This document shows, piece after piece, positions 1 through 64,000 of a DNA stretch of 64,000 nucleotides (within the stretch, counting starts at the first letter, position 1; every line of letters starts with the position of its first letter). This DNA is from Saccharopolyspora phatthalungensis (GTDB taxonomy: Bacteria; Actinomycetota; Actinomycetes; Mycobacteriales; Pseudonocardiaceae). The notes beneath the pieces were generated by a model. It worked only from the letters and a program-made list of their open reading frames with translations. It was not told where the DNA came from and searched no databases. The stretch is taken from positions 248,001-312,000 of the forward strand of contig NZ_JACHIW010000001.1 of the NCBI RefSeq assembly GCF_014203395.1, read 5' to 3'. Both the position numbers and the translations under genes were made by a program.

Positions 1-1734
1 CTGGTTGACGAAGTGCGCTTCGCGTTCCAGCCATTGATCAACATTAAGACCGGTGCCATCGTCGCGGTCGAGGCTTTGGCCCGGCCGGCGGGCACGCACG
101 TCCACGACCTCTTCCGGGAGGCGGCCCGGCAGCGGCGGCTGACCGAACTGGACGTCGAACTCGCCACGGCCGCGTTGACCTCGGCGGCGGAGCACGAATC
201 CCTGCTGCCCCTGCACCTGAACATCTTCGGCGGCACGATCATCCACGACCTCCCCCGGCTCGACCTGGTGCGCGAAAAGCTCCGCGAGATCGGTCGCCGG
301 GAGCAAGAAGTGACGCTGGAGATCGGTCCCCCGTTCGCCCGGCTGAAGCCCCACCAGCTGCTCGCCGGAGTGGAGAAGCTGCGCGCCCACGGATTCCAGA
401 TCTCCCTCGACGGCGTGGGCGAAGGCGACGTGCCGCTGACCTTGATCGCCGACATCGGGCCCGCCCTCGTCAAACTGGACCGAGCCGTGGTCGAGGGCCT
501 GCCGGACAGCTCCGCCCGGCTCGCGGTGGTGGAGTCCGTCCGCCACCTCTGCGAGTCGACCGAAAGCCAATTGGTCGCCGAAGGCGTGGAAAACGAACGC
601 CAGCTGACCGCGCTGCGCCGCCACGGAATCCGCCTGGTGCAGGGCAACCTGCTCGCCCCCGCGGCCCGGCGGCCCCCGACGGCGAGCACCGTGCCGGGCG
701 TGGCGGCGGAGGTGACCGACCCACACGGGCCGGCGATCAGCACGCTGGCGACCGGACCCCGCGTGACGGAATTCCTCTCCCCGGCGACGCTGCTGCCGAT
801 CGACGCCACCGCGGACAAGGTGCGCGGCGTGCTGGCCGACCACCCGGAGATCAGCGGCGTGGTGCTGGTCGACGACCAGAACCGGCCCCGGTGGACCATC
901 GACCGCAACCGGTTCCTGCTGGCCGTGACCGGACCCTACGGGCACGCGCTGCATGCCAGGCGCCCGGCGTCGCGGCTGGCCGACGAGCCGCGCATGGTCA
1001 ACACGGCGACCACGGCGTTGGAAGCGCTGAGCCTGGTGACCCGCTCGGATCAGTACCGGATGTACGACGACGCGATCGTGGTCGACGAGTCCGGTCACTG
1101 CCTGGGCGCGGTCCGGGCCGGGGACTTGATCCGCGGCATGGCGGAGCTGAAGGTGGAGGAGGCGGCAGCGCTGAACCCGCTGACCCGGCTGCCGGGCAGC
1201 GACGCGATCGCTCGCGACGTCGCCCGCCGGATCGCCGCCGGCGACATCTTCGCGGTGAGCTGGCTGGACATCGACGGCTTCAAGGCGGTCAACGACACGG
1301 CCGGGTTCTCGGCCGGCGACGACCTGATCCGCGCGATCGGCCGCAGCCTCACCGACGCGGCGACGGCGCTGGGCTCGGTGCAGGTCGGCCACGTCGGCGG
1401 CGACGACTTCCTGCTGGTGGCCGACCTCGACGACCTGGTGGCGCTGGCCGAAATGGTGCTCGACCCGTCGCGCTCGGCGGGCGAGGTCGACGTGAGCCTG
1501 TCGCTGGCGACCCTGGTGTGCACGCACAGCACGGTCACCAGCTACGACGAGGTCTCCAGCAAGCTGGCGCCGCTGAAGCAGCACGCCAAGTCGCTGATCG
1601 GTTCGAGCTGGGTCATGTCGCGGCCGGGTTCGGACCGCGTCGAGGTGCTTCGCGGTCGGCAAGCGGGTGCTCCCCCGCCGACCCCGCCGGGCTTCCCGAC
1701 ACACGACCCGGAAATGCCGGGCCACTCCTGGTGA
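1..1734 (+). CDS. EAL-CBS-GGDEF cyclic-di-GMP signalling protein, possibly 5' truncated by window edge
   Basis: The reading frame is open from base 1. A GTG at 13 could start it, but the EAL domain is already under way there, so the true start is probably upstream. Numbering below is from the GTG. Residues 15-215 are an EAL domain: EALAR at 20-24, N70, E103, K154 and AEGVE at 189-193 are kept, but the usual DDFG is LDGVG (133-134 is DG), so one metal-binding Asp is missing. Residues about 240-380 look like a CBS pair. Residues about 390-540 are a GGDEF domain that begins at NPLTRLPG and has GGDDF at 462-466 in place of GGDEF. No membrane segment is seen. It would make, break or sense cyclic di-GMP in the cytosol. 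The altered residues leave either activity in doubt, and a ligand-sensing role is possible. Confidence 0.85.
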   Translation: MVDEVRFAFQPLINIKTGAIVAVEALARPAGTHVHDLFREAARQRRLTELDVELATAALTSAAEHESLLPLHLNIFGGTIIHDLPRLDLVREKLREIGRREQEVTLEIGPPFARLKPHQLLAGVEKLRAHGFQISLDGVGEGDVPLTLIADIGPALVKLDRAVVEGLPDSSARLAVVESVRHLCESTESQLVAEGVENERQLTALRRHGIRLVQGNLLAPAARRPPTASTVPGVAAEVTDPHGPAISTLATGPRVTEFLSPATLLPIDATADKVRGVLADHPEISGVVLVDDQNRPRWTIDRNRFLLAVTGPYGHALHARRPASRLADEPRMVNTATTALEALSLVTRSDQYRMYDDAIVVDESGHCLGAVRAGDLIRGMAELKVEEAAALNPLTRLPGSDAIARDVARRIAAGDIFAVSWLDIDGFKAVNDTAGFSAGDDLIRAIGRSLTDAATALGSVQVGHVGGDDFLLVADLDDLVALAEMVLDPSRSAGEVDVSLSLATLVCTHSTVTSYDEVSSKLAPLKQHAKSLIGSSWVMSRPGSDRVEVLRGRQAGAPPPTPPGFPTHDPEMPGHSW

Positions 1735-1740
1735 TTTCCG

Positions 1741-1780
1741 CGATTTCAACGGAAATCGAGGTGCCGATTCCGTGAAATCG
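1741..1780. terminator. Palindromic 3'-end element between convergent genes
   Basis: CGATTTC-AACG-GAAATCG at 1741-1758 is followed by TGAAATCG at 1773-1780, so either a short or a longer hairpin can form. It lies between the stop of the EAL/GGDEF gene (1734) and the stop of sufT (1792, other strand), where a bidirectional terminator would be expected. It belongs to the GATTTC-N4-GAAATC family seen at several gene ends in the window. There is no clear T tract. Confidence 0.5.
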
Positions 1781-1791
1781 CCCGAATGATC

Positions 1792-2199
1792 TTAGACCGT
1801 GAAGCCCAGCGCCCGGAGCTGCTCGCGGCCCTCTTCGGTGATCTTCTCCGGGCCCCACGGCGGCATCCACACCCAGTTGATGCGGAAGTCGTTGACCAGG
1901 CCACCGCCGGGGCCGGTGGTCAGCGCGGCGCGCGCCTGGTCCTCGATGACGTCGGTCAACGGGCAGGCGGCCGAGGTCAACGTCATGTCGACGGTCGCGG
2001 TGTTGTCCTGCTCGACACGAATGTCGTAGACCAAGCCGAGGTCGACGACGTTGATTCCCAACTCCGGGTCGACGACGTCGCGCAGGGCTTCCTCGACGTC
2101 TTCCAGCGCAGCCACCTCGGCGGCCGGCGCGGACTGCTCGGGCAGCGCCTCGGCGCTGCGGGCCACGTCGGTTTCCCGCACCGGGGCTTCGTCGCTCAT
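1792..2199 (-). CDS. sufT: SufT-like DUF59/MIP18 iron-sulfur assembly factor
   Basis: A 135-residue metal-sulfur cluster assembly factor of the DUF59 (PaaD/MIP18) family, thought to help mature iron-sulfur proteins after Suf assembly. After a variable N-terminus of about 35 residues, the domain shows DPE at 44-46, the VVDLGLVYDI segment at 51-60, and the family Cys at 79 (SAACP). The ATG at 2199 is chosen over an upstream in-frame start because GAGGAGG precedes it and because it overlaps the sufU stop by four bases (ATGA). That overlap implies translational coupling. It is the last gene of the suf operon, in the same place as Rv1466 in mycobacteria. Confidence 0.9.
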   Translation of the reverse strand: MSDEAPVRETDVARSAEALPEQSAPAAEVAALEDVEEALRDVVDPELGINVVDLGLVYDIRVEQDNTATVDMTLTSAACPLTDVIEDQARAALTTGPGGGLVNDFRINWVWMPPWGPEKITEEGREQLRALGFTV

Positions 2200-2657
2200 G
2201 ACGCCTCCTCCTCGACAACTACGCGCGACACCGCGTCTTTGAATGCCATCCAACCCAACAACGCGCACTTGACGCGCATGGGGTACTTCGCCACACCCGC
2301 GAACGCGATGCCGTCCTCCAATAAGTCCTCGTCCGGCTCGATCTTGCCGCGGCCGTGCATCAGCTCGCTGAACGCCGCCTCGGTGGTCATCGCCTCGCGC
2401 AGCGGCTTGCCGACCACCAGGTCGGTGAGCACCGACACGGAAGCCTGGCTGATCGAGCAGCCCTGTACCGCATAGGAGACGTCGTCGATCATCGCGTCGG
2501 CATCCGTGCCGGTCAACCGCACCCGCAGGGTCACCTCGTCGCCGCAGGTGGGGTTCACCTGGAACGACTCGGCGTCGAACGGCTCCCGCAGGCCGTGGCG
2601 ATGCGGTTTGCGGTAGTGGTCCAGGATGATCTCCTGGTACATCTGCTCAAGCTGCAT
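2196..2657 (-). CDS. sufU: SufU zinc-dependent sulfurtransferase
   Basis: A 153-residue protein of the SufU/IscU family. It accepts persulfide sulfur from SufS and passes it to the SufBCD scaffold. The zinc ligands expected in SufU are visible: C38 and D40 (PTCGD), C67 (GCSIS) and C131 (RVKCALLGW). A TTG directly before the ATG could add one residue; the ATG is preferred. The gene follows sufS by 24 bases and overlaps sufT by four, as in Gram-positive suf operons where SufU replaces IscU. Confidence 0.93.
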   Translation of the reverse strand: MQLEQMYQEIILDHYRKPHRHGLREPFDAESFQVNPTCGDEVTLRVRLTGTDADAMIDDVSYAVQGCSISQASVSVLTDLVVGKPLREAMTTEAAFSELMHGRGKIEPDEDLLEDGIAFAGVAKYPMRVKCALLGWMAFKDAVSRVVVEEEAS

Positions 2658-2681
2658 CAAGAATTCCCCGGCAGTCCCCGA

Positions 2682-4774
<2,093 letters not shown>

Positions 4775-4813
4775 TTCTTCTTCGTTCTCCTGGTGTGTGC
4801 GAAAGCTCTTCGG

Positions 4814-5998
4814 TCAGGCGCCGACGACGGCGAGTTCGTCCTCGATCGCGGCTTCCAGCCGCTGCCGGATCTCGGGCACGGTGATCTTCTGCAACAGCTC
4901 GCCGAAGAACCCGCGCACCACCAGGCGCCGGGCCTGGTCCTGCGGGATGCCCCGGGCCTGCAGGTAGAACAGCTGCTCGTCGTCGAAGCGTCCGGTGGCG
5001 CTGGCGTGCCCGGCGCCTACGATCTCGCCGGTCTCGATCTCCAGGTTCGGCACCGAGTCGGCCCGCGCACCCTCGGTCAGCACCAGGTTGCGGTTGAGTT
5101 CGTAGGTGTCGGTGCCCTCGGCCGCGGCCCGGATCAGCACGTCCCCGATCCACACCGAGTGCGCCGAATCGCCCTGCAGCGCGCCCTTGTAGAGCACGTT
5201 GCTGCGGCAGTTCGGCACCGCGTGATCCACCAGCATCCGGTGCTCCAGGTGCTGGCCGGCGTCGGCGAAGTACAGGCCGAGCAGCTCGGCGTCGCCGCCC
5301 TTGTCGCCGTAGGTGATGGTGGTGTTGACCCGCACCAGGTTGCCGCCGAGCGTGACGGCGAGATGCCGGAACACCGCGTCACGCCCTAGGTTGGCGTGCT
5401 CGGAGCTGACCTGGGTGGCGTCGTCGGCCCAGTCGTGGACCGACACGACGCGCAGCTGAGCGCCGTCACCGGCGACGAACTCGATGTTGTCGCCGAGCGT
5501 GCCGGAGCCGCGGTAGTCGATCACCACGACGGCCTCGGCGAACTGCTCGGCGCGGACCTGCAGGTGGCCGAAGGCGACCTCGCCCTCGCCGGGCCCGTGC
5601 ACCGTGATGGTGATCGGACCCTCGGGCTTGGTGTTCTTCGGGACCGTGACGACGGTGGCCTCGGTGAAGGAGCTCCAGGCCTGCGCGGCGACGCGGTCGG
5701 ACGGAATGCCGCCGTTGCCGATGCGCGCGTCGTCGCGGTCCACGGTCTCCACGGTCGCACCGTCGCCGGTGACCTCGACCTTGATGTTCCCGGTGGCGGT
5801 GGCGGTGCCGTCGTGCAGGCCCTTCAGCCGCTTCATCGGCGTGAACCGCCAGTCCTCCTCGCGGCCGCCGGGGACCTCGAAGGCCGCCACGTCGTAGGAC
5901 GTGAAGCGGGATCCGCGGGAGGACTGCGGGATGCCCGTACCGCCACCGTGCGTGTGCTCGGCGAGGCCATGCTGGGCGTCGGTCTTGGTGGTGCTCAT
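4814..5998 (-). CDS. sufD: SufD scaffold subunit
   Basis: A 394-residue SufD, the partner of SufB in the SufB-C2-D scaffold for iron-sulfur clusters. The C-terminal half carries the SufB/SufD core, with the segment ending in QARGIPQDQARRLVVRGFFGEL typical of the family (shown here as its key LQARG..RRLVVRGF parts). The ATG begins one base after the sufB stop, so the two subunits are almost certainly co-translated. SufD is less conserved than SufB and has no catalytic motif of its own. Confidence 0.94.
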   Translation of the reverse strand: MSTTKTDAQHGLAEHTHGGGTGIPQSSRGSRFTSYDVAAFEVPGGREEDWRFTPMKRLKGLHDGTATATGNIKVEVTGDGATVETVDRDDARIGNGGIPSDRVAAQAWSSFTEATVVTVPKNTKPEGPITITVHGPGEGEVAFGHLQVRAEQFAEAVVVIDYRGSGTLGDNIEFVAGDGAQLRVVSVHDWADDATQVSSEHANLGRDAVFRHLAVTLGGNLVRVNTTITYGDKGGDAELLGLYFADAGQHLEHRMLVDHAVPNCRSNVLYKGALQGDSAHSVWIGDVLIRAAAEGTDTYELNRNLVLTEGARADSVPNLEIETGEIVGAGHASATGRFDDEQLFYLQARGIPQDQARRLVVRGFFGELLQKITVPEIRQRLEAAIEDELAVVGA

Positions 5999-5999
5999 C

Positions 6000-7463
6000 T
6001 CAGCCGACGGCCCCTTCCATCTGCAGCTCGATCAGGCGGTTCAGTTCCAGCGCGTATTCCATCGGCAGCTCGCGCGCGATCGGCTCGACGAAACCGCGCA
6101 CGATCATCGCCATCGCCTCGTCCTCGGTCAGGCCCCGCTGCATCAGGTAGAACAGCTGGTCGTCGCTGACCTTGGACACGGTCGCTTCGTGACCCATCGA
6201 CACGTCGTCGACCCGGACGTCCACGTACGGGTAGGTGTCGGAGCGGCTGATGGTGTCCACCAGCAGCGCGTCGCACTTGACGTTGGACGACGAGTGGTGC
6301 GCCCGCTTCGCGACCTTGACCAGGCCCCGGTACGAGGTGCGTCCGCCGCCCCGGGCGATCGACTTGGAAACGATCGTCGAGGACGTGTGCGGCGCCAAGT
6401 GCTCCATCTTCGCGCCCGCGTCCTGGTGCTGGCCCTCGCCGGCGAAGGCCACCGAGAGCACCTCGCCCTTGGCGTGCTCGCCCATCAGGAACACCGACGG
6501 GTACTTCATGGTCACCTTGGAGCCGAGGTTGCCGTCGACCCACTCCATGGTGGCGCCCTCTTCGGCCTTGGCCCGCTTGGTGACCAGGTTGTAGACGTTG
6601 GTCGACCAGTTCTGGATCGTCGTGTAGCGGCAACGGCCGCCCTTCTTGACGATGATCTCCACGACCGCGGAGTGCAGCGAGTCGCTGGAGTAGATCGGCG
6701 CCGTGCAGCCCTCGACGTAGTGCACGTAGGCACCCTCGTCGACGATGATCAGGGTCCGCTCGAACTGGCCCATGTTCTCGGTGTTGATCCGGAAGTAGGC
6801 CTGCAACGGGATGTCCACGTGCACGCCCGGCGGCACGTAGATGAACGAGCCGCCCGACCACACCGAAGTGTTCAGCGCGGAGAACTTGTTGTCACCGGCC
6901 GGGATGACCGAACCGAAGTACTCCTTGAAGATCTCCGGGTGCTCCCGGAGACCGGTGTCGGTGTCCAGGAAGATGACGCCCTGTTCCTCAAGGTCCTCGC
7001 GGATCTTGTGGTAGACGACCTCCGACTCGTACTGGGCGGCCACACCCGCGACGAGGCGCTGCTTCTCCGCCTCCGGAATGCCCAGCTTGTCGTAGGTGTT
7101 CTTGATGTCCTCGGGCAGATCGTCCCAGGTCTGGGCCTGCTGCTCGGTGGAGCGGACGAAGTACTTGATGTTGTCGAAATCGATCCCGGAGAGATCGGCA
7201 CCCCAGTTCGGCATCGGCTTGCGGTCGAACAACCGCAACGCCTTCAACCGGGTCTCCAGCATCCACTCGGGCTCGTCCTTCTTGCCCGAGATATCGCGGA
7301 CGACGTCCTCGTCGAGGCCACGACGGGCGCTGGCGCCCGCGGCGTCCGAGTCGGCCCAGCCGTACTCGTAGCTACCCAGCGTCGCAATGGTTTCTTCCTG
7401 GCTGAGCTGGCCAGAGGCGTTGGGCGCCGTGGTGGGTGTGCGCTGCTCCGCAGCGGCAGTCAT
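6000..7463 (-). CDS. sufB: SufB scaffold subunit
   Basis: A 487-residue SufB, the main scaffold on which Suf builds iron-sulfur clusters. It matches the family along its whole length, including an N-terminal [11 protein letters not shown] region, the [10 protein letters not shown] beta-helix region and the C-terminal [17 protein letters not shown]. No intein is present, unlike the SufB of M. tuberculosis. GGAGGGGAG precedes the ATG, which overlaps the sufR stop by four bases (ATGA). It is therefore the second gene of the SufR-controlled operon. Confidence 0.96.
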
Positions 7464-8284
7464 ACGGACTCCCCTCCATCAGGAATCGGGGCGGTGTTCT
7501 GCCGGTCCTTCGGGACGGGGCCGGCAGAGGTCTCAACGGTGTCCGGGGGGTTGCCACCCGGACCCGCCAACCGCGCGGTCGGTACGTGCGTGGTGCAGGC
7601 CGCATCACCGTTCGCGATGGTGGCCAACCGCTGCACATGGGTGCCGAGAACTTCGGCGAACGCCGCCGTCTCGGCCTCGCACAGCTGCGGGAAATCCGCA
7701 GCGACGTGCGCCACCGGGCAGTGGTGTTGGCAGAGCTGCTCGCCGCTCCCGACGCTGCGCGTCGATGCAGCGTAGCCCTCCCTGGTGAGCGCGTCGGCCA
7801 AGACCTCCGCGCGCTCGGCCGGGCCGGCCGCGGCCGCCAGCACCTCCCGGTGGTTGGCCACCAACGCGGCCATCCTCCGGTCGGCGAACTCGCGGACCGC
7901 CTGCTCGCCCTCGTGCTCGGCGATGAACCGAAGCGCCGCAACCGCCAGGTCGTCGTAGGCGTGCCCGAACCGCGCCCGGCCCACCTCGGTGAGCAGGAAC
8001 AGCTTCGCCGGTCGGCCCCGACCGCGACGGCCTCGCGGGGATGATTCCCGGGTGTAAGCCTCGCCCTCGGCGACCAGCACGTCGAGGTGCCGGCGCACCG
8101 CGGTGGGGCTCAGCCCGAGTTCGTCGGCCACCGCCGCAGCGGTGATCGGCCCCCGTTCCAGCAGCAACCGCGCAACCGTGTGCCGGGTACGCCCGTCCCC
8201 GTGCGCGGCCGCACCAAGCTGGGCCGCGGGGCCCGGCTCGGCGTTGGCCACCCCGGCGCGTGGCGGCATCCCGACGTTTTTCAC
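7460..8284 (-). CDS. sufR: SufR iron-sulfur cluster-sensing repressor
   Basis: A 274-residue helix-turn-helix regulator that heads the suf operon. The winged HTH is at about residues 33-100 ([21 protein letters not shown]). A C-terminal cysteine set, C185, C189, C202 and C230, fits the cluster-binding ligands of SufR, which represses suf when it carries a cluster. I chose the GTG at 8284 because a good promoter (TTGGTG, 17 bp, TAACAT) ends seven bases before it, giving a leaderless mRNA. An ATG at 8269 is the alternative. The longer frame back to 8350 would run through that promoter. It is divergent from mptB, as Rv1460 is from Rv1459c. Confidence 0.92.
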
Positions 8285-8320
8285 AACACGAATGTTACCT
8301 ATTTCGCCCCGCGGCACCAA
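8285..8320 (-). promoter_or_regulatory. sufR-suf operon promoter with candidate SufR operator
   Basis: On the minus strand, TTGGTG (8315-8320), a 17-base spacer and TAACAT (8292-8297) form a good sigma-A-type promoter. It ends seven bases before the sufR GTG. The -10 overlaps an inverted repeat AACA-TTCG-TGTT (8285-8296), so a protein bound there would block initiation. SufR autoregulation is known in other bacteria; assigning this repeat to SufR is inference. Confidence 0.6.
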
Positions 8321-8369
8321 AGAGCGGGGCGAGCACGTGAGCTGACTCACGCGATTACCCTTCGTCGTC

Positions 8370-9938
8370 GTGGCGGCAGTCGATTCGAACGAGACAGGGC
8401 CAGCGGGACCGGCGTCGGAACCCGCGGCGCCGACGCCGCTGGACGGCGCCGAACGACGTCAGCTCGACGTCGTCCGCCGGTTCGGCACCACCGGATCGCT
8501 CGTGCTCGCGGTCGGCGCCATCGGCGCCGGCGCCGCCCCCGTGGACAACCCGCTGTCCGGGGTGCGGTTGATCGGCCTGCCCACCCGGATCCCGACCGTC
8601 GCGATGGCCAGCTGCTGGCTGGGCATGCTGATGATCGTCATCGCCTGGCTGTGGCTGGGCAAGCTGTGCTGGCCCGGCCGGGCCCGGATGCTGTCGGTCA
8701 CCCAGCTGGCCCGAACGCTGGCGATGTGGGCGCTGCCGCTGGCGCTGGCCCCGCCGCTGTTCAGCACCGACATGTACAGCTACCTGGCGCAGAGCGAGGT
8801 GGCCGCGCGCGGCTTCAACCCGTACGTGCTGGGATCGGCCGCCGCGCTGGGCGTCGACCACCCCTTCACCGCCAACGTGCCCAACATCTGGCGCGACACC
8901 CCCTCCCCATACGGGCCGCTGTTCCTGATGTTCGGCCAGGTGATCTCCCGGATCGTGGGCGACAACGTGGTGTTCGGGGTGCTGGTGTGGCGCGCGGTGA
9001 TGCTGTGCGGGCTGGCGCTGGCGATCTGGGCGATTCCCCGGCTCGCGCGCCGCTGCGGGGTGCATCCGAGCGCCGCGCTGTGGCTCGGCGCGGCCAACCC
9101 CATCGTGCTGTTTCACGTGGTCAGCGGCATGCACAACGAAGCGCTGATGGTCGGCATCATGCTCGCCGCCATCGAGCTGGGACTGCGATACCAGACCGTG
9201 CCGGGCACGATCGCCGCCGGCATGCTGCTGACCATCGCGGGGGCGATCAAACCGCCCGGCTGGATCGCGCTCGGCTTCTTCGGCATCTACCTGGTGCTGC
9301 GGCGCGGCGGCCGGTTCCGCGACCTGATGCGGGTCGCGGCGCTGCTGCTCGCGGTTTTTCTGGCCACCATGACGGTGATCACCGTGTCCAGCGGCTGGGG
9401 ACTCGGCTGGATCAACACCTTCGACGTGCCCAACCGGGTCAAGACCTTCATGGCGCCGCTGACCGCGTTCGGTATGACCGGCGGCGGCCTGAGCACCCTG
9501 CTCGGGCTGGGCAACCAGACCGACGCGATGCTGGTAATCACCAAGATCATCGGCTACCTGATCGTCGCGGTGGTGTGCCTGCGGATGCTGTGGCTGGCCT
9601 TCCGCGGCCGAATCGAACCGCTGGCCGCGATGGGCGTCACGTTCCTGACCCTCGCGCTGGCGGTGCCGGTGCTGTGGCCCTGGTACCTGTTGTGGTCGGT
9701 GGTCCCACTGGCGCTGTCCACCAACAACAACCGGTTCCGGATCACCGCGACGGTGATCTGCGCCGCGGTCTCGCTGCTAGTGCCGCCGACCGGCGCGGGT
9801 TTCGTGCTGCGGGCCTACCAGATCCCGCTTGCCGTGATCGCCGCGCTGATCGCCTTCGCGATCACGCTGTGGCTGGTGCGCGGCAAGGTGCCGGGCCTGG
9901 TACCGACCCGCGGCGGTGTTCGGCCGGTCACGCAATAG
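8370..9938 (+). CDS. mptB: MptB-like alpha-1,6-mannopyranosyltransferase (GT-C)
   Basis: A 522-residue polyprenyl-phosphate-dependent mannosyltransferase with many hydrophobic helices, of the GT-C fold. In Corynebacteriales, MptB starts the mannan core of lipomannan. The acidic loop expected to hold the catalytic Asp is visible as FSTDMYSYLAQ with D134, followed by RGFNPY and SPYGPLF, all family hallmarks. A hydrophilic stretch of about 40 residues precedes the first helix. TACCCT ends eight bases before the GTG, so the message may be leaderless. Lying next to sufR and before the ABC pair matches Rv1459c-Rv1458c. The exact glycan target in this genus is inferred. Confidence 0.82.
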   Translation: MAAVDSNETGPAGPASEPAAPTPLDGAERRQLDVVRRFGTTGSLVLAVGAIGAGAAPVDNPLSGVRLIGLPTRIPTVAMASCWLGMLMIVIAWLWLGKLCWPGRARMLSVTQLARTLAMWALPLALAPPLFSTDMYSYLAQSEVAARGFNPYVLGSAAALGVDHPFTANVPNIWRDTPSPYGPLFLMFGQVISRIVGDNVVFGVLVWRAVMLCGLALAIWAIPRLARRCGVHPSAALWLGAANPIVLFHVVSGMHNEALMVGIMLAAIELGLRYQTVPGTIAAGMLLTIAGAIKPPGWIALGFFGIYLVLRRGGRFRDLMRVAALLLAVFLATMTVITVSSGWGLGWINTFDVPNRVKTFMAPLTAFGMTGGGLSTLLGLGNQTDAMLVITKIIGYLIVAVVCLRMLWLAFRGRIEPLAAMGVTFLTLALAVPVLWPWYLLWSVVPLALSTNNNRFRITATVICAAVSLLVPPTGAGFVLRAYQIPLAVIAALIAFAITLWLVRGKVPGLVPTRGGVRPVTQ

Positions 9939-9949
9939 GCTTGGATGTC

Positions 9950-10885
9950 GTGAGCAATGCCGACAGCCCGGCCGTCCGGTTGCGGGGGCTGAAGAAGAGC
10001 TTCGGCGACACCGTCGCCGTAGCCGGACTCGACCTGTGCCTGCCGCGCGGCACCGTCCTGGCACTGCTCGGCCCCAACGGCGCGGGCAAGACCACCACGG
10101 TCGAAATCTGCGAAGGCTTCCAACGCCCGGACGACGGCGAAATCCGCGTGCTCGGCCTGGACCCGCGAACGCAATCCGAAGCGTTGCGGCCGCGCATCGG
10201 CGTCATGCCACAGGGCGGCGGCGCCTATCCCGGCGTGCGCGCCGACGAAATGCTGCACCTGGTCGCCACCTGCGCCGCCGATCCGCTGGACCCGGCGTGG
10301 CTGCTGGACGTGCTCGGGCTGGACAGCGCCCGCCGCACCCCCTACAAACGGCTTTCCGGCGGCCAGCAGCAACGCCTCTCGCTGGCGTGCGCCCTGGTCG
10401 GCCGCCCCGAGCTGGTGTTCCTCGACGAACCCACCGCGGGCCTGGACCCGCAGGCGCGGCGGCTGGTCTGGGACCTGGTCGGCGCGCTGCGCCGCGACGG
10501 CGTGAGCGTGCTACTGACAACGCACCTGATGGACGAGGCCGAGACACTGGCCGACCGGGTGGTGATCGTGGACCACGGTCGCGCGGTCGCCGAGGGCACC
10601 GCCGAGGAGCTCACCGCACCCGAGGACGGCAGGCAGGAACTGAGGTTCCGGTCCCAGGCCGCGTTGGACCTGGAACTGCTACTGGCCGCGCTGCCGGAGG
10701 GCTGCCAGGCCACCGAGCTGCGTCCCGGCGACTACGTAGTGCGCGGCGTGGTCGACCCGCAGGTGGTGTCGACGGTGACCGCGTGGTGCGCGCAGCACGG
10801 CGTGCTCGCACACGAACTGCGGGTCAGCCGCCGCAGCCTGGAGGACGTCTTCCTGGAACTGACCGGACGGGAGCTGCGATCGTGA
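9950..10885 (+). CDS. ABC transporter ATP-binding protein (drug/lipid exporter type)
   Basis: A 311-residue ATPase of the DrrA/CcmA-like exporter group. Walker A is GPNGAGKTT at 41-49, the signature is LSGGQQQR, Walker B is LVFLDEPTAGLDP, and the H-loop is in LLTTHL. A C-terminal extension of about 80 residues is typical of this group. The GTG at 9950 is used; a TTG at 9941 is possible. The frame stays open far upstream, but that part overlaps mptB in another frame. It ends in a GTGA overlap with the permease gene, so the two make one exporter (orthologous in position to Rv1458c). The substrate is unknown. Confidence 0.88.
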   Translation: MSNADSPAVRLRGLKKSFGDTVAVAGLDLCLPRGTVLALLGPNGAGKTTTVEICEGFQRPDDGEIRVLGLDPRTQSEALRPRIGVMPQGGGAYPGVRADEMLHLVATCAADPLDPAWLLDVLGLDSARRTPYKRLSGGQQQRLSLACALVGRPELVFLDEPTAGLDPQARRLVWDLVGALRRDGVSVLLTTHLMDEAETLADRVVIVDHGRAVAEGTAEELTAPEDGRQELRFRSQAALDLELLLAALPEGCQATELRPGDYVVRGVVDPQVVSTVTAWCAQHGVLAHELRVSRRSLEDVFLELTGRELRS

Positions 10886-11691
10886 ACGCCGAGACCAACG
10901 CTCCAGCCCAACTCGGCGCCCAGTTCCCGCCCGGCACGTTCGCCCCCGCGCCCGGCCGGGGCCGCGCGGGCCGGATGCTGGCCGCGCAGACCAGGATCGA
11001 GGCACTGCTGATCATCCGGCACGGCGAGCAGGCGCTGCTGACGCTGATCATCCCGCTGGCGCTGCTGATCGGCCTGAGCACCCTGCACATCGGCAATCTG
11101 CCGGAACCGCGGGTGAACTCCGTGATGCCGCGGATCCTGGCGCTGGCGGTGATGTCCACGGCGTTCACCGGGCAGGCGATCGCGCTCGGCTTCGACCGGC
11201 GTTACGGCGTGCTCAAGCGGCTCTCCGCGACGGCGCTGCCGCGCTGGACCCTCGTGTCCGGCCGTGTCCTGGCGGCCTTGCTGGTCGTGGCGTTGCAGGC
11301 GGTCGTGCTGAGCATCGCCGCGGTGATGCTGGGCTGGTCACCGGCGCTTTCCGGATTGCTGCCCGCGGTTGCGCTGCTGGTGCTGGGCACGCTCGCCTTC
11401 GGCGCGGCCGGGGTGCTGGTCGGTGGTGCCCTGCGGGCCGAGATCGTGCTCGCGCTGGCCAATGCGATCTGGTTCGTGCTGCTGCTCGCCGGCGGCCTGG
11501 CACTGCCCGCGAGCGAGCTGCCCGGCCCGGTCGGAGTGGTCGCGGGTTACCTGCCGTCCGGGGCGCTGGCGGAAGCGCTCGAAGCGGTGCTGGTCAACGG
11601 CGCCCTGCCCGGCGTGCAGCCAGTCGCCGTACTCGCGGCGTGGGGCGCGGTGTGCGGCGCGGTGGCGATCCGCACGACCCGGCTGATCTGA
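10882..11691 (+). CDS. ABC-2 type exporter permease
   Basis: A 269-residue membrane protein with about six predicted helices after a proline-rich N-terminus of about 35 residues, matching ABC-2 permeases. The segment GFDRRYGVLKRLSATALPR is the usual coupling region between the second and third helices. Its GTG overlaps the stop of the ATPase gene (GTGA), so the pair is translationally coupled. Downstream come a hypothetical regulator and ctaA, so a link to heme or cytochrome assembly is possible but not shown. What it exports is not known. Confidence 0.85.
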   Translation: MNAETNAPAQLGAQFPPGTFAPAPGRGRAGRMLAAQTRIEALLIIRHGEQALLTLIIPLALLIGLSTLHIGNLPEPRVNSVMPRILALAVMSTAFTGQAIALGFDRRYGVLKRLSATALPRWTLVSGRVLAALLVVALQAVVLSIAAVMLGWSPALSGLLPAVALLVLGTLAFGAAGVLVGGALRAEIVLALANAIWFVLLLAGGLALPASELPGPVGVVAGYLPSGALAEALEAVLVNGALPGVQPVAVLAAWGAVCGAVAIRTTRLI

Positions 11692-11770
11692 CCTGCCTTC
11701 GCCGATCGTCTGAGTACCGCTCAAAGCGGAGCCATGCCCCCGGCCCGAAACGCCGTTTTAGGATGCGGGC

Positions 11771-12616
11771 ATGACCAAGATCGCGCGCCGAGCGAAGCAG
11801 TCCCTGGAACTCATCCACGCCATGATCTACTTCGCCCCCGAAGCGGCCGACGGCTTCGCCGGACTCGGCCTGGCACCCGGCCGGATGTCCTACTACGCCG
11901 GGCGGGCCGCACCAATGGGTCCCGTCGGAGCCGGGGTGGTGGCGGCGACCTTCTACAACTTCAACCCCGAATCCGTCGCGAAGTCGATCCCCCGCGCCTG
12001 GTCGATCGCGACCCCGGACGCCGTGCTCGCCGCCCGGCTGAAGGCCGCCGACGAGGCGTTACGCCGGATGCTCGGCGAGGACGTGATCGCCTCGGAGACC
12101 GTCGCGGAAACCGCCGAACTGGCCCGCGAAGCCACGACGGCCTGCACCCCGGACGGCAAGCCGCTCTACGCCGGACACGCGGACCTGGACTGGCCCGATG
12201 AACCCCATCTGAAGCTGTGGCACGCGATCACGCTGCTGCGCGAGTTCCGCGGCGACGCGCACATCGCCGCGCTGCAGCAGGCCGAGCTCAGCGGCGTCCA
12301 GGCGCTGGCGCTGCACAGCACCACGAGCGGTGGGTTCACGCCGGAGGCGGCGAAGAAGCTTCGCGGGTGGTCCGACGAGCAGTGGGCGCTAGCCTCCCGC
12401 CAACTGCGCGAACGCGGCCTGGTCGACGCCGGCGATGAGATCACCGATGCCGGTCTCGCGCTGCGGGAGGAGATCGAGTCCGCTACCGACGCGATGTCCA
12501 TGGCGCCGTGGTCGGCACTCGGCGAAGCCCGCACGGAGGTCCTGATCCGCAACGGCGGCCGGCTCAGCAAGGCGCTGGCGGATGCGGGCGCGATGCCGGA
12601 GGGACTGCGCCGGTAG
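11771..12616 (+). CDS. SCO6745 family protein (predicted HTH-containing)
   Basis: A 281-residue actinobacterial protein resembling the SCO6745 family, which has no established function. The N-terminal two thirds is a helical all-cytosolic domain with the motif PGRMSYYAGRAAPMG near residues 36-50 and FYNFNP at 59-64. The C-terminal part (about 185-250) reads like a MarR-type winged helix (SDEQWALASRQLRERGLVDAGDEITDAG). TAGGAT lies six bases before the ATG, which suggests a leaderless message. It sits in the mptB-ABC-ctaA block on the same strand. Confidence 0.75.
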   Translation: MTKIARRAKQSLELIHAMIYFAPEAADGFAGLGLAPGRMSYYAGRAAPMGPVGAGVVAATFYNFNPESVAKSIPRAWSIATPDAVLAARLKAADEALRRMLGEDVIASETVAETAELAREATTACTPDGKPLYAGHADLDWPDEPHLKLWHAITLLREFRGDAHIAALQQAELSGVQALALHSTTSGGFTPEAAKKLRGWSDEQWALASRQLRERGLVDAGDEITDAGLALREEIESATDAMSMAPWSALGEARTEVLIRNGGRLSKALADAGAMPEGLRR

Positions 12617-12677
12617 GCCGAGATCCGGTCGGCGAGGGCTGTCAAGCCCTGCGGGCGGGTGGTTTTCCGGCGCCGCT

Positions 12678-12683
12678 TACCAT
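12678..12683 (+). promoter_or_regulatory. Candidate leaderless -10 box of ctaA
   Basis: TACCAT lies seven bases before the GTG chosen for ctaA, the spacing at which transcription would begin on the start codon. No convincing -35 is visible. There is no Shine-Dalgarno sequence before this GTG, which supports a leaderless reading. Confidence 0.4.
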
Positions 12684-12690
12684 CGACTTC

Positions 12691-13644
12691 GTGCCGCTTT
12701 CTTCCCGGATCTCCCGCCCGTCAGCGCGCGTCGTGCGCACCCTGGCCCTCGCCGTACTGGTGACGCAGGCGCTGATCTCGGTGACCGGCGTGATCGTGCG
12801 CGTCACTGGCTCCGGGCTCGGTTGCCCGACCTGGCCGGAGTGCTTCCCGGGCAGCATGGTGCCGGTCCAACACCCCGAGGTCGCGACCCTGCACCAGGTG
12901 ATCGAGTTCGGCAACCGGCTGCTGACCGGCGTGATCGGGTTCATCGCGCTGGCCTGCCTCGTGGCCGCGCGCCGGTGCGTGCCCTACCGGCCGCGCCTGG
13001 TACGGCTGGCGCTGGTGATGCCGCTGGGCGTGATCGCGCAGGCGATCATCGGTGGCATGACGGTGCGGGTCAACCTGGCCTGGTGGAGCGTGTCGATGCA
13101 CTTCATGGCCTCGGCGGTGCTCATCTGGCTGGCCACGATCCTGGTCAAGGCGACCGCCGAGGGCGACCGCAAGCCGGTCGGCGTGGTGCCGCCGCCGATG
13201 CGCACACTGCTGGTCGTCCTGGTGGCGGTCACCGCAGCGGTACTGATCGTCGGCACCCTGGTCACCGCCTCCGGGCCGCACGCCGGCGACCCGAACACCC
13301 CGCGACTGGGACTGCCGGTTCCGACGACGGTCCAGGTCCACGGCCTACTGGTGATGGCGTACGTGCTGCTGCTCGCGGTGTTTGGCGTGTGGCTACGCAG
13401 CGCCCGCCCGACCAAGGCACTGCTGAAGACCTACGGCATGGCCTGCGTGCTGGTGCTGGTGCAGGCCGGCATCGGTTCCGCCCAGTATTACCTCGGCGTT
13501 CCCGAGGCTATGGTCGTGCTGCATGTGGCGGCGGCGACGCTGGTGATCATCGTCACCGCCCTGCTGTGGGGGGAGTCCCGTTACCGCGGTCCGCTCCTGG
13601 AGCCGACGGCCGAGACCACCGCCAAGGACTCCGTCGCCGCCTGA
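12691..13644 (+). CDS. ctaA: Heme A synthase CtaA/COX15
   Basis: A 317-residue integral membrane protein with eight predicted helices that oxidises the C8 methyl of heme O to make heme A for the aa3 oxidase. Heme-ligand histidines lie in LHQVIEFGNR (H68), SMHFMASA, VQVHGLLV and VVLHVAAA. A cysteine pair in the first outer loop (C45 and C51 in GCPTWPEC) matches the redox pair of Bacillus CtaA. The GTG at 12691 begins just before the first helix; the longer frame overlaps the previous gene in a different frame. The partner ctaB lies about 3 kb downstream on the other strand. Confidence 0.92.
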   Translation: MPLSSRISRPSARVVRTLALAVLVTQALISVTGVIVRVTGSGLGCPTWPECFPGSMVPVQHPEVATLHQVIEFGNRLLTGVIGFIALACLVAARRCVPYRPRLVRLALVMPLGVIAQAIIGGMTVRVNLAWWSVSMHFMASAVLIWLATILVKATAEGDRKPVGVVPPPMRTLLVVLVAVTAAVLIVGTLVTASGPHAGDPNTPRLGLPVPTTVQVHGLLVMAYVLLLAVFGVWLRSARPTKALLKTYGMACVLVLVQAGIGSAQYYLGVPEAMVVLHVAAATLVIIVTALLWGESRYRGPLLEPTAETTAKDSVAA

Positions 13645-13650
13645 TCCTCG

Positions 13651-13685
13651 GCGATTTCAAGGGAAACCGGCGCGTCTGAAATCGC
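13651..13685. terminator. Palindromic 3'-end element between ctaA and the GbsR-type regulator
   Basis: GCGATTTCA (13651-13659) pairs with TGAAATCGC (13677-13685) around a 17-base loop that itself holds GGGAAACC. It fills the 43-base gap between two converging stops and is likely to act as a bidirectional terminator. It is closely related in layout to the element at 1741-1780. Confidence 0.5.
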
Positions 13686-13687
13686 GG

Positions 13688-14182
13688 TCAGAAGCGGAGC
13701 CGGGGTTTGCCCTCGCGCTCCCAGCGGCGCCAGAGCTCCGGCATCTCGCCGGACAACCACTGGTAGAACTCGTGCACCGTGCGCAGGCGGCGGGCCCGTT
13801 CGCCCTGGCCGCTGAACATCCGTAGCCCCTGCGCGGTGAGTTCTTCGAGCCCGGTCACCCGCTGCATTCGGTGCCGGACCAGTTCCGGCCAACGCGCCTC
13901 CTCCACCCGGTACAACGCCGCCTCGCGGCCCTGCCGGGTCGTCTTGGAGATCACCCCGAGCCGCATCAGCAGCCGCACGTTGGTGCTGATCGATCCGGTG
14001 CTCGCGGCCAGCGCGTGCGAGAGCTCCGCGGCGGTGCGCTCCGGCGGGTCACAGACCAGTAGGAAGGCCAGGATCCGGCCGGCGATCAGCGGCATGCCCT
14101 CGCTGGCCTCGAAGTGCGCCGCCATCTGTTCGATCCACTCCGACATGGCGGGCCGGTCGGTGCGCTGCACATAATCGGACAC
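13688..14182 (-). CDS. GbsR/MarR-family transcriptional regulator
   Basis: A 164-residue winged-helix regulator of the GbsR/MarR group. The HTH lies at about 35-95 (PPERTAAELSHALAASTGSISTNVRLLMRLGVI), followed by a helical dimer arm with FYQWLSGEMPELW near the end. An internal ATG at 14146 (MSEWIEQ) is a possible alternative start. It faces ctaA tail to tail and is followed upstream by an AT-rich stretch (14205-14230) where its own operator could be. No target can be named from the sequence. Confidence 0.82.
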   Translation of the reverse strand: MSDYVQRTDRPAMSEWIEQMAAHFEASEGMPLIAGRILAFLLVCDPPERTAAELSHALAASTGSISTNVRLLMRLGVISKTTRQGREAALYRVEEARWPELVRHRMQRVTGLEELTAQGLRMFSGQGERARRLRTVHEFYQWLSGEMPELWRRWEREGKPRLRF

Positions 14183-14353
14183 GACGACTCCAAGTGATCG
14201 ACTTTAGTCCCCGCTGAAAAAAATAAACTACAGCGAAGGCATGAGCCAAGCAGCGACCGCTGGCGTGTTGTGCCGTTTCAACGCCGGGCGAAAGGCGGAG
14301 GCGAACCGCGGCCGGAAGCCCAGCGGCGGATCCGCGAGTTCCGGCAGGCGGCA

Positions 14354-14674
14354 TTATCGCGCTCGTGCCCCGGCCATCCTTCGCCGATGCGCGGCACCGA
14401 TCTTCAGTGCCGCGGTCGTCTCGCCGTCCCACTTGTGCGGCGTCAGGCCGTCGACCGCCTCGACCAGGGCCTCGCCGGTGGCCGCATCGGGCACCAGCAC
14501 GTCGCCGAATTGACCGTCCTCGCCGATCAGCACGATCCGGGCACCGGCCCGCCCCAGGTTCTCCACCACCGCGCGCGCGGACCCGCCATGTCCGCCCACA
14601 AACGCTTTGGCGGTGGCGATGGCCTTGGGCGACGGTTCGGTGGTGTGCTCGGTGTCTTTCTCGGCTGCCGTCAT
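14354..14674 (-). CDS. Small conserved actinobacterial protein of unknown function
   Basis: A 106-residue soluble protein. It has an acidic, disordered N-terminus (about 15 residues), then an alpha/beta-looking core with GGHGGSARAVVENLGRAG and the strand VLIGEDGQFGDVLV, and ends in AAHRRRMAGARAR. The codon bias is that of a real gene. I do not recognise a named family. It is divergent from qor across 187 bases that must hold both promoters. A role with the oxidoreductase would be guesswork. Confidence 0.6.
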   Translation of the reverse strand: MTAAEKDTEHTTEPSPKAIATAKAFVGGHGGSARAVVENLGRAGARIVLIGEDGQFGDVLVPDAATGEALVEAVDGLTPHKWDGETTAALKIGAAHRRRMAGARAR

Positions 14675-14861
14675 GGCCGAATCCTAAACACGTCCCACCA
14701 CACAGCGGGAAGAACCATTGCGCAGAACACCCGCGCGGACAACCGGCGATGCGCCGCGGGAAGCATGATTCGGATGTCGGGTGCTTTCCCGGGAAGACCG
14801 GAGCGACTTGATGAGTTGCACTCGTTGAGCCCTTTGAGGCACCACAGGCGAAGGAGAAAGC

Positions 14862-15830
14862 ATGCGCGCAATTCGGGTGGCGGCCAACGGCGGACCGGAA
14901 GTCCTGGAATACACCGAAGCCGAAGTGCCCGACCCGCAGGCCGGCGAGCTGCTGGTCGAGGTCGCCGCGGCAGGGGTGAACTTCATCGACACCTACCAGC
15001 GCAGCGGGATCTACTCGATGAAGCTGCCGTTCACACCCGGTTCGGAGGGCGCGGGCACGGTCCTCGCGGTCGGCCCCGGCGTGACCGGCTTCGGAATCGG
15101 CGACCGGGTCGCCTGGGTGATGATCCCGGGCAGCTACGCCGAGCGGGCCGTGGTGCCGGCCGACAAGGCGGTGCGGGTACCGGACGGAGTGGACGATCGG
15201 ACGGCAGCCGCCGCGCTGCTGCAGGGCCTGACCGCGCATTACCTGATCACCTCGACCTACCCGGTGCGAACCGGTGAGACCGCCTTGGTGCACGCGGCTG
15301 CCGGAGGCATGGGCCTGCTGCTGACCCAGCTGATCAAGTCGCGCGGCGCGAACGTGATCGGCACCGTCTCCACCCCCGAGAAGGAGAAGCTGGCGCGGGA
15401 GGCGGGCGCCGACGAGATCATTCGTTACACCGAGGAAGACGTGGCGCAGGACGTCGCGAACCTCACCGACGGGCGCGGCGTGGATGTGGTCTACGACGGC
15501 GTCGGCAAGACCACCTTCGAAGCGAGCCTGGCCAGCCTGCGTCCGCGCGGCATGCTCGCGCTGTTCGGCGCGTCCAGCGGCCCGGTGCCGCCGGTTGACC
15601 CGCAGCGGCTGAACGCGGCCGGCTCGGTGTTCCTGACCCGCCCCAGCCTGGCCCACCACATCCTGACCCGCGAGGAGTTGGACCGGCGGGCCGAGGAGCT
15701 GTTCGGCTGGCTCGTCAGCGGCACCCTCAAGATCCGCATCGGTGGCAGCTATCCGCTGTCAGACGCCGGCCGCGCGCACGAAGACCTGGAAGGCCGCCGC
15801 ACCACCGGCAAACTCCTGCTGCTCCCGTGA
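14862..15830 (+). CDS. qor: NADPH:quinone oxidoreductase (zeta-crystallin type)
   Basis: A 322-residue medium-chain dehydrogenase/reductase of the quinone reductase branch, without structural zinc. The N-terminal GroES-like domain contains GVNFIDTYQRSGIY, the Qor signature. The Rossmann fold starts at HAAAGGMGLLLTQ with the AxxGGxG NADPH motif. AAGGAGA stands six bases before the ATG. It would reduce quinones in the cytosol by one electron, using NADPH. It lies alone between a divergent hypothetical gene and a strong terminator. Rv1454c holds the same place in mycobacteria. Confidence 0.9.
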   Translation: MRAIRVAANGGPEVLEYTEAEVPDPQAGELLVEVAAAGVNFIDTYQRSGIYSMKLPFTPGSEGAGTVLAVGPGVTGFGIGDRVAWVMIPGSYAERAVVPADKAVRVPDGVDDRTAAAALLQGLTAHYLITSTYPVRTGETALVHAAAGGMGLLLTQLIKSRGANVIGTVSTPEKEKLAREAGADEIIRYTEEDVAQDVANLTDGRGVDVVYDGVGKTTFEASLASLRPRGMLALFGASSGPVPPVDPQRLNAAGSVFLTRPSLAHHILTREELDRRAEELFGWLVSGTLKIRIGGSYPLSDAGRAHEDLEGRRTTGKLLLLP

Positions 15831-15835
15831 TCGTC

Positions 15836-15871
15836 CCGTGCGTGCTTCGGGGCCTCCCGAAGCACGCACGG
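15836..15871 (+). terminator. Strong hairpin terminator after qor
   Basis: A perfect 16-bp stem, CCGTGCGTGCTTCGGG at 15836-15851 pairing with 15856-15871, encloses a GCCT loop. It begins six bases after the qor stop. There is no T tract, as is common in high-GC actinobacteria. Confidence 0.8.
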
Positions 15872-15881
15872 CACCTGACGA

Positions 15882-16068
15882 CAAGCGGCGTAAGCCGCTT
15901 GCGGTGTGGGACTCAGCTTGCACCGCCTGCCCAAGGGATCCCAAACGGCTCAGACGTCGCCTGGCGAGGACAGCCCCAGCGCCGTGTATTGGGCATACAT
16001 AAGTCGGGGATCCCGGAGCCCAGGCGGCGACGGTAACTCCCGCAGGGGGCCGCCACCCGCGCCGCTAC
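15882..16068. repeat. Dispersed intergenic module, copy 1 (hairpin plus GCGAGGACAGCCCC element)
   Basis: The module starts with a hairpin, CAAGCGGC-GTAA-GCCGCTTG (15882-15901). Then 15964-16068 shares blocks with 34343-34436: GCGAGGACAGCCCC, a GTAT...ATAC hairpin, CGGGGATCCCGGAG and a final CCGCTAC. Both copies lie just downstream of a minus-strand gene (ctaB here, gap there) in the same orientation. The function is unknown. Confidence 0.65.
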
Positions 16069-16099
16069 GCAAACCACTTTCGAAACAATCTCTAGCTAG

Positions 16100-17032
16100 C
16101 TAGAACGGCCAGCCGAGCACGGGCAGGCTGAGCGCGGAATCCACCGCCAGCGCCACGCACACGATCATCAGATACGTGTTGGACATGTGGAACAGCTTCA
16201 TCGGCTTGGTCTTCGCGCCGCGCTTGGTCGCGGCGTGCAGCCGGTGCGCCAGGTACAGGAACCACGCGCCCGAGAGGACCGCGAACGCCGTGTAGAGCCA
16301 GCCGGTTGCCGGGGCAAGCAGCAACGTCCAGGCCACCATCAGCCAGGTGAACACCACGATCTGCCGCGACACATACGTCGGCTTCGCCACCACCGGCAGC
16401 ATCGGGACACCCGCACGCTGGTAGTCGTCCTTGTACTTCATCGCCAGCGACCAGGTGTGCGGCGGCGTCCAGAAGAAGATCACCCCGAACATCACCAGCG
16501 CCGGCCAGTCCACCCGGCCGGTCACCCCGGCCCAGCCGATCACCACCGGCATGCAGCCGGCGGCGCCGCCCCAGACGATGTTCTGCGCGGTGCGCCGCTT
16601 GAGCACCAGCGTGTAGACGAAGACGTAGAACAAGATCGTGCCGACTGCCAGCGAGGCGGCCAGCAGGTTGGTCGTCGCCCACAGCCAGCCGAAGGACGCC
16701 ACCCCAAGCGCGATGCCGAAGATCAGCGCGTGCCGGTTCGACACCGTGTGCCGCACCAGCGGGCGGGCCCGAGTGCGCTTCATCACCTGATCAATATCGG
16801 CGTCGGCGACGCAGTTCAGCGCGTTCGCGCTGCCCGCCGCCATGGTGCCGCCGATCAGCGTGGCAAGCACCAGCCACGGCGAGGGGATGCCGCGCGCGGC
16901 CAGCAGCATCGCCGGGATCGTGGTCACGAGCAGCAGCTCGATGACCCGCGGCTTGATCAGCCCGGCATAGGCTTTCAGCAGCTCAGCGGGTCGCCGAGCG
17001 TGCCGTGTCCGGGGGGCGTCGACGGTGGTCAC
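16100..17032 (-). CDS. ctaB: Protoheme IX farnesyltransferase (heme O synthase)
   Basis: A 310-residue membrane prenyltransferase of the UbiA superfamily with about nine helices. It adds the farnesyl group of farnesyl diphosphate to heme B to make heme O, the substrate of CtaA. The first Asp-rich motif is [20 protein letters not shown] (N, D, D spaced as in the family). The second lies in the [17 protein letters not shown] region. The ATG at 17032 gives a normal length. Its downstream side faces the qor terminator and repeat module, and upstream there is a 514-base gap before the divergent tkt. Confidence 0.93.
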
Positions 17033-17546
17033 GACGCTGCGCTCACCGACGGCATGGCACTCCTAAGGCATTTCGGGCGACCTGGAACAACCCGGACGCG
17101 CCGAATTGGACCGACCATGAATAGTAGGCGCGCTACTGAAACCCGCCTCGCTCGGGTCTACTCCGGGGGCCTCCGCACCAAGCCCGTGGTCCTGGTCACG
17201 CCCCTCGGCCGGTATCCTCGTCGTGTTCCTGCCGCGACCGGTAACGGGTCGCCCTTCAGCGCGAAACCCCAGGGCCGCAAAGCCCCGGGGCACGGGCAGT
17301 CACCAGCCGAGTCGTCGGCGTCGTCACCCGGACGGCGTAACCGTGGTCTCCCAGGCGCAGTGTCGGGCGCCGAACGACCCCACCCCGGATGGGCGAAGGG
17401 CATCAATTCAGACGGGTCGGCACGTGACTGATCGGACACGACTAGGCTGCCCGTCGGACGAGGGATAACCGCGGTTCGAATCGGTCCAGCGACCGCATTC
17501 ACCGCTGCATAGCGAGAACCGCCGAAGGAAACTTGGAGCTGCGTCC
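17033..17546. other. 514-base divergent gap between ctaB and tkt
   Basis: No convincing gene was found here; the short frames have poor codon bias. It should hold both the ctaB and tkt promoters. A TAGGCT at 17443-17448 is a weak candidate -10 for tkt. An imperfect palindrome (AGTAG...CTACT, about 17122-17136) lies about 90 bases before ctaB. GAAGGA and GGAG stand shortly before the tkt GTG. A G/C-rich stretch around 17220-17310 can form hairpins. Confidence 0.4.
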
Positions 17547-19643
17547 GTGTCCGTCACCGACGACCTTGCCCGCTTGACCACCAAGCAACTGCCCGAAGAC
17601 TGGACCGAGCTGGACCAGCGCGCGGTGGACACCGCCCGCGTCCTGGCCGCCGACGCGGTAGAGAACTGCGGCAGCGGCCACCCCGGTACCGCGATGAGCC
17701 TGGCACCCGCCGCTTACGCGCTGTTCCAGCGCGTCATGCGGCACGACCCCAGCGACCCGAACTGGATCGGCCGCGACCGGTTCGTGCTGTCGGCGGGGCA
17801 TTCGAGCCTGACGCTGTACGTGCAGCTGTTCCTGGCCGGCTACGGCCTGGAACTGGACGACCTCAAGTCGCTGCGCAAGTGGGGTTCGAAGACGCCGGGC
17901 CACCCGGAGTACGGGCACACCGACGGGGTCGAGACCACCACCGGCCCGCTGGGCCAGGGCCTGGCCACCGCGGTCGGGATGGCGATGGCCGCCCGCCGCG
18001 AGCGCGGCCTGTACGACCCGGAGGCCGCGCCGGGGGAGAGCCCGTTCGACCACCACATCTACGTGATCGCCTCCGACGGTGACATCGAGGAGGGCATCAC
18101 CTCCGAGGCGTCGTCGCTGGCCGGTACCCAGCAGCTGGGCAACCTCACGGTGATCTACGACGCGAACGAGATCTCCATCGAGGACGACACCCGCATCGCG
18201 TTGTCCGAGGACACCGCCAAGCGGTACGAGGCCTACGGCTGGCACGTCGTCACGGTGCACGGCGGAGAGGACGTCAAGGGCCTGCTCGCGGCGATCGAGT
18301 CCGCCAAGGCCGAGACCGGCCGCCCGACCCTGATCGTGCTGCGCACGGTGATCGGCTACCCGGCGCCGACCAAGATGAACACCGGCAAGGCACACGGTGC
18401 CGCGCTGGGCGCCGACGAGGTCGCCGGGGTAAAGGAGGCGCTGGGCTTCGACCCGGAGCAGTCCTTCCAGGTGGACGCCGACGTGCTGGAGCACGCCCGC
18501 GAGGTCATCACCCGTGGCAAGGCCGCACACGCCCAGTGGCAGCTCGCCTTCGACAAGTGGGCGGCGGCCAACCCGGAGCGCAAAGCGCTGCTGGACCGGC
18601 TGAGCACCCGCGAGCTGCCCGCCGGCTGGCAGCAGAAGCTGCCGAGCTGGGAGGCCGACGGCAAGGGCATCGCCACCCGCAAGGCTTCCGGTGAGGTGCT
18701 CAACGCGCTGTCCGACGTGCTGCCCGAGTTGTGGGGCGGCTCGGCCGACCTGGCGGAGAGCAACAACACCACGATGAAGGGCGTCGACTCGTTCGGCCCG
18801 GAGTCGATCTCCACCGGTAGCTGGAGCGCCAACCCGTACGGCCGGACGCTGCACTTCGGCATCCGCGAGCACGCGATGGGCGCGATCCTCAACGGCATCG
18901 CGCTGCACGGCGGCACCCGCCCCTACGGCGGCACCTTCCTGGTGTTCAGCGACTACATGCGTCCGGCGGTGCGGCTGGCCGCGCTGATGAAGGCCCCGGT
19001 CATCTTCGTGTGGACGCACGACTCGATCGGCTTGGGCGAGGACGGCCCGACGCACCAGCCGATCGAGCACGTGGCCGCCCTGCGCGCGATCCCGGGCTTC
19101 TCGCTGGTCCGCCCGGCGGATGCCAACGAGACCGCGGCGTCGTGGAAGGCGATTCTGGAGGACCCGAGCGGCCCCGCCGGGTTGGCGCTGACCCGCCAGG
19201 GCGTGCCGACGCTGGAAGGCGTGGACCCCGAGGGCGTCGCCAAGGGCGGCTACGTGCTGGCCGAGGCCGGCAACGGCAAGCCCGAGCTGGTGCTGATCGG
19301 CACCGGTTCCGAGGTCCAGCTGGCGGTCGAGGCCAGGAAGATCTTGGAGGCCGACGGCGTTGCGACTCGTGTGGTGTCGATGCCGTGCGTCGAGTGGTTC
19401 GACGCGCAGGACGAGGCCTACCGCGAGAAGGTGCTGCCGAAGACGGTCAAGGCCCGCGTCTCGGTCGAGGCCGGGATCGCGATGCCCTGGTACCGGTTCC
19501 TCAAGGACACCGGCGAGTCGGTGTCCATCGAGCACTTCGGCGCCTCGGCGGACTACAAGACCCTTTACCACGAGTTCGGCATCACCGTCGAGGCCGTCGT
19601 CGCGGCGGCCCGGCGCAGCCTGAGCAACACCGACCAGGCGTGA
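17547..19643 (+). CDS. tkt: Transketolase
   Basis: A 698-residue thiamine-diphosphate enzyme that moves two-carbon units between pentose, tetrose, triose and hexose phosphates. Visible family segments are [10 protein letters not shown] near residue 75, [21 protein letters not shown] near 115-135, the TPP motif starting SDGDIEEG and running to [22 protein letters not shown], and [20 protein letters not shown] in the pyrimidine domain. The GTG start follows a GGAG. Length is normal. It opens the tkt-tal-pgi-zwf-opcA-pgl series. Confidence 0.96.
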
Positions 19644-19657
19644 GCGGAGGAATTCCT

Positions 19658-20764
19658 TTGACCACCAACCCGAACCTCAAGGCGCTCAGCGAAGCCGGGG
19701 TCTCGATCTGGCTGGACGACCTGTCCCGCCAGCGCATCAACTCCGGCAACCTCGCCGAGCTGATCACCGGCCGAGCCGTCGTTGGCGTGACGAGCAACCC
19801 GACGATCTTCGCCAACGCGCTGTCCAACGCGGCGGACTACAACGAGAAGGTGCGCGAGCTGGCGGCCCGCGGCGCGAGCGTGGACGACACGGTGCGGGAG
19901 CTGACCACCGCGGACGTCCGCGACGCGGCGGACATCTTCCGCAACGTCTACGAGTCGACCGGTGGCGTCGACGGCCGGGTCTCCCTGGAGGTCGACCCGC
20001 GGCTGGCGCACGACACCGAGCGCACCGTGGCCGAGGCCGTCGACCTGTGGAAGGCCGTGGACCGGCCGAACCTGATGGTCAAGATCCCGGCCACCGTGGA
20101 GGGCCTGCCCGCGATCACCCGCGTGCTGGCCGAGGGCGTCAGCGTCAACGTCACGCTGATCTTCTCCGTGCAGCGCTACCGCGACGTGATGGATGCCTTC
20201 CAGGCCGGCCTGGAGCAGGCCAAGGCCAACGGGCACGACATCAGCCGGATCTCTTCGGTGGCGTCGTTCTTCGTTTCCCGCGTGGACACCGAGATCGACA
20301 AGCGGCTGGAGAAGATCTCCGGCGGCGAGCAGCTGCGCGGCAAGGCCGCGATCGCCAACGCCCGGCTGGCCTACGCCGCCTACCAAGAGGTGTTCTCGAC
20401 CGATCGCTGGAAGACGCTGGAGGCCGCCGGTGGCAAGGCGCAGCGCGCGCTGTGGGCGTCCACCGGCGTCAAGGACCCGTCCTACTCCGACACGCGCTAC
20501 GTGGATGAGCTGGTCGCCCCGAACACGGTGAACACCATGCCGGAGGCGACCCTGAAGGCCGTCGCCGACCATGCCGACGTGCGCGGCGACACGGTCACCG
20601 GCACGGCTGCCGCCTCGCAGCAGGTCTTCGACGACCTTGCCGAGATCGGCATCGACCTCGACGACGTGTTCGCCGTGCTGGAGCGCGAGGGCGTCGAGAA
20701 GTTCGAGAAGTCGTGGACCGAGCTGCTGGAAACCGTCGGCCAGCAGTTGGCGCAGGCGAAGTAA
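19658..20764 (+). CDS. tal: Transaldolase
   Basis: A 368-residue transaldolase of the long actinobacterial/cyanobacterial type, which exchanges dihydroxyacetone units between sedoheptulose 7-phosphate and glyceraldehyde 3-phosphate. The Schiff-base lysine is K142 in [17 protein letters not shown] at 43-51 and VNVTLIFS are further hallmarks. The start is a TTG with GCGGAGGA a few bases before it, 14 bases after the tkt stop; the frame upstream of it overlaps tkt. A hairpin follows, so transcription may partly stop before pgi. Confidence 0.94.
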
Positions 20765-20789
20765 AAAACCGCCGAAGTCTCCGCGAATT

Positions 20790-20822
20790 CCGGGCCGGTG
20801 CACACCTGCTGCACCGGCCCGG
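20790..20822 (+). terminator. Hairpin between tal and pgi
   Basis: A 13-bp stem (CCGGGCCGGTGCA, 20790-20802, with 20810-20822) and a seven-base loop lie 25 bases after the tal stop. The 107 bases that follow could hold a pgi promoter. It may be a partial terminator inside the operon. Confidence 0.6.
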
Positions 20823-20929
20823 ATCGGCGACACTGTGGTCGCACGAAGTTGGCTTCCAAGATCGAACCCGGCCCGGTTGCGTATCGAACTAGGGTTCGAC
20901 CCAACTCAATCGAGCGCTGAAGGAATTAC

Positions 20930-22564
20930 ATGGCAACCGAAACCTCCGTCGACATTCCCGATGTGGCGCTAGCGGCCGAGGCCCGACCGCTGGTCGAGCG
21001 ACTGGCCGCCGATGCGGTTGCCGGCAAGCTCGCCGCCCAGGACGCCACGCTGTGGGGTCCGGACGCCGAGAGCGAGGCATCCATCCGGCTGTCCTGGACC
21101 ACGCTGCACGAGAGCTCGCGTCCGCTGCTCGCCGAAATCGACGCGCTGCGCGCCGAACTTCACGCCGAGGGCCTGGACCGCATTGTGCTGGCCGGGATGG
21201 GTGGCTCGTCGCTGGCCCCGGAGGTGATCACCGCGACCGCCGGAGTGCCGCTGGTCGTGCTGGACACCACCGACCCCGGGCAGGTCGCCGACGCGCTGTC
21301 GGGTGACCTCGACCGGACCGTGCTGGTGGTCTCCTCGAAGTCGGGTACCACCGTCGAGACCGACAGCCATCGCCGGATCTTCGAGCGGGCGTTCTCGGAA
21401 AACGGAATCGATCCTGTGACCCGCATCATCGTGGTCACCGACCCCGGTTCGCCGATGGAATCGGCGGCGCGCGAAGCCGGATACCGCAAGGTGTTCACCG
21501 CCGATCCGCACGTGGGCGGGCGCTACTCGGCGCTGACCGCCTTCGGCCTGGTGCCCGCCGGGCTGGCCGGTGCCGATGTCGCGGCCCTGCTGGACGACGC
21601 CGCGGCTGCGTTCCAGGCGCTGCGGACAGACAGCCAGGACAACCCGGCCCTGCAACTGGCGGCGGCGCTGGGCGCGGCGCACGCCAAGGGCGCCGAGAAG
21701 GTCGTGTTCGCCGATACCGGTTCGGGCGTCAAGGGCTTCGGCGACTGGGTCGAGCAGCTGATCGCCGAGTCCACCGGCAAGAACGGGACCGGGCTGCTGC
21801 CGGTGGTCGTGGAGAACACCGACGCGCCGGGCTTCGCCAACGCCGGTGCGGACGCGACGACCGTGGCGATCGGCCCGGCCGTCAGGGGCGCGCAGATCAG
21901 CACCACGGGACCGCTGGGCACGATGTTCCTGCTGTGGGAGTTCGCTACCGCGTTGGCCGGTCGGCTGCTGGGCATCGACCCGTTCGACCAGCCGGACGTG
22001 GAGGCCGCGAAGAAGGCCGCGCGGGCGCTGCTGGACGGCCCGGCCGGCGGGCCCGCCGCGACCCCGGCGCTGGTCGAGGGCGCGATCGAGGTGCACCCGT
22101 CCGGCGACTGGCTGTCCGCCGGGGTGGGCAACGTGACCGAGGCGCTGCGCGCGTTCCTCGCCGCCGCTCCCCGGGGCGGCTACTTGGCGATCCAGGCCTA
22201 CCTGGACCGGCTTGACGACGCCTCGACCGCGGTGCTGCGTCCGGAGCTGGCGCGCCGCACCGGATTGCAGACGACCTTCGGGTGGGGGCCGCGGTTCCTG
22301 CACTCCACCGGTCAATACCACAAGGGCGGCCACCAGAACGGCGTGTTCCTGCAGATCACGGGTGCGCCCGAAGAAGACCTGGAGGTGCCGGACCGCCCGT
22401 ACACTCTTGCCGGACTGCAGCGCGCCCAGGCGTTGGGCGACGGCCAGGTGCTCGCCGACCGGAACCGGCCGGTGCTGCGGCTGCACCTCACCGACCGGCC
22501 GGCCGGGCTCGTCGAGCTGGTCAAGGCCGTGCAAGACCTGCATCCCTTGGAGGACCAGGCGTGA
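20930..22564 (+). CDS. pgi: Glucose-6-phosphate isomerase
   Basis: A 544-residue phosphoglucose isomerase with two SIS domains, interconverting glucose 6-phosphate and fructose 6-phosphate. GMGGSSLAPEV, the phosphate-binding SKSGTT, TDPGSPM and HKGGHQNGVF are seen. GAAGGA precedes the ATG. The M. tuberculosis pgi lies elsewhere, so this placement inside the pentose-phosphate operon, which puts it next to its metabolic neighbour zwf, is a feature of this lineage. The stop overlaps the zwf GTG (GTGA). Confidence 0.93.
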   Translation: MATETSVDIPDVALAAEARPLVERLAADAVAGKLAAQDATLWGPDAESEASIRLSWTTLHESSRPLLAEIDALRAELHAEGLDRIVLAGMGGSSLAPEVITATAGVPLVVLDTTDPGQVADALSGDLDRTVLVVSSKSGTTVETDSHRRIFERAFSENGIDPVTRIIVVTDPGSPMESAAREAGYRKVFTADPHVGGRYSALTAFGLVPAGLAGADVAALLDDAAAAFQALRTDSQDNPALQLAAALGAAHAKGAEKVVFADTGSGVKGFGDWVEQLIAESTGKNGTGLLPVVVENTDAPGFANAGADATTVAIGPAVRGAQISTTGPLGTMFLLWEFATALAGRLLGIDPFDQPDVEAAKKAARALLDGPAGGPAATPALVEGAIEVHPSGDWLSAGVGNVTEALRAFLAAAPRGGYLAIQAYLDRLDDASTAVLRPELARRTGLQTTFGWGPRFLHSTGQYHKGGHQNGVFLQITGAPEEDLEVPDRPYTLAGLQRAQALGDGQVLADRNRPVLRLHLTDRPAGLVELVKAVQDLHPLEDQA

Positions 22565-24096
22565 CTCAAAGCGACCAGTGGCACAATCCGCTGCGCGACC
22601 CGCGGGACAAGCGGCTGCCGCGGATCGCCGGCCCGTGCGGGCTGACGATCTTCGGCGTGACCGGTGATCTGTCCCGCAAGAAACTGATGCCGGCGATCTA
22701 CGACCTGGCCAACCGGGGCCTGCTGCCGCCGGGCTTCGCGCTGACCGGCTTCGCCCGCCGCGACTGGGCCGACCAGGACTTCGGACAGGTCGTCTACGAC
22801 GCGGTCCGGGAGCATGCGCGGACCCCGTTCCACCAGAACGTGTGGGACCGGCTGGCGGAAGGCATCCGGTTCGTGCCGGGCTCGTTCGACGACGACGCCG
22901 CATTCGACCGGCTCTCCGACACGGTCAAGGAACTCGACGCCGACCGAGGTACCGGCGGCAACCACGCGTTTTACCTGTCGGTGCCGCCGTCGGCGTTCCC
23001 GACGGTGCTCAAGCAACTGTCCCGGTCCGGGCTGACCGATCCGGCCCCGGACAGCTGGCGGCGGGTCGTCATCGAGAAGCCGTTCGGCCACGACCTGGAG
23101 AGCGCGCGGCAGCTCAACCAGATCGTCAACGATGTGTTTCCCGAGGAGTCGGTGTTCCGCATCGACCACTACCTCGGCAAGGAGACGGTGCAGAACATCC
23201 TGGCGCTGCGCTTCGCGAACCAGCTGTTCGAGCCGATCTGGAACGCGCACTACGTGGACCACGTGCAGATCACCATGGCCGAGGACATCGGCCTGGGCGG
23301 GCGGGCCGGCTACTACGACGGCATCGGCGCCGCGCGCGACGTGATCCAGAACCACCTGCTGCAACTGCTGGCGTTCACCGCGATGGAGGAGCCGGTCTCG
23401 TTCTCCCCGCAGGACCTGCGCGCGGAGAAGATCAAGGTGCTCTCGGCGACCAAGCCGGTCGGCCCGTTCGACCAGACCACCGCCCGCGGCCAGTACACCG
23501 GCGGCTGGCAGGGCGGTTCGCTGGTGCCGGGCCTGCACGAGGAGGGCGGCTTCGCGTCCGACTCGATCACCGAGACCTATGCGGCGATCACCCTTGAGGT
23601 GGAGAGCCGACGGTGGGCCGGGGTGCCGTTCTACTTGCGCAGCGGCAAGCGGCTGGGCCGCCGGGTCACCGAGATCGCGGTGGTGTTCAAGCGCGCCCCG
23701 CACCTGCCGTTCGACAGCACCATGACCGAGGAACTCGGGCAGAACGCCCTGGTGATCCGGGTACAGCCGGACGAGGGCATCACGATGCGCTTCGGCGCGA
23801 AGGTCCCGGGCACCTCGATGGAGGTCCGCGACGTGACCATGGACTTCGGTTATGGGCACGCGTTCACGGAGTCTTCGCCGGAGGCCTACGAGCGGCTGAT
23901 CCTGGACGTGCTGCTCGGCGAGCCGTCGCTGTTCCCGGTCAACGAGGAAGTCGAGTTGTCCTGGCAGATCCTCGACCCGGTGCTGGATCACTGGGCCGCC
24001 AAGGCCAAGCCCGAGCCGTACAAGGCCGGAACGTGGGGTCCGCCCTCGGCGGAGGCGATGCTGGCCCGAACCGGACGCACCTGGAGGCGACCGTGA
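22561..24096 (+). CDS. zwf: Glucose-6-phosphate dehydrogenase
   Basis: A 511-residue enzyme that oxidises glucose 6-phosphate to 6-phosphogluconolactone with NADP, the entry to the oxidative pentose-phosphate path. The NADP loop is FGVTGDLSRKKL at 31-42. The catalytic signature is RIDHYLGKE at 200-208. EKPFGHDLESA and RSGKRL are also present. The GTG start overlaps the pgi stop by four bases, and the end overlaps opcA in the same way, so the three are tightly coupled. Confidence 0.96.
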   Translation: MTQSDQWHNPLRDPRDKRLPRIAGPCGLTIFGVTGDLSRKKLMPAIYDLANRGLLPPGFALTGFARRDWADQDFGQVVYDAVREHARTPFHQNVWDRLAEGIRFVPGSFDDDAAFDRLSDTVKELDADRGTGGNHAFYLSVPPSAFPTVLKQLSRSGLTDPAPDSWRRVVIEKPFGHDLESARQLNQIVNDVFPEESVFRIDHYLGKETVQNILALRFANQLFEPIWNAHYVDHVQITMAEDIGLGGRAGYYDGIGAARDVIQNHLLQLLAFTAMEEPVSFSPQDLRAEKIKVLSATKPVGPFDQTTARGQYTGGWQGGSLVPGLHEEGGFASDSITETYAAITLEVESRRWAGVPFYLRSGKRLGRRVTEIAVVFKRAPHLPFDSTMTEELGQNALVIRVQPDEGITMRFGAKVPGTSMEVRDVTMDFGYGHAFTESSPEAYERLILDVLLGEPSLFPVNEEVELSWQILDPVLDHWAAKAKPEPYKAGTWGPPSAEAMLARTGRTWRRP

Positions 24097-25049
24097 TCAT
24101 CGATCTGCCATCGACAACCACTTCGCAGGTCAACAAGAAGCTGGTCGAACTGCGCGAAACCGGTGGTGCGGTCGCGCTGGGCCGGGTGCTGACCCTGGTG
24201 ATCGTCACCGGGGACGGCACCGAGGTGGAGAAGGCCATCCAGGCCGCCAATGACGCCAGCCGGGAGCACCCGTGCCGGGTGATCGTGGTGGCCAGCGGGG
24301 CGCGGCAGGCCGCGCCCCGGCTGGACGCCCAGATCCGCATCGGCGGCGATGCGGGGGCCTCGGAGGTCGTCGTGCTGCGGTTGTACGGGCCGCTGGCCGA
24401 TGAAGGTGCGGGCTCGGTGGTTCCGCTGCTGCTGCCGGACGCGCCGGTGGTGGCGTGGTGGCCCACGGACGCCCCGGAAAGCCCCGCGAAGGACCCGATC
24501 GGCGCGCTTTCGCACCGGCGGATCACCGACGCGGCGGCCGAGGCCGACCCGATCGCCGCGCTGCAGAAACGTGTCCGGTCCTATGTGGATGGTGACACGG
24601 ATCTGGCCTGGACGCGGCTGACCTCCTGGCGCGCGATGCTGGCCGCGGCGCTGGACCTGCCGCCGCACGACGCCGTCACGGCCGCCACGGTCACCGGCGC
24701 CGCGGACTCGCCCTCGACCGACCTGCTGGCCGCGTGGCTGGCCAGCTACCTGGACATCCCGGTGCGCCGGGTGAAACACCCGCGCGGGCCGGGCATCGTC
24801 TCGGCGGTGCTGGAACGCCCGTCGGGCAACGTGGAGATCGTCCGCCCGGACGGCAAGGTCGGATCGCTGACCCAGCCGGGCCAGCCGGTGCGGCGGGTGT
24901 CGTTGCAGCGGCGCGAGGTGCGCGACTGCCTCAGCGAGGAGTTGCGCCGCCTCGACCCGGACGAGATCTACGAGGCCACCTTAAAGGGACTGGACAACAT
25001 AGTGCGTGCTGAGGAAGAACCGGCTGAATCCGTCGAGGTGGGCTCATGA
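24093..25049 (+). CDS. opcA: OpcA, glucose-6-phosphate dehydrogenase assembly protein
   Basis: A 318-residue OpcA/OxPPCycle protein. In cyanobacteria and actinobacteria this partner promotes assembly and activity of Zwf. The sequence fits the family along its length, with HPCRVIVVASG, a central PVVAWWPTDAP and LTSWRAMLAAALD. No catalytic motif is expected. The GTG lies in a GTGA overlap with the zwf stop, and the 3' end overlaps pgl (ATGA). Stoichiometric production with Zwf is the likely reason for the coupling. Confidence 0.93.
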   Translation: MIIDLPSTTTSQVNKKLVELRETGGAVALGRVLTLVIVTGDGTEVEKAIQAANDASREHPCRVIVVASGARQAAPRLDAQIRIGGDAGASEVVVLRLYGPLADEGAGSVVPLLLPDAPVVAWWPTDAPESPAKDPIGALSHRRITDAAAEADPIAALQKRVRSYVDGDTDLAWTRLTSWRAMLAAALDLPPHDAVTAATVTGAADSPSTDLLAAWLASYLDIPVRRVKHPRGPGIVSAVLERPSGNVEIVRPDGKVGSLTQPGQPVRRVSLQRREVRDCLSEELRRLDPDEIYEATLKGLDNIVRAEEEPAESVEVGS

Positions 25050-25810
25050 GTCGGCCGGAAGTGATCGTGCACCCCACCGCCGAGCTGCTCGTCGCCGCGA
25101 CGGCGGCCCGGCTGATCACCAAGTTGATCGACACGCAGGTCGAGCAGGGCGTCGCGTCGCTGGTGCTCACCGGTGGCCGGGCGGGCATCGGCGTGCTCGA
25201 ACACATCAACCGCTCCCCCGCGCGAGACGCGGTGGAGTGGGAATACGTGGACGTGTACTGGGGCGATGAGCGGTTCCTGCCGGACGGCGACCCGGACCGC
25301 AACGAAACCCAGGCCCGCCGCGCCCTGTTGGACCACGTCCCGGTCGATCCCGGAAGAGTGCATCCGATGGCCCCACCGGATGGCAAGTTCGGCGCTGACG
25401 TCGAAGCCGCGGCGGCGCACTACGCCGAGGTGCTGGCGACCACGGCCTCGCTGGCCACCGACATCGCGGTGCCCTATTTCGACGTGCTGCTGCTCGGCGT
25501 CGGCGAAGAGGGGCACACGGCGTCGCTGTTCCCGAACACGCCGTATGTGCAGGAAATCGAGCGAACGGTGGTGGGCGTGCACGACTGCCCGAAGCCACCG
25601 CCGACCCGGATCTCCCTGACGCTGCCGGCGATCCAAACGGCCTCGGAGGTCTGGCTGGTGACCACCGGCACCGCCAAGGCCGAACCCGTGGCGGCGACGC
25701 TGGGCGGGGCGAAACCGGTCGACATCCCGGTTGCGGGAGCTTACGGCCAAGACCGAACCCTCTGGCTCCTCGATCTCGACGCCGCATCGGCCATCGCCAC
25801 CGGGGCCTGA
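25046..25810 (+). CDS. pgl: 6-phosphogluconolactonase
   Basis: A 254-residue lactonase of the DevB/SOL family that hydrolyses 6-phosphogluconolactone, the product of Zwf. Family segments are LTGGRAGIGVLEHI, VYWGDERFLPDGDPDRNETQARRAL (residues about 70-95, shown by its key WGDERF) and LLLGVGEEGHTASLFP. Its ATG overlaps the opcA stop. It is the last gene of the operon and is followed closely by a very strong terminator. Confidence 0.94.
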   Translation: MSRPEVIVHPTAELLVAATAARLITKLIDTQVEQGVASLVLTGGRAGIGVLEHINRSPARDAVEWEYVDVYWGDERFLPDGDPDRNETQARRALLDHVPVDPGRVHPMAPPDGKFGADVEAAAAHYAEVLATTASLATDIAVPYFDVLLLGVGEEGHTASLFPNTPYVQEIERTVVGVHDCPKPPPTRISLTLPAIQTASEVWLVTTGTAKAEPVAATLGGAKPVDIPVAGAYGQDRTLWLLDLDAASAIATGA

Positions 25811-25816
25811 TTTCCC

Positions 25817-25865
25817 GACCCCAGGGGCGCCTTTGAAGCGAGTGCTCAAGGGCGCCCCTGGGGTC
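25817..25865 (+). terminator. Strong hairpin terminator of the pentose-phosphate operon
   Basis: GACCCCAGGGGCGCC (25817-25831) pairs perfectly with 25851-25865. The pairing continues inward through TTTGA/TCAAG with one G-T, giving a stem of about 20 bp. It starts six bases after the pgl stop. Confidence 0.85.
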
Positions 25866-26024
25866 TGAACTGCGTCTCGCTGTGCTCTGCGGTGCGAGCA
25901 CCATACTCGCCGGAAAGGCCCCCTTATCGGGCGAGGGAACGATTTTTCGTCGAGCAAGCGCGCGGCGGGTGTCGGCCGTACGCTGTGGCCCGCACTTTTC
26001 GATCAGCGGCGGAGGCGAGCTGGG

Positions 26025-27239
26025 ATGACCCGCACTCAAGGGTTGCGTCGGATCCGGGCGGACGTGGTGGGGCTGGCACTGGGACTGGTGGCGATCCTGC
26101 TCGGGCTATTCGGGACCACCGGGGCCGCGGCGAAGGCGCCGACCACCGAGCTGCGCGGGATGTGGATCGCTTCGGTCGACAACATCGACTGGCCGAGCAA
26201 ACCGGGGCTTCCCGCCGCCCAGCAGCAGGACGAGTACCGCAAGCTGCTTGACCAGGCCGTCGCGAACAAGCTGAACGCGGTGTTCGTCCAGGTGCGGCCG
26301 ACCGCCGACGCGTTCTGGCCGTCGCCGTACGAACCGTGGTCGCACTGGTTGACCGGCCAGCAGGGCCGCGGCCCCGGCTACGACCCGCTGCGGTTCCTGA
26401 TCGACGAGGCACACAAACGCGGCCTTCGGTTCCACGCCTGGTTCAACCCGTATCGCATCAGCATGAAGGACGATCCGAACGCGCTGGTCCCGGAGCATCC
26501 CGCGCGCAAGCACCCGGAGTGGACGTTCGCCTACGGCGGCAAGCTGTACTACAACCCGGGCGTGCCGCAGGCACGCGAGTTCGTGATCGACGCGATCATG
26601 CACGCGGTCGCCAACTACGACGTCGACGGCGCGCACCTCGACGACTACTTCTACCCGTACCCGGTCAAGGACCAGAAGATCCCGGACGAGCGGACCTTCG
26701 CCGAGCACGGCAAGGGTTTCGACAACATCGAGGACTGGCGGCGGCACAACGTGAACCAGCTGGTGTCCGAACTGGACACTCGGGTGCACCGGGCCAAGCC
26801 GGGCGCGAAGTTCGGCGTCAGCCCGTTCGGCATCTGGCGCAACGCGGCCAGCGACCCGGCGGGCTCGCAGACCCGCGGCCTGGAGTCGTACTCGGCGATC
26901 TACGCCGACAGCCGCAAGTGGGTTCAGGAAGGCTGGGTCGACTACATCGCCCCGCAGGTCTACTGGCAGATCGGCCACCCGGCCGCCGACTACGCGGCCC
27001 TGGTCCCGTGGTGGTCCAAGACTGTCGCGGGCACCGGTGTCGACCTCTACATCGGCCAGGCCGCCTACCGCGTCGGCAGGGAGGGCTGGACCGATCCCGG
27101 CGAGCTTTCCGCCCACCTGAGCCTCAACAGCAAGTACCCCGGCGTCAGGGGCGACATCTACTTCAGTGCCAAGTCGCTGGCCACGAACGCGGCCGAAGCG
27201 ATGGCCCGGCTCGTCAAGGAGCACTACTCGGTCCGTTGA
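26025..27239 (+). CDS. Secreted GHL10-type (DUF187) glycoside hydrolase-like protein
   Basis: A 404-residue protein with a hydrophobic N-terminal segment (about 14-36, ending near GAAAK) that is a signal peptide or anchor. The rest is a GHL10 TIM-barrel, a family of predicted hydrolases acting on cell-wall or extracellular glycans: ELRGMWIASVDNIDWPSK, the NKLNAVFVQVRPTADAFWPS block, RFHAWFNPYR, YDVDGAHLDDYFYPYP with an acidic pair suited to catalysis, and DYIAPQVYW. GGAGGCGAG lies before the ATG. It stands alone between two terminators. Its substrate is not known; cell-surface polysaccharide is the best guess. Confidence 0.85.
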   Translation: MTRTQGLRRIRADVVGLALGLVAILLGLFGTTGAAAKAPTTELRGMWIASVDNIDWPSKPGLPAAQQQDEYRKLLDQAVANKLNAVFVQVRPTADAFWPSPYEPWSHWLTGQQGRGPGYDPLRFLIDEAHKRGLRFHAWFNPYRISMKDDPNALVPEHPARKHPEWTFAYGGKLYYNPGVPQAREFVIDAIMHAVANYDVDGAHLDDYFYPYPVKDQKIPDERTFAEHGKGFDNIEDWRRHNVNQLVSELDTRVHRAKPGAKFGVSPFGIWRNAASDPAGSQTRGLESYSAIYADSRKWVQEGWVDYIAPQVYWQIGHPAADYAALVPWWSKTVAGTGVDLYIGQAAYRVGREGWTDPGELSAHLSLNSKYPGVRGDIYFSAKSLATNAAEAMARLVKEHYSVR

Positions 27240-27289
27240 GCGAGACCGGCGGTGCGAGCTCGCGCGCGGCTCGCACCGCTGCGTCTCGC
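27240..27289. terminator. Bidirectional hairpin terminator
   Basis: GCGAGAC (27240-27246) and GCGGTGCGAGC (27249-27259) pair with GCTCGCACCGC (27269-27279) and GTCTCGC (27283-27289), an 18-bp interrupted stem. It fills the gap between two converging genes. Confidence 0.8.
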
Positions 27290-27295
27290 CTAGAG

Positions 27296-28669
27296 CTACA
27301 CCTTCGTCGGGGCCCTGGCGGGCTTGGCCCGCTGCGTCGGCAGCGGGGTTTCCGCGTAGCCCGGAACCGTGTCGATTTCCTCCATTTGTTTGGTGAACGG
27401 CACGAATTCGTCGTCCATGAGCGCCCTGGGGTTGAAGTCCGGGCTCGCCATGACGCCATGGACGCGGCGGCGCTGCATCCCGAAATTGCCCGCGTCGTAG
27501 AGCGGGAACACCGCTGCCTCGCGCAGCAGTTTCTCGAAGTTGTGCCGGGTGTCGAGGCTGTTCACGCCGACCACCTGCAGGCACTTGTACACCGAGGCGA
27601 ACAGCGCTTCCGTGCAGTGGATCTTGCACATCGCGCCGATCAGTTCGCCGTGGTAGTCGTGCCGGTCGAGGAAGTGCGCCGTCTTCCAGCACAGGTACCG
27701 GCACGCCTCGATCTGGGCGGCGACATCGCCGAGCACATACCCGACGTACTGGTGGTTGATGATCGGGCTGGGGCCTCCGGCGGTGTAGGTCCGCGCCCAG
27801 TCCAGCGCCGCCTCATAGGCGGACCGGGCGACGCCGACCGCGGCGATCCCGGCCACCGGACCGGACCACGCGAAGTTCCGGTTGATCAGCAGGTCACCGT
27901 TGCCTCGGGTGCCCTCGATGAGGTTGTTCGCCGGCACCCTAGCGTTGTCGAAGACGATCTCCGCGTTGGGGGTCAGCCGGTGACCCATCTTGCTGATCAG
28001 CCGGTAGCTGACCCCGGGCGTGCCGCGCTCGATCATGATCGCTGACAGGCCCTCGGTACCGCCCTTGGACGGATCGGTGCGCACCACGACGATGCTGGCG
28101 TTGGCGCCCTTGCCGTCCCATCCGGCCACGTTGCACGGCCAGTACTTGCGCCCGTTGAGGACGTAGCTGTCGCCGTCGAGGGTGGCGGTGACCCCGATGC
28201 CGACCGGGGCGGGCTCCGGGGTGTCGAAGTTCGCGGTGCCGCCCGGGCTGCCGGCGGGCTCGCTGACCGCATACCCCACCAGGTACTCGCCGCTGGGGTC
28301 GGAGGTGGCCGGCCGGAGGAACCGCTCCTGCTGCTCCTCGCTGCCCCAGTACCACACGGGCAGCAGCCCTAAGCCGTTCACCAGGATCGTGCAGGCGAAT
28401 CCCGGGTCCACGGCGCAGATCTCCTCGGCGGCGAGGATCAGTTCGACGTTGCTCAGGCCTCCCCCGCCGTACTTCTTGGGCAGCATGCAAAACGCGATGC
28501 CCGCCCGGTAGGCCGCCACGTAGGCTTCCTTGGTGCGCTGGAAGGCCGCCAGCGGATCGGTCTCGGCGTCTGCTTCGCGAACGACCGGGGCGAGCACCTC
28601 CTGGGCGAACGCCCGCGCCGACGCCTGGAGCGCCCGCTGTTCGGAGCTGAGCGTGAAGTCGATGGCCAT
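27296..28669 (-). CDS. Acyl-CoA dehydrogenase family protein
   Basis: A 457-residue flavoenzyme-like protein of the acyl-CoA dehydrogenase superfamily. The N-terminal helical domain runs to about residue 115, the middle beta domain holds VGYAVSEPAGSPGG and a DGDSYVLNGRKYW segment, and the C-terminal helical domain follows. The usual Arg-Gly-Gly and Glu landmarks of fatty acyl enzymes are not obvious, so the substrate may not be a simple acyl-CoA. The ATG at 28669 (MAIDFTLSSEQ) is chosen because GAGGGG precedes it and it begins at the family start; an ATG at 28702 would add eleven residues. It is followed upstream by the aldolase gene on the same strand. Confidence 0.82.
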   Translation of the reverse strand: MAIDFTLSSEQRALQASARAFAQEVLAPVVREADAETDPLAAFQRTKEAYVAAYRAGIAFCMLPKKYGGGGLSNVELILAAEEICAVDPGFACTILVNGLGLLPVWYWGSEEQQERFLRPATSDPSGEYLVGYAVSEPAGSPGGTANFDTPEPAPVGIGVTATLDGDSYVLNGRKYWPCNVAGWDGKGANASIVVVRTDPSKGGTEGLSAIMIERGTPGVSYRLISKMGHRLTPNAEIVFDNARVPANNLIEGTRGNGDLLINRNFAWSGPVAGIAAVGVARSAYEAALDWARTYTAGGPSPIINHQYVGYVLGDVAAQIEACRYLCWKTAHFLDRHDYHGELIGAMCKIHCTEALFASVYKCLQVVGVNSLDTRHNFEKLLREAAVFPLYDAGNFGMQRRRVHGVMASPDFNPRALMDDEFVPFTKQMEEIDTVPGYAETPLPTQRAKPARAPTKV

Positions 28670-28743
28670 GACGATGCATCCCCTCGCATGATCGAAAGGC
28701 ACTTACTTCTCGGGCTCAAGTCTCCTCTTCGACGCCACCGTGC

Positions 28744-28759
28744 GGCGATTGAAATCGCC
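28744..28759. repeat. Short palindrome beside the rraA stop
   Basis: GGCGATT-GA-AATCGCC forms a 7-bp hairpin that touches the stop codon of the RraA-like gene. It resembles a shortened form of the GATTTC-N4-GAAATC family and may help end that transcript. Confidence 0.35.
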
Positions 28760-29232
28760 TACCCCTCGGTGACCACCACGATGCCGTCGTGATCGGACAC
28801 CACGTGCTCGCCGGGGACGAAGCGGACGCCGCCGAATTCGACCACCTCGTCCACCGCGCCCGCACCGGTCTTGGTGCTCTTGCGCGGGTTCGTGCCGAGC
28901 GCCTTGACGCCGAAGTCCATCTCGGCGAGCACCGCCGAGTCGCGCACCGCACCGTTGACGATGACGCCGCTCCAGCCGTTCGAGCGGCCGATCTCGGCGA
29001 TCACGTCACCGATCAGCGCGGTGTGCAAGGAACCGCCGCCGTCGATGACCAGCACCTGGCCGTCGCCCGGCTCCGAGAGGACCTTCTTGAGCAGGGCGTT
29101 GTCCTGGAAGCAGGTGACCGTGCGGATCCGGCCTTCGAAGGCCGCCCGTCCGCCGAGGTTGCGGAACTGCACGTCGCAGCTGCGCACCTCCGGGCCTTCC
29201 CGGTCCGCGAGATCGGCCGTCGCCTGAGTCAT
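28759..29232 (-). CDS. RraA family protein / 4-hydroxy-4-methyl-2-oxoglutarate aldolase-like
   Basis: A 157-residue RraA-fold protein. The family covers the RNase E inhibitor RraA and the metal-dependent HMG aldolases. Here [17 protein letters not shown] (residues 64-80) and VNGAVRDSA with R97-D98 are present, as in the aldolases, and RNase E regulation is less likely in this phylum. GGGAGGAA sits just before the ATG at 29232; the longer frame upstream has atypical sequence and overlaps the neighbouring sigma-factor gene. It lies upstream of the acyl-CoA dehydrogenase on the same strand with a gap of about 90 bases. Confidence 0.85.
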
Positions 29233-29333
29233 GATTCCTCCCGGTCTGGCGTGGACGGCGAGCGTACCCACGGGTTGCCGCGCCCCGCGCCGCACCGCGA
29301 GCAACACCACACCGGTTTCGTCAAAGCTGCGCG

Positions 29334-30602
29334 TCAACCGCTCGCGCGGGCGCGTTCCAGGAGAACGGCGCGCTCACGGGCGTTGGCGGTGAGGGACGCC
29401 GCTCGCTCGAACTCCTCGCGGGCCTCGTCATGCCGGCCGAGTTTGGCGAGCAGGTCGCCGCGAACGCTGGGGAGCAGGTGGTAGTTCTTCAGCGCCGGTT
29501 CGGCAACAAGCTGGTCGACGAGGTGTAGGCCGTGCTCCGGCCCGAAGGCCATCGACACCGCCACCGCCCGGTTCAACTCCACCACCGGCGACCGGGACAG
29601 CTCGCCCAGCACCTCGTAAAGCGCCGCGATCCGCGTCCAGTCGGTCTCCTCCGGCGTTCTCGCCCGCGCGTGACAGGCGGCGATCGCGGCCTGCAGCGTG
29701 TAGGGACCGGGCGTGCCACCTCCTTCCTGCGCGTTGAGCAGTCCCTCGGCTCGGGCCAACGCCGCCAGCCCGCGCGTGATCAGCAGCTGATCCCACCGGG
29801 CGCGGTCCTGCTCCAGCAGCAGCACCGGCTCGCCCGACGGACCGGTGCGCGCGGCGGTGCGGGATGCCTGGATCTCCAGTAGCGCCACCAGACCGTGCAC
29901 CTCGGGTTCGTTGGGCACCAGCCCGGCCACGATGCGCCCGAGCCGCAGCGCGTCCTCGCACAGCCCGGTCCGCATCCAGTCGTCCCCGGCGGTCGCCGCG
30001 TACCCCTCGTTGAAGACGAGGTAGACGACCTCCAGCACCGACGGCAGGCGGGCGGCGAGCTCGGCGCCGCTCGGCGCCTCGAACGGGATTTTCTTACGCG
30101 CCAACGTTTTTTTGGCCCGCACGATGCGCTGGGCGATGGTCGCCTCCGGCACCAGGAACGCGCGAGCGATCTCCGCGGTCGTCAGGCCGCAGAGCACCCT
30201 CAGCGCCAGCGCGGTCCGGGCCTCGGTGGACAGCACGGGGTGGCACGCGGTGAAGACCAGGCGCAGCAGATCGTCGCCGAAGTCGGGGCCGGTTTCCACG
30301 TCGATCTCGACGTGCTGCCGGTGGCCGAGTTCGCGGCCGATTTCGTCCTGCTTGCGTTCCAGCCGCTGGTCGCGGCGCAGCCGGTCGATCGCGCGGTGCT
30401 TGGCGGTCGACATCAGCCAGGCTCCCGGATTCGGCGGCACCCCGGCCTCCGGCCACTTCTCCAGGGCGATGACCAGCGCGTCCTGCGCGAGCTCTTCGGC
30501 CAGGCCGACGTCGCCGACGATCCGCGCCAGCCCCGCGATCAGCCGGGCAGCTTCGATCCGCCAGACAGCCTCGATGGCGCGGTGTGTTTCAGAAACCGTC
30601 AC
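29334..30602 (-). CDS. ECF42-type RNA polymerase sigma factor with C-terminal extension
   Basis: A 422-residue extracytoplasmic-function sigma factor. Sigma-2 is at about 10-80 ([17 protein letters not shown] ... [15 protein letters not shown]). Sigma-4 is at about 125-185 ([22 protein letters not shown]). Then come about 230 residues of helical, repeat-like sequence that marks the ECF42 group and is needed for its activity. The GTG start opens at [11 protein letters not shown]. No anti-sigma factor gene is present, which is normal for this group. The DGPF-domain gene 41 bases upstream on the same strand is the standard partner. Confidence 0.9.
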
Positions 30603-30643
30603 CGCGCCATCTCAGCTCGCGACGCCCGTCGCGGCAAGCAGGA

Positions 30644-31066
30644 TCAGCCGACGCCGCCCTGCTTGCGCGATTCCTCGCGCATGCGCCGCTCGCGCTCGGC
30701 TTCTTCAGGAGTCAGCACCTCCGCCGCGAAATCCTCCGCGTCGAACACCTCCCGCACGGTGACCGGAGCCGGGCACCGCTTGGCCCATTCGAGCATTTCC
30801 TCCCGAGAGCGGACCTGGAGCAGCCAGAACCCGGCGATCAGCTCCTTGGTCTCGGTGAACGGTCCGTCCACGACGGCACGCCCGCCGCCGGTCGTGATCT
30901 CGGTCCGGAACCCCTTGGAGCTCGGGTGCAGGCCCTCGGCGGCCAGCAGCACCCCCGCCTTGACCAGTTCCTCGTTGTAGTCGCTCATCGCCTTGATGAC
31001 CTCTTGACTGGGCATCACGTTGGCTTCGCTGTCGGCATTGGCCATGACCGCCATCAGGAATCGCAT
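30644..31066 (-). CDS. DGPF/YCII-domain protein linked to the ECF42 sigma factor
   Basis: A 140-residue YCII-related protein. The DGPF motif is exact (VVDGPFTETKELIAGFWLLQV). The charged C-terminal tail (EEAERERRMREESRKQ) is an addition. Such proteins are encoded next to ECF42 sigma factors throughout actinobacteria and are often the sigma factor's target; their biochemical role is unclear. It is the first gene of a two-gene unit with the sigma factor. Confidence 0.9.
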   Translation of the reverse strand: MRFLMAVMANADSEANVMPSQEVIKAMSDYNEELVKAGVLLAAEGLHPSSKGFRTEITTGGGRAVVDGPFTETKELIAGFWLLQVRSREEMLEWAKRCPAPVTVREVFDAEDFAAEVLTPEEAERERRMREESRKQGGVG

Positions 31067-31221
31067 CGTGGGTCACTCCCTCGTCGTCGCGCCCGGTCTC
31101 TCCGGCCGCTCACCAACGCATCGAACGAGCCACCGAGAAATCGACACCTTTCCCGAATTTTCTTTCGCAAATTGGCCGGACCCTCACGCGCAACGATCCG
31201 GAACGACGATCCGCGAACAAG

Positions 31222-31263
31222 AACGGGGCCGGGTGGGCGATCGCTCGCCCGCCCGGCCCCGTT
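31222..31263 (-). terminator. Terminator of rbpA
   Basis: A 19-bp stem with a TCGC loop: AACGGGGCCGGG at 31222 onward pairs with a mirror ending CCCCGTT at 31263, with one G-T. It lies just after the rbpA stop on the minus strand and is followed by a T-rich GTTCTTGTTC. Confidence 0.8.
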
Positions 31264-31270
31264 CGCCGAT

Positions 31271-31615
31271 TCAGCGGCCCTTGCGTTCGCGGAGCTTGGT
31301 CAGCGCCTCTTCCAGGATGGCCATCCCGTCAGCGTCGCTGCGCCGCTCCTTCACATACGCGAGGTGACTCTTGTACGGCTCATTCCGCCGCGCCTCGGGA
31401 GGATTCTCCTGGTCCAGGCCCGCCGGCAGTCCGCAGCGCGGGCAGTCCCATTCCTCCGGCACTTCGGCGTCCATCGCGAAGGACGGCCGGCTGTGGTGCC
31501 CGTTGACGCACCAGTAGTCGACCCGCTTGCGCGGCGCGGCTTCCCCCCGCTCCGATTCGCCTACCGCGGGGCCCGAGCCCACACGAGTGCCGCGAATGGC
31601 GTTACCACCAGTCAT
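31271..31615 (-). CDS. rbpA: RNA polymerase-binding protein RbpA
   Basis: A 114-residue RbpA, the actinobacterial factor that binds sigma and the polymerase beta' subunit and aids open-complex formation. After a flexible N-terminus of about 30 residues, the core shows the putative zinc set C36, H40, C58 and C61 (YWCVNGH and WDCPRCG), and the C-terminal sigma-interacting part KSHLAYVKERRSDADGMAILEEAL. A GAGG precedes the ATG. It has its own terminator and follows secG by about 55 bases. Confidence 0.94.
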   Translation of the reverse strand: MTGGNAIRGTRVGSGPAVGESERGEAAPRKRVDYWCVNGHHSRPSFAMDAEVPEEWDCPRCGLPAGLDQENPPEARRNEPYKSHLAYVKERRSDADGMAILEEALTKLRERKGR

Positions 31616-31670
31616 CCATCCTCACCCACAAAGCGGCCCGGGGTCGTCGACCGGCTGGGTGCCCGGTCGA

Positions 31671-31904
31671 TCAACCGATCTTGATCAACAGGCCGATGCC
31701 GATGATGGAGATGACCCACAGCGCGATGACGAACAACGTCATTCGGTCGAGGTTCTTCTCCGCCACACTGGAACCGGCCAGGTTGGACTGCATACCGCCG
31801 CCGAACAGCGAGGAGAGTCCGCCGCCCTTGGCCCGGTGCAGCAGCACCAGCAGCACCAGCAGCACACTCGTCACGATCAGCATGATCTGCAGGAAAAGAG
31901 TCAT
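31671..31904 (-). CDS. secG: Preprotein translocase subunit SecG
   Basis: A 77-residue two-helix membrane protein, the SecG part of the SecYEG channel. Helices are at about 3-22 and 53-74, joined by the GGLSSLFGGGMQSNLAGSS loop that is diagnostic. The ATG at 31904 is chosen because GAGGAC precedes it and the first helix follows at once; the frame open to 32036 adds implausible sequence. The position between tpiA and rbpA is that of other actinobacteria. Confidence 0.93.
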   Translation of the reverse strand: MTLFLQIMLIVTSVLLVLLVLLHRAKGGGLSSLFGGGMQSNLAGSSVAEKNLDRMTLFVIALWVISIIGIGLLIKIG

Positions 31905-32071
31905 CACGTCCTCGTTCGCACAGCGGTTCGCAACCAAGCGTACCGGGCCGCAAACAGCGAGTTGACCACTGTCCACCCGTTTGCCGCGGCTTCGCCGCGC
32001 CATTGACAAGCTCTCACACCGCTCCACCGAGGTCACGCAGGGGTGCCGGTCCGGTCGGGTGGTGGGTTCGA

Positions 32072-32118
32072 GCGACCGGACCGCTCGCCTCGGCCACCGA
32101 AGCGAACGGTCCGGTCGC
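32072..32118 (-). terminator. Hairpin downstream of tpiA
   Basis: GCGACCGGACCG (32072-32083) pairs with CGGTCCGGTCGC (32107-32118), and inner GCTCGC/GCGAAC can partly extend the stem. It begins about ten bases after the tpiA stop on the minus strand and separates it from secG. Confidence 0.65.
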
Positions 32119-32128
32119 GGCGAAACCG

Positions 32129-32914
32129 CTACGGCAGCGGGCCGCCCGCGGCCATGGCGGAGAGCTTGGCGAACTCGTCGCCGTTGAGGCTCGCGCCGCC
32201 GACCAGGGCGCCGTCTACGTCCGGCTGACCGATCAGATCGCCGATGTTGCTCGACTTAACCGAGCCGCCGTAGAGCACCCGCACGTCGTCGGCGATCTCC
32301 TTGCCGTACTTCTCGGTCAACGCCGCGCGCAGCGCGGTGCAGACCTCCTGCGCGTCCGCGGCGGTGGCGACCTTGCCGGTGCCGATCGCCCACACCGGCT
32401 CGTAGGCCACCACGACCTGGCGCACCTGCTCGGTCTTGAGGCCCTTGAGCGCGTTGATCAGCTGGGTCGTGCAGTGCTCGACGTGGCCGCCAGCCTCGCG
32501 CACGCCGAGCTGCTCGCCGACGCACAGGATCGGCGACATCCCGTGCTTGAGGGTGGCCCGCACCTTCTTACCGACCAGCTCGTCGGTCTCGGCGTGGTAT
32601 TCGCGGCGCTCCGAGTGGCCGACCACGACGTAGGTGCACCCCAGCTTGGCCAGCATCGGCCCGGACACGTCACCGGTGTAAGCCCCGGAGTCGTGCTCGG
32701 AGATGTCCTGCGCGCCATGCTTGAGCAGCAGCTTGTCGCCGTCGATCAGGGTCTGCACGCTGCGGATGTCGGTGAACGGCGGGAGCACCGCCACCTCGAC
32801 CTTGGCGAAGTACTTCTCCGGCAACGCGAAGGCGATCTTCTGCACCAGGGCGATCGCCTCCAGGTGGTTCAGATTCATCTTCCAGTTGCCGGCGATCAGT
32901 GGCTGCCTGGCCAT
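32129..32914 (-). CDS. tpiA: Triosephosphate isomerase
   Basis: A 261-residue TIM-barrel enzyme interconverting dihydroxyacetone phosphate and glyceraldehyde 3-phosphate. GNWKMN holds the catalytic Lys, VVGHSERR the His, [11 protein letters not shown] the Glu, and [11 protein letters not shown] the phosphate loop. Its ATG directly follows the pgk TGA with no gap, so it depends on pgk translation. A hairpin follows the stop. Confidence 0.97.
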
Positions 32915-34117
32915 TCAGCGCTCACCTTCCAGGACGGCCACTCCGGGCAGGTCCTTGCCTTCCAGGTATTCCAGCGACGCGCCGCCGCCGGTGGAGATAT
33001 GCGAGAAGCCGTCCTCGGCAAGACCCAGGGTCCGCACCGCGGCGGCCGAGTCGCCGCCGCCGACCACGCTGAACGAGTCGGAGTCCACGATGGCCTGCGC
33101 GACGCCGCGGGTGCCTGCGGCGAACGCCGGGAACTCGAACACCCCGGTCGGGCCGTTCCAGAACACCGTGCGCGCCTCGCGGAGGATACCGGCGAACAGC
33201 TCGACGGTGCGCGGCCCGATATCCAGCCCCATCCAGTCGGCCGGGATCGCGTCGGCGGCCACGACTTGCTTGTCGGCGTCCGCGGCGAAGCGGTCGGCGG
33301 CCACCACGTCCACCGGCAGCACCAGCTTGTCGCCGTGCTCGGCCAGCAGCTGCTTGGTGGACTCGATCTGGTCCTTCTGCAGCAGCGAGTTGCCGACGTT
33401 GTGGCCCTGCGCGGCCAGGAACGTGTACGCCATGCCGCCGCCGATGAGGAGCTTGTCGACCTTCGGCAGCAGCGCCTTGATGACGCCGAGTTTGTCGGAG
33501 ACCTTCGAGCCGCCGAGCACCACCGCGTAGGGATGCTTCGGGTCGCCGGCGAGCGTGCGCAGCACCTCGACCTCGGCGAGCACCAGGCCGCCGGCGTAGG
33601 CGGGCAGCCGCTTTGCGATGTCGTAGACCGACGCCTGCTTGCGGTGCACCACGCCGAAACCGTCGGAGACGAAGGCGGCGTCCGGGCCGACCAGCGCGGC
33701 CAGCTCGTCGGCCAGCGCGCCGCGCTCGGCATCGTCCTTGCTGGTCTCGCGGGCTTCGAAGCGGACGTTCTCCAGCAGCGCGACCGAGCCGTCGGTCAGC
33801 CCGGCGACCACCGACTTCGCCGAGTCGCCCACCAGGTCGGCGGCCAGCGCGACATCGGCGCCGAGCAGTTCGCCGAGCCGCCGGGCGACCGGGGCCAGCG
33901 AGAACTTCGGGTCCGGCTCACCCTTGGGCCGCCCCAGGTGCGCGGTCAGCACCACCTGGGCGCCGGCCTCGGTCAACTTCTGGATCGTCGGCAGGGACGC
34001 GCGCACCCGGCCGTCGTCGGTGATCTTCTCGCCGTCCAGCGGCACGTTGAGGTCGGCGCGCACCAGGACACGCCGACCCCGAACGCCCTCGGACAGCAGA
34101 TCGTCAAGGTTCTTCAC
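32915..34117 (-). CDS. pgk: Phosphoglycerate kinase
   Basis: A 400-residue kinase that transfers phosphate from 1,3-bisphosphoglycerate to ADP. The N-terminal [13 protein letters not shown] and the C-terminal [14 protein letters not shown] nucleotide loop are clear. I chose the GTG at 34117 (MKNLDDLL) rather than the ATG at 34132, because GCGAGGAG lies just before the GTG and would otherwise be inside the coding sequence. It is followed without a gap by tpiA. An intrinsic terminator stands only about 28 bases upstream of the start, so pgk-tpiA may be partly uncoupled from gap. Confidence 0.96.
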
Positions 34118-34144
34118 GTCTGCTCCTCGCATAGCTACGGGAAA

Positions 34145-34189
34145 ACCCGCACGAGCCGGGGCGGATTCAACGGCTCAGCTCGTGCGGGT
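34145..34189 (-). terminator. Intrinsic terminator between gap and pgk
   Basis: On the minus strand, a 12-bp stem (ACCCGCACGAGC pairing with its complement, 34145-34156 and 34178-34189) is followed by TTTTCCCG, a true T tract that is rare in this window. It would end the gap transcript or act as an attenuator ahead of pgk. Confidence 0.8.
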
Positions 34190-34208
34190 CTCAAGGAGAC
34201 TGGCTTTC

Positions 34209-34436
34209 AAGCGGCGAAGCCGCTTCCAGCGGTAGACCGCCACCGCGACGCCCGACTCGCCAACTGTCCGAGTTGCCGCAAGCGGCTTGCCGCTTGGCCC
34301 ACCCTCGCAACCGGCACCGCCGCGGGTCTCAGCGGATTTCTCGCGAGGACAGCCCCGCCACGACGTATTGGTCATACGTGTGCCGGGGATCCCGGAGTCG
34401 AGAAAGCCGCTGAGGTTCCGCCACTTGCACCGCTAC
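34209..34436. repeat. Dispersed intergenic module, copy 2
   Basis: Two AAGCGGC...GCCGCTT hairpins (34209-34225 and 34280-34295) are followed by 34343-34436. That element shares GCGAGGACAGCCCC, the GTAT...ATAC hairpin, CGGGGATCCCGGAG and CCGCTAC with copy 1 at 15964-16068. It lies between gap and the gap terminator, in the same orientation to its upstream gene as copy 1 is to ctaB. A 66-residue minus-strand frame (34175-34375) covers much of it but has no family match that I recognise. Confidence 0.65.
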
Positions 34437-34467
34437 TCGGGTCTTGGTTGGAAAAACCGTCTTCAGA

Positions 34468-35547
<1,080 letters not shown>

Positions 35548-35660
35548 CTATCTGCCGTCGAAGCCATCGCATTCGGGCGGGCGCAGGAGCTCACGTTGCC
35601 CGATACGGGGGTGTCGTTCTGGGGCCGGTGATTTCAGGGGAACCGATGCGTCCTGGGTTT

Positions 35661-35692
35661 CGGGCGTCGATTTCCATGGAAATCGACGCCCG
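35661..35692. terminator. Perfect 32-bp palindrome after whiA
   Basis: CGGGCGTCGATTTCCA and its exact complement meet at 35676/35677 with no loop. It ends two bases from the whiA stop. A related half-copy, GATTTCAGGGGAACC, starts at 35630. It is the longest member of the GATTTC-N4-GAAATC family in the window. It probably acts as a terminator for the whiA operon, though an operator for gap on the other side cannot be excluded. Confidence 0.55.
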
Positions 35693-35693
35693 G

Positions 35694-36680
35694 TCAGGCG
35701 TCGGCTTCCAGCATCTCGGCCGTCACCGCGGATTCGGTGTCCGGGACGCCGAGTTCCCGCGCGCGCTTGTCGGCCATCGCCAGCAGCCGCCGGATCCGAC
35801 CGGCCACCGCGTCCTTGGTCATCGGCGGTTCCGCGAGCTGGCCGAGCTCTTCCAGCGACGCCTGCCGGTGCGCCAGGCGCAGCCGGCCCGCCACCGTCAG
35901 ATGCTCCGGAGCGGTCGGGCCCAGCAGCTCCAGCGCCCGCTCCACCCGCGCCGCCGCGGCGACCGCGGCACGTGCCGAGCGGCGCAGGTTGGCGTCGTCG
36001 AAGTTCGCCAGCCGGTTGGCGGTAGCCCGCACCTCGCGGCGCATCCGGCGTTCCTCCCACGCCAGCACGCTGGAATGCGCGCCGAGCCGGGTCAGCAGCG
36101 CGCCGATGGCGTCGCCATCGCGGACCACCACCCGGTCCGCGCCGCGCACCTCGCGCGACTTCGCCGCCACACCGATCCGCCGCGCGGCACCGACCAGCGC
36201 CAACGCCGCCTCCGGCCCCGGGCAGGTGACCTCCATCGACGAGGACCGGCCCGGTTCGGTGAGCGAGCCGTGCGCCAGGAAAGCGCCACGCCAGGCCGCT
36301 TCGGAATCGCAGGCGCCGCCGGAGACGACGTGCGCGGGCAGGCCGCGAACCGGCCGGCCGCGCGGGTCGAGCAGTCCGGTCTGGCGCGCCAGGCCCTCGC
36401 CGTCCTTGACCACCCGCACCACGTACCGGGTGCCCTTGCGCAGTCCGCCGGAGGTGATCACGTGCACATCGGAGTGGTGCCCGAACAGCTCGTGGATCTC
36501 CTTCCGGAGCCGCCGCGCCGTTGAGCCGCTATCCAGCTCGGCCTCGATCACCACCCGGCCGGCGACGATGTGCAGCCCGCCGGCGAAGCGCAGCAACGAG
36601 GAAACCTCAGCCCGTCGGCAGCACGTCTTCGTCACCGACAACCGACTCAACTCGTCCTTGACCGCCGCGGTCATCGCCAC
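35694..36680 (-). CDS. whiA: WhiA, sporulation/division transcription regulator
   Basis: A 328-residue WhiA with an N-terminal degenerate LAGLIDADG-type fold ([12 protein letters not shown] ... [26 protein letters not shown]) and a C-terminal HTH ([28 protein letters not shown]). In streptomycetes it activates cell-division genes with WhiB; the protein is universal in actinobacteria. GAGGAGG precedes the GTG at 36680; an ATG at 36674 overlapping the yvcK stop is nearly as good. It is the last gene of uvrC-rapZ-yvcK-whiA. Confidence 0.95.
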
Positions 36681-37639
36681 CGGTCCGTCCTCCTCTCCAG
36701 TGCGGCCCGCAGGCTCGCCGCAAGCGCCCGCGGGTCGTGCCGTCCCGGCACGGCCGGCGCGGCGATCTTGTCCAGCAGAGTCTGCGCACCCAGCGCGGTG
36801 GCCGCAGCGCGAAGCCGGTCCGGGGTGGGCACCGAGTCGGCGTCGGCCAATACCGCGTCGACCCGCAGCCGGGGTGCGTGTTGCGAGAGTACGTCGAGAT
36901 GTTGTTCGGGGGAGAAGCCCGCTGTCTCCCCCGGTTGCGGGACGAGGTTGAGCACCACGACGCGGCGTGCGGCGGTGGTCACCAGCGCCTCGTGCAGCTC
37001 CGGGACCAGCACGTGCGGCAGCACGCTGGTGAACCACGAACCGGGGCCGAGCAACACCAGATCGGCGTCCGACACCGCCCGGACGGCCTGCGGGCAGGCC
37101 GTGGGTCGCTCTCCACCGTTCGCGTGCAAACGGATCTGTTTCACACGTCCGGGCGTACTCGCGATGGCCACCTGCCCCCGGATCGTGCGGATCGCGTCGG
37201 GATCGGAGTCCAGCCCGACGACGTCGGCGGCCATGTCCAACGGCACCGTCGACATCGGCAGCACCCGGCCCTGCACGCCGAGCAGCCGGCACGCCCGGTC
37301 CAGCACCTCGACCGGATCGCCCAGCACTTCGAGCAGCCCGGCCAGCACGAGGTTGCCCACGGCATGTCCGGCGAGGGCGCCGCTGCCGCCGAAGCGGTGC
37401 TGGAACACCGTCGACCACAGCTGACCGTCGGTGTCGGTGTCGGCGAGCGCGGCGAGCGCCTTGCGCAGGTCGCCGGGCGGCAGCATGCCCAGTTCGCGGC
37501 GCAGCCGGCCGGACGACCCGCCGTCGTCGGCCACCGTCACCACCGCCGTCACCTCGGAGGTGATCCGGCGAAGCGCCGACAGCGTCGCCTGTAGGCCGTG
37601 TCCGCCCCCGAGCGCGACCGCGCGCAGCGGGGCACTCAC
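36671..37639 (-). CDS. yvcK: YvcK/CofD-like gluconeogenesis factor
   Basis: A 322-residue protein of the YvcK (CofD-like) family, which binds UDP-sugars and in Firmicutes and mycobacteria links carbon metabolism to cell-wall building. [17 protein letters not shown] and [23 protein letters not shown] (key [11 protein letters not shown]) near the N-terminus are diagnostic, as is [17 protein letters not shown]. The GTG at 37639 overlaps the rapZ stop (GTGA), and its end overlaps whiA. Confidence 0.93.
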
Positions 37640-38514
37640 TCGCGCCCCAGGTCCCGGTGCACCGTCTTGACCATCATCCCGTCGTCCCCGGCCAGGCGGC
37701 GGGCCAGCTCCTCGGCCAATGCCACACTGCGGTGCTTGCCGCCGGTGCACCCCAGCGCCAGTGTCAGGTAGCGCTTGCCCTCGCGGTGGTAGCCCGCCCC
37801 GACCAACCGCAACAGCTGCTGGTAGCTCTGCAGGAACTCCTCCGCACCCTCCTGACCGAGGACGTAGTTGCGGACCTCGTCATCGAGTCCGTTGAACTCG
37901 CGCAGTTCCGGGATCCAGAACGGGTTCGGCAGGAACCGGCAGTCCATCACCAGGTCGGCGTCCATCGGCAGACCGTACTTGTATCCGAAGGACAGCACGG
38001 CGACCCGCGTGCGGGTGCTCGCCTCGGTGCCGAAGGTGTCCTCGATCTTGGCGCGCAGCTGGTGCACCGAAAGGCTGGTGGTGTCCAGGACCAGGTCGGC
38101 CTCGGACCGCAGCCTGGACAGCAGCGACCGCTCCGCGGCGATCCCGTCGGCCAGCCGCCCCTCGCCCTGCAACGGGTGCCCGCGCCGCACCTGCTCGAAG
38201 CGGCGGATCAGCACCTCGTCGGTGGCCTCCAGGAACAGCACCTTCGGCTTGTAGCCGCGGGCGTCGAGGTCCTTGATGACCGCGCCAAGGTCCTCGGTGA
38301 ACGCGCGGCTGCGCACGTCCATCACCACCGCGACACGGGTGACCGCGCCGCTGGAACGCGCGCCCAGCTCCACCATCGTGGCGATCAGCTCCGGCGGCAG
38401 GTTGTCCACCACGAACCAGCCCAGGTCTTCCAGGCATTTGGCCGCGGTGCTGCGCCCCGCCCCGGACAGGCCGCTGACCACGGCGACCTCGATGCCCGAC
38501 TGCTCCTCAGTCAC
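37636..38514 (-). CDS. rapZ: RapZ/YvcJ P-loop nucleotide-binding protein
   Basis: A 292-residue RapZ-family ATP/GTP-binding protein. The P-loop is GLSGAGRST, with Arg where most families have Lys, as in other actinobacterial members. [14 protein letters not shown] and the C-terminal [15 protein letters not shown] are family blocks. In enterobacteria RapZ controls the GlmZ small RNA; that system is absent here, so the role is unclear. The GTG at 38514 overlaps the uvrC stop by eight bases. Confidence 0.93.
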
Positions 38515-40570
38515 TGCTCTCCCCTTCAGCGTTGTCGGCGCCGGGCTCGGCCCGGTCGTCCGGCACCGGGCGTGGCCCGGCTCCCCCGTCGGCCGCCAGC
38601 GCCGAGTGCACGGTCTCGGCGGTGCGGCGGCCGATCCCGGGCACCGCGGCGATCTCGTCCACCCCTGCCTGGCGCACCTTGCGCACCGAACCGAAGTGCT
38701 TGAGCAACGCCGCACGGCGAGTTTCGCCCAGTCCCGGAATCGCGTCCAATGTGGAGCTTGTCATGCGCTTGGCGCGCTTCGCGCGGTGGTAGCTGATGGC
38801 GAACCGGTGCGCCTCGTCGCGGACCCGTTGCAGCAGGTAGAGCGCCTCGCTGGTGCGCGCCAGGATCACCGGGTCGGGGTCGGCGGGCAGCCAGACCTCC
38901 TCCAGCCGCTTGGCCAGCCCGATCACCGCGACGTCGGTGATGCCGAGCTCGGTCAGCGCGTCGGCGGCGGCGTTGGCCTGCGGCGCGCCACCGTCGATCA
39001 CCAGCAGGTTGGGCGGGTAGGCGAACTTGCGCGGGCGGCCGGTCTCCGGATCGATCGCCGCGCCGACCGGACCCGAACCGGCCTGGTCCACCCGGGGGTC
39101 GACCGGCCCGGAGCCCGACTGCGCCGGCTGGGCGCCGACCTTGCCGGTCTCGCTGAGGTAGCGGTGGAAACGGCGGCGGACCACCTCGTCGATGGAGCCG
39201 ACGTCGCCGCCCGCGGCGCCCTCCCGGACCTCGAAGCGGCGGTACTCGGACTTGCGCGGCACGCCGTCCTCGAACACCACCAGCGACGCGACCACATCGC
39301 TGCCCTGCACGTGGCTGACGTCGATGCACTCGATCCGCAGCGGCGCGGTGTCCAGCGACAGCGCTTCCTGGAGCTCCTGCAGCGCCGCCGAACGCGCGGT
39401 CAGGTCACCGGCGCGCCGCAGCTTGTACTGCTGGAAGGATTCCTTAGCGTTGCGCTCGACGGTCTCCATCAGTGCACGTTTGTCGCCGCGCTGCGGAACC
39501 CGGAGGCTGACCCGGGCACCGCGCAGCTCGCTGAGCCATCCGGCGATCGCGTCCGTGTCCTCGGGTAACTGGGGCACCAGCACCTCGCGCGGTACCGGGC
39601 TGCCGCCGGCGTCGGCCTGGTCGGCCAGTGCCGCCTGCTCGCCGTAAAACTGGGTAAGGAACTGCGAGGTGAGGGCGGCGGTTTTGGTTTCCTCGACCTT
39701 GTCTATGACCCAGCCGCGCTGGCCACGCACCCGGCCGCCGCGAATGTGGAAGACCTGCACGGCGGCGGCGAGCTCGTCTTCGGCGAAGGCGACCACGTCG
39801 GCGTCGGTGCCATCGCCGAGCACCACCGCCTGCTTCTCCATCGCGCGGCGCAGGGCCTCCAGATCGTCACGCAGCCGGGCGGCGCGCTCGAACTCCAGCT
39901 CCGCGGAGGCCGCCTGCATCTGCTTGTCCAGCTTGCGCATCAGCTGGTCGGTGTGTCCGGCCAGAAAGTCGCAGAAGTCGTCGACGATCGACCGGTGCTC
40001 CTCGGTGCTGACCCGGCCGACGCAGGGCGCCGAGCACTTTCCGATGTAGCCGAGCAGGCAGGGGCGGCCGATCTGCGAGTGGCGCTTGAACACCCCGCCG
40101 GAGCAGGTGCGTGCGGGAAACACCCGCAGCAGCAGGTCGAGTGTTTCGCGGATCGCCCAAGCGTGCGCGTACGGGCCGAAGTACCGCACGCCCTTGCGGC
40201 GCGGGCCGCGGTAGACATGCAGGCGCGGGAACTCCTCGTGCAGCGTGACGGCCAGCACCGGGTACGACTTGTCGTCGCGATAGCGGACGTTGAACTTCGG
40301 GTCGTACTCCTTGATCCAGGAGTATTCCAGTTGCAGCGCCTCGACCTCGGTGCCGACGACGGTCCACTGCACACCGGTGGCGGTGGTGACCATCTGCCGG
40401 GTCCGCGGATGCAGTCCGGCGAGGTCGGCGAAGTACGACGACAGCCTGCTGCGCAGGCTTTTCGCCTTGCCGACGTAGATCACTCGGCCGCCGACATCGT
40501 GGAACCGGTAGACGCCGGGGGCGTCCGGGATCGTGCCTGGCGCTGGTCGGTAGGTGGACGGATCGGCCAC
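38507..40570 (-). CDS. uvrC: Excinuclease ABC subunit C
   Basis: A 687-residue UvrC, the nuclease of nucleotide-excision repair that cuts on both sides of the lesion. The GIY-YIG domain is at 15-95 (PGVYRF ... [14 protein letters not shown]). A cysteine-rich link ([16 protein letters not shown]) follows, then a UVR motif (residues about 205-240) and the RNase H-like domain with [11 protein letters not shown]. Two HhH motifs close the protein ([17 protein letters not shown]). It is complete. A degenerate copy of an internal piece lies about 2 kb away at 42510-42708. Confidence 0.96.
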
Positions 40571-40640
40571 GCCTCCACCCTACGTGCGCGGCCCGACCAC
40601 CTGGATCTCGGTGGGCGGACCGACGTGGGCGTGCCGACAT

Positions 40641-40794
40641 GGCACAGTGGGTGGAGCCGTGATCACGTTTCTCGATCAGGAATTGCGCCGTACTGGGAGG
40701 TCAGCCGTGAACGAGAACGCCCGTCCCGAACGCGACGCTGTCCGAGATCGCCCCGGGCGTGCATGCGTGGGTTCAGCCGGACGGCTCGTGGTGG
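40641..40794 (+). pseudogene. Truncated, frameshifted copy of the 5' end of the MBL-fold gene
   Basis: These 154 bases match 42722-42877 with five substitutions and one two-base deletion (GAACG-CGAC for GAACGCGCGAC). The deletion shifts the frame after about nine residues. The copy stops at TCGTGGTGG, where the intact gene continues. It sits where the real gene would be expected, divergent from uvrC. It marks one side of the insertion that carries the XRE gene. Confidence 0.85.
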
Positions 40795-40837
40795 ATGCTT
40801 TCTAAATCACGTATCCATAGGTCAGAGCCTCATCGGC

Positions 40838-41950
40838 TTACACGAGTTCATCGAGCCGACGGGTCAGTTTGTCCAGATCCTCCCGAGCCCGTACAGAGTT
40901 GACTGCGGTCATTGCCTGTCTCGCTGCGTCTGCCTGCTCTCGTGCGTCCTCTACCCTGCCCTGAGCTAGACGGACCAGACCAAGACGGGTTAGGACCATG
41001 ACCCTCCCTCGACCCCTCTCAGGGCCGAAGTCCAGGAGGGTTTGTTGATAGTACGCGGCGGCCTTGCTGTACTCCCCAATTGCTCTATACGAGTGGCCCA
41101 GTATCGCGCACAGGTGCGGTTCCGACAGGAACCCGGCCCACGAGGGCACCCCGTCCGGGTATTCCTTGCCAATCAGATCCTCAGCCAGTCCCAGCAGATT
41201 CCGCGCTTCGCGCACATTCCCCGCGTTGCCAAGGTGGCGAGCTAGCCCGGCGGCCACGTTGGCACGCTCCAACGGATGCACCCGGCTCTCTTGGTAAACC
41301 CCTGTAAGCATCGATGCCGCGTCTACTGGTCGAGTCTCCATGAACAAGGAGACGTTAAGGCGGACATGCGCGGTAAGGGTCGGATCGTTTCCCTCATTGC
41401 CGGTACGGATCGCCAACTCAGACAGACGCCCAGTCTGGTATTTAAGCCCGGAATCGTGGAAAGACCACGCAACCCGGTCCGAGAGCGACGCCACGGCGCT
41501 ATACAGGGCCTTGCGGGTACCGGATGTCATCGGCCGGTCCAAAAGACCGACGGCCCACCGCAGGGACTCTCCCGCGACACCGGCCGCGACTCTGCCTCCG
41601 TACTGGAGATCCATCGCCGAGAAATGCCGGGCCGATTCCTGGACTGCCTCGACCTCGATCCTACCGACTTGACCGGTTTCTCCGGGGGAGACTAGCCCGT
41701 CTAGTAGCCGCGCCAGCGGTTCACTCGCCGCAGCTGTGGCAAGCGCCGTGAGTAGTGTTCTCCTGTCCATGTCGTCTGCCAGTCCTTCCACACCTAGAGC
41801 CCGTTCGTACGCCTTTATGTGCTTGTGGAGTACCGGTCGCTTGCCGGTCTCAAGCAGAGACAAATATGAAGAAACCATGTGAACTCGCTGCGACATCTCG
41901 CGGAGACTGACTCCAGCGCCTTCGCGCGCCGCCCTGAGTGTGGCACCCAT
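40838..41950 (-). CDS. XRE-family transcriptional regulator with TPR-like C-terminus
   Basis: A 370-residue protein. Residues 1-65 are an XRE helix-turn-helix (LRAAREGAGVSLREMSQRVHMVSSYLSLLETGKR). The remaining 300 are helical with TPR-like repeats (HSYRAIGEYSKAAAYYQQTL), the plan of many actinobacterial regulators that listen to a peptide or small ligand. The ATG at 41950 starts at the domain boundary; a TTG six bases earlier, right after GAGGGGGAG, is possible. Base composition is visibly lower in GC than the neighbours. It is flanked by partial copies of MBL and uvrC, so it arrived by transfer. No partner gene is present. Confidence 0.85.
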   Translation of the reverse strand: MGATLRAAREGAGVSLREMSQRVHMVSSYLSLLETGKRPVLHKHIKAYERALGVEGLADDMDRRTLLTALATAAASEPLARLLDGLVSPGETGQVGRIEVEAVQESARHFSAMDLQYGGRVAAGVAGESLRWAVGLLDRPMTSGTRKALYSAVASLSDRVAWSFHDSGLKYQTGRLSELAIRTGNEGNDPTLTAHVRLNVSLFMETRPVDAASMLTGVYQESRVHPLERANVAAGLARHLGNAGNVREARNLLGLAEDLIGKEYPDGVPSWAGFLSEPHLCAILGHSYRAIGEYSKAAAYYQQTLLDFGPERGRGRVMVLTRLGLVRLAQGRVEDAREQADAARQAMTAVNSVRAREDLDKLTRRLDELV

Positions 41951-42509
41951 ATGGGCCAAGGCTCCCCCTCTGCAAACCCCTGTCAACATTTATCCACTTC
42001 CCAAGATAGCGGCAGCTGATCAGTGTGGGTACCGAGCGGGCCCGGTTCGCAAAAACCGGGAAGCTGCGTCAACGGAGACAGCAGCGAACCGGTGCCAAAC
42101 CCCCGGCCGGGCCGCCCCGCTCACCCAAACGGACGGCACTAGGTAGGTGTTGCTGTGGGCGATGCAGTCCTGGAGCAAAACCACTGGGATCTAACCCGAG
42201 TCCTTCGGGATCGTCTACCAGCAATCCGGGAGGGGTTCTGAACCACAAAGAGCCCCTCCAAACCTGAAGTGGCCCCCGGAAGTCGGAACTGAATTTCTCA
42301 GTCCAACTTCCGGGGAGAAGTTCACTTGCGGAGGGGGTCTTTCGCTGTATCCGAATCAGAATATCTCGGCTAGCAGGCAGGCTCCGAATCTACCGCTACC
42401 GCTCGGACAACAACGAGCATACGGTTACGCCCCTGAAACACAAAAAGGCCCCTTACCTTGCCGCCGACCGCGATGCGGCATTTGGCCGCTCCGCACCCCT
42501 GCCGCCATT
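41951..42509. other. Non-coding part of the insertion between the XRE gene and the uvrC fragment
   Basis: No credible gene is seen; composition is less GC-rich than the core. It contains several hairpins: CCCGGTT...AACCGGG (42041-42060), GGAGGGG...CCCCTCC (42229-42259), and the strongest, CCCCGGAAGT...ACTTCCGGGG (42274-42315), whose stem continues inward with two mismatches and resembles a terminator. No integrase, relaxase or attachment-site tRNA was recognised. Confidence 0.5.
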
Positions 42510-42708
42510 CTGGTGATCGGTGTCGGCCGCTAGGAAGTCGCAGAGTCGTCGACGATCGACCGGTGCCCCTCGGCGCTGACCCGACCGGCGCAGGGCGCCG
42601 AACACTTACCGATGTAACCAAGCAGACACGGACGGCCGATCTGCGAGTAGCGCTTGAACACACCGCCGGAGCAGGTGCGCCCGGAAAACACCCGCAGCAA
42701 CAGACGCC
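42510..42708 (-). pseudogene. Degenerate internal fragment of uvrC
   Basis: About 200 bases align with uvrC positions 39943-40136, covering the segment that encodes the CLLGYIGKC region. By eye the identity is near 88%, with several small indels and an in-frame stop, so it is dead. The rest of the uvrC 5' half is missing, and the fragment joins directly to the upstream of the intact MBL gene at about 42709-42721. Confidence 0.85.
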
Positions 42709-42787
42709 GGAGCGGCGAAGGGGCACACTGGGTGGAGCCGTGATCACGTTGCTCGATCAGGAATTGCGCCGTACTGGGAGGTCAGCC

Positions 42788-43723
42788 GTGAACGAGAACG
42801 CCCGTCCCGAACGCGCGACGCTGTCCGAGGTCGCCCCGGGCGTGCATGCGTGGGTACAGCCGGACGGTTCGTGGTGGGTCAACAACGCCGGGGCGGTGCT
42901 CGGTGACGGCGGAATCGTGCTAATCGACACCTGCGCGACCGCCCAGCGCACCCAGCTTTTCCTCGATGCGGTGCGCGTCGCCGCCGGGGACGCGCCGATC
43001 CGGTTCGCGGTGAACACCCACCCGCACGGCGACCACACGCACGGCAACGCCCTGCTGCCCGACTCGACCGTCCTCATCGGACACGAGGCGACTCGCGAGG
43101 GCATCCTGTCCGACCCGATGCTCACGGATCCGCCACCGGTGTGGGAGCCGTCGCCGGAGTGGGGCATCACCGAACACCGCGCACCGACGGTGGTGCTGCG
43201 GGACTCGCTGACGCTGCACAGCGGCGACCGCCGGATCGAACTGCACCACCCCGGATACGCCGCGCACAGCGCCGGCGACGTGGTGGCCTGGGTGCCGGAC
43301 GCGGGCGTGCTGTTCGCCGGGGACCTGATCTTCCACGGCCTCACGCCGCTGGTGATCTCGGGCTCGTTGGAGGGCGCGCTGAAGGCGCTGGACTGGCTGG
43401 CCGGCTACCCGGCCGCGACGGTGGTGCCCGGGCACGGCGCGACCCTGCCCGGCTCGGCGCTCCCGCGGGTACTCGAAGACCACGCCCGCTATTACCGGTT
43501 CGTCCTGGACACGGCCCGCCAGGCCCGCACCGACGGCCTCACTCCGCTGGAGGCGGCCGAGCGGTGCGACCTGGGCGAATTCGCGTCGTGGCCGGAGCGC
43601 GAACGCATCGTCCTCAACCTGCACCGCGCCTACTCCGACATCGACGACACCGAACCCGACCTCGTCGCGGCGTTCACCGACGCGGTCACCTACAACGGCG
43701 GCCCCCTCCGCTGCGTGGTCTAG
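42788..43723 (+). CDS. Metallo-beta-lactamase-fold hydrolase
   Basis: A 311-residue MBL-fold protein. The metal motif is HPHGDH (H78, H80, D82, H83 in NTHPHGDHTHGN); later ligands are in HHPGYAAHSAGD, FAGDLIF and VVPGHG. It resembles the broad glyoxalase II/quinoprotein-relay group, acting on an unknown ester or amide. GGGAGG stands six bases before the GTG at 42788. An upstream in-frame GTG at 42740 lacks such a site. It would have been divergent from uvrC before the insertion at 40.6-42.7 kb. Confidence 0.85.
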   Translation: MNENARPERATLSEVAPGVHAWVQPDGSWWVNNAGAVLGDGGIVLIDTCATAQRTQLFLDAVRVAAGDAPIRFAVNTHPHGDHTHGNALLPDSTVLIGHEATREGILSDPMLTDPPPVWEPSPEWGITEHRAPTVVLRDSLTLHSGDRRIELHHPGYAAHSAGDVVAWVPDAGVLFAGDLIFHGLTPLVISGSLEGALKALDWLAGYPAATVVPGHGATLPGSALPRVLEDHARYYRFVLDTARQARTDGLTPLEAAERCDLGEFASWPERERIVLNLHRAYSDIDDTEPDLVAAFTDAVTYNGGPLRCVV

Positions 43724-43735
43724 GCAATGAGCGCC

Positions 43736-44815
43736 CTACAGCGGGCAGACTAGGCGCTCGGCGACCGGGACGAGGGTTATCGGCAGCGCCGGCAGGGTCT
43801 GGTACCAGTACGCCACCGATGAGACGTCGTCGGAGCGCTTGTTGGCGTGCCCGTGCTCGATGGTGACCTTGATGGACCGATCGAAGACCACCGGGTCCTC
43901 GACGTGGAACCGGTAGTAGGACACCTGCCCGCTCCAGTTCGGCCCGCCCGGCATGGTGAGCCCGTGGTAGGGCGCCTGGTACTGCTGGGTCGGGCACCAC
44001 GCGGTGTTGAAGTAGTCCTCGGTGCCGGTGCCGTGCAGCCTCGGCGGCCAGGGTTCGCCGTCGATGAAGAACATGTCGTCGCCCTCGCCGTACCAGTTCC
44101 AATCGGTGGTGTGGCGGAGGTTCTGCACGTTGAGCACGGTGCCGACATAGTGCCCGCGCCCCTCGGCCTCCAGCAGCACGTAGTTGCCCGCGCCGTCGGT
44201 GTTGGTGCCGCCGAAGAGGAACTCGTCGTTGCTCTGGTCGCCCTGGTCGACGCCGTCGGTTGGGTTCTGCCGGCGCCACTGCGCGTGGAAGTAGCCGAGA
44301 TCCGCGTCTGCCTCGCCGTAGGTCTCGTAGTCGATGTAGAAGTAGAACGTCACGGGCTTGATGCTCATCTCGCTGATCAGCTCGAACTTGGCCCGCCCGG
44401 CGAAGGGCATCGCGAACCAGCAGTTGAATCCCTTGCCGTCCTGCGGGCTCATCTGCAGCGGTGCGGACGCGAAGTTGGCGCTGCGGCCGTGCCCCATGCC
44501 GAAGAAGTCCCCCAGCGGCACGAGCACGGCCGGATGCGACGAGTCGTCCCAGGTGATCTTCAGGACGAGCCGCCGCAGGTAGTCGCCCTCGACCTCGGCC
44601 CGCTGCCCGAGGTGGTCGACGGCGACGGTGCACCAGATGTGGGTGATCACGCCGGGTCCGGAAATGTCGGCTAATTCCCGGGTTTCGCCCGGCTCGATGC
44701 GGATGTTGTCGCTGTTGCCCCCGCTGCGGTCCCAGCTGGATACCCTGCCGCGCCGGGTCTGCCGCAGCCGGGGCAGATCCCGCAAGCTGCTACCGAACGA
44801 TCCGTATCCGGACAA
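43736..44815 (-). CDS. DUF2961 / GH172-like glycoside hydrolase
   Basis: A 359-residue DUF2961 protein, the family now called GH172, whose studied members act on alpha-fructofuranosides and on D-arabinofuranosides of mycobacterial arabinan. Seen are SGPGVITHIWCTV, the LRRLVLKITWDDSSHPAVLVPLGDFFG block (key WDDS and LGDFFG), FNCWFAMPF, and GTGTEDYFNTAW with acidic residues. There is no signal peptide. The TTG at 44815 follows GGGGAGG; a GTG at 44854 is the alternative. It faces the MBL gene tail to tail across 12 bases. Possible substrates include cell-wall arabinan. Confidence 0.85.
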   Translation of the reverse strand: MSGYGSFGSSLRDLPRLRQTRRGRVSSWDRSGGNSDNIRIEPGETRELADISGPGVITHIWCTVAVDHLGQRAEVEGDYLRRLVLKITWDDSSHPAVLVPLGDFFGMGHGRSANFASAPLQMSPQDGKGFNCWFAMPFAGRAKFELISEMSIKPVTFYFYIDYETYGEADADLGYFHAQWRRQNPTDGVDQGDQSNDEFLFGGTNTDGAGNYVLLEAEGRGHYVGTVLNVQNLRHTTDWNWYGEGDDMFFIDGEPWPPRLHGTGTEDYFNTAWCPTQQYQAPYHGLTMPGGPNWSGQVSYYRFHVEDPVVFDRSIKVTIEHGHANKRSDDVSSVAYWYQTLPALPITLVPVAERLVCPL

Positions 44816-45221
44816 GAAAACCTCCCCAGTGGTACTGCCGGTATTCCCGATCACGTTCTACCACGCGCCGGACGGCCAGATGCCGGTTTTTCCCGACATA
44901 GCAAGTCAATTGCTATGCGCCGGGGCCGCAGGCCGTTCCGATTCCCTTCGGCAGTGTTGGAACAGCGGCGAATGGCTCAACGCAGCCACGTCCGGCCAGC
45001 CGTCGTGGACCCGCCTGGGGATCGGCCACCGCCTGCGGCGTGCGAAAGATCCGGCCGCCGCATCACGCACCCAGGTGTCTACTGTGGACCAGAGAAGGAC
45101 ACTGCGGGCACTTCTTGCCTGCCAGAAACGGTCATCGATCAGCTCCATCAGGCAGCCGGTCGATCGCTCGAAGGCACGCAGTGGATCCCCTCGCCGGTCT
45201 ACGCCGGGTCGCGCCGCCGGG
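44816..45221. other. Gap upstream of the GH172 gene
   Basis: It holds the promoter side of the GH172 gene, an operator-like palindrome at 44897-44917, and a minus-strand frame of 80 codons (44906-45148, MELIDDRFWQARSAR...) with arginine-rich translation and no family I recognise. I do not call that frame a gene. Confidence 0.4.
44897..44917. promoter_or_regulatory. Operator-like inverted repeat CATAGCAA-N5-TTGCTATG
   Basis: Two perfect 8-bp arms are separated by GTCAA, in an AT-rich patch about 80 bases upstream of the GH172 start. The spacing fits a dimeric repressor such as LacI or GntR type. No regulator gene is adjacent. Confidence 0.55.
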
Positions 45222-46244
45222 TCAGCGCGCTGGGGGTTCGTAGTTCTCGATGCGGCGCAACAGGTTCCGGATTCGGGCGCCGTAGAACGGCGAGAGGGCA
45301 TAGCCCGGGTAGCTGGCGAACCAGCTGGCACTGCCCAGGCTGACCGCGTCGGCACCGGCCCAGAAGTATTCGCGGCAGTCGTCGAAGCTGCGGATGCCGC
45401 CGGTGGCGATGATCGGCAGCGTCACCCCGGCGTCCCGCAGCTCCTTGACCACCCGCAGGCCGATCGGCTTGATCGCGCGGCCAGAAAGCCCGCCGAAGCC
45501 GTTCTTCAGCAGCGGCTGCCCGGTGTTCGGGTCCAGCCGCAGGCCCTTGACGGTGTTGATCGCGGTCAGCGCGGACACCCCGTGCCGGGCGGCCAGCCGG
45601 GCGTGCCCGAGGTAGTCGTAATCCGGCGACAGCTTCAGGATCACCGGATGGTTGCTGCGCGGCACCGCCTCGGCCAGCACCGATTCGATGATCTGGTTGA
45701 AGTCGAAGTTGACGTTGTGGCAGGAGACGTTGAACTCCACCGCGGCGATCTCGCCGGCCGGCACCGCGGCGTTGACCTTGTCGACCAGCGTGACGAACTC
45801 TTCGGCGGAGAAGCCGCCGACGGAGACGATGGTGTTCTGCTCGCGGGTGCGCGGGTAGTAGTCGCGCAGGTAGGCGTCGATCCCGACATTGCACCAGCCG
45901 AAGGCGTTGAGCCAGCCGCCGTCGACTTGCCGCAACGCCTGACCGTAGCGCTTGATCAGTGCGGGCAGTTCGTGCAGCGGCCACACGTCGCGGGTGGTGA
46001 AGTGCCCCTCGCGGGGCTCGACGGTGAGCGTGCGGGTGGTGACACCGCCGAAGCGGGACAGCGGCACGAACTGCGAGATCGGGCTCATGCCGTAGGGCAC
46101 CAGTTTCGCGTTGGCCACGCCGTAACCGAGCAGGCTGGACGAGGTCACCAGGCGGTTGCGCAGTCTGATGTCGCCGAGCCGCACGCCGAGCTCGGACGGG
46201 ACGTCTCGCACCAACCGTAGGTTGCGCTCCTGGGCTACGCTCAC
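45222..46244 (-). CDS. Dihydroorotate dehydrogenase-like FMN protein
   Basis: A 340-residue TIM-barrel flavoprotein resembling class 1 dihydroorotate dehydrogenases. It has FNVSCHN (where PyrD enzymes have NxSCPN), an INTVKGLRLDP segment, GFGGLSGRAIKPIGLR and the FMN phosphate loop IIATGGIRS. The N-terminal LRNRLVTSSSLLGYG is as in the family. The pyrimidine pathway genes are not nearby and an extra copy of pyrD may exist, so the substrate may differ. GGAGGAG precedes the GTG start. Confidence 0.8.
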   Translation of the reverse strand: MSVAQERNLRLVRDVPSELGVRLGDIRLRNRLVTSSSLLGYGVANAKLVPYGMSPISQFVPLSRFGGVTTRTLTVEPREGHFTTRDVWPLHELPALIKRYGQALRQVDGGWLNAFGWCNVGIDAYLRDYYPRTREQNTIVSVGGFSAEEFVTLVDKVNAAVPAGEIAAVEFNVSCHNVNFDFNQIIESVLAEAVPRSNHPVILKLSPDYDYLGHARLAARHGVSALTAINTVKGLRLDPNTGQPLLKNGFGGLSGRAIKPIGLRVVKELRDAGVTLPIIATGGIRSFDDCREYFWAGADAVSLGSASWFASYPGYALSPFYGARIRNLLRRIENYEPPAR

Positions 46245-46361
46245 GATCTCCTCCTACCCGACGTCGCGGCGCCGTCGAGTCCCATTGTCCCTCACCCGGA
46301 GCAGTACACCGAGCCGGGTTCGCGCGTACCGTCGGCGGGTGCGAACCCGAACCGGGCGATG

Positions 46362-47141
46362 TCAATGGCTATCGGCTCGTTGATTTCCATGGAAATCGCC
46401 GCGTCCGTCGCACCTGGCGTGCGCTTCGTCGACCGCCGCGATCAGCGAGTCCGGGGTCAGCCCGGCGATGACCCGGTCGATGTCGCGCAGCCCCGCCCGC
46501 AGCAGCAAGCGTTTCTCGTTGGTGACCCACTCGCCCCGGGCCGCGAGGACCGCGTGCGCCGCCTGACAGGCGGCCTGCACGATCGCGCCGGCGGTCTCGG
46601 CGAGCCGACCTTGAGGCGCGTGGTTAGCCCGCGCGTAGCCCAATGTCATCGACGCCCGCTCCCACCAGACCGGCGGCGCGGACTTGCGCAGCGCGTCCGG
46701 GTATTCCGGGCGCGGCAACTCGCCGCGCAGCACCCGGTTGATCGCCAGTTCGGCGACCACCAGGTAGCTCGGGATGCCGACCAGGTGGAACATCAACGGC
46801 TGCCACTCGAACCGGCCCGCGCGGGCCTCGGCGAGCTCGTGCTCCACCACGTCGAGATCTCGGTAGTGGATGTCGACGTGGCGGCCTTCGATTCGCAGCC
46901 AGGCACCCCCGTTGAACACGCCACCGCCCCAGCCGCCGAGCTCGGAGACTTCGCCGGGCCACCCGATGTCGCGCAGGTCCTGCGGCTCGAACGGGCCGCG
47001 GTAGTAGATCGCGAAGTCCCAGTCGCTGTCGGTGCGGTGGGTTCCCTGGGCTCGCGAGCCCCCGAGGCTCACCGCCCGCACCCCCGGCAGGCCGGCCAAG
47101 CGGTCCGCGACACGGGCTTCGAATTCGGCATCGTCCGGCAC
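46362..47141 (-). CDS. Nucleotidyltransferase-domain protein
   Basis: A 259-residue protein with a Pol-beta-type nucleotidyltransferase domain. The motif is GGSRAQGTHRTDSDWDFAI with D40 and D42, and a third Asp lies in HVDIHYRD. The C-terminal part (about 110-240) is helical, like the DUF4037-type partner domain. It could adenylylate a small molecule or be a toxin-like or antibiotic-modifying enzyme; nothing near it decides. The last residues (DFHGNQRADSH) are encoded by a GATTTC-N4-GAAATC palindrome, so the natural end may once have been earlier. The start is a GTG. Confidence 0.8.
   Translation of the reverse strand: MPDDAEFEARVADRLAGLPGVRAVSLGGSRAQGTHRTDSDWDFAIYYRGPFEPQDLRDIGWPGEVSELGGWGGGVFNGGAWLRIEGRHVDIHYRDLDVVEHELAEARAGRFEWQPLMFHLVGIPSYLVVAELAINRVLRGELPRPEYPDALRKSAPPVWWERASMTLGYARANHAPQGRLAETAGAIVQAACQAAHAVLAARGEWVTNEKRLLLRAGLRDIDRVIAGLTPDSLIAAVDEAHARCDGRGDFHGNQRADSH
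46382..46397. repeat. GATTTC-CATG-GAAATC palindrome in the 3' end of the nucleotidyltransferase gene
   Basis: A perfect 16-bp palindrome and a member of the 3'-end family. Here it lies inside the reading frame, about 20 bases before the stop. Confidence 0.55.
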
Positions 47142-47249
47142 AGTGATCAGACTCCTTCGGCAGCGTAGGCAGCATCGCCGAAGTCACCGCCGAAGTCACC
47201 GCCGAAGTCACCGTCAGGAATCCACGACCGGAGGCCAGAAGAACGCGGC

Positions 47250-47265
47250 GATTTCACTTGAAATC
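47250..47265. repeat. GATTTC-ACTT-GAAATC palindrome after the PH-domain gene
   Basis: It extends to GCGATTTCA-CT-TGAAATCGC (47248-47267), a 9-bp stem, six bases from the stop of the membrane protein gene at the end of the riboflavin operon. Probably a terminator. Confidence 0.55.
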
Positions 47266-47273
47266 GCACCACA

Positions 47274-47723
47274 TCAGGTGCCCTGGTGCCGACCCACCGC
47301 GCGGCGGAGTTCGCGAAGCCGGCGCATCGCGGTCACCGCGCGCTCGCCGTCGGCCGCCTGGATCGCCATGATCGGCACGTACTCGTCTTCCGGCAGCTCC
47401 AACCGGGCCCACGCGGCACCATCCGGGAAGCTGACGGCCTGCACCAGCGGCCAGGAGTAGCGCTGGGTGCCGATGATGTTGCGGACCTCCACGCCGTCGG
47501 CGTCCGCGCGCAATCGCGGCCGGGTCAGCAGCATCACGCCGCCGGCCAGCAGCACGCCCAGAAACCCCATCGCAACCTGGTCGGACACCGAGAACACCGC
47601 GCCGGTCGGCGTGTTCCGCAGCAGCGTCGCGACCACGGCGAACACCAGCACCAGCGCGACCGCGATCGGGATCGCCACCCGCCGCACCTTCCGCGGCCGG
47701 ACCTCCACGCGCTCCTCGCTCAC
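47274..47723 (-). CDS. PH-domain membrane protein of the rib operon
   Basis: A 149-residue protein with two helices (about 15-35 and 45-65) and a small bacterial PH-like domain (LRADADGVEVRNIIGTQRYSWPLVQAVSFP). This matches the position and plan of Rv1417 next to ribH. The GTG overlaps the ribH stop (GTGA). Its tie to flavin synthesis is only positional; it could be a membrane-anchoring or transport helper. The frame continues far upstream but overlaps ribH. Confidence 0.85.
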   Translation of the reverse strand: MSEERVEVRPRKVRRVAIPIAVALVLVFAVVATLLRNTPTGAVFSVSDQVAMGFLGVLLAGGVMLLTRPRLRADADGVEVRNIIGTQRYSWPLVQAVSFPDGAAWARLELPEDEYVPIMAIQAADGERAVTAMRRLRELRRAVGRHQGT

Positions 47724-48213
47724 AGGAACCCTCGCTCGCTGTCCCAGCCGCGCAGCTCCCGCAGCAGCAGTGCGGTCTCCAGCGCCGCGGCGGTGGCCTC
47801 GAACCCCTTGTCCTCCACCGAGTCGGCGAACCCGGCCCGGCCCTCGGCCTGCTGCATGGTGTCGCACGTCAGTACGCCGTTGCCGACGGCCGTGGATTCG
47901 TCCAGCGCCACCCGGGTCAGGCCCTGGGTGACCGAGTCGCAGACGTACTCGAAATGCGGGGTGCCACCGCGGATCACCGCACCGAGTGCGACCACGGCGT
48001 CGTGCTGGTGCGCCAACTGCTGGCAAACGACCGGCAGCTCGATCGAACCGGGCACCCGCACCACGGTCGGCTCGGCGATGCCCGCCTCCTTGGCCGCCGC
48101 CAGTGCGCGGGAGAGCATCTGCTCGACGAGCCGCTCGTGCCAGCGGATCGCGGCAATGCCCAGCCGCAGGTCACCCGCCTTCGGCACGCTGATCCGCGGC
48201 CGCCCCTCACCAC

Positions 48214-48217
<4 letters not shown>
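47720..48217 (-). CDS. ribH: 6,7-dimethyl-8-ribityllumazine synthase
   Basis: A 165-residue lumazine synthase that joins the ribityl pyrimidinedione to dihydroxybutanone phosphate in the penultimate riboflavin step. [29 protein letters not shown] and [18 protein letters not shown] are the family blocks, with the catalytic His in PHFEYV. Its ATG overlaps the ribBA stop by four bases. The C-terminus is slightly long. Confidence 0.95.
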
Positions 48218-49511
<1,294 letters not shown>

Positions 49512-49512
<1 letters not shown>

Positions 49513-50159
49513 CACCGCGCCTCCCTGACGCCGCCATTGTCCCCCGAACGGGCCTGCGCACCATGGGCCCTTTCGGCCAGCTGCGCCGCGGCGAGCCGTT
49601 CGAGGTGCTTGGCCAGCACATCCACCTCGATGTTCACTTCGTCACCCGGCTCGCGCAGGCCCAGCGTGGTCACCTCCTTGGTGGTGGGGATCAGCGCGAC
49701 GGTGAACTCCGCCTCCCCCGCGTCGACCACGGTCAGCGACACCCCGTCGACGGTGATCGAGCCCTTCTCCACCAGGTAGCGGGACAGCCGCCGCGGCAGT
49801 TCGAAGCGGGTGAGCCCGTCGGCGTCGGTGCCGCGCAGCACCGCGGTGCCGTCGACGTGGCCCTGCACGATGTGGCCGCCGAGTCGCTCGCCGAGGGCCA
49901 TCGCGCGCTCCAGGTTGACCCGGTCGCCGGTCGCGATGCCCTTCAGCGCGGAGCGGCGCAGCGTTTCGGCCACCACGTCCACGGTGAACCGTCCGTCCCC
50001 GACGGTGACCACGGTCAGGCAGACGCCGTTGACGGCGATCGAGTCGCCGTGCTTGGCGTCTTCGGTCACCACGGGCCCGGAGATAGTCAATCGGCTGCCG
50101 TCGGACAACGGCTCGAACGCCTCGATGGTGCCGAGTTCCTCGACGATCCCGGTGAACAC
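49512..50159 (-). CDS. ribE: Riboflavin synthase alpha subunit
   Basis: A 215-residue protein of two repeated barrel domains that dismutates two lumazines to riboflavin. [12 protein letters not shown] opens it. The repeat is visible as [14 protein letters not shown] and [13 protein letters not shown], and [24 protein letters not shown] is the central block. GAGGAGG stands six bases before the GTG at 50159; the frame upstream overlaps ribD. A tail of about 15 residues ([13 protein letters not shown]) is extra. Confidence 0.95.
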
Positions 50160-50212
50160 CTGCTGCCTCCTCGCACTGCCTGGCGGGCCTCGTCGCCCGC
50201 GCGCCGCCCCGG

Positions 50213-51235
50213 TCAGCGGCCCCGCGGGACCGCGCTCACCCGGATGTCCGGGCCACTCATCGTCGTCTCTTCCACCCGCAACCGCCATGCCTGCGAGATG
50301 CTTGCCACTCCCGCTTCGCCGAGGGCGGCCGGTCCAGCGCCGAACAGCATCGCGGCGATGTAGGCGAGCACCCGGTCCACGCAGCCGGCGGCCACGAACG
50401 CGCCGGCGAGCCGGGGGCCGCCTTCCAGCAGCACGTCGACGATGCCGCGGTCGGCGAGGGCGGCAAGCACCGCGGCCGGGTCGCCGCCGGGCAGCTGGAT
50501 CGTTTCCGCGGCATCGTCGAAGACCTTGGCGTGGCGCGGGATCTCGCGGTCGCCGACGACGACGCGCAGCGGCTGCCGGGTAGCCAGCGCACCTTCGGGC
50601 GTGCGGGCGGTCAGGTGCGGGTCGTCGGCGAGGACCGTGCCAGTGCCCGCGATGATCGCGTCCATCCGCGCGCGGATCCGGTGCACCTCGGCGCGCGACT
50701 CGGCGGAGCTGATCCACTTGCTGGTGCCGTCCGCGGCGGCCGATCGACCGTCCAATGTGGCCGCGTACTTCCAGGTCACGTGCGGCCGCCCGGTTCGGGC
50801 GAAGTGCAGCCAGGCCCGCAGCGGGCCGGACGTCACCTCATCGGCCAGCAGACCACTGTGGACATCGATGTTCGCGGCGCGCAGCACCCCGGCGCCGCCG
50901 GCGGCCGCCGGATTGGGATCGGAAACCGCGTGCACCACACGTGCGATCCCGGCCGCACGCAGGGCATCCGCGCAAGGTGGCGTCCGGCCGATGTGCGCGC
51001 AGGGCTCCAGCGTGACCACGGCGGTGCCGCCGTGGGCCCGCTCACCCGCCGCGCGGAGCGCGACGATCTCCGCGTGCGGCCCGCCCGGCGGCTGCGTCGC
51101 GCCGACGCCGACGACCTCGCCCTCGGCGTCCAGCACCACGCATCCCACTGGCGGATTGGGGCTGGTCGTGCCGCGCACCCGCTCGCTGGCCGCGATCGCG
51201 GTGCGCATCGCGTGCTCTTCGGGATGAGCGGCCAT
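50213..51235 (-). CDS. ribD: Bifunctional riboflavin deaminase-reductase RibD
   Basis: A 340-residue enzyme for the second and third steps of riboflavin synthesis. The deaminase zinc site is HAEIVAL and PCAHIGRTPPCADA. The reductase half begins near HVTWKYAATLDGRSAA and includes LLEGGPRLAGAF. The ATG at 51235 is used because GGGAGGAAACC directly precedes it; a TTG six codons upstream would place that site inside the gene. It follows rpe by 55 bases and is followed by ribE after 53. Confidence 0.94.
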   Translation of the reverse strand: MAAHPEEHAMRTAIAASERVRGTTSPNPPVGCVVLDAEGEVVGVGATQPPGGPHAEIVALRAAGERAHGGTAVVTLEPCAHIGRTPPCADALRAAGIARVVHAVSDPNPAAAGGAGVLRAANIDVHSGLLADEVTSGPLRAWLHFARTGRPHVTWKYAATLDGRSAAADGTSKWISSAESRAEVHRIRARMDAIIAGTGTVLADDPHLTARTPEGALATRQPLRVVVGDREIPRHAKVFDDAAETIQLPGGDPAAVLAALADRGIVDVLLEGGPRLAGAFVAAGCVDRVLAYIAAMLFGAGPAALGEAGVASISQAWRLRVEETTMSGPDIRVSAVPRGR

Positions 51236-51276
51236 CGGTTTCCTCCCGCTCAACCGCGCCGACCGAAGATCCGGTC

Positions 51277-51292
51277 GATGTCAAGGGAAATC
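51277..51292. repeat. Imperfect GATTTC-N4-GAAATC palindrome at the rpe stop
   Basis: GATGTC-AAGG-GAAATC overlaps the rpe stop codon on the minus strand, a diverged member of the 3'-end family. There is little room before ribD, so read-through is expected. Confidence 0.4.
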
Positions 51293-51989
51293 AATGGGCC
51301 CTGGCATGGGCGAAGTTCGGTGCGGCCTTGGCTCGCAGCGCCTCGACCGCCTTGGCCGGGTCGGCCGCGTTGTACACCGCGGACCCGGCCACGAAGCAAT
51401 CCACCCCGGCCTCGGCTGCCTGCTCGATGGTGTCGGCGTTGATGCCGCCGTCGATCTCCACCACCAGGTTGAGGTGGCCGGTGTCGACCAGTTCGCGGGC
51501 CTTGCGGGCCTTGTCCAGCACCTCGGCGATGAACTTCTGGCCGCCGAAGCCCGGCTCCACCGACATCACCAGCAGCGTGTCGTAGTGCTTGAGCACCTCG
51601 ACATACGGGTCCAGCGGGGTGTTCGGCTTGACCGAGAGCCCGGCCTTCGCCCCGGCGGCGCGCAGGTCCTTGGCGATGGCGACCGGGTCCTTGGCCGCTT
51701 CCACGTGCACCGTGACGTTGTAGGCACCGGCCTCGGCGTACCCGATGGCCCAGCGGTCCGGGTCGTCGATCATCAGGTGGCAGTCGACCGGGATGTCGGT
51801 CGCCTTCAGCAACGACTCGACCACGGGCAGGCCCAGGGTCAGGTTGGGCACGAAGTGCGCGTCCATCACGTCCACGTGCAGCCAGTCGGCGCGCCGCCCG
51901 GGCTCGCCGTTCACGGCGGCCATCTCGTCGGCGAGGCGGGCGAAATCGGCGGAGAGGATGGAAGGCGCGATCATCGGCTGGTTCGACAC
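51291..51989 (-). CDS. rpe: Ribulose-phosphate 3-epimerase
   Basis: A 232-residue TIM-barrel enzyme interconverting ribulose and xylulose 5-phosphate. [31 protein letters not shown] (metal-binding D and H), [23 protein letters not shown] and VEIDGGIN are all present. The GTG at 51989 is chosen because TACACT lies seven bases upstream and would give a leaderless message; an ATG at 51974 is the alternative. It heads the riboflavin operon and supplies the ribulose 5-phosphate pool used by RibBA. Confidence 0.95.
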
Positions 51990-51996
51990 ATGCGGG

Positions 51997-52002
51997 AGTG
52001 TA
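51997..52002 (-). promoter_or_regulatory. Candidate leaderless -10 box of rpe
   Basis: TACACT on the minus strand, with seven bases to the GTG. The -35 region is poor. It would be the promoter of the rpe-rib operon. Confidence 0.4.
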
Positions 52003-52033
52003 AATCCCAGGTACCACCCGGTGCGGAGCGCCC

Positions 52034-53452
52034 TTACTCGGTGACGGGCACCTCTCGCTCCGTTTCGGTTCTGGCCGCGCGGCGCCGGACGAAGTAGTAC
52101 ACCGCGCACACCACGAGGACGAACGGCACGCCCGCCTTCCAGGCCATGCTGAACGGCGCGAGGAACGGCGTGGTCAGCAACACGGCGGCGAAGAACAGCA
52201 TGGCCAGCACCGTGGTCACCGGCGTACCCCGCAGCTGCACCGGCGGAGGCGGCAGCCTGTCGGCGGCACGGCGCCGCCGGAACGCCAACTGGCTGGCGAA
52301 GATCATCAAGTACACGACGATCGCGGCGAACAGCGCAATGCCCAGCATCATCGGGAACGCCGTGTCCTCGGCGAACACCGCGAGCGAGGCGGCCAGCGCC
52401 AGCCCCAGCGCGGAGAGCACCAGCGCCCGCCCCGGCACCCCGTTGCGGCTCAGCACGGCGAACCACTTCGGCGCGTGGCCGTCCAGGGCCAGCGAGTGGG
52501 TCATGCGCGCGGCGAGGTACAGGTTCGTGTTCATCGCGGAAAGGGCGGCGGTAAGCACCACGAAGTTCATGATCCCGGCTGCGGCGGGAATGCCCACCAG
52601 GCTGAACAGCCGCACGAACGGGCTCTCCCTGACGTCGCCGGAAGAAGACGCCTGGTCCCAGGGCAGGATCGAGACCACCACGAGCATCCCGAGGACGTAG
52701 AAGAGGGCCAGCCGCAGCACCGTGTTGCGCGCCGCGCGAGGCACATCCCGGCCCGGGTTGCGCGACTCGGCCGCGGTCATCGACACCGCCTCGGTACCCA
52801 GGTACGAGAAGGTCACCACCGCCAGCGCCAGCCAGACCGCTCCGATGCCGTTGGGGAAGAACCCACCGTGCTCGGTCAGCGCACCGGCCCCGACGGGCGG
52901 GTGACCCGGCAGGCCGAACACGATGTAGACCACTCCGAGGACCACGAACACCACGATCGTGACGACCTTGATCATCGCGAACCAGTACTCGAACTCCCCG
53001 AAGAAGCGCACGGCGGCGACGTTGATCGCCAGCATCAGCACCGAGAAGCCCACCACCGGCATCCACAGCGGCAGCTGGGGGTACCAGAACTGGAGGTACA
53101 GCCCGGCCGCGATGACCTCGCTGCCGACGTTGACCACCTGCGCCGCCCAGTACATCCAGCGCGAGACGAAACCGGCGAGGCCGCCGAGGTAGCGCTGGAT
53201 GATCGCGCCGAAGCCACCGGCGTCGGGGTGCACCACGATCATCTCGGCCAGCGCGAAGGCCAGCGCGAGCACGGCGAGCGCGGCCACCGCGTAGGCGACG
53301 ATCACGGCCGGACCCGCGATCGAGATGGCCAGGCTCGAGCCGAGGAACAACCCGGTTCCGATGGCGCCACCGACGGCGATCATGCCGACCTGGCGGCCGG
53401 AGAGATCCCTGCGCAGCCCGGATTGCGGTCCCGGTGCGATCTCCTGTGCCAC
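52034..53452 (-). CDS. APC-family amino-acid permease
   Basis: A 472-residue permease with twelve predicted helices. [26 protein letters not shown] (key GGAIGTGLF) is the amino-acid transporter signature of the proline/GABA/aromatic group, and [21 protein letters not shown] follows as expected. Proton-driven uptake of an amino acid is the likely role; the specific substrate cannot be read. It lies between rpe and osmC on the same strand, with its own gap of 180 bases upstream. Confidence 0.9.
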
Positions 53453-53632
53453 TGTGCTGTGCCTCCCCCTCGTCGCGCACCACCTGTCGGTGTGCGACGA
53501 GCACCTTACGACGCGACGGGAGCGGTCGGCATATCGGTTACACAGTTGGTTGCATTCTCACCGCATTGTTGATCCAAACGCCGTACGTCTCGCACGCGAT
53601 TGGCCTAGTCACGATGGGGAAAATGACTACCG

Positions 53633-54046
53633 TCAGTGCGAAATGGACATCTGGATCGGGGTACCCTCTTCGACCGAACGGCTGACAGTGCAGTACTTCT
53701 CGATGGCGCGGCGGACCGCGTCGACGAGCCTGCCGCGTTCGCCGTCCTCGAACCCGCTGAGGTCGACGTCGAGGCTGACCTGGACCGAGGCGAACTTGTG
53801 CTTGTCTTCCGGGGTCTTGGTCCGGTCGGCGTGCACCGTCACCTTCGCGTCCTCGCCGAGCCGCCGGACCAGCAGGTTCTCGCTGGTCACCGCCGAGCAG
53901 GCGGCGATGGCGGCGAGCAGCAGCTCACCCGGGGTGAAAGCCCCGGGCGCGTCCTCGGGACCGATCGCCACCTCGGCGCCGCGCGGGTTCGTCGCGGTGA
54001 AGACGTGCTGACCTGTCCGGGTCACTTCGACCGGAGTGGAAGACAT
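53633..54046 (-). CDS. OsmC/Ohr-family peroxiredoxin
   Basis: A 137-residue OsmC-fold protein that reduces organic hydroperoxides through two cysteines, C50 (IAACSAVTSENLL) and C119 (IEKYCTVSRSV). Both are at the family positions. ATNPRGAEVAIGPEDAPGAFTPGELLL opens the dimer fold. The ATG at 54046 (MSSTPVEVTRTG) is preferred over the longer frame to 54142 because the family begins there. It appears to be a single gene. Confidence 0.9.
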   Translation of the reverse strand: MSSTPVEVTRTGQHVFTATNPRGAEVAIGPEDAPGAFTPGELLLAAIAACSAVTSENLLVRRLGEDAKVTVHADRTKTPEDKHKFASVQVSLDVDLSGFEDGERGRLVDAVRRAIEKYCTVSRSVEEGTPIQMSISH

Positions 54047-54216
54047 TCGTACCACCTGACGTCGGTTGCGGTTGCCGGTCCCAGCTTCGATGCGGAACCG
54101 TGCAGGTGCAACCACGTCGGCGACCGCGTTGTTCCGCGGCAAGCGCGCCGGGGATCAAGACCGAGAACCCCAATTTTAGGCAAAATCGGGAATCCCGGCC
54201 GGGGCCAAACCGGCGG

Positions 54217-54675
54217 TCAGTCGGCTTCCTCGCCGATGTCCTCGTACCACAGGCGCGGGTTGGCTTCGACGAAATCGGCCATCAGCCGGGCGCACTCCGG
54301 GTCGTCGAGAAGCACGATGTCGACCCCGTTCTCGGCAAGCCAGTCGTGGCCGCCGTAGAAGTTCCTGGCCTCGCCGATGACGACGCGGCCGATCCCGAAC
54401 TGGCGCACCAGTCCGCTGCAATACCAACAGGGCGACAGGGTGGTCACCATCGTGGTGCCGGCGTAGGAGCGCTGCCGCCCCGCGTTGCGGAAGGCCGCGG
54501 TCTCGCCGTGCACGGACGGATCGTCATCCTGCACCCGGCGATTGTGCCCGCTGCCGAGCACCCGCCCGTCGGAGCCGATCAGCGCCGCACCGATCGGAAT
54601 TCCGCCTTCCGCAAGCCCGGCCTTGGCTTCGCCGACCGCGACCGCCAGCCACCGCCGATAGTCCTCTTCGGACAC
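54217..54675 (-). CDS. Fcy1-like nucleoside/cytosine deaminase
   Basis: A 152-residue zinc deaminase of the cytidine-deaminase fold. The zinc ligands and proton shuttle are H56 and E58 (VHGETAAF) with C83 and C86 (SPCWYC). The C-terminal end, RLWYEDIGEE, and the GIPIGAALIG start are close to yeast cytosine deaminase Fcy1 rather than to bacterial CodA or guanine deaminase. Cytosine to uracil is the likely reaction, giving pyrimidine salvage. It lies alone upstream of osmC and downstream of rsmB on the same strand. Confidence 0.85.
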   Translation of the reverse strand: MSEEDYRRWLAVAVGEAKAGLAEGGIPIGAALIGSDGRVLGSGHNRRVQDDDPSVHGETAAFRNAGRQRSYAGTTMVTTLSPCWYCSGLVRQFGIGRVVIGEARNFYGGHDWLAENGVDIVLLDDPECARLMADFVEANPRLWYEDIGEEAD

Positions 54676-54748
54676 TGCCGCTCCTTCCCGTCATGCGCAT
54701 GGCAATAACCGCAGCAGGTATGCACGAAGAACTCGCCGATGAGCCCTG

Positions 54749-56161
54749 TCACACCCGCAGCAATGCGCAGAACATCGCATCGGTGCCGTGCCGGTGCGGC
54801 CACAGCTGCACCCCCGGCCCATCGCCCAGGTCCGGCACGTCCGGGAAGTACGGGCGCGCGTCCAGCTGCTCGACCCCGGTGCGGCGCACGACATCGGACA
54901 CCACGCCCTCAGTCTCCGGCAGGTGCGGCGAGCACACCACGTACGCCACCACGCCGCCGGGACGAGTCAGCCGGATCGCCGACAGCAGCAGGTCACGCTG
55001 CAACTTCGTCAGGTCGCCGACGTCCGAGGGCTGCCGCCGCCACCGCGCCTCCGGACGCCGTCGTAGCGCCCCCAGCCCGGTGCACGGCGCGTCCACCAAC
55101 ACGCGGTCGAAGCCCGGCTCCAGGCCCGGGTCGCGGCCATCGGCCACGTGCACCGACACCGAGAGCCCTTCGGTGGCCTTGCGCACCAGGTCCGCGCGGT
55201 GCGGAGCCTGCTCGACGGCATCGAGCGCGCCCCCGTCGAGGGTGACCAGCGAACCGAGCAGGTTGGCCTTGCCGCCCGGGCCGGCGCACAGGTCCAGCCA
55301 GCGCAGGTCCGACCCTTCGATCTCGGGGCGGGTCAGCGCGAGCGTCACGAGCTGGCTGCCTTCGTCCTGCACCGAGGCGAAGCCCTCGCGCACCGGTTCC
55401 AGGTCGCCTGGGTCGCCGGCGCCCGCCTCCAGCCGCACCCCGTACGGCGAGTACGGCGCCGGGTCGCCGCCGGTGATCGCGGCGAGCTCGTCGGCGCTGA
55501 TCTCGCCCGGGCGCGCGGTCAGGTGCACCGCCGGCCGCGCGTCGTCGGCGGCTAACGCCGCCTCCAGTTCGTCGATGCCGAGCGCATCGGCGAACGCCTG
55601 CGCGATCCACCTCGGGTGCGCGTACCGCGTCGCGAGGTATCCGACCGGGTCCTCGTCGCGTGCCGGGGCGAGCTTGTCGACCCAGCCCTGCTCGTCGAGC
55701 TCGGTGACGCGACGCATCACGGCGTTGGCGAAACCGGCTAGTTTCGAACCATTCTCGAACCGCACGATGTCCACAGTGGAGGCAACCGCGGCGTGCGCCG
55801 GGATCCGGGTGCGCAGCAGCTGGTATACCCCGAGCCGCAGCGCGTCGAGCATCTTCGGCTCCAACTCGGCCAGCGGCCGGTTGCTGCAATCGTCGATGAC
55901 GGCGTCCAGCAATCCCTGCGCCCGGCAGGAGCCATAGGTCAGCTCGGTGGCCAATGCGGCGTCCCGGCCGGTGATGCGGCGCTGCTTGAGCAGCGGCGGC
56001 AGGGCGAGGTTGGCGTAGGCGTCGCGCTCCCGCACCGCGCGCAGCGTCTCCACTGCGGCCAAGCGGACCGGGTCGACGTCCAGCGGCCGAGCGGGGCCGG
56101 ACTTGCGCCGCGGCGGGCGAGCCTTGGCCGGCCGGGAGGGCCGGCGGCGGCGATCGTTCAC
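54749..56161 (-). CDS. rsmB: 16S rRNA cytosine-967 methyltransferase RsmB
   Basis: A 470-residue RsmB/Fmu. A basic N-terminal tail of about 25 residues is followed by a NusB-like domain ([22 protein letters not shown] region, residues about 35-170), then the methyltransferase with [13 protein letters not shown] for S-adenosylmethionine and two catalytic cysteines in [20 protein letters not shown] and [14 protein letters not shown]. The GTG overlaps the fmt stop (GTGA). It matches the fmu-fmt pair of mycobacteria. Confidence 0.93.
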
Positions 56162-57081
56162 TTGAGCCGTTCTCCTTGCTCGATGCGGGTTCCACGGGCC
56201 CAGTCGGTGGCGGCCATCCGCTTCTTGCCCGCCGCCTGTACCGCACCCAGCGCGACCGCCGAGGTGCCGGTGCCGACCAGCACGCGCCGCCGTTCCACCC
56301 GGATCTCGCCGGGCGGCAGTTCTTCGTCCACAATGGACACCGGGCCGAGTTTGAATCGCTCGTCGTGCAGCAGCGCCCACGCGCCGGGGTCCGGGGTGAC
56401 CGACCGGATCAGCCGGTCCACCGCGACGGCCGGGACGGTGAAGTCCACCTTGGCGTCCTCGACGGTCACCTTGGGTGCGTAGCTGACGCCGTCGTCCGGT
56501 TGCTCCTCGGCACGCAGCGTGCCGTCCTCGATGCCGTCCAGGGTGGCCACCAGCAGGCCGGCGCCGGAGATCGCCAGGCGGTCCAGCAGCTCGCCTGCGG
56601 TGTCGGTGGCGCGCACCTGCTCGGTGACCACGCCGAACACCGGCCCGGCATCCAGCTCGGGCACCAGCCGGAAGGTACTGGCCCCGGTGATCTCGTCGCC
56701 GTGCCGGATGGCCGCCTGCACCGGGGCGGCCCCGCGCCACGCGGGCAGCAGCGAGAAGTGCAGGTTCACCCAGCCGAACTTCGGGATGGCCAGGGCCTTC
56801 TCCCGCAGCAGCGCGCCGTAGGCCACCACCGGGCAGCAATCCGGGGCCAGTTCGCCTAACCGCTGCAAGAAATCCGGACTCGACGCGCGCTGGGGCGCGA
56901 GCACCTCGATGCCGTGTTCGTCGGCGAGCGCGCCGACGGGAGAACGCACCAGTTTGCGTCCGCGCCCGGCCGGGGCGTCCGGTCGGGTGATCACCGCGGC
57001 GACCTCGTGCCGGTCGGAGTCCAGCAACGCCTGCAACGAGGGCACCGCCGGGGCGGGCGTGCCGGCGAAGACCACGCGCAT
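56158..57081 (-). CDS. fmt: Methionyl-tRNA formyltransferase
   Basis: A 307-residue enzyme that formylates initiator Met-tRNA with 10-formyltetrahydrofolate. [13 protein letters not shown] opens it, [18 protein letters not shown] carries the catalytic His, and [10 protein letters not shown] follows. The C-terminal OB-like domain starts near residue 205. The ATG begins one base after the def stop. It forms a def-fmt-rsmB operon whose first two products add and remove the formyl group. Confidence 0.96.
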
Positions 57082-57082
57082 G

Positions 57083-57628
57083 TCAGCGACCCCCGAACAG
57101 CGGGTGCGGGCTTTCCTTGATCACCGGTGCATTGCCGTTGAACCACGCGGCCTGGCGGATCTCGCGCATTGCGGCCTTGCGGGTCTGTTCGTCGAGCCGG
57201 TCGACGAACAGCACGCCGTCGAGGTGATCGGTTTCGTGCTGGATGCACCGGGCGAGCAGGTCAGTGCCCTCGACCTCGACCGGGTCGCCATGCATGTTCC
57301 AGCCGCGGGCAACCACGTGGCTGGCGCGCAAGCAGTCCCAGCGCATCCCGGGGATCGACAGACAGCCTTCCGGACCGAACTGCTCCTCATCGCCGACCAC
57401 GGTCCAGGTGGGGTTGACCAGGTGCCCGGCGAACCCGTCGCAGTGGTAGGTGAACACCCGCAGGCCCACGCCCAGCTGCGGCGCGGCCAGCCCGGCCCCG
57501 CCTTGCTCCTCCATCGTGTCCCACAGGTCCTCGACCAGGGTGCGCAGCTCTTTGTCGAAGTCGACCACCTCGTCGGCCCTGGTGCGCAACACGGGGTCGC
57601 CGAAGAGTCTGATCGGCTGGACGGTCAC
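57083..57628 (-). CDS. def: Peptide deformylase
   Basis: A 181-residue metalloprotease-type deformylase that removes the formyl group from new proteins. Motif I is GAGLAAPQ (44-51), motif II EGCLS (87-91, with C89 as metal ligand) and motif [12 protein letters not shown] (130-138, with H131, E132, H135). The start is GTG. It is the first gene of the translation set and is divergent from the DUF4231 gene. Confidence 0.96.
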
Positions 57629-57785
57629 TTGAGCTCCCTGAGATGTCGACGACGGCGATTGGCGACCCGCCGAGTCTAGTCGTCACCCGCTCCTGGTCGC
57701 CGCGGCGGCAGTTCCGCCGAAATGGCCGCTTTCGGAGCGCACCTCCACCACGATTCACTAGAGCCCCCTAGCTACGGAGCGTGCA

Positions 57786-58679
57786 TTGTCGAGCACCGAT
57801 CAGCTTCAGTTCTTGACCCCCACCGACTACCCGGGACTGTTCCAGGCGGCGGATGCGGCCTCCGTGCACCAGCAGCGCACCTACCTGCGGGCCGTCCGCT
57901 CCCGGTTGGTGCTGACCGTTTCGGCCGCGGTGTTCGCCGCGTTCACCCTGCCCATCGGCGCCGCGGGGATCGACGTGTTCGCGGTGGGCACGGCTCTGGC
58001 TTTCGTCTGCGCGATGGTGATCGAACTGGCCGTGGTCGGCTCCCGGCCGGACAAGGTCTGGTACGAGGGCCGCGCACTGGCGGAGTCGGTCAAGACCCTG
58101 ACCTGGCGTTACGTCGCGGGTGCCGCGCCGTTCGCGGCCGGGTCCGGACGGGCCGACGACGAGTTCGTGGAGCGGATCCGCATCCTGCAGCGCGACCTGC
58201 CCCAGGTTCCACTGCTGCCCAGCACGGCATCGACGATCACCGACAAGATGCGGTCGATGCGCGCCGCGCCGCTGGCCGAACGCAAGGAGGCTTACCTGAT
58301 CGGCCGGGTGCTCGACCAGCAGGACTGGTACGCGAGCAGGGCGCTCTACCACCTGCGCAACGCGCGGATCTTCCGGACCACGATGCTGACCATGGAAGTG
58401 GTGGGCGTTGCCGGCGCGCTGGCCAAGGCGCTCGGCGTGGTCAACTTCGACCTAGCGGGCATCGTGGCCGCGGCGGTGTCGGCGTTCGCGGCATGGAACG
58501 CCACCCGCCAGCACAACGCGACCGCGACCGCGTACGTGATGGCCTCCCACGAACTGGCCGTGATCCGCGATCTGCTCGACCGCGACCTCGACGAGCAGCA
58601 GTGGTCGGCCGCGGTCGCCGACGCCGAGGCGGCGGTCAGCCGCGAGCACACCATGTGGCACGCCAACCGGACGAGGTGA
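57786..58679 (+). CDS. DUF4231/SLATT-type membrane protein
   Basis: A 297-residue membrane protein. Two helices lie at about 38-85, then a long cytoplasmic helical segment, then two more at about 198-245 (TTMLTMEVVGVAGALAKAL ... AAAVSAFAAWNATRQHNATATAY, the most conserved piece). This plan fits DUF4231, a relative of the SLATT proteins predicted to be pore-forming effectors beside nucleotide-sensing defence genes. Here no sensor or nuclease gene is nearby. The start is a TTG with a GGAG nine bases before. It converges on ggt with a hairpin between. Confidence 0.75.
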   Translation: MSSTDQLQFLTPTDYPGLFQAADAASVHQQRTYLRAVRSRLVLTVSAAVFAAFTLPIGAAGIDVFAVGTALAFVCAMVIELAVVGSRPDKVWYEGRALAESVKTLTWRYVAGAAPFAAGSGRADDEFVERIRILQRDLPQVPLLPSTASTITDKMRSMRAAPLAERKEAYLIGRVLDQQDWYASRALYHLRNARIFRTTMLTMEVVGVAGALAKALGVVNFDLAGIVAAAVSAFAAWNATRQHNATATAYVMASHELAVIRDLLDRDLDEQQWSAAVADAEAAVSREHTMWHANRTR

Positions 58680-58816
58680 TCGACGCGCAGAATATTTTCG
58701 CTGGCGGGAAAGGGAATTCTCCGCGCTCTCCGGCCGCGGCGCAGCCATCCTGCAAGGGGCCAAAGATCCCCCGCAACCGCACGATCCGCTCCGACCGGTC
58801 TGCGAACGCCGGGGCC

Positions 58817-58859
58817 CGGGGCCGTGAATCCAGCGCTTCCGGAAAGACTCACGGCCCCG
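58817..58859. terminator. Bidirectional hairpin between DUF4231 and ggt
   Basis: CGGGGCCGTGA (58817-58827) pairs with TCACGGCCCCG (58849-58859). It lies just after the ggt stop (minus) and follows the DUF4231 gene (plus) by about 140 bases. Confidence 0.75.
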
Positions 58860-58873
58860 TTGCAACTCGCGCC

Positions 58874-60673
58874 TCAGCGGCCGGGCACCACCACTGCTGC
58901 TGAACCGCCTCCCGCGCGTTCGGGTTCGGCCGCCGCGATCCAGCGGCCGTCGGGCAGCCGTTCGACGCCGGTCGCGGAACCGATCTCGCCGGTCGGCTTG
59001 AACTGGTGGCCGATGGCCTTCAGCTTTTCCGCCTCCGGCTGAGCCAGGAAGCCCGCCTCCGCTTCGGTCTGCCCGGCGTTGCGCTGCGATGCCCGGGGCT
59101 CGGCGATGGCGTCCACAAGGGACAGCTTGCGGTCCAGGCGACCGAGGAGCACCTGCAGCACCGTGGTGATGATCGTCGAGCCGCCGGGGCTGCCGACGGC
59201 CAGCAGCGGTCGGCCGTCCTGAAGCACGATCGTCGGGCTCATCGAGCTGCGCGGGCGCTTGCTCGGACCGGGTAGGTTCGGGTCCGGCTGGCCGGGGGTG
59301 ACCGGGGTGAAGTTGAAGTCGGTCAGCTCGTTGTTCAGCAGGAATCCCCGGCCCGGCACCACGATCCCGCTGCCGCCGACCTGCTCGATGGTCAACGTGT
59401 AGGACACCACGTCGCCCCACTTGTCGGCCACCGTCAGGTGCGTGGTGTTCGGGCCCTCGTACGGCTCGACGCCACCGGCGGTGCGAGCCTGGCAGCCCTG
59501 CGGGTTGCGCGGATCGCCGGCCGCGACCGGGGTCGGCAGCACCGCGTCGTCGGTGATCAGGCAGGCCCGGGAATCGGCGAATTGCTGGCTGAGCAGCTCA
59601 TCGGTGGGCACGTCGTTGAACTTCGGGTCGCCCACCCAGCGGTTGCGGTCGGCGAAGCCGATCTTGCTGGCCTCCAGGAACCGGTGCAGGTACGCGGTCT
59701 TGTCGAGGCGGGACAGGTCGGTGCGCTCCAAGATGTTCAACGCCTCGCCGACCGTCGTGCCGCCGGAGCTCGACGGAGCCATGCCGTAGACGTCGAGCCC
59801 GCGATAGGTCAGGTGCGTGGGCGACTGCTCGGCGATGCGGTAGTCGCTCAGGTCGTCGGTGGTCATGCCGCCGGGACGCACGGTGCGTTTCACGGTCGGG
59901 TCGACCGGCGGCTGGTTCACCGCCTTGAGCACATCCGCGCCGAGCTCGCCCCGGTACAGGGCGTCGATGCCGCGGGTGCCCATGATTCGGTAGGTGTCGG
60001 CGAGGTCGCGGTTGCGCAGCACGCTGCCGACCTCGGGAAGCTTGCCGCCCGGCAGGAACAGGTCGCGGGTCGCCGGGAACGCACGGAAACGCTGCTCGTT
60101 CTGCGCCGTCCGCTCGCGGAAGGTCTTGTCGACGACGAAGCCCTTGCGCGCCAACTGCTCGGCCGGGCGCAGCACCTCGCCGAGTTTCTTACTTCCCCAG
60201 CGGTCTAGCGCCGCCTGCCAGGTCATCGGGGTGCCCGGCACACCGACGCTGAGTCCGCTGGTGACCGCGTCGTCGAACGGGATCGGCCGACCGTTGTCCA
60301 GGAACATGTCCCGGTGGGCGGCGGAAGGCGCGGTCTCCCGCCCGTCGATCGTCTCGACCTTGCCGGTCTTGGCGTCGTAGTGCACAAAGAAACCGCCGCC
60401 GCCGATCCCGCCCAGGTAGGGCTCGGTGACACCCAGCGCGGCAGCGACCGCGACCGCCGCGTCGGTGGCGGTGCCGCCGCGGCTGAGCACCTCGATCCCG
60501 GCCTGCGTCGCGTAGGGGTCGGCGCTGGCGACCGCGCCACCGGAACCGATGGCCTCGGCTTGCTTGGGTGGCTCCGTCGGCGGGCCACCCGGCGGGGCCG
60601 CCTGTGCCATCGGCGCGATCAGCGCACACGACGTGATCACGGCCAGGGTTAGTCGAATATGCCTCGACGGCAT
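58874..60673 (-). CDS. ggt: Gamma-glutamyltransferase
   Basis: A 599-residue secreted enzyme that cleaves gamma-glutamyl bonds of glutathione-like thiols. The signal peptide spans about 1-26 (ending AQAA). The self-cleaving, catalytic Thr is T410 in GPNTTHLTVADK, giving the large and small subunits. GMAPSSSGGTTVGEALNIL and SSMSPTIVLQDGRPLLAVGSPGGS (key SSMSPTI and GSPGGS) are family signatures. GGAGG stands before the ATG at 60673; the long upstream frame has no signal peptide. It is a single gene. Confidence 0.94.
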   Translation of the reverse strand: MPSRHIRLTLAVITSCALIAPMAQAAPPGGPPTEPPKQAEAIGSGGAVASADPYATQAGIEVLSRGGTATDAAVAVAAALGVTEPYLGGIGGGGFFVHYDAKTGKVETIDGRETAPSAAHRDMFLDNGRPIPFDDAVTSGLSVGVPGTPMTWQAALDRWGSKKLGEVLRPAEQLARKGFVVDKTFRERTAQNEQRFRAFPATRDLFLPGGKLPEVGSVLRNRDLADTYRIMGTRGIDALYRGELGADVLKAVNQPPVDPTVKRTVRPGGMTTDDLSDYRIAEQSPTHLTYRGLDVYGMAPSSSGGTTVGEALNILERTDLSRLDKTAYLHRFLEASKIGFADRNRWVGDPKFNDVPTDELLSQQFADSRACLITDDAVLPTPVAAGDPRNPQGCQARTAGGVEPYEGPNTTHLTVADKWGDVVSYTLTIEQVGGSGIVVPGRGFLLNNELTDFNFTPVTPGQPDPNLPGPSKRPRSSMSPTIVLQDGRPLLAVGSPGGSTIITTVLQVLLGRLDRKLSLVDAIAEPRASQRNAGQTEAEAGFLAQPEAEKLKAIGHQFKPTGEIGSATGVERLPDGRWIAAAEPERAGGGSAAVVVPGR

Positions 60674-60831
60674 CGCCACCTCCAACATCGACAACGCCGC
60701 AATACTCTGCCCAGTTCGCGCCCTCGAAACAACTGTTGTGCCACACGGCACCAAGCCGGTGAAGCGAACGGAGTACTCGGCTAACCTTACGAGGCGAACA
60801 GGCCGTTCGCCGCGCGCTATTGCGCCGGGCC

Positions 60832-62433
60832 CTATTTCGCCGGACCCAGCGCCGCGTCGTGGTAGCGGCAGTTGGGGGCCCAAAGCAGGAACGAGTTCAT
60901 GCCGTTGTTCCGCGCGGCGTCGGTCTGCGCCGCCACCTCCCCAGGGCCGTAGCGGACGCCGAGGCTGAAATCCTGCAGCCACGGGATGATTTGTACATCG
61001 GTGCCCTCGACCGCCTTGGCGAACACCGCCAGCGAGCGTGCCACGATGTCGTAGGGCTGGGAGTTGGGATCGGCGACCCCGAATTCACCGGGCGCCCAGT
61101 GCGAGGGGTAGACCATCGGCGAGATGTAGTCGACGAACTGCGACATCTGCCGGATGTCCTGGGCGATCTCGGTGGGCCGGTCCACCGCGATGCCGAAAAC
61201 CGACGCGCCGAGCAGCGCGCCCCGCGACCGCACCTCGGGCTGGGTCTGGCGCAGGAAGTCGGCGATGGCCGCCTCCGGCGTGGTGGTCAGCCCGGGGATG
61301 CGCATCTGCTCGATGTGCCCGTCGGGACGCCGCACATAGTCGTAGAGGACGTCGTCGAAGCCCAGGGCAGCGGCCTCGGCGGCGATATCGATGTTGTACC
61401 GGACCACCACGGGGTCGGCGAAGTTGGTGAACGCGTAGCTGCCGTAAGCGCCGCTCGTCCAGGGTCGGCCATCGGCGGTCTGCACGACGCGTTCGGGGTG
61501 CCCGCCGTGCCAGGATGCCGCGCCCAGTACCGGATCCTTGAAGGCGACGAGACGGCCGACGACCCGCACGCCCATGCCATGCAGCTGGTCGAGCACCTGC
61601 CGGGCGTGGTAGTAGCCCTTGACCGCGCCGATCTGGCGAGCCCTCGGCACCCCGGAGTCGTAAACGACCTCGCCGCTCTCGTCTTTGAGGTCCAGCTCGA
61701 TGGTGTCGATCTTGCCCTGCCGGGCCATCGCCAGGATGGGCTCGCGCAGCGAGTTGCTGGTCCAGGCCAGCCCGGTCAGGTGCACCGCACGCATCCCGGG
61801 GTGTCTTATGTGGACGGTCACCATCCGCTCGGTCCGGTTGCCCGCGGCATCGGTTGCGGCCACCCGGATGTTCCGGTCCGGCCGGTCGACCACGGCACTG
61901 AACCCGCCCCGCGGGTCGGACACCGCGGGCTTGCCGGCCACGGTGACCTGGTTGGCGTCCCGCACGGTCCCGGTGACCGTCACCGGCTTGTTCGGCCCTT
62001 CCGGCCGCAACGAGTCCTCGACCTGCAGCACCGGCGGCTCGCTGTCCACTGTAAATGTTCGAGTGGTAGTGGTGGAACCAAGCCAGGACGGACTGCGCGG
62101 CACCACGACGCGCAACTCGTGCGGGCCGTCCGGCAGTCCGGCCGCCTGCACCACATGCGCGCCTTGCCGCTCGACCGCCGGAATCTCCCGGCCGTCGAGC
62201 AGCACCCGCAACCCATCGGCGGTACCGGCGCGGATCTGAATCGAGCCCACCGCGTCCGGCCTGATGGGATGGTCCGGTAACCCGGCAATCCGGACGTCCG
62301 CTGTGGATGTCGTTCGTAGTAACAGGACTCCGAGTAGCAGCACCACAATGGCGCCTAACCCGATCGCGACAGACCTGGGTATCTCGGCCAACGCCGCCTT
62401 GACGCGGGTCGTACCGGAGGCAGCATCCGTCAT
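60832..62433 (-). CDS. Membrane-anchored GHL13 (DUF4015) putative glycoside hydrolase
   Basis: A 533-residue protein. Residues 23-41 are a membrane anchor, 45-130 and 135-210 are Ig-like modules, and 215-530 are a GHL13/DUF4015 TIM-barrel: HLTGLAWTSNSLREPILAM, DTIELDLKDESGEVVYDS (acidic residues on the barrel), GFDDVLYDYVRRPDG, and VDYISPMVYPSHWAPGEFG. It is probably exported and acts on surface polysaccharide; the substrate is unknown. GAGGCGAAAGC precedes the ATG. It lies between ggt and a divergent deacetylase. Confidence 0.85.
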   Translation of the reverse strand: MTDAASGTTRVKAALAEIPRSVAIGLGAIVVLLLGVLLLRTTSTADVRIAGLPDHPIRPDAVGSIQIRAGTADGLRVLLDGREIPAVERQGAHVVQAAGLPDGPHELRVVVPRSPSWLGSTTTTRTFTVDSEPPVLQVEDSLRPEGPNKPVTVTGTVRDANQVTVAGKPAVSDPRGGFSAVVDRPDRNIRVAATDAAGNRTERMVTVHIRHPGMRAVHLTGLAWTSNSLREPILAMARQGKIDTIELDLKDESGEVVYDSGVPRARQIGAVKGYYHARQVLDQLHGMGVRVVGRLVAFKDPVLGAASWHGGHPERVVQTADGRPWTSGAYGSYAFTNFADPVVVRYNIDIAAEAAALGFDDVLYDYVRRPDGHIEQMRIPGLTTTPEAAIADFLRQTQPEVRSRGALLGASVFGIAVDRPTEIAQDIRQMSQFVDYISPMVYPSHWAPGEFGVADPNSQPYDIVARSLAVFAKAVEGTDVQIIPWLQDFSLGVRYGPGEVAAQTDAARNNGMNSFLLWAPNCRYHDAALGPAK

Positions 62434-62608
62434 CGCTTTCGCCTCCCCGACTGGCGAACTCGCACGGCTGCACTAAATTCATGCTCGATCAAGTGGAAAC
62501 CGACCCCTGCGGACCGGCCGTACCACCACCCTCTCAATCCGATCGCCGGAGATCAATTAGCCACTTGGAGTATCCCCAATCACAGTGCCGATCTCTAGCG
62601 TTGGCGGG

Positions 62609-63640
62609 ATGCGGTCACCACTGCGGAAAAACGGCGTCGCGGCGACGGCAGCGGTCCTGTTCGCGATTCTCGGTGCCGGGTGCGGCGCAGAAACCGGCTC
62701 GCCGCAACACAATGCGATCCTCCAGCGTCCCCCGCCGGCGCCACCTCCGCTTCCCACGCCGGAGTCGTTGCACGCCAACGAACTCGGCGACGTCCCGGTG
62801 CTCATGTACCATCGGATCACTGCCAAGCCACGCAGCGTTTACGACCGCACGCCGGAAGATTTCCGCACGGAGCTGGACCGGCTGGCCGCCGAGGACTACG
62901 TGCCGGTGACCACCACCGAGTACGCCACCGGCCGGTTCGACATCCCGGCCGGAAAGCATCCGGTGGTGCTCACCTTCGACGACGGCACGGTCAGTCAGTT
63001 CACATTGGACGGTGCCGGCGAACCGGCACCGGGCACAGCCATCCGCATCCTGCTGGACGCCGCCGCAGCGCACCCCGGGTTCCGCCCGGTGGCAACGTGC
63101 TACGTCAACGATCCGCCGTTCGAGGAACCCACCGGGCGGCGCAGCCTCAACTGGTTGCACGAGCACGGCTTCGAGATCGGCAACCACACACTCGACCACG
63201 CGAACCTCGGCCGGGCATCGGATGCCGAGGTAGCGCACCAGATCGCGGGGATGCAGCGGGTCATCACCGATGCCGTGCCGGGCGTGCCGGTACAGTCGAT
63301 CGCGCTACCGCTGGGCGTGCACCCCGACAACGAGCCGCTTGCGGCCGCAGGCTCGGCCGATGGAATCGGCTACCACTACAGCAGTGTTTTGCTGGTCGGA
63401 TCCAACCCGGCGCCGTCGCCGTGGTCGGCGGAATTCGACCCGTTCAACGTGCCCCGCATCCGTTCGCAGGGCCCGACCGGACCGGATGCCCAGTACGGTT
63501 CCACGAGGTGGCTGGACAAACTCGCCGCCGACCCGGCCCGGCGCTACACCTCGGACGGAGATCCGAACCGGGTCTCCGCTCCTGCCGACCGGAACACCGA
63601 GCCCGCACCGTCGGTCGGGGCGCGGCTCCACCGGTACTGA
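62609..63640 (+). CDS. Polysaccharide deacetylase (CE4), exported
   Basis: A 343-residue protein with an N-terminal export signal (about 1-25, LFAILGAGCG, possibly a lipoprotein with C25 though the -3 residue is atypical). A proline-rich linker follows, then a NodB-type deacetylase domain: VLMYHRI, TFDDGT (D124 and D125) and EIGNHTLDH with the metal His pair. It would remove acetyl groups from peptidoglycan or another glycan. The ATG at 62609 is taken because TAGCGT lies seven bases upstream; the GTG at 62585 would add eight residues before the signal. It is divergent from the GHL13 gene. Confidence 0.85.
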   Translation: MRSPLRKNGVAATAAVLFAILGAGCGAETGSPQHNAILQRPPPAPPPLPTPESLHANELGDVPVLMYHRITAKPRSVYDRTPEDFRTELDRLAAEDYVPVTTTEYATGRFDIPAGKHPVVLTFDDGTVSQFTLDGAGEPAPGTAIRILLDAAAAHPGFRPVATCYVNDPPFEEPTGRRSLNWLHEHGFEIGNHTLDHANLGRASDAEVAHQIAGMQRVITDAVPGVPVQSIALPLGVHPDNEPLAAAGSADGIGYHYSSVLLVGSNPAPSPWSAEFDPFNVPRIRSQGPTGPDAQYGSTRWLDKLAADPARRYTSDGDPNRVSAPADRNTEPAPSVGARLHRY

Positions 63641-63703
63641 GCCTCGCGGTTCACCGCGGATCCGCCACGGTCCTGCGCGGAGCCGATGATCACCGATTAC
63701 GGC

Positions 63704-64000
63704 CTACAGCAATTCCAGTGGGTCGAGGCGGACTTGCAGTTCGGCCGCTTTGCGGGCGGCTCGTACCGCTTGGGCCGCGTGCAGGGAGCCCGCGAGGGCT
63801 CGGCCTTCGGATCGCTCGACGCGGACGATCAGCCGCTCCCGCTCGGAATTGCCGTCCTCGTCGACCTCGCCCAGCGGCACCGGACCGAGGACTTCGGCGG
63901 TCGCGGGCAGGTCCGCCGAGTCCAGCAGGGCTTCGATGGCTTCCGGGATGCCGTCGACGGCGGCGACGCGGCGGGCCGGGGGAAAGCCGAGCTGGGCGCG
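63704..64000 (-). CDS. priA: Primosomal protein PriA, C-terminal end only
   Basis: The last 98 codons of priA run off the right edge. The translation starts RAQLGFPPARRVAAVDG and contains AEVLGPVPLGEVD, RERLIVRVERSEG and LHAAQAVRAARK before ending in VRLDPLELL, which is the C-terminal domain of the actinobacterial PriA replication-restart helicase-like protein. The helicase part is outside the window. In mycobacteria priA lies near fmt; here the DUF4231, ggt, GHL13 and deacetylase genes stand between. Confidence 0.9.
   Translation of the reverse strand, partial: RAQLGFPPARRVAAVDGIPEAIEALLDSADLPATAEVLGPVPLGEVDEDGNSERERLIVRVERSEGRALAGSLHAAQAVRAARKAAELQVRLDPLELL

Follow-up and report, generated by a model that had tools for sequence, protein, structure and literature searches.

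A scar resembling decayed insertion-duplication at the uvrC-MBL junction of Saccharopolyspora phatthalungensis

In S. phatthalungensis, the junction between uvrC and a divergent gene for an MBL-fold hydrolase (MBL) occurs twice, one copy on each side of a low-GC cargo that carries an intact regulator gene. Judged on sequence, an insertion accompanied by duplication of the junction is well supported. We give roughly an even chance to the fuller reading, in which the locus is the decayed scar of a Campbell-type insertion-duplication, most simply with a circularised molecule. Scars of this kind are already known, and the present one is a natural example that can still be read. Among the matches listed in a full-text literature search, none had a title concerning this locus or scars of this type in Saccharopolyspora, which does not prove their absence.

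The duplicated junction and its counterparts in related genomes

The window, i.e., the whole 64,000-nucleotide stretch analysed, corresponds to G000:C1:248001-312000, G000 being the genome of the window. The preliminary description had recognised by eye a complete uvrC followed by a broken 5' piece of MBL at 40641-40794 on the left, which alignment confirmed in place, and a broken uvrC piece at 42510-42708 followed by a complete MBL on the right, where the piece as measured spans 42514-42703 (Table 1). Its estimated identities of ~96% for MBL and ~88% for uvrC agree with the measured 95.5% and 86.9%. The MBL pair (40641-40794 and 42722-42877) aligns over 156 columns with 5 mismatches and one 2-base gap, which shifts the frame of the left copy; this copy ends at 40794, 88 bases into MBL (counted from 40707), and 43 bp of junction DNA separate it from the regulator gene (40838). 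The uvrC pair (39945-40135 and 42514-42703) is 86.9% identical over 191 columns with a 1-base indel, and the right copy lacks ~0.5 kb of the uvrC 5' sequence expected to follow. The target segment is therefore doubled around the cargo, with uvrC complete at the left and MBL complete at the right, the arrangement looked for in insertion-duplication, and both neighbours visibly retain their upstream region. The copies differ by ~3% and 13%, so a duplicate created by the assembly is unlikely.

Table 1. Features of the uvrC-MBL locus (window coordinates)
Feature	Coordinates	Strand	Evidence
uvrC, complete, 687 aa	38507..40570	-	Pfam UvrC domains, GIY-YIG, UVR
Left copy: uvrC-MBL intergenic region and first 88 bases of MBL, frame-shifted	40641..40794	+	95.5% to 42722-42877
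XRE/TPR regulator, intact, 383 aa, NsdA family	40838..41989	-	NF053720, 163.8 bits vs cut-off 75; HTH_31
Insert part common to other regulator copies: gene and ~225 bp upstream	40849..42215	-	blastn vs L039, L040, L041, L050
IS3-family element end; palindrome inside inverted repeat 42247-42342	42265..42324	-	90% over 60 bp to motif adjoining IS3 orfA or orfB
Other junction DNA; 42330-42445 75% alike to G000:C2:1276932-1277040	42325..42513		sequence comparison
Internal uvrC piece, 190 bp, broken	42514..42703	-	86.9% to 39945-40135; sister to own uvrC
Joint; ~0.5 kb of uvrC 5' sequence absent	42704..42721		repeat alignment
Right copy: intergenic region and MBL start	42722..42877	+	alignment to left copy; junction tree
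MBL-fold hydrolase gene, complete, 311 aa, GTG start chosen by reading	42788..43723	+	PF00753, 69.1 bits

An MBL ortholog was found at E<=1e-100 in 20 of 22 Saccharopolyspora genomes, G000 included. The preliminary description had asked for a comparison of the junction in related genomes, and in 17 of the 19 relatives with the ortholog uvrC and MBL lie divergent, with no insert and ~120-175 bp between match ends. The insert of the window is present in none of the 19, the opposite of what that description had named as contrary to its reading, namely the same regulator and fragments in all relatives. A second full-length match to 42514-42703 exists only in G000 among the 22 genomes, G008 and G001 having an extra weak match of 42-43 bases. 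In G015, ~350 bp separate the two genes, and in S. spinosa NRRL 18395 (G005) uvrC is absent from the first 1.5 kb taken beside MBL.

The same junction of S. spinosa contains a different insert of ~1.4 kb. It lies between direct repeats of 135 bp (92.6%; L042 10333-10467 and 11833-11966), each comprising the intergenic region together with ~19 bases of the MBL start. None of the three ORFs scanned in this insert (L042 10333-11966) has a Pfam or PHROG match, and its best match in G000 is a segment of 152 bp at 75%, ~1 kb from another regulator copy. In a junction tree of 14 sequences from 12 of the 20 ortholog-bearing species, the left and right copies of G000 are sisters (0.986) to the exclusion of 11 other species, and both copies from G005 cluster with G006 (0.970). 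Given these separate lineages, and since the two inserts share no blastn match outside their flanks, the junction was most likely filled twice independently, each time with duplication. The order within the G005/G006 group has a support of 0.053, so the event in S. spinosa could date from around the time when these genomes split. A third insertion of ~200 bp is seen at this junction in G015 (L043 about 6135-6360), by eye possibly a decayed insertion sequence; no similar repeat flanks it.

Direct repeats around inserts at one junction in two species would also be expected if the junction were the attachment site of a site-specific integrative element whose integrase has been lost, the repeats being att sites, and an apparent 57-bp att pair with an adjoining integrase does exist elsewhere in the genome (L061; genes named by eye). 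However, the window repeats extend 88 bases into MBL and those of S. spinosa ~19, leaving no common attachment core, and the ORFs scanned in the two inserts (the window XRE gene, 42370-42747 minus and three ORFs of the G005 insert) include no integrase, in line with the preliminary description. These two observations make such an element unlikely, and we accord it very little probability; it would also leave the internal uvrC piece without explanation, and the window has no tRNA gene. A tRNA attachment site was likewise dismissed for L039, L040, L041, L042 and L054, none of which contains a tRNA.

A composite cargo

The regulator gene is a single open frame and, as initially described, lies in DNA of lower GC content (0.59-0.63 in the insert vs 0.66-0.75 on either side). 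A score above the cut-off of the curated profile NF053720 (163.8 vs 75 bits) places its product in the NsdA family, which it resembles in this score and in combining an HTH with a TPR-like part, whereas it scores far below the cut-offs of NsdA and NsdB proper. It belongs to a narrow group within the family, comprising 12 proteins from ~5.8 billion searched (with scores computed for 7,994 candidates), and five or more of the 12 come from this genome. The dN/dS values are 0.17-0.25 for the window regulator against four homologs and 0.14-0.30 pairwise among five intact copies. At E<=1e-60, the regulator occurs only in G000 and G005 among 61 genomes searched, scoring being limited to 31 candidates in any one genome, and a scan of named genomes, which was pattern-based and may have left out near relatives of the window, returned only S. 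spinosa.

Four further copies of the regulator are found at three other loci of G000, three of them intact (L039, L040, L041) and one, in L040, split in two by an IS701 transposase gene. Graspetide-type genes lie near the copies at all three loci: the ATP-grasp maturase TIGR04187 is above its cut-off in L040 and just below it in L039, the methyltransferase TIGR04188 has matches in L039, L040 and L041 that are all under the cut-off of 380, and L039 includes a precursor-like ORF above the TIGR04186 cut-off. The small ORFs found upstream of the other copies are absent at the window copy. Regulator copies are also repeatedly accompanied by a small ORF (L039 9511-9759, L040 9987-10220, L054 8601-8831, L115 8594-8818) that encodes an FSLCGSPVV motif together with a C-terminal Cys pair and whose L039 member has no Pfam match. 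We also considered a defence system and discarded it, the only matches being weak ones to HTH domains.

What had been described as non-coding DNA in the insert is indeed there but is not plain, as it encloses an IS3-family end (42265-42324). The motif adjoins an IS3 orfA or orfB match in 6 of the 20 loci examined and is found upstream of a transposase annotated as IS3 in one Arthrobacter plasmid; two other plasmids with the motif have no IS annotated nearby, and the window has no match to IS3 orfA or orfB. We regard the segment as the remnant of an end only, the transposase being gone. The palindrome also occurs in five other genomes of the genus and, at 81-94%, in six Arthrobacter and Rhodococcus plasmids. 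With ~170 bp of other DNA between the inverted repeat (ending at 42342) and the uvrC piece (from 42514), the insert reads as a composite of a regulator piece, an IS3-family end and further DNA.

Searches for an origin or function of this DNA gave little. A 20-base pattern near 42433, present once in the window and once in G012, led nowhere; an RNA gene was rejected with no Rfam match up to E=5, and phage cargo with no match in the phage collection. In the plasmid collection 9 records matched, 3 via uvrC-like sequence and 6 via the IS3-end palindrome, and no donor molecule was found in the phage and plasmid collections or in the 22 genus genomes. A sigma-70 consensus scan of 40500-42900 detected no promoter-like site, so that we can only infer that a promoter was duplicated.

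An IS3 end within the insert, together with pieces that differ in divergence, would suit a history in two steps, with an IS3-family element and regulator DNA arriving first and the uvrC piece being added or rearranged later via an insertion sequence. We consider this improbable, as a single IS end is left with no transposase and all four features that it needs, i.e., a second end, a target duplication, a transposase and an intermediate strain, are unseen here.

Origin of the copies and mechanism of insertion

The uvrC piece is 87.4% identical to the uvrC of its own genome vs 80-86% to that of 19 other species, and in a tree with these species it is sister to its own uvrC (support 0.885) on a long branch (0.155 vs 0.041). 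This placement, together with the sister relationship of the two junction copies (0.986), does not support a donor from a related species, as had been envisaged in the preliminary description. At the level of sequence, the copies are shown to be of own-lineage origin.

Alignment of both pairs bore out the uneven divergence suspected by eye: mismatches amount to 24/190 in the uvrC pair vs 5/154 in the MBL pair (p=0.0016), although between species it is the junction that changes faster (70-79% identity of the G000 left copy to 10 empty-site species, against 87-93% for the region of the uvrC piece). The 24 differences of the uvrC piece fall as 5, 4 and 15 on the three codon positions, and the 16 common to no other species as 4, 4 and 8, for which an even spread is not rejected (p=0.37); within these small numbers, the differences look like decay. 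A simple event is expected to leave equal divergence, an equality that later conversion or decay can break. The divergences of the pairs are not what a single event involving one outside donor would predict; gene conversion or two steps would. For any single event to account for the difference, a further step is needed, for example gene conversion.

We propose that regulator DNA, as a truncated piece of the cassette present at three other G000 loci, and an IS3-family end became joined to a uvrC'-intergenic-MBL' segment that would have come from this strain itself or from one very close to it. A single homologous exchange of this molecule, most simply circularised, with the resident uvrC-MBL junction would leave the cargo with a junction copy on either side. 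The event may have been tolerated because each neighbour stayed whole and kept its upstream region, and the spare halves would then have decayed. In E. coli, linear DNA is reported to be circularised by ligation before a single crossover (PMC3240628). A circle of the Campbell type is the simplest mechanism, one that we infer and that is not proven. The preliminary description had named Campbell-type integration outright: the left-complete/right-complete order and the empty site in relatives sustain it, whereas the unequal divergence and the composite insert go against a single circle; with an IS3 end in the insert, a simple circle is not what is seen.

A break near the 5' end of MBL could have led to the same order without any circle if fillers (the regulator fragment, the IS3 end and other DNA) were joined to it, followed by the sister chromosome inside uvrC, the tandem duplication being a by-product of repair. 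The composite insert, the joints inside genes, the own-lineage copies and the Ku encoded in the genome are all consistent with such capture during break repair, which we hold possible, though the less favoured reading, as chance breaks do not favour the filling of the same junction again in S. spinosa with the whole intergenic region doubled, and the unequal divergence is likewise left without explanation.

Other filled junctions and relation to known systems

Direct repeats of >=45 bp and >=85% identity lying 0.3-12 kb apart are absent from the remaining tiles of the window (three, of 20, 20 and 4 kb). Of 20 regions of 20 kb taken at random from G000, 4 contain them; such repeats are therefore uncommon, not unique. 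One of these four resembles an integrase-associated att pair, at nadD with an adjoining integrase (genes named by eye). In a random control (L065 14136-16553, G000), adjacent repeat pieces of 143 and 81 bp have their other copies 1.1 kb apart, which looks like the empty and filled versions of one site side by side. All four regulator regions of G000 hold repeats by the same criteria (p=0.0066, the regions having been chosen after the fact), an association that is only suggestive because 4/20 random regions hold similar repeats; in L041 the repeat pair lies all on one side of the regulator.

Two further junctions deserve mention. A DUF4333 gene (Pfam) and a helicase-like gene (by eye) lie <=1.5 kb apart in 20 of the 22 genomes, and their junction is filled in S. 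spinosa (L054 6019-10650) and in G000 (L115 8180-11426). In S. spinosa, two 46-bp copies of the 3' end of the helicase-like gene (L054 7848-7893 and 10605-10650, 95.7%) bracket the regulator; only this repeat is host-gene sequence, a 69-bp repeat falling outside the part of DUF4333 common to relatives. The G000 filler has no flanking repeat, which counts against our reading. The S. spinosa filler also includes a tetrapyrrole-methylase-like gene with weak NCBIfam matches, which resembles a borosin N-methyltransferase. GDSL and Mut7-C genes (Pfam) are both present in 9 of 15 relatives' loci, within ~220 bp of each other in 7, and GDSL was not seen in the stretch examined in the other 6. In G000 some 13.5 kb separate the two genes, and this stretch includes broken copies of both, each of them sister to the corresponding gene of G000 (0.958 in a tree with 15 relatives; 1.000 in one with 6). 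Broken host copies around cargo here resemble the window. Graspetide-type genes, regulator copies and IS701 occupy this filler (L040 464-15089; G000:C1 4570463-4585088).

A scar with both broken copies and an empty site in relatives lets one read how cargo lacking mobility genes entered a chromosome, and its recurrence at uvrC-MBL in S. spinosa adds to its interest: the independent event makes it testable whether some junctions are preferred since duplication spares both neighbours. The regulator group, which in one genome numbers four intact members plus a cut one but scarcely occurs elsewhere, and its graspetide-type neighbourhood provide a concrete cargo to follow. More speculatively, and with considerable doubt, integrase-free insertion-duplication might be a recurrent route by which junctions between housekeeping genes of Saccharopolyspora gain small cargo of regulator and RiPP-related type, junction-duplicating events surviving since both neighbours keep their upstream region, hence the refilling with different cargo.

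Among known systems, three invite comparison. Campbell-type insertion-duplication by single crossover with circularisation (PMC3240628) likewise leaves cargo between two target copies, one left-complete and one right-complete, and needs no recombinase; the window differs in being natural, old and decayed, with a composite cargo, unequal divergence and no donor circle seen. Homology-facilitated illegitimate recombination, with its small variable segments (PMC2884548), is alike in that small cargo without mobility genes lies between conserved genes and in that one end is homologous while the other joint is illegitimate, but in the window the host segments are doubled on both sides, not replaced. 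Finally, merodiploids formed by transformation with self-DNA (PMC3784515) are also tandem duplications arising in genetic exchange; theirs span ~100-900 kb and use repeats, whereas that of the window is <1 kb and holds foreign cargo in its joint.
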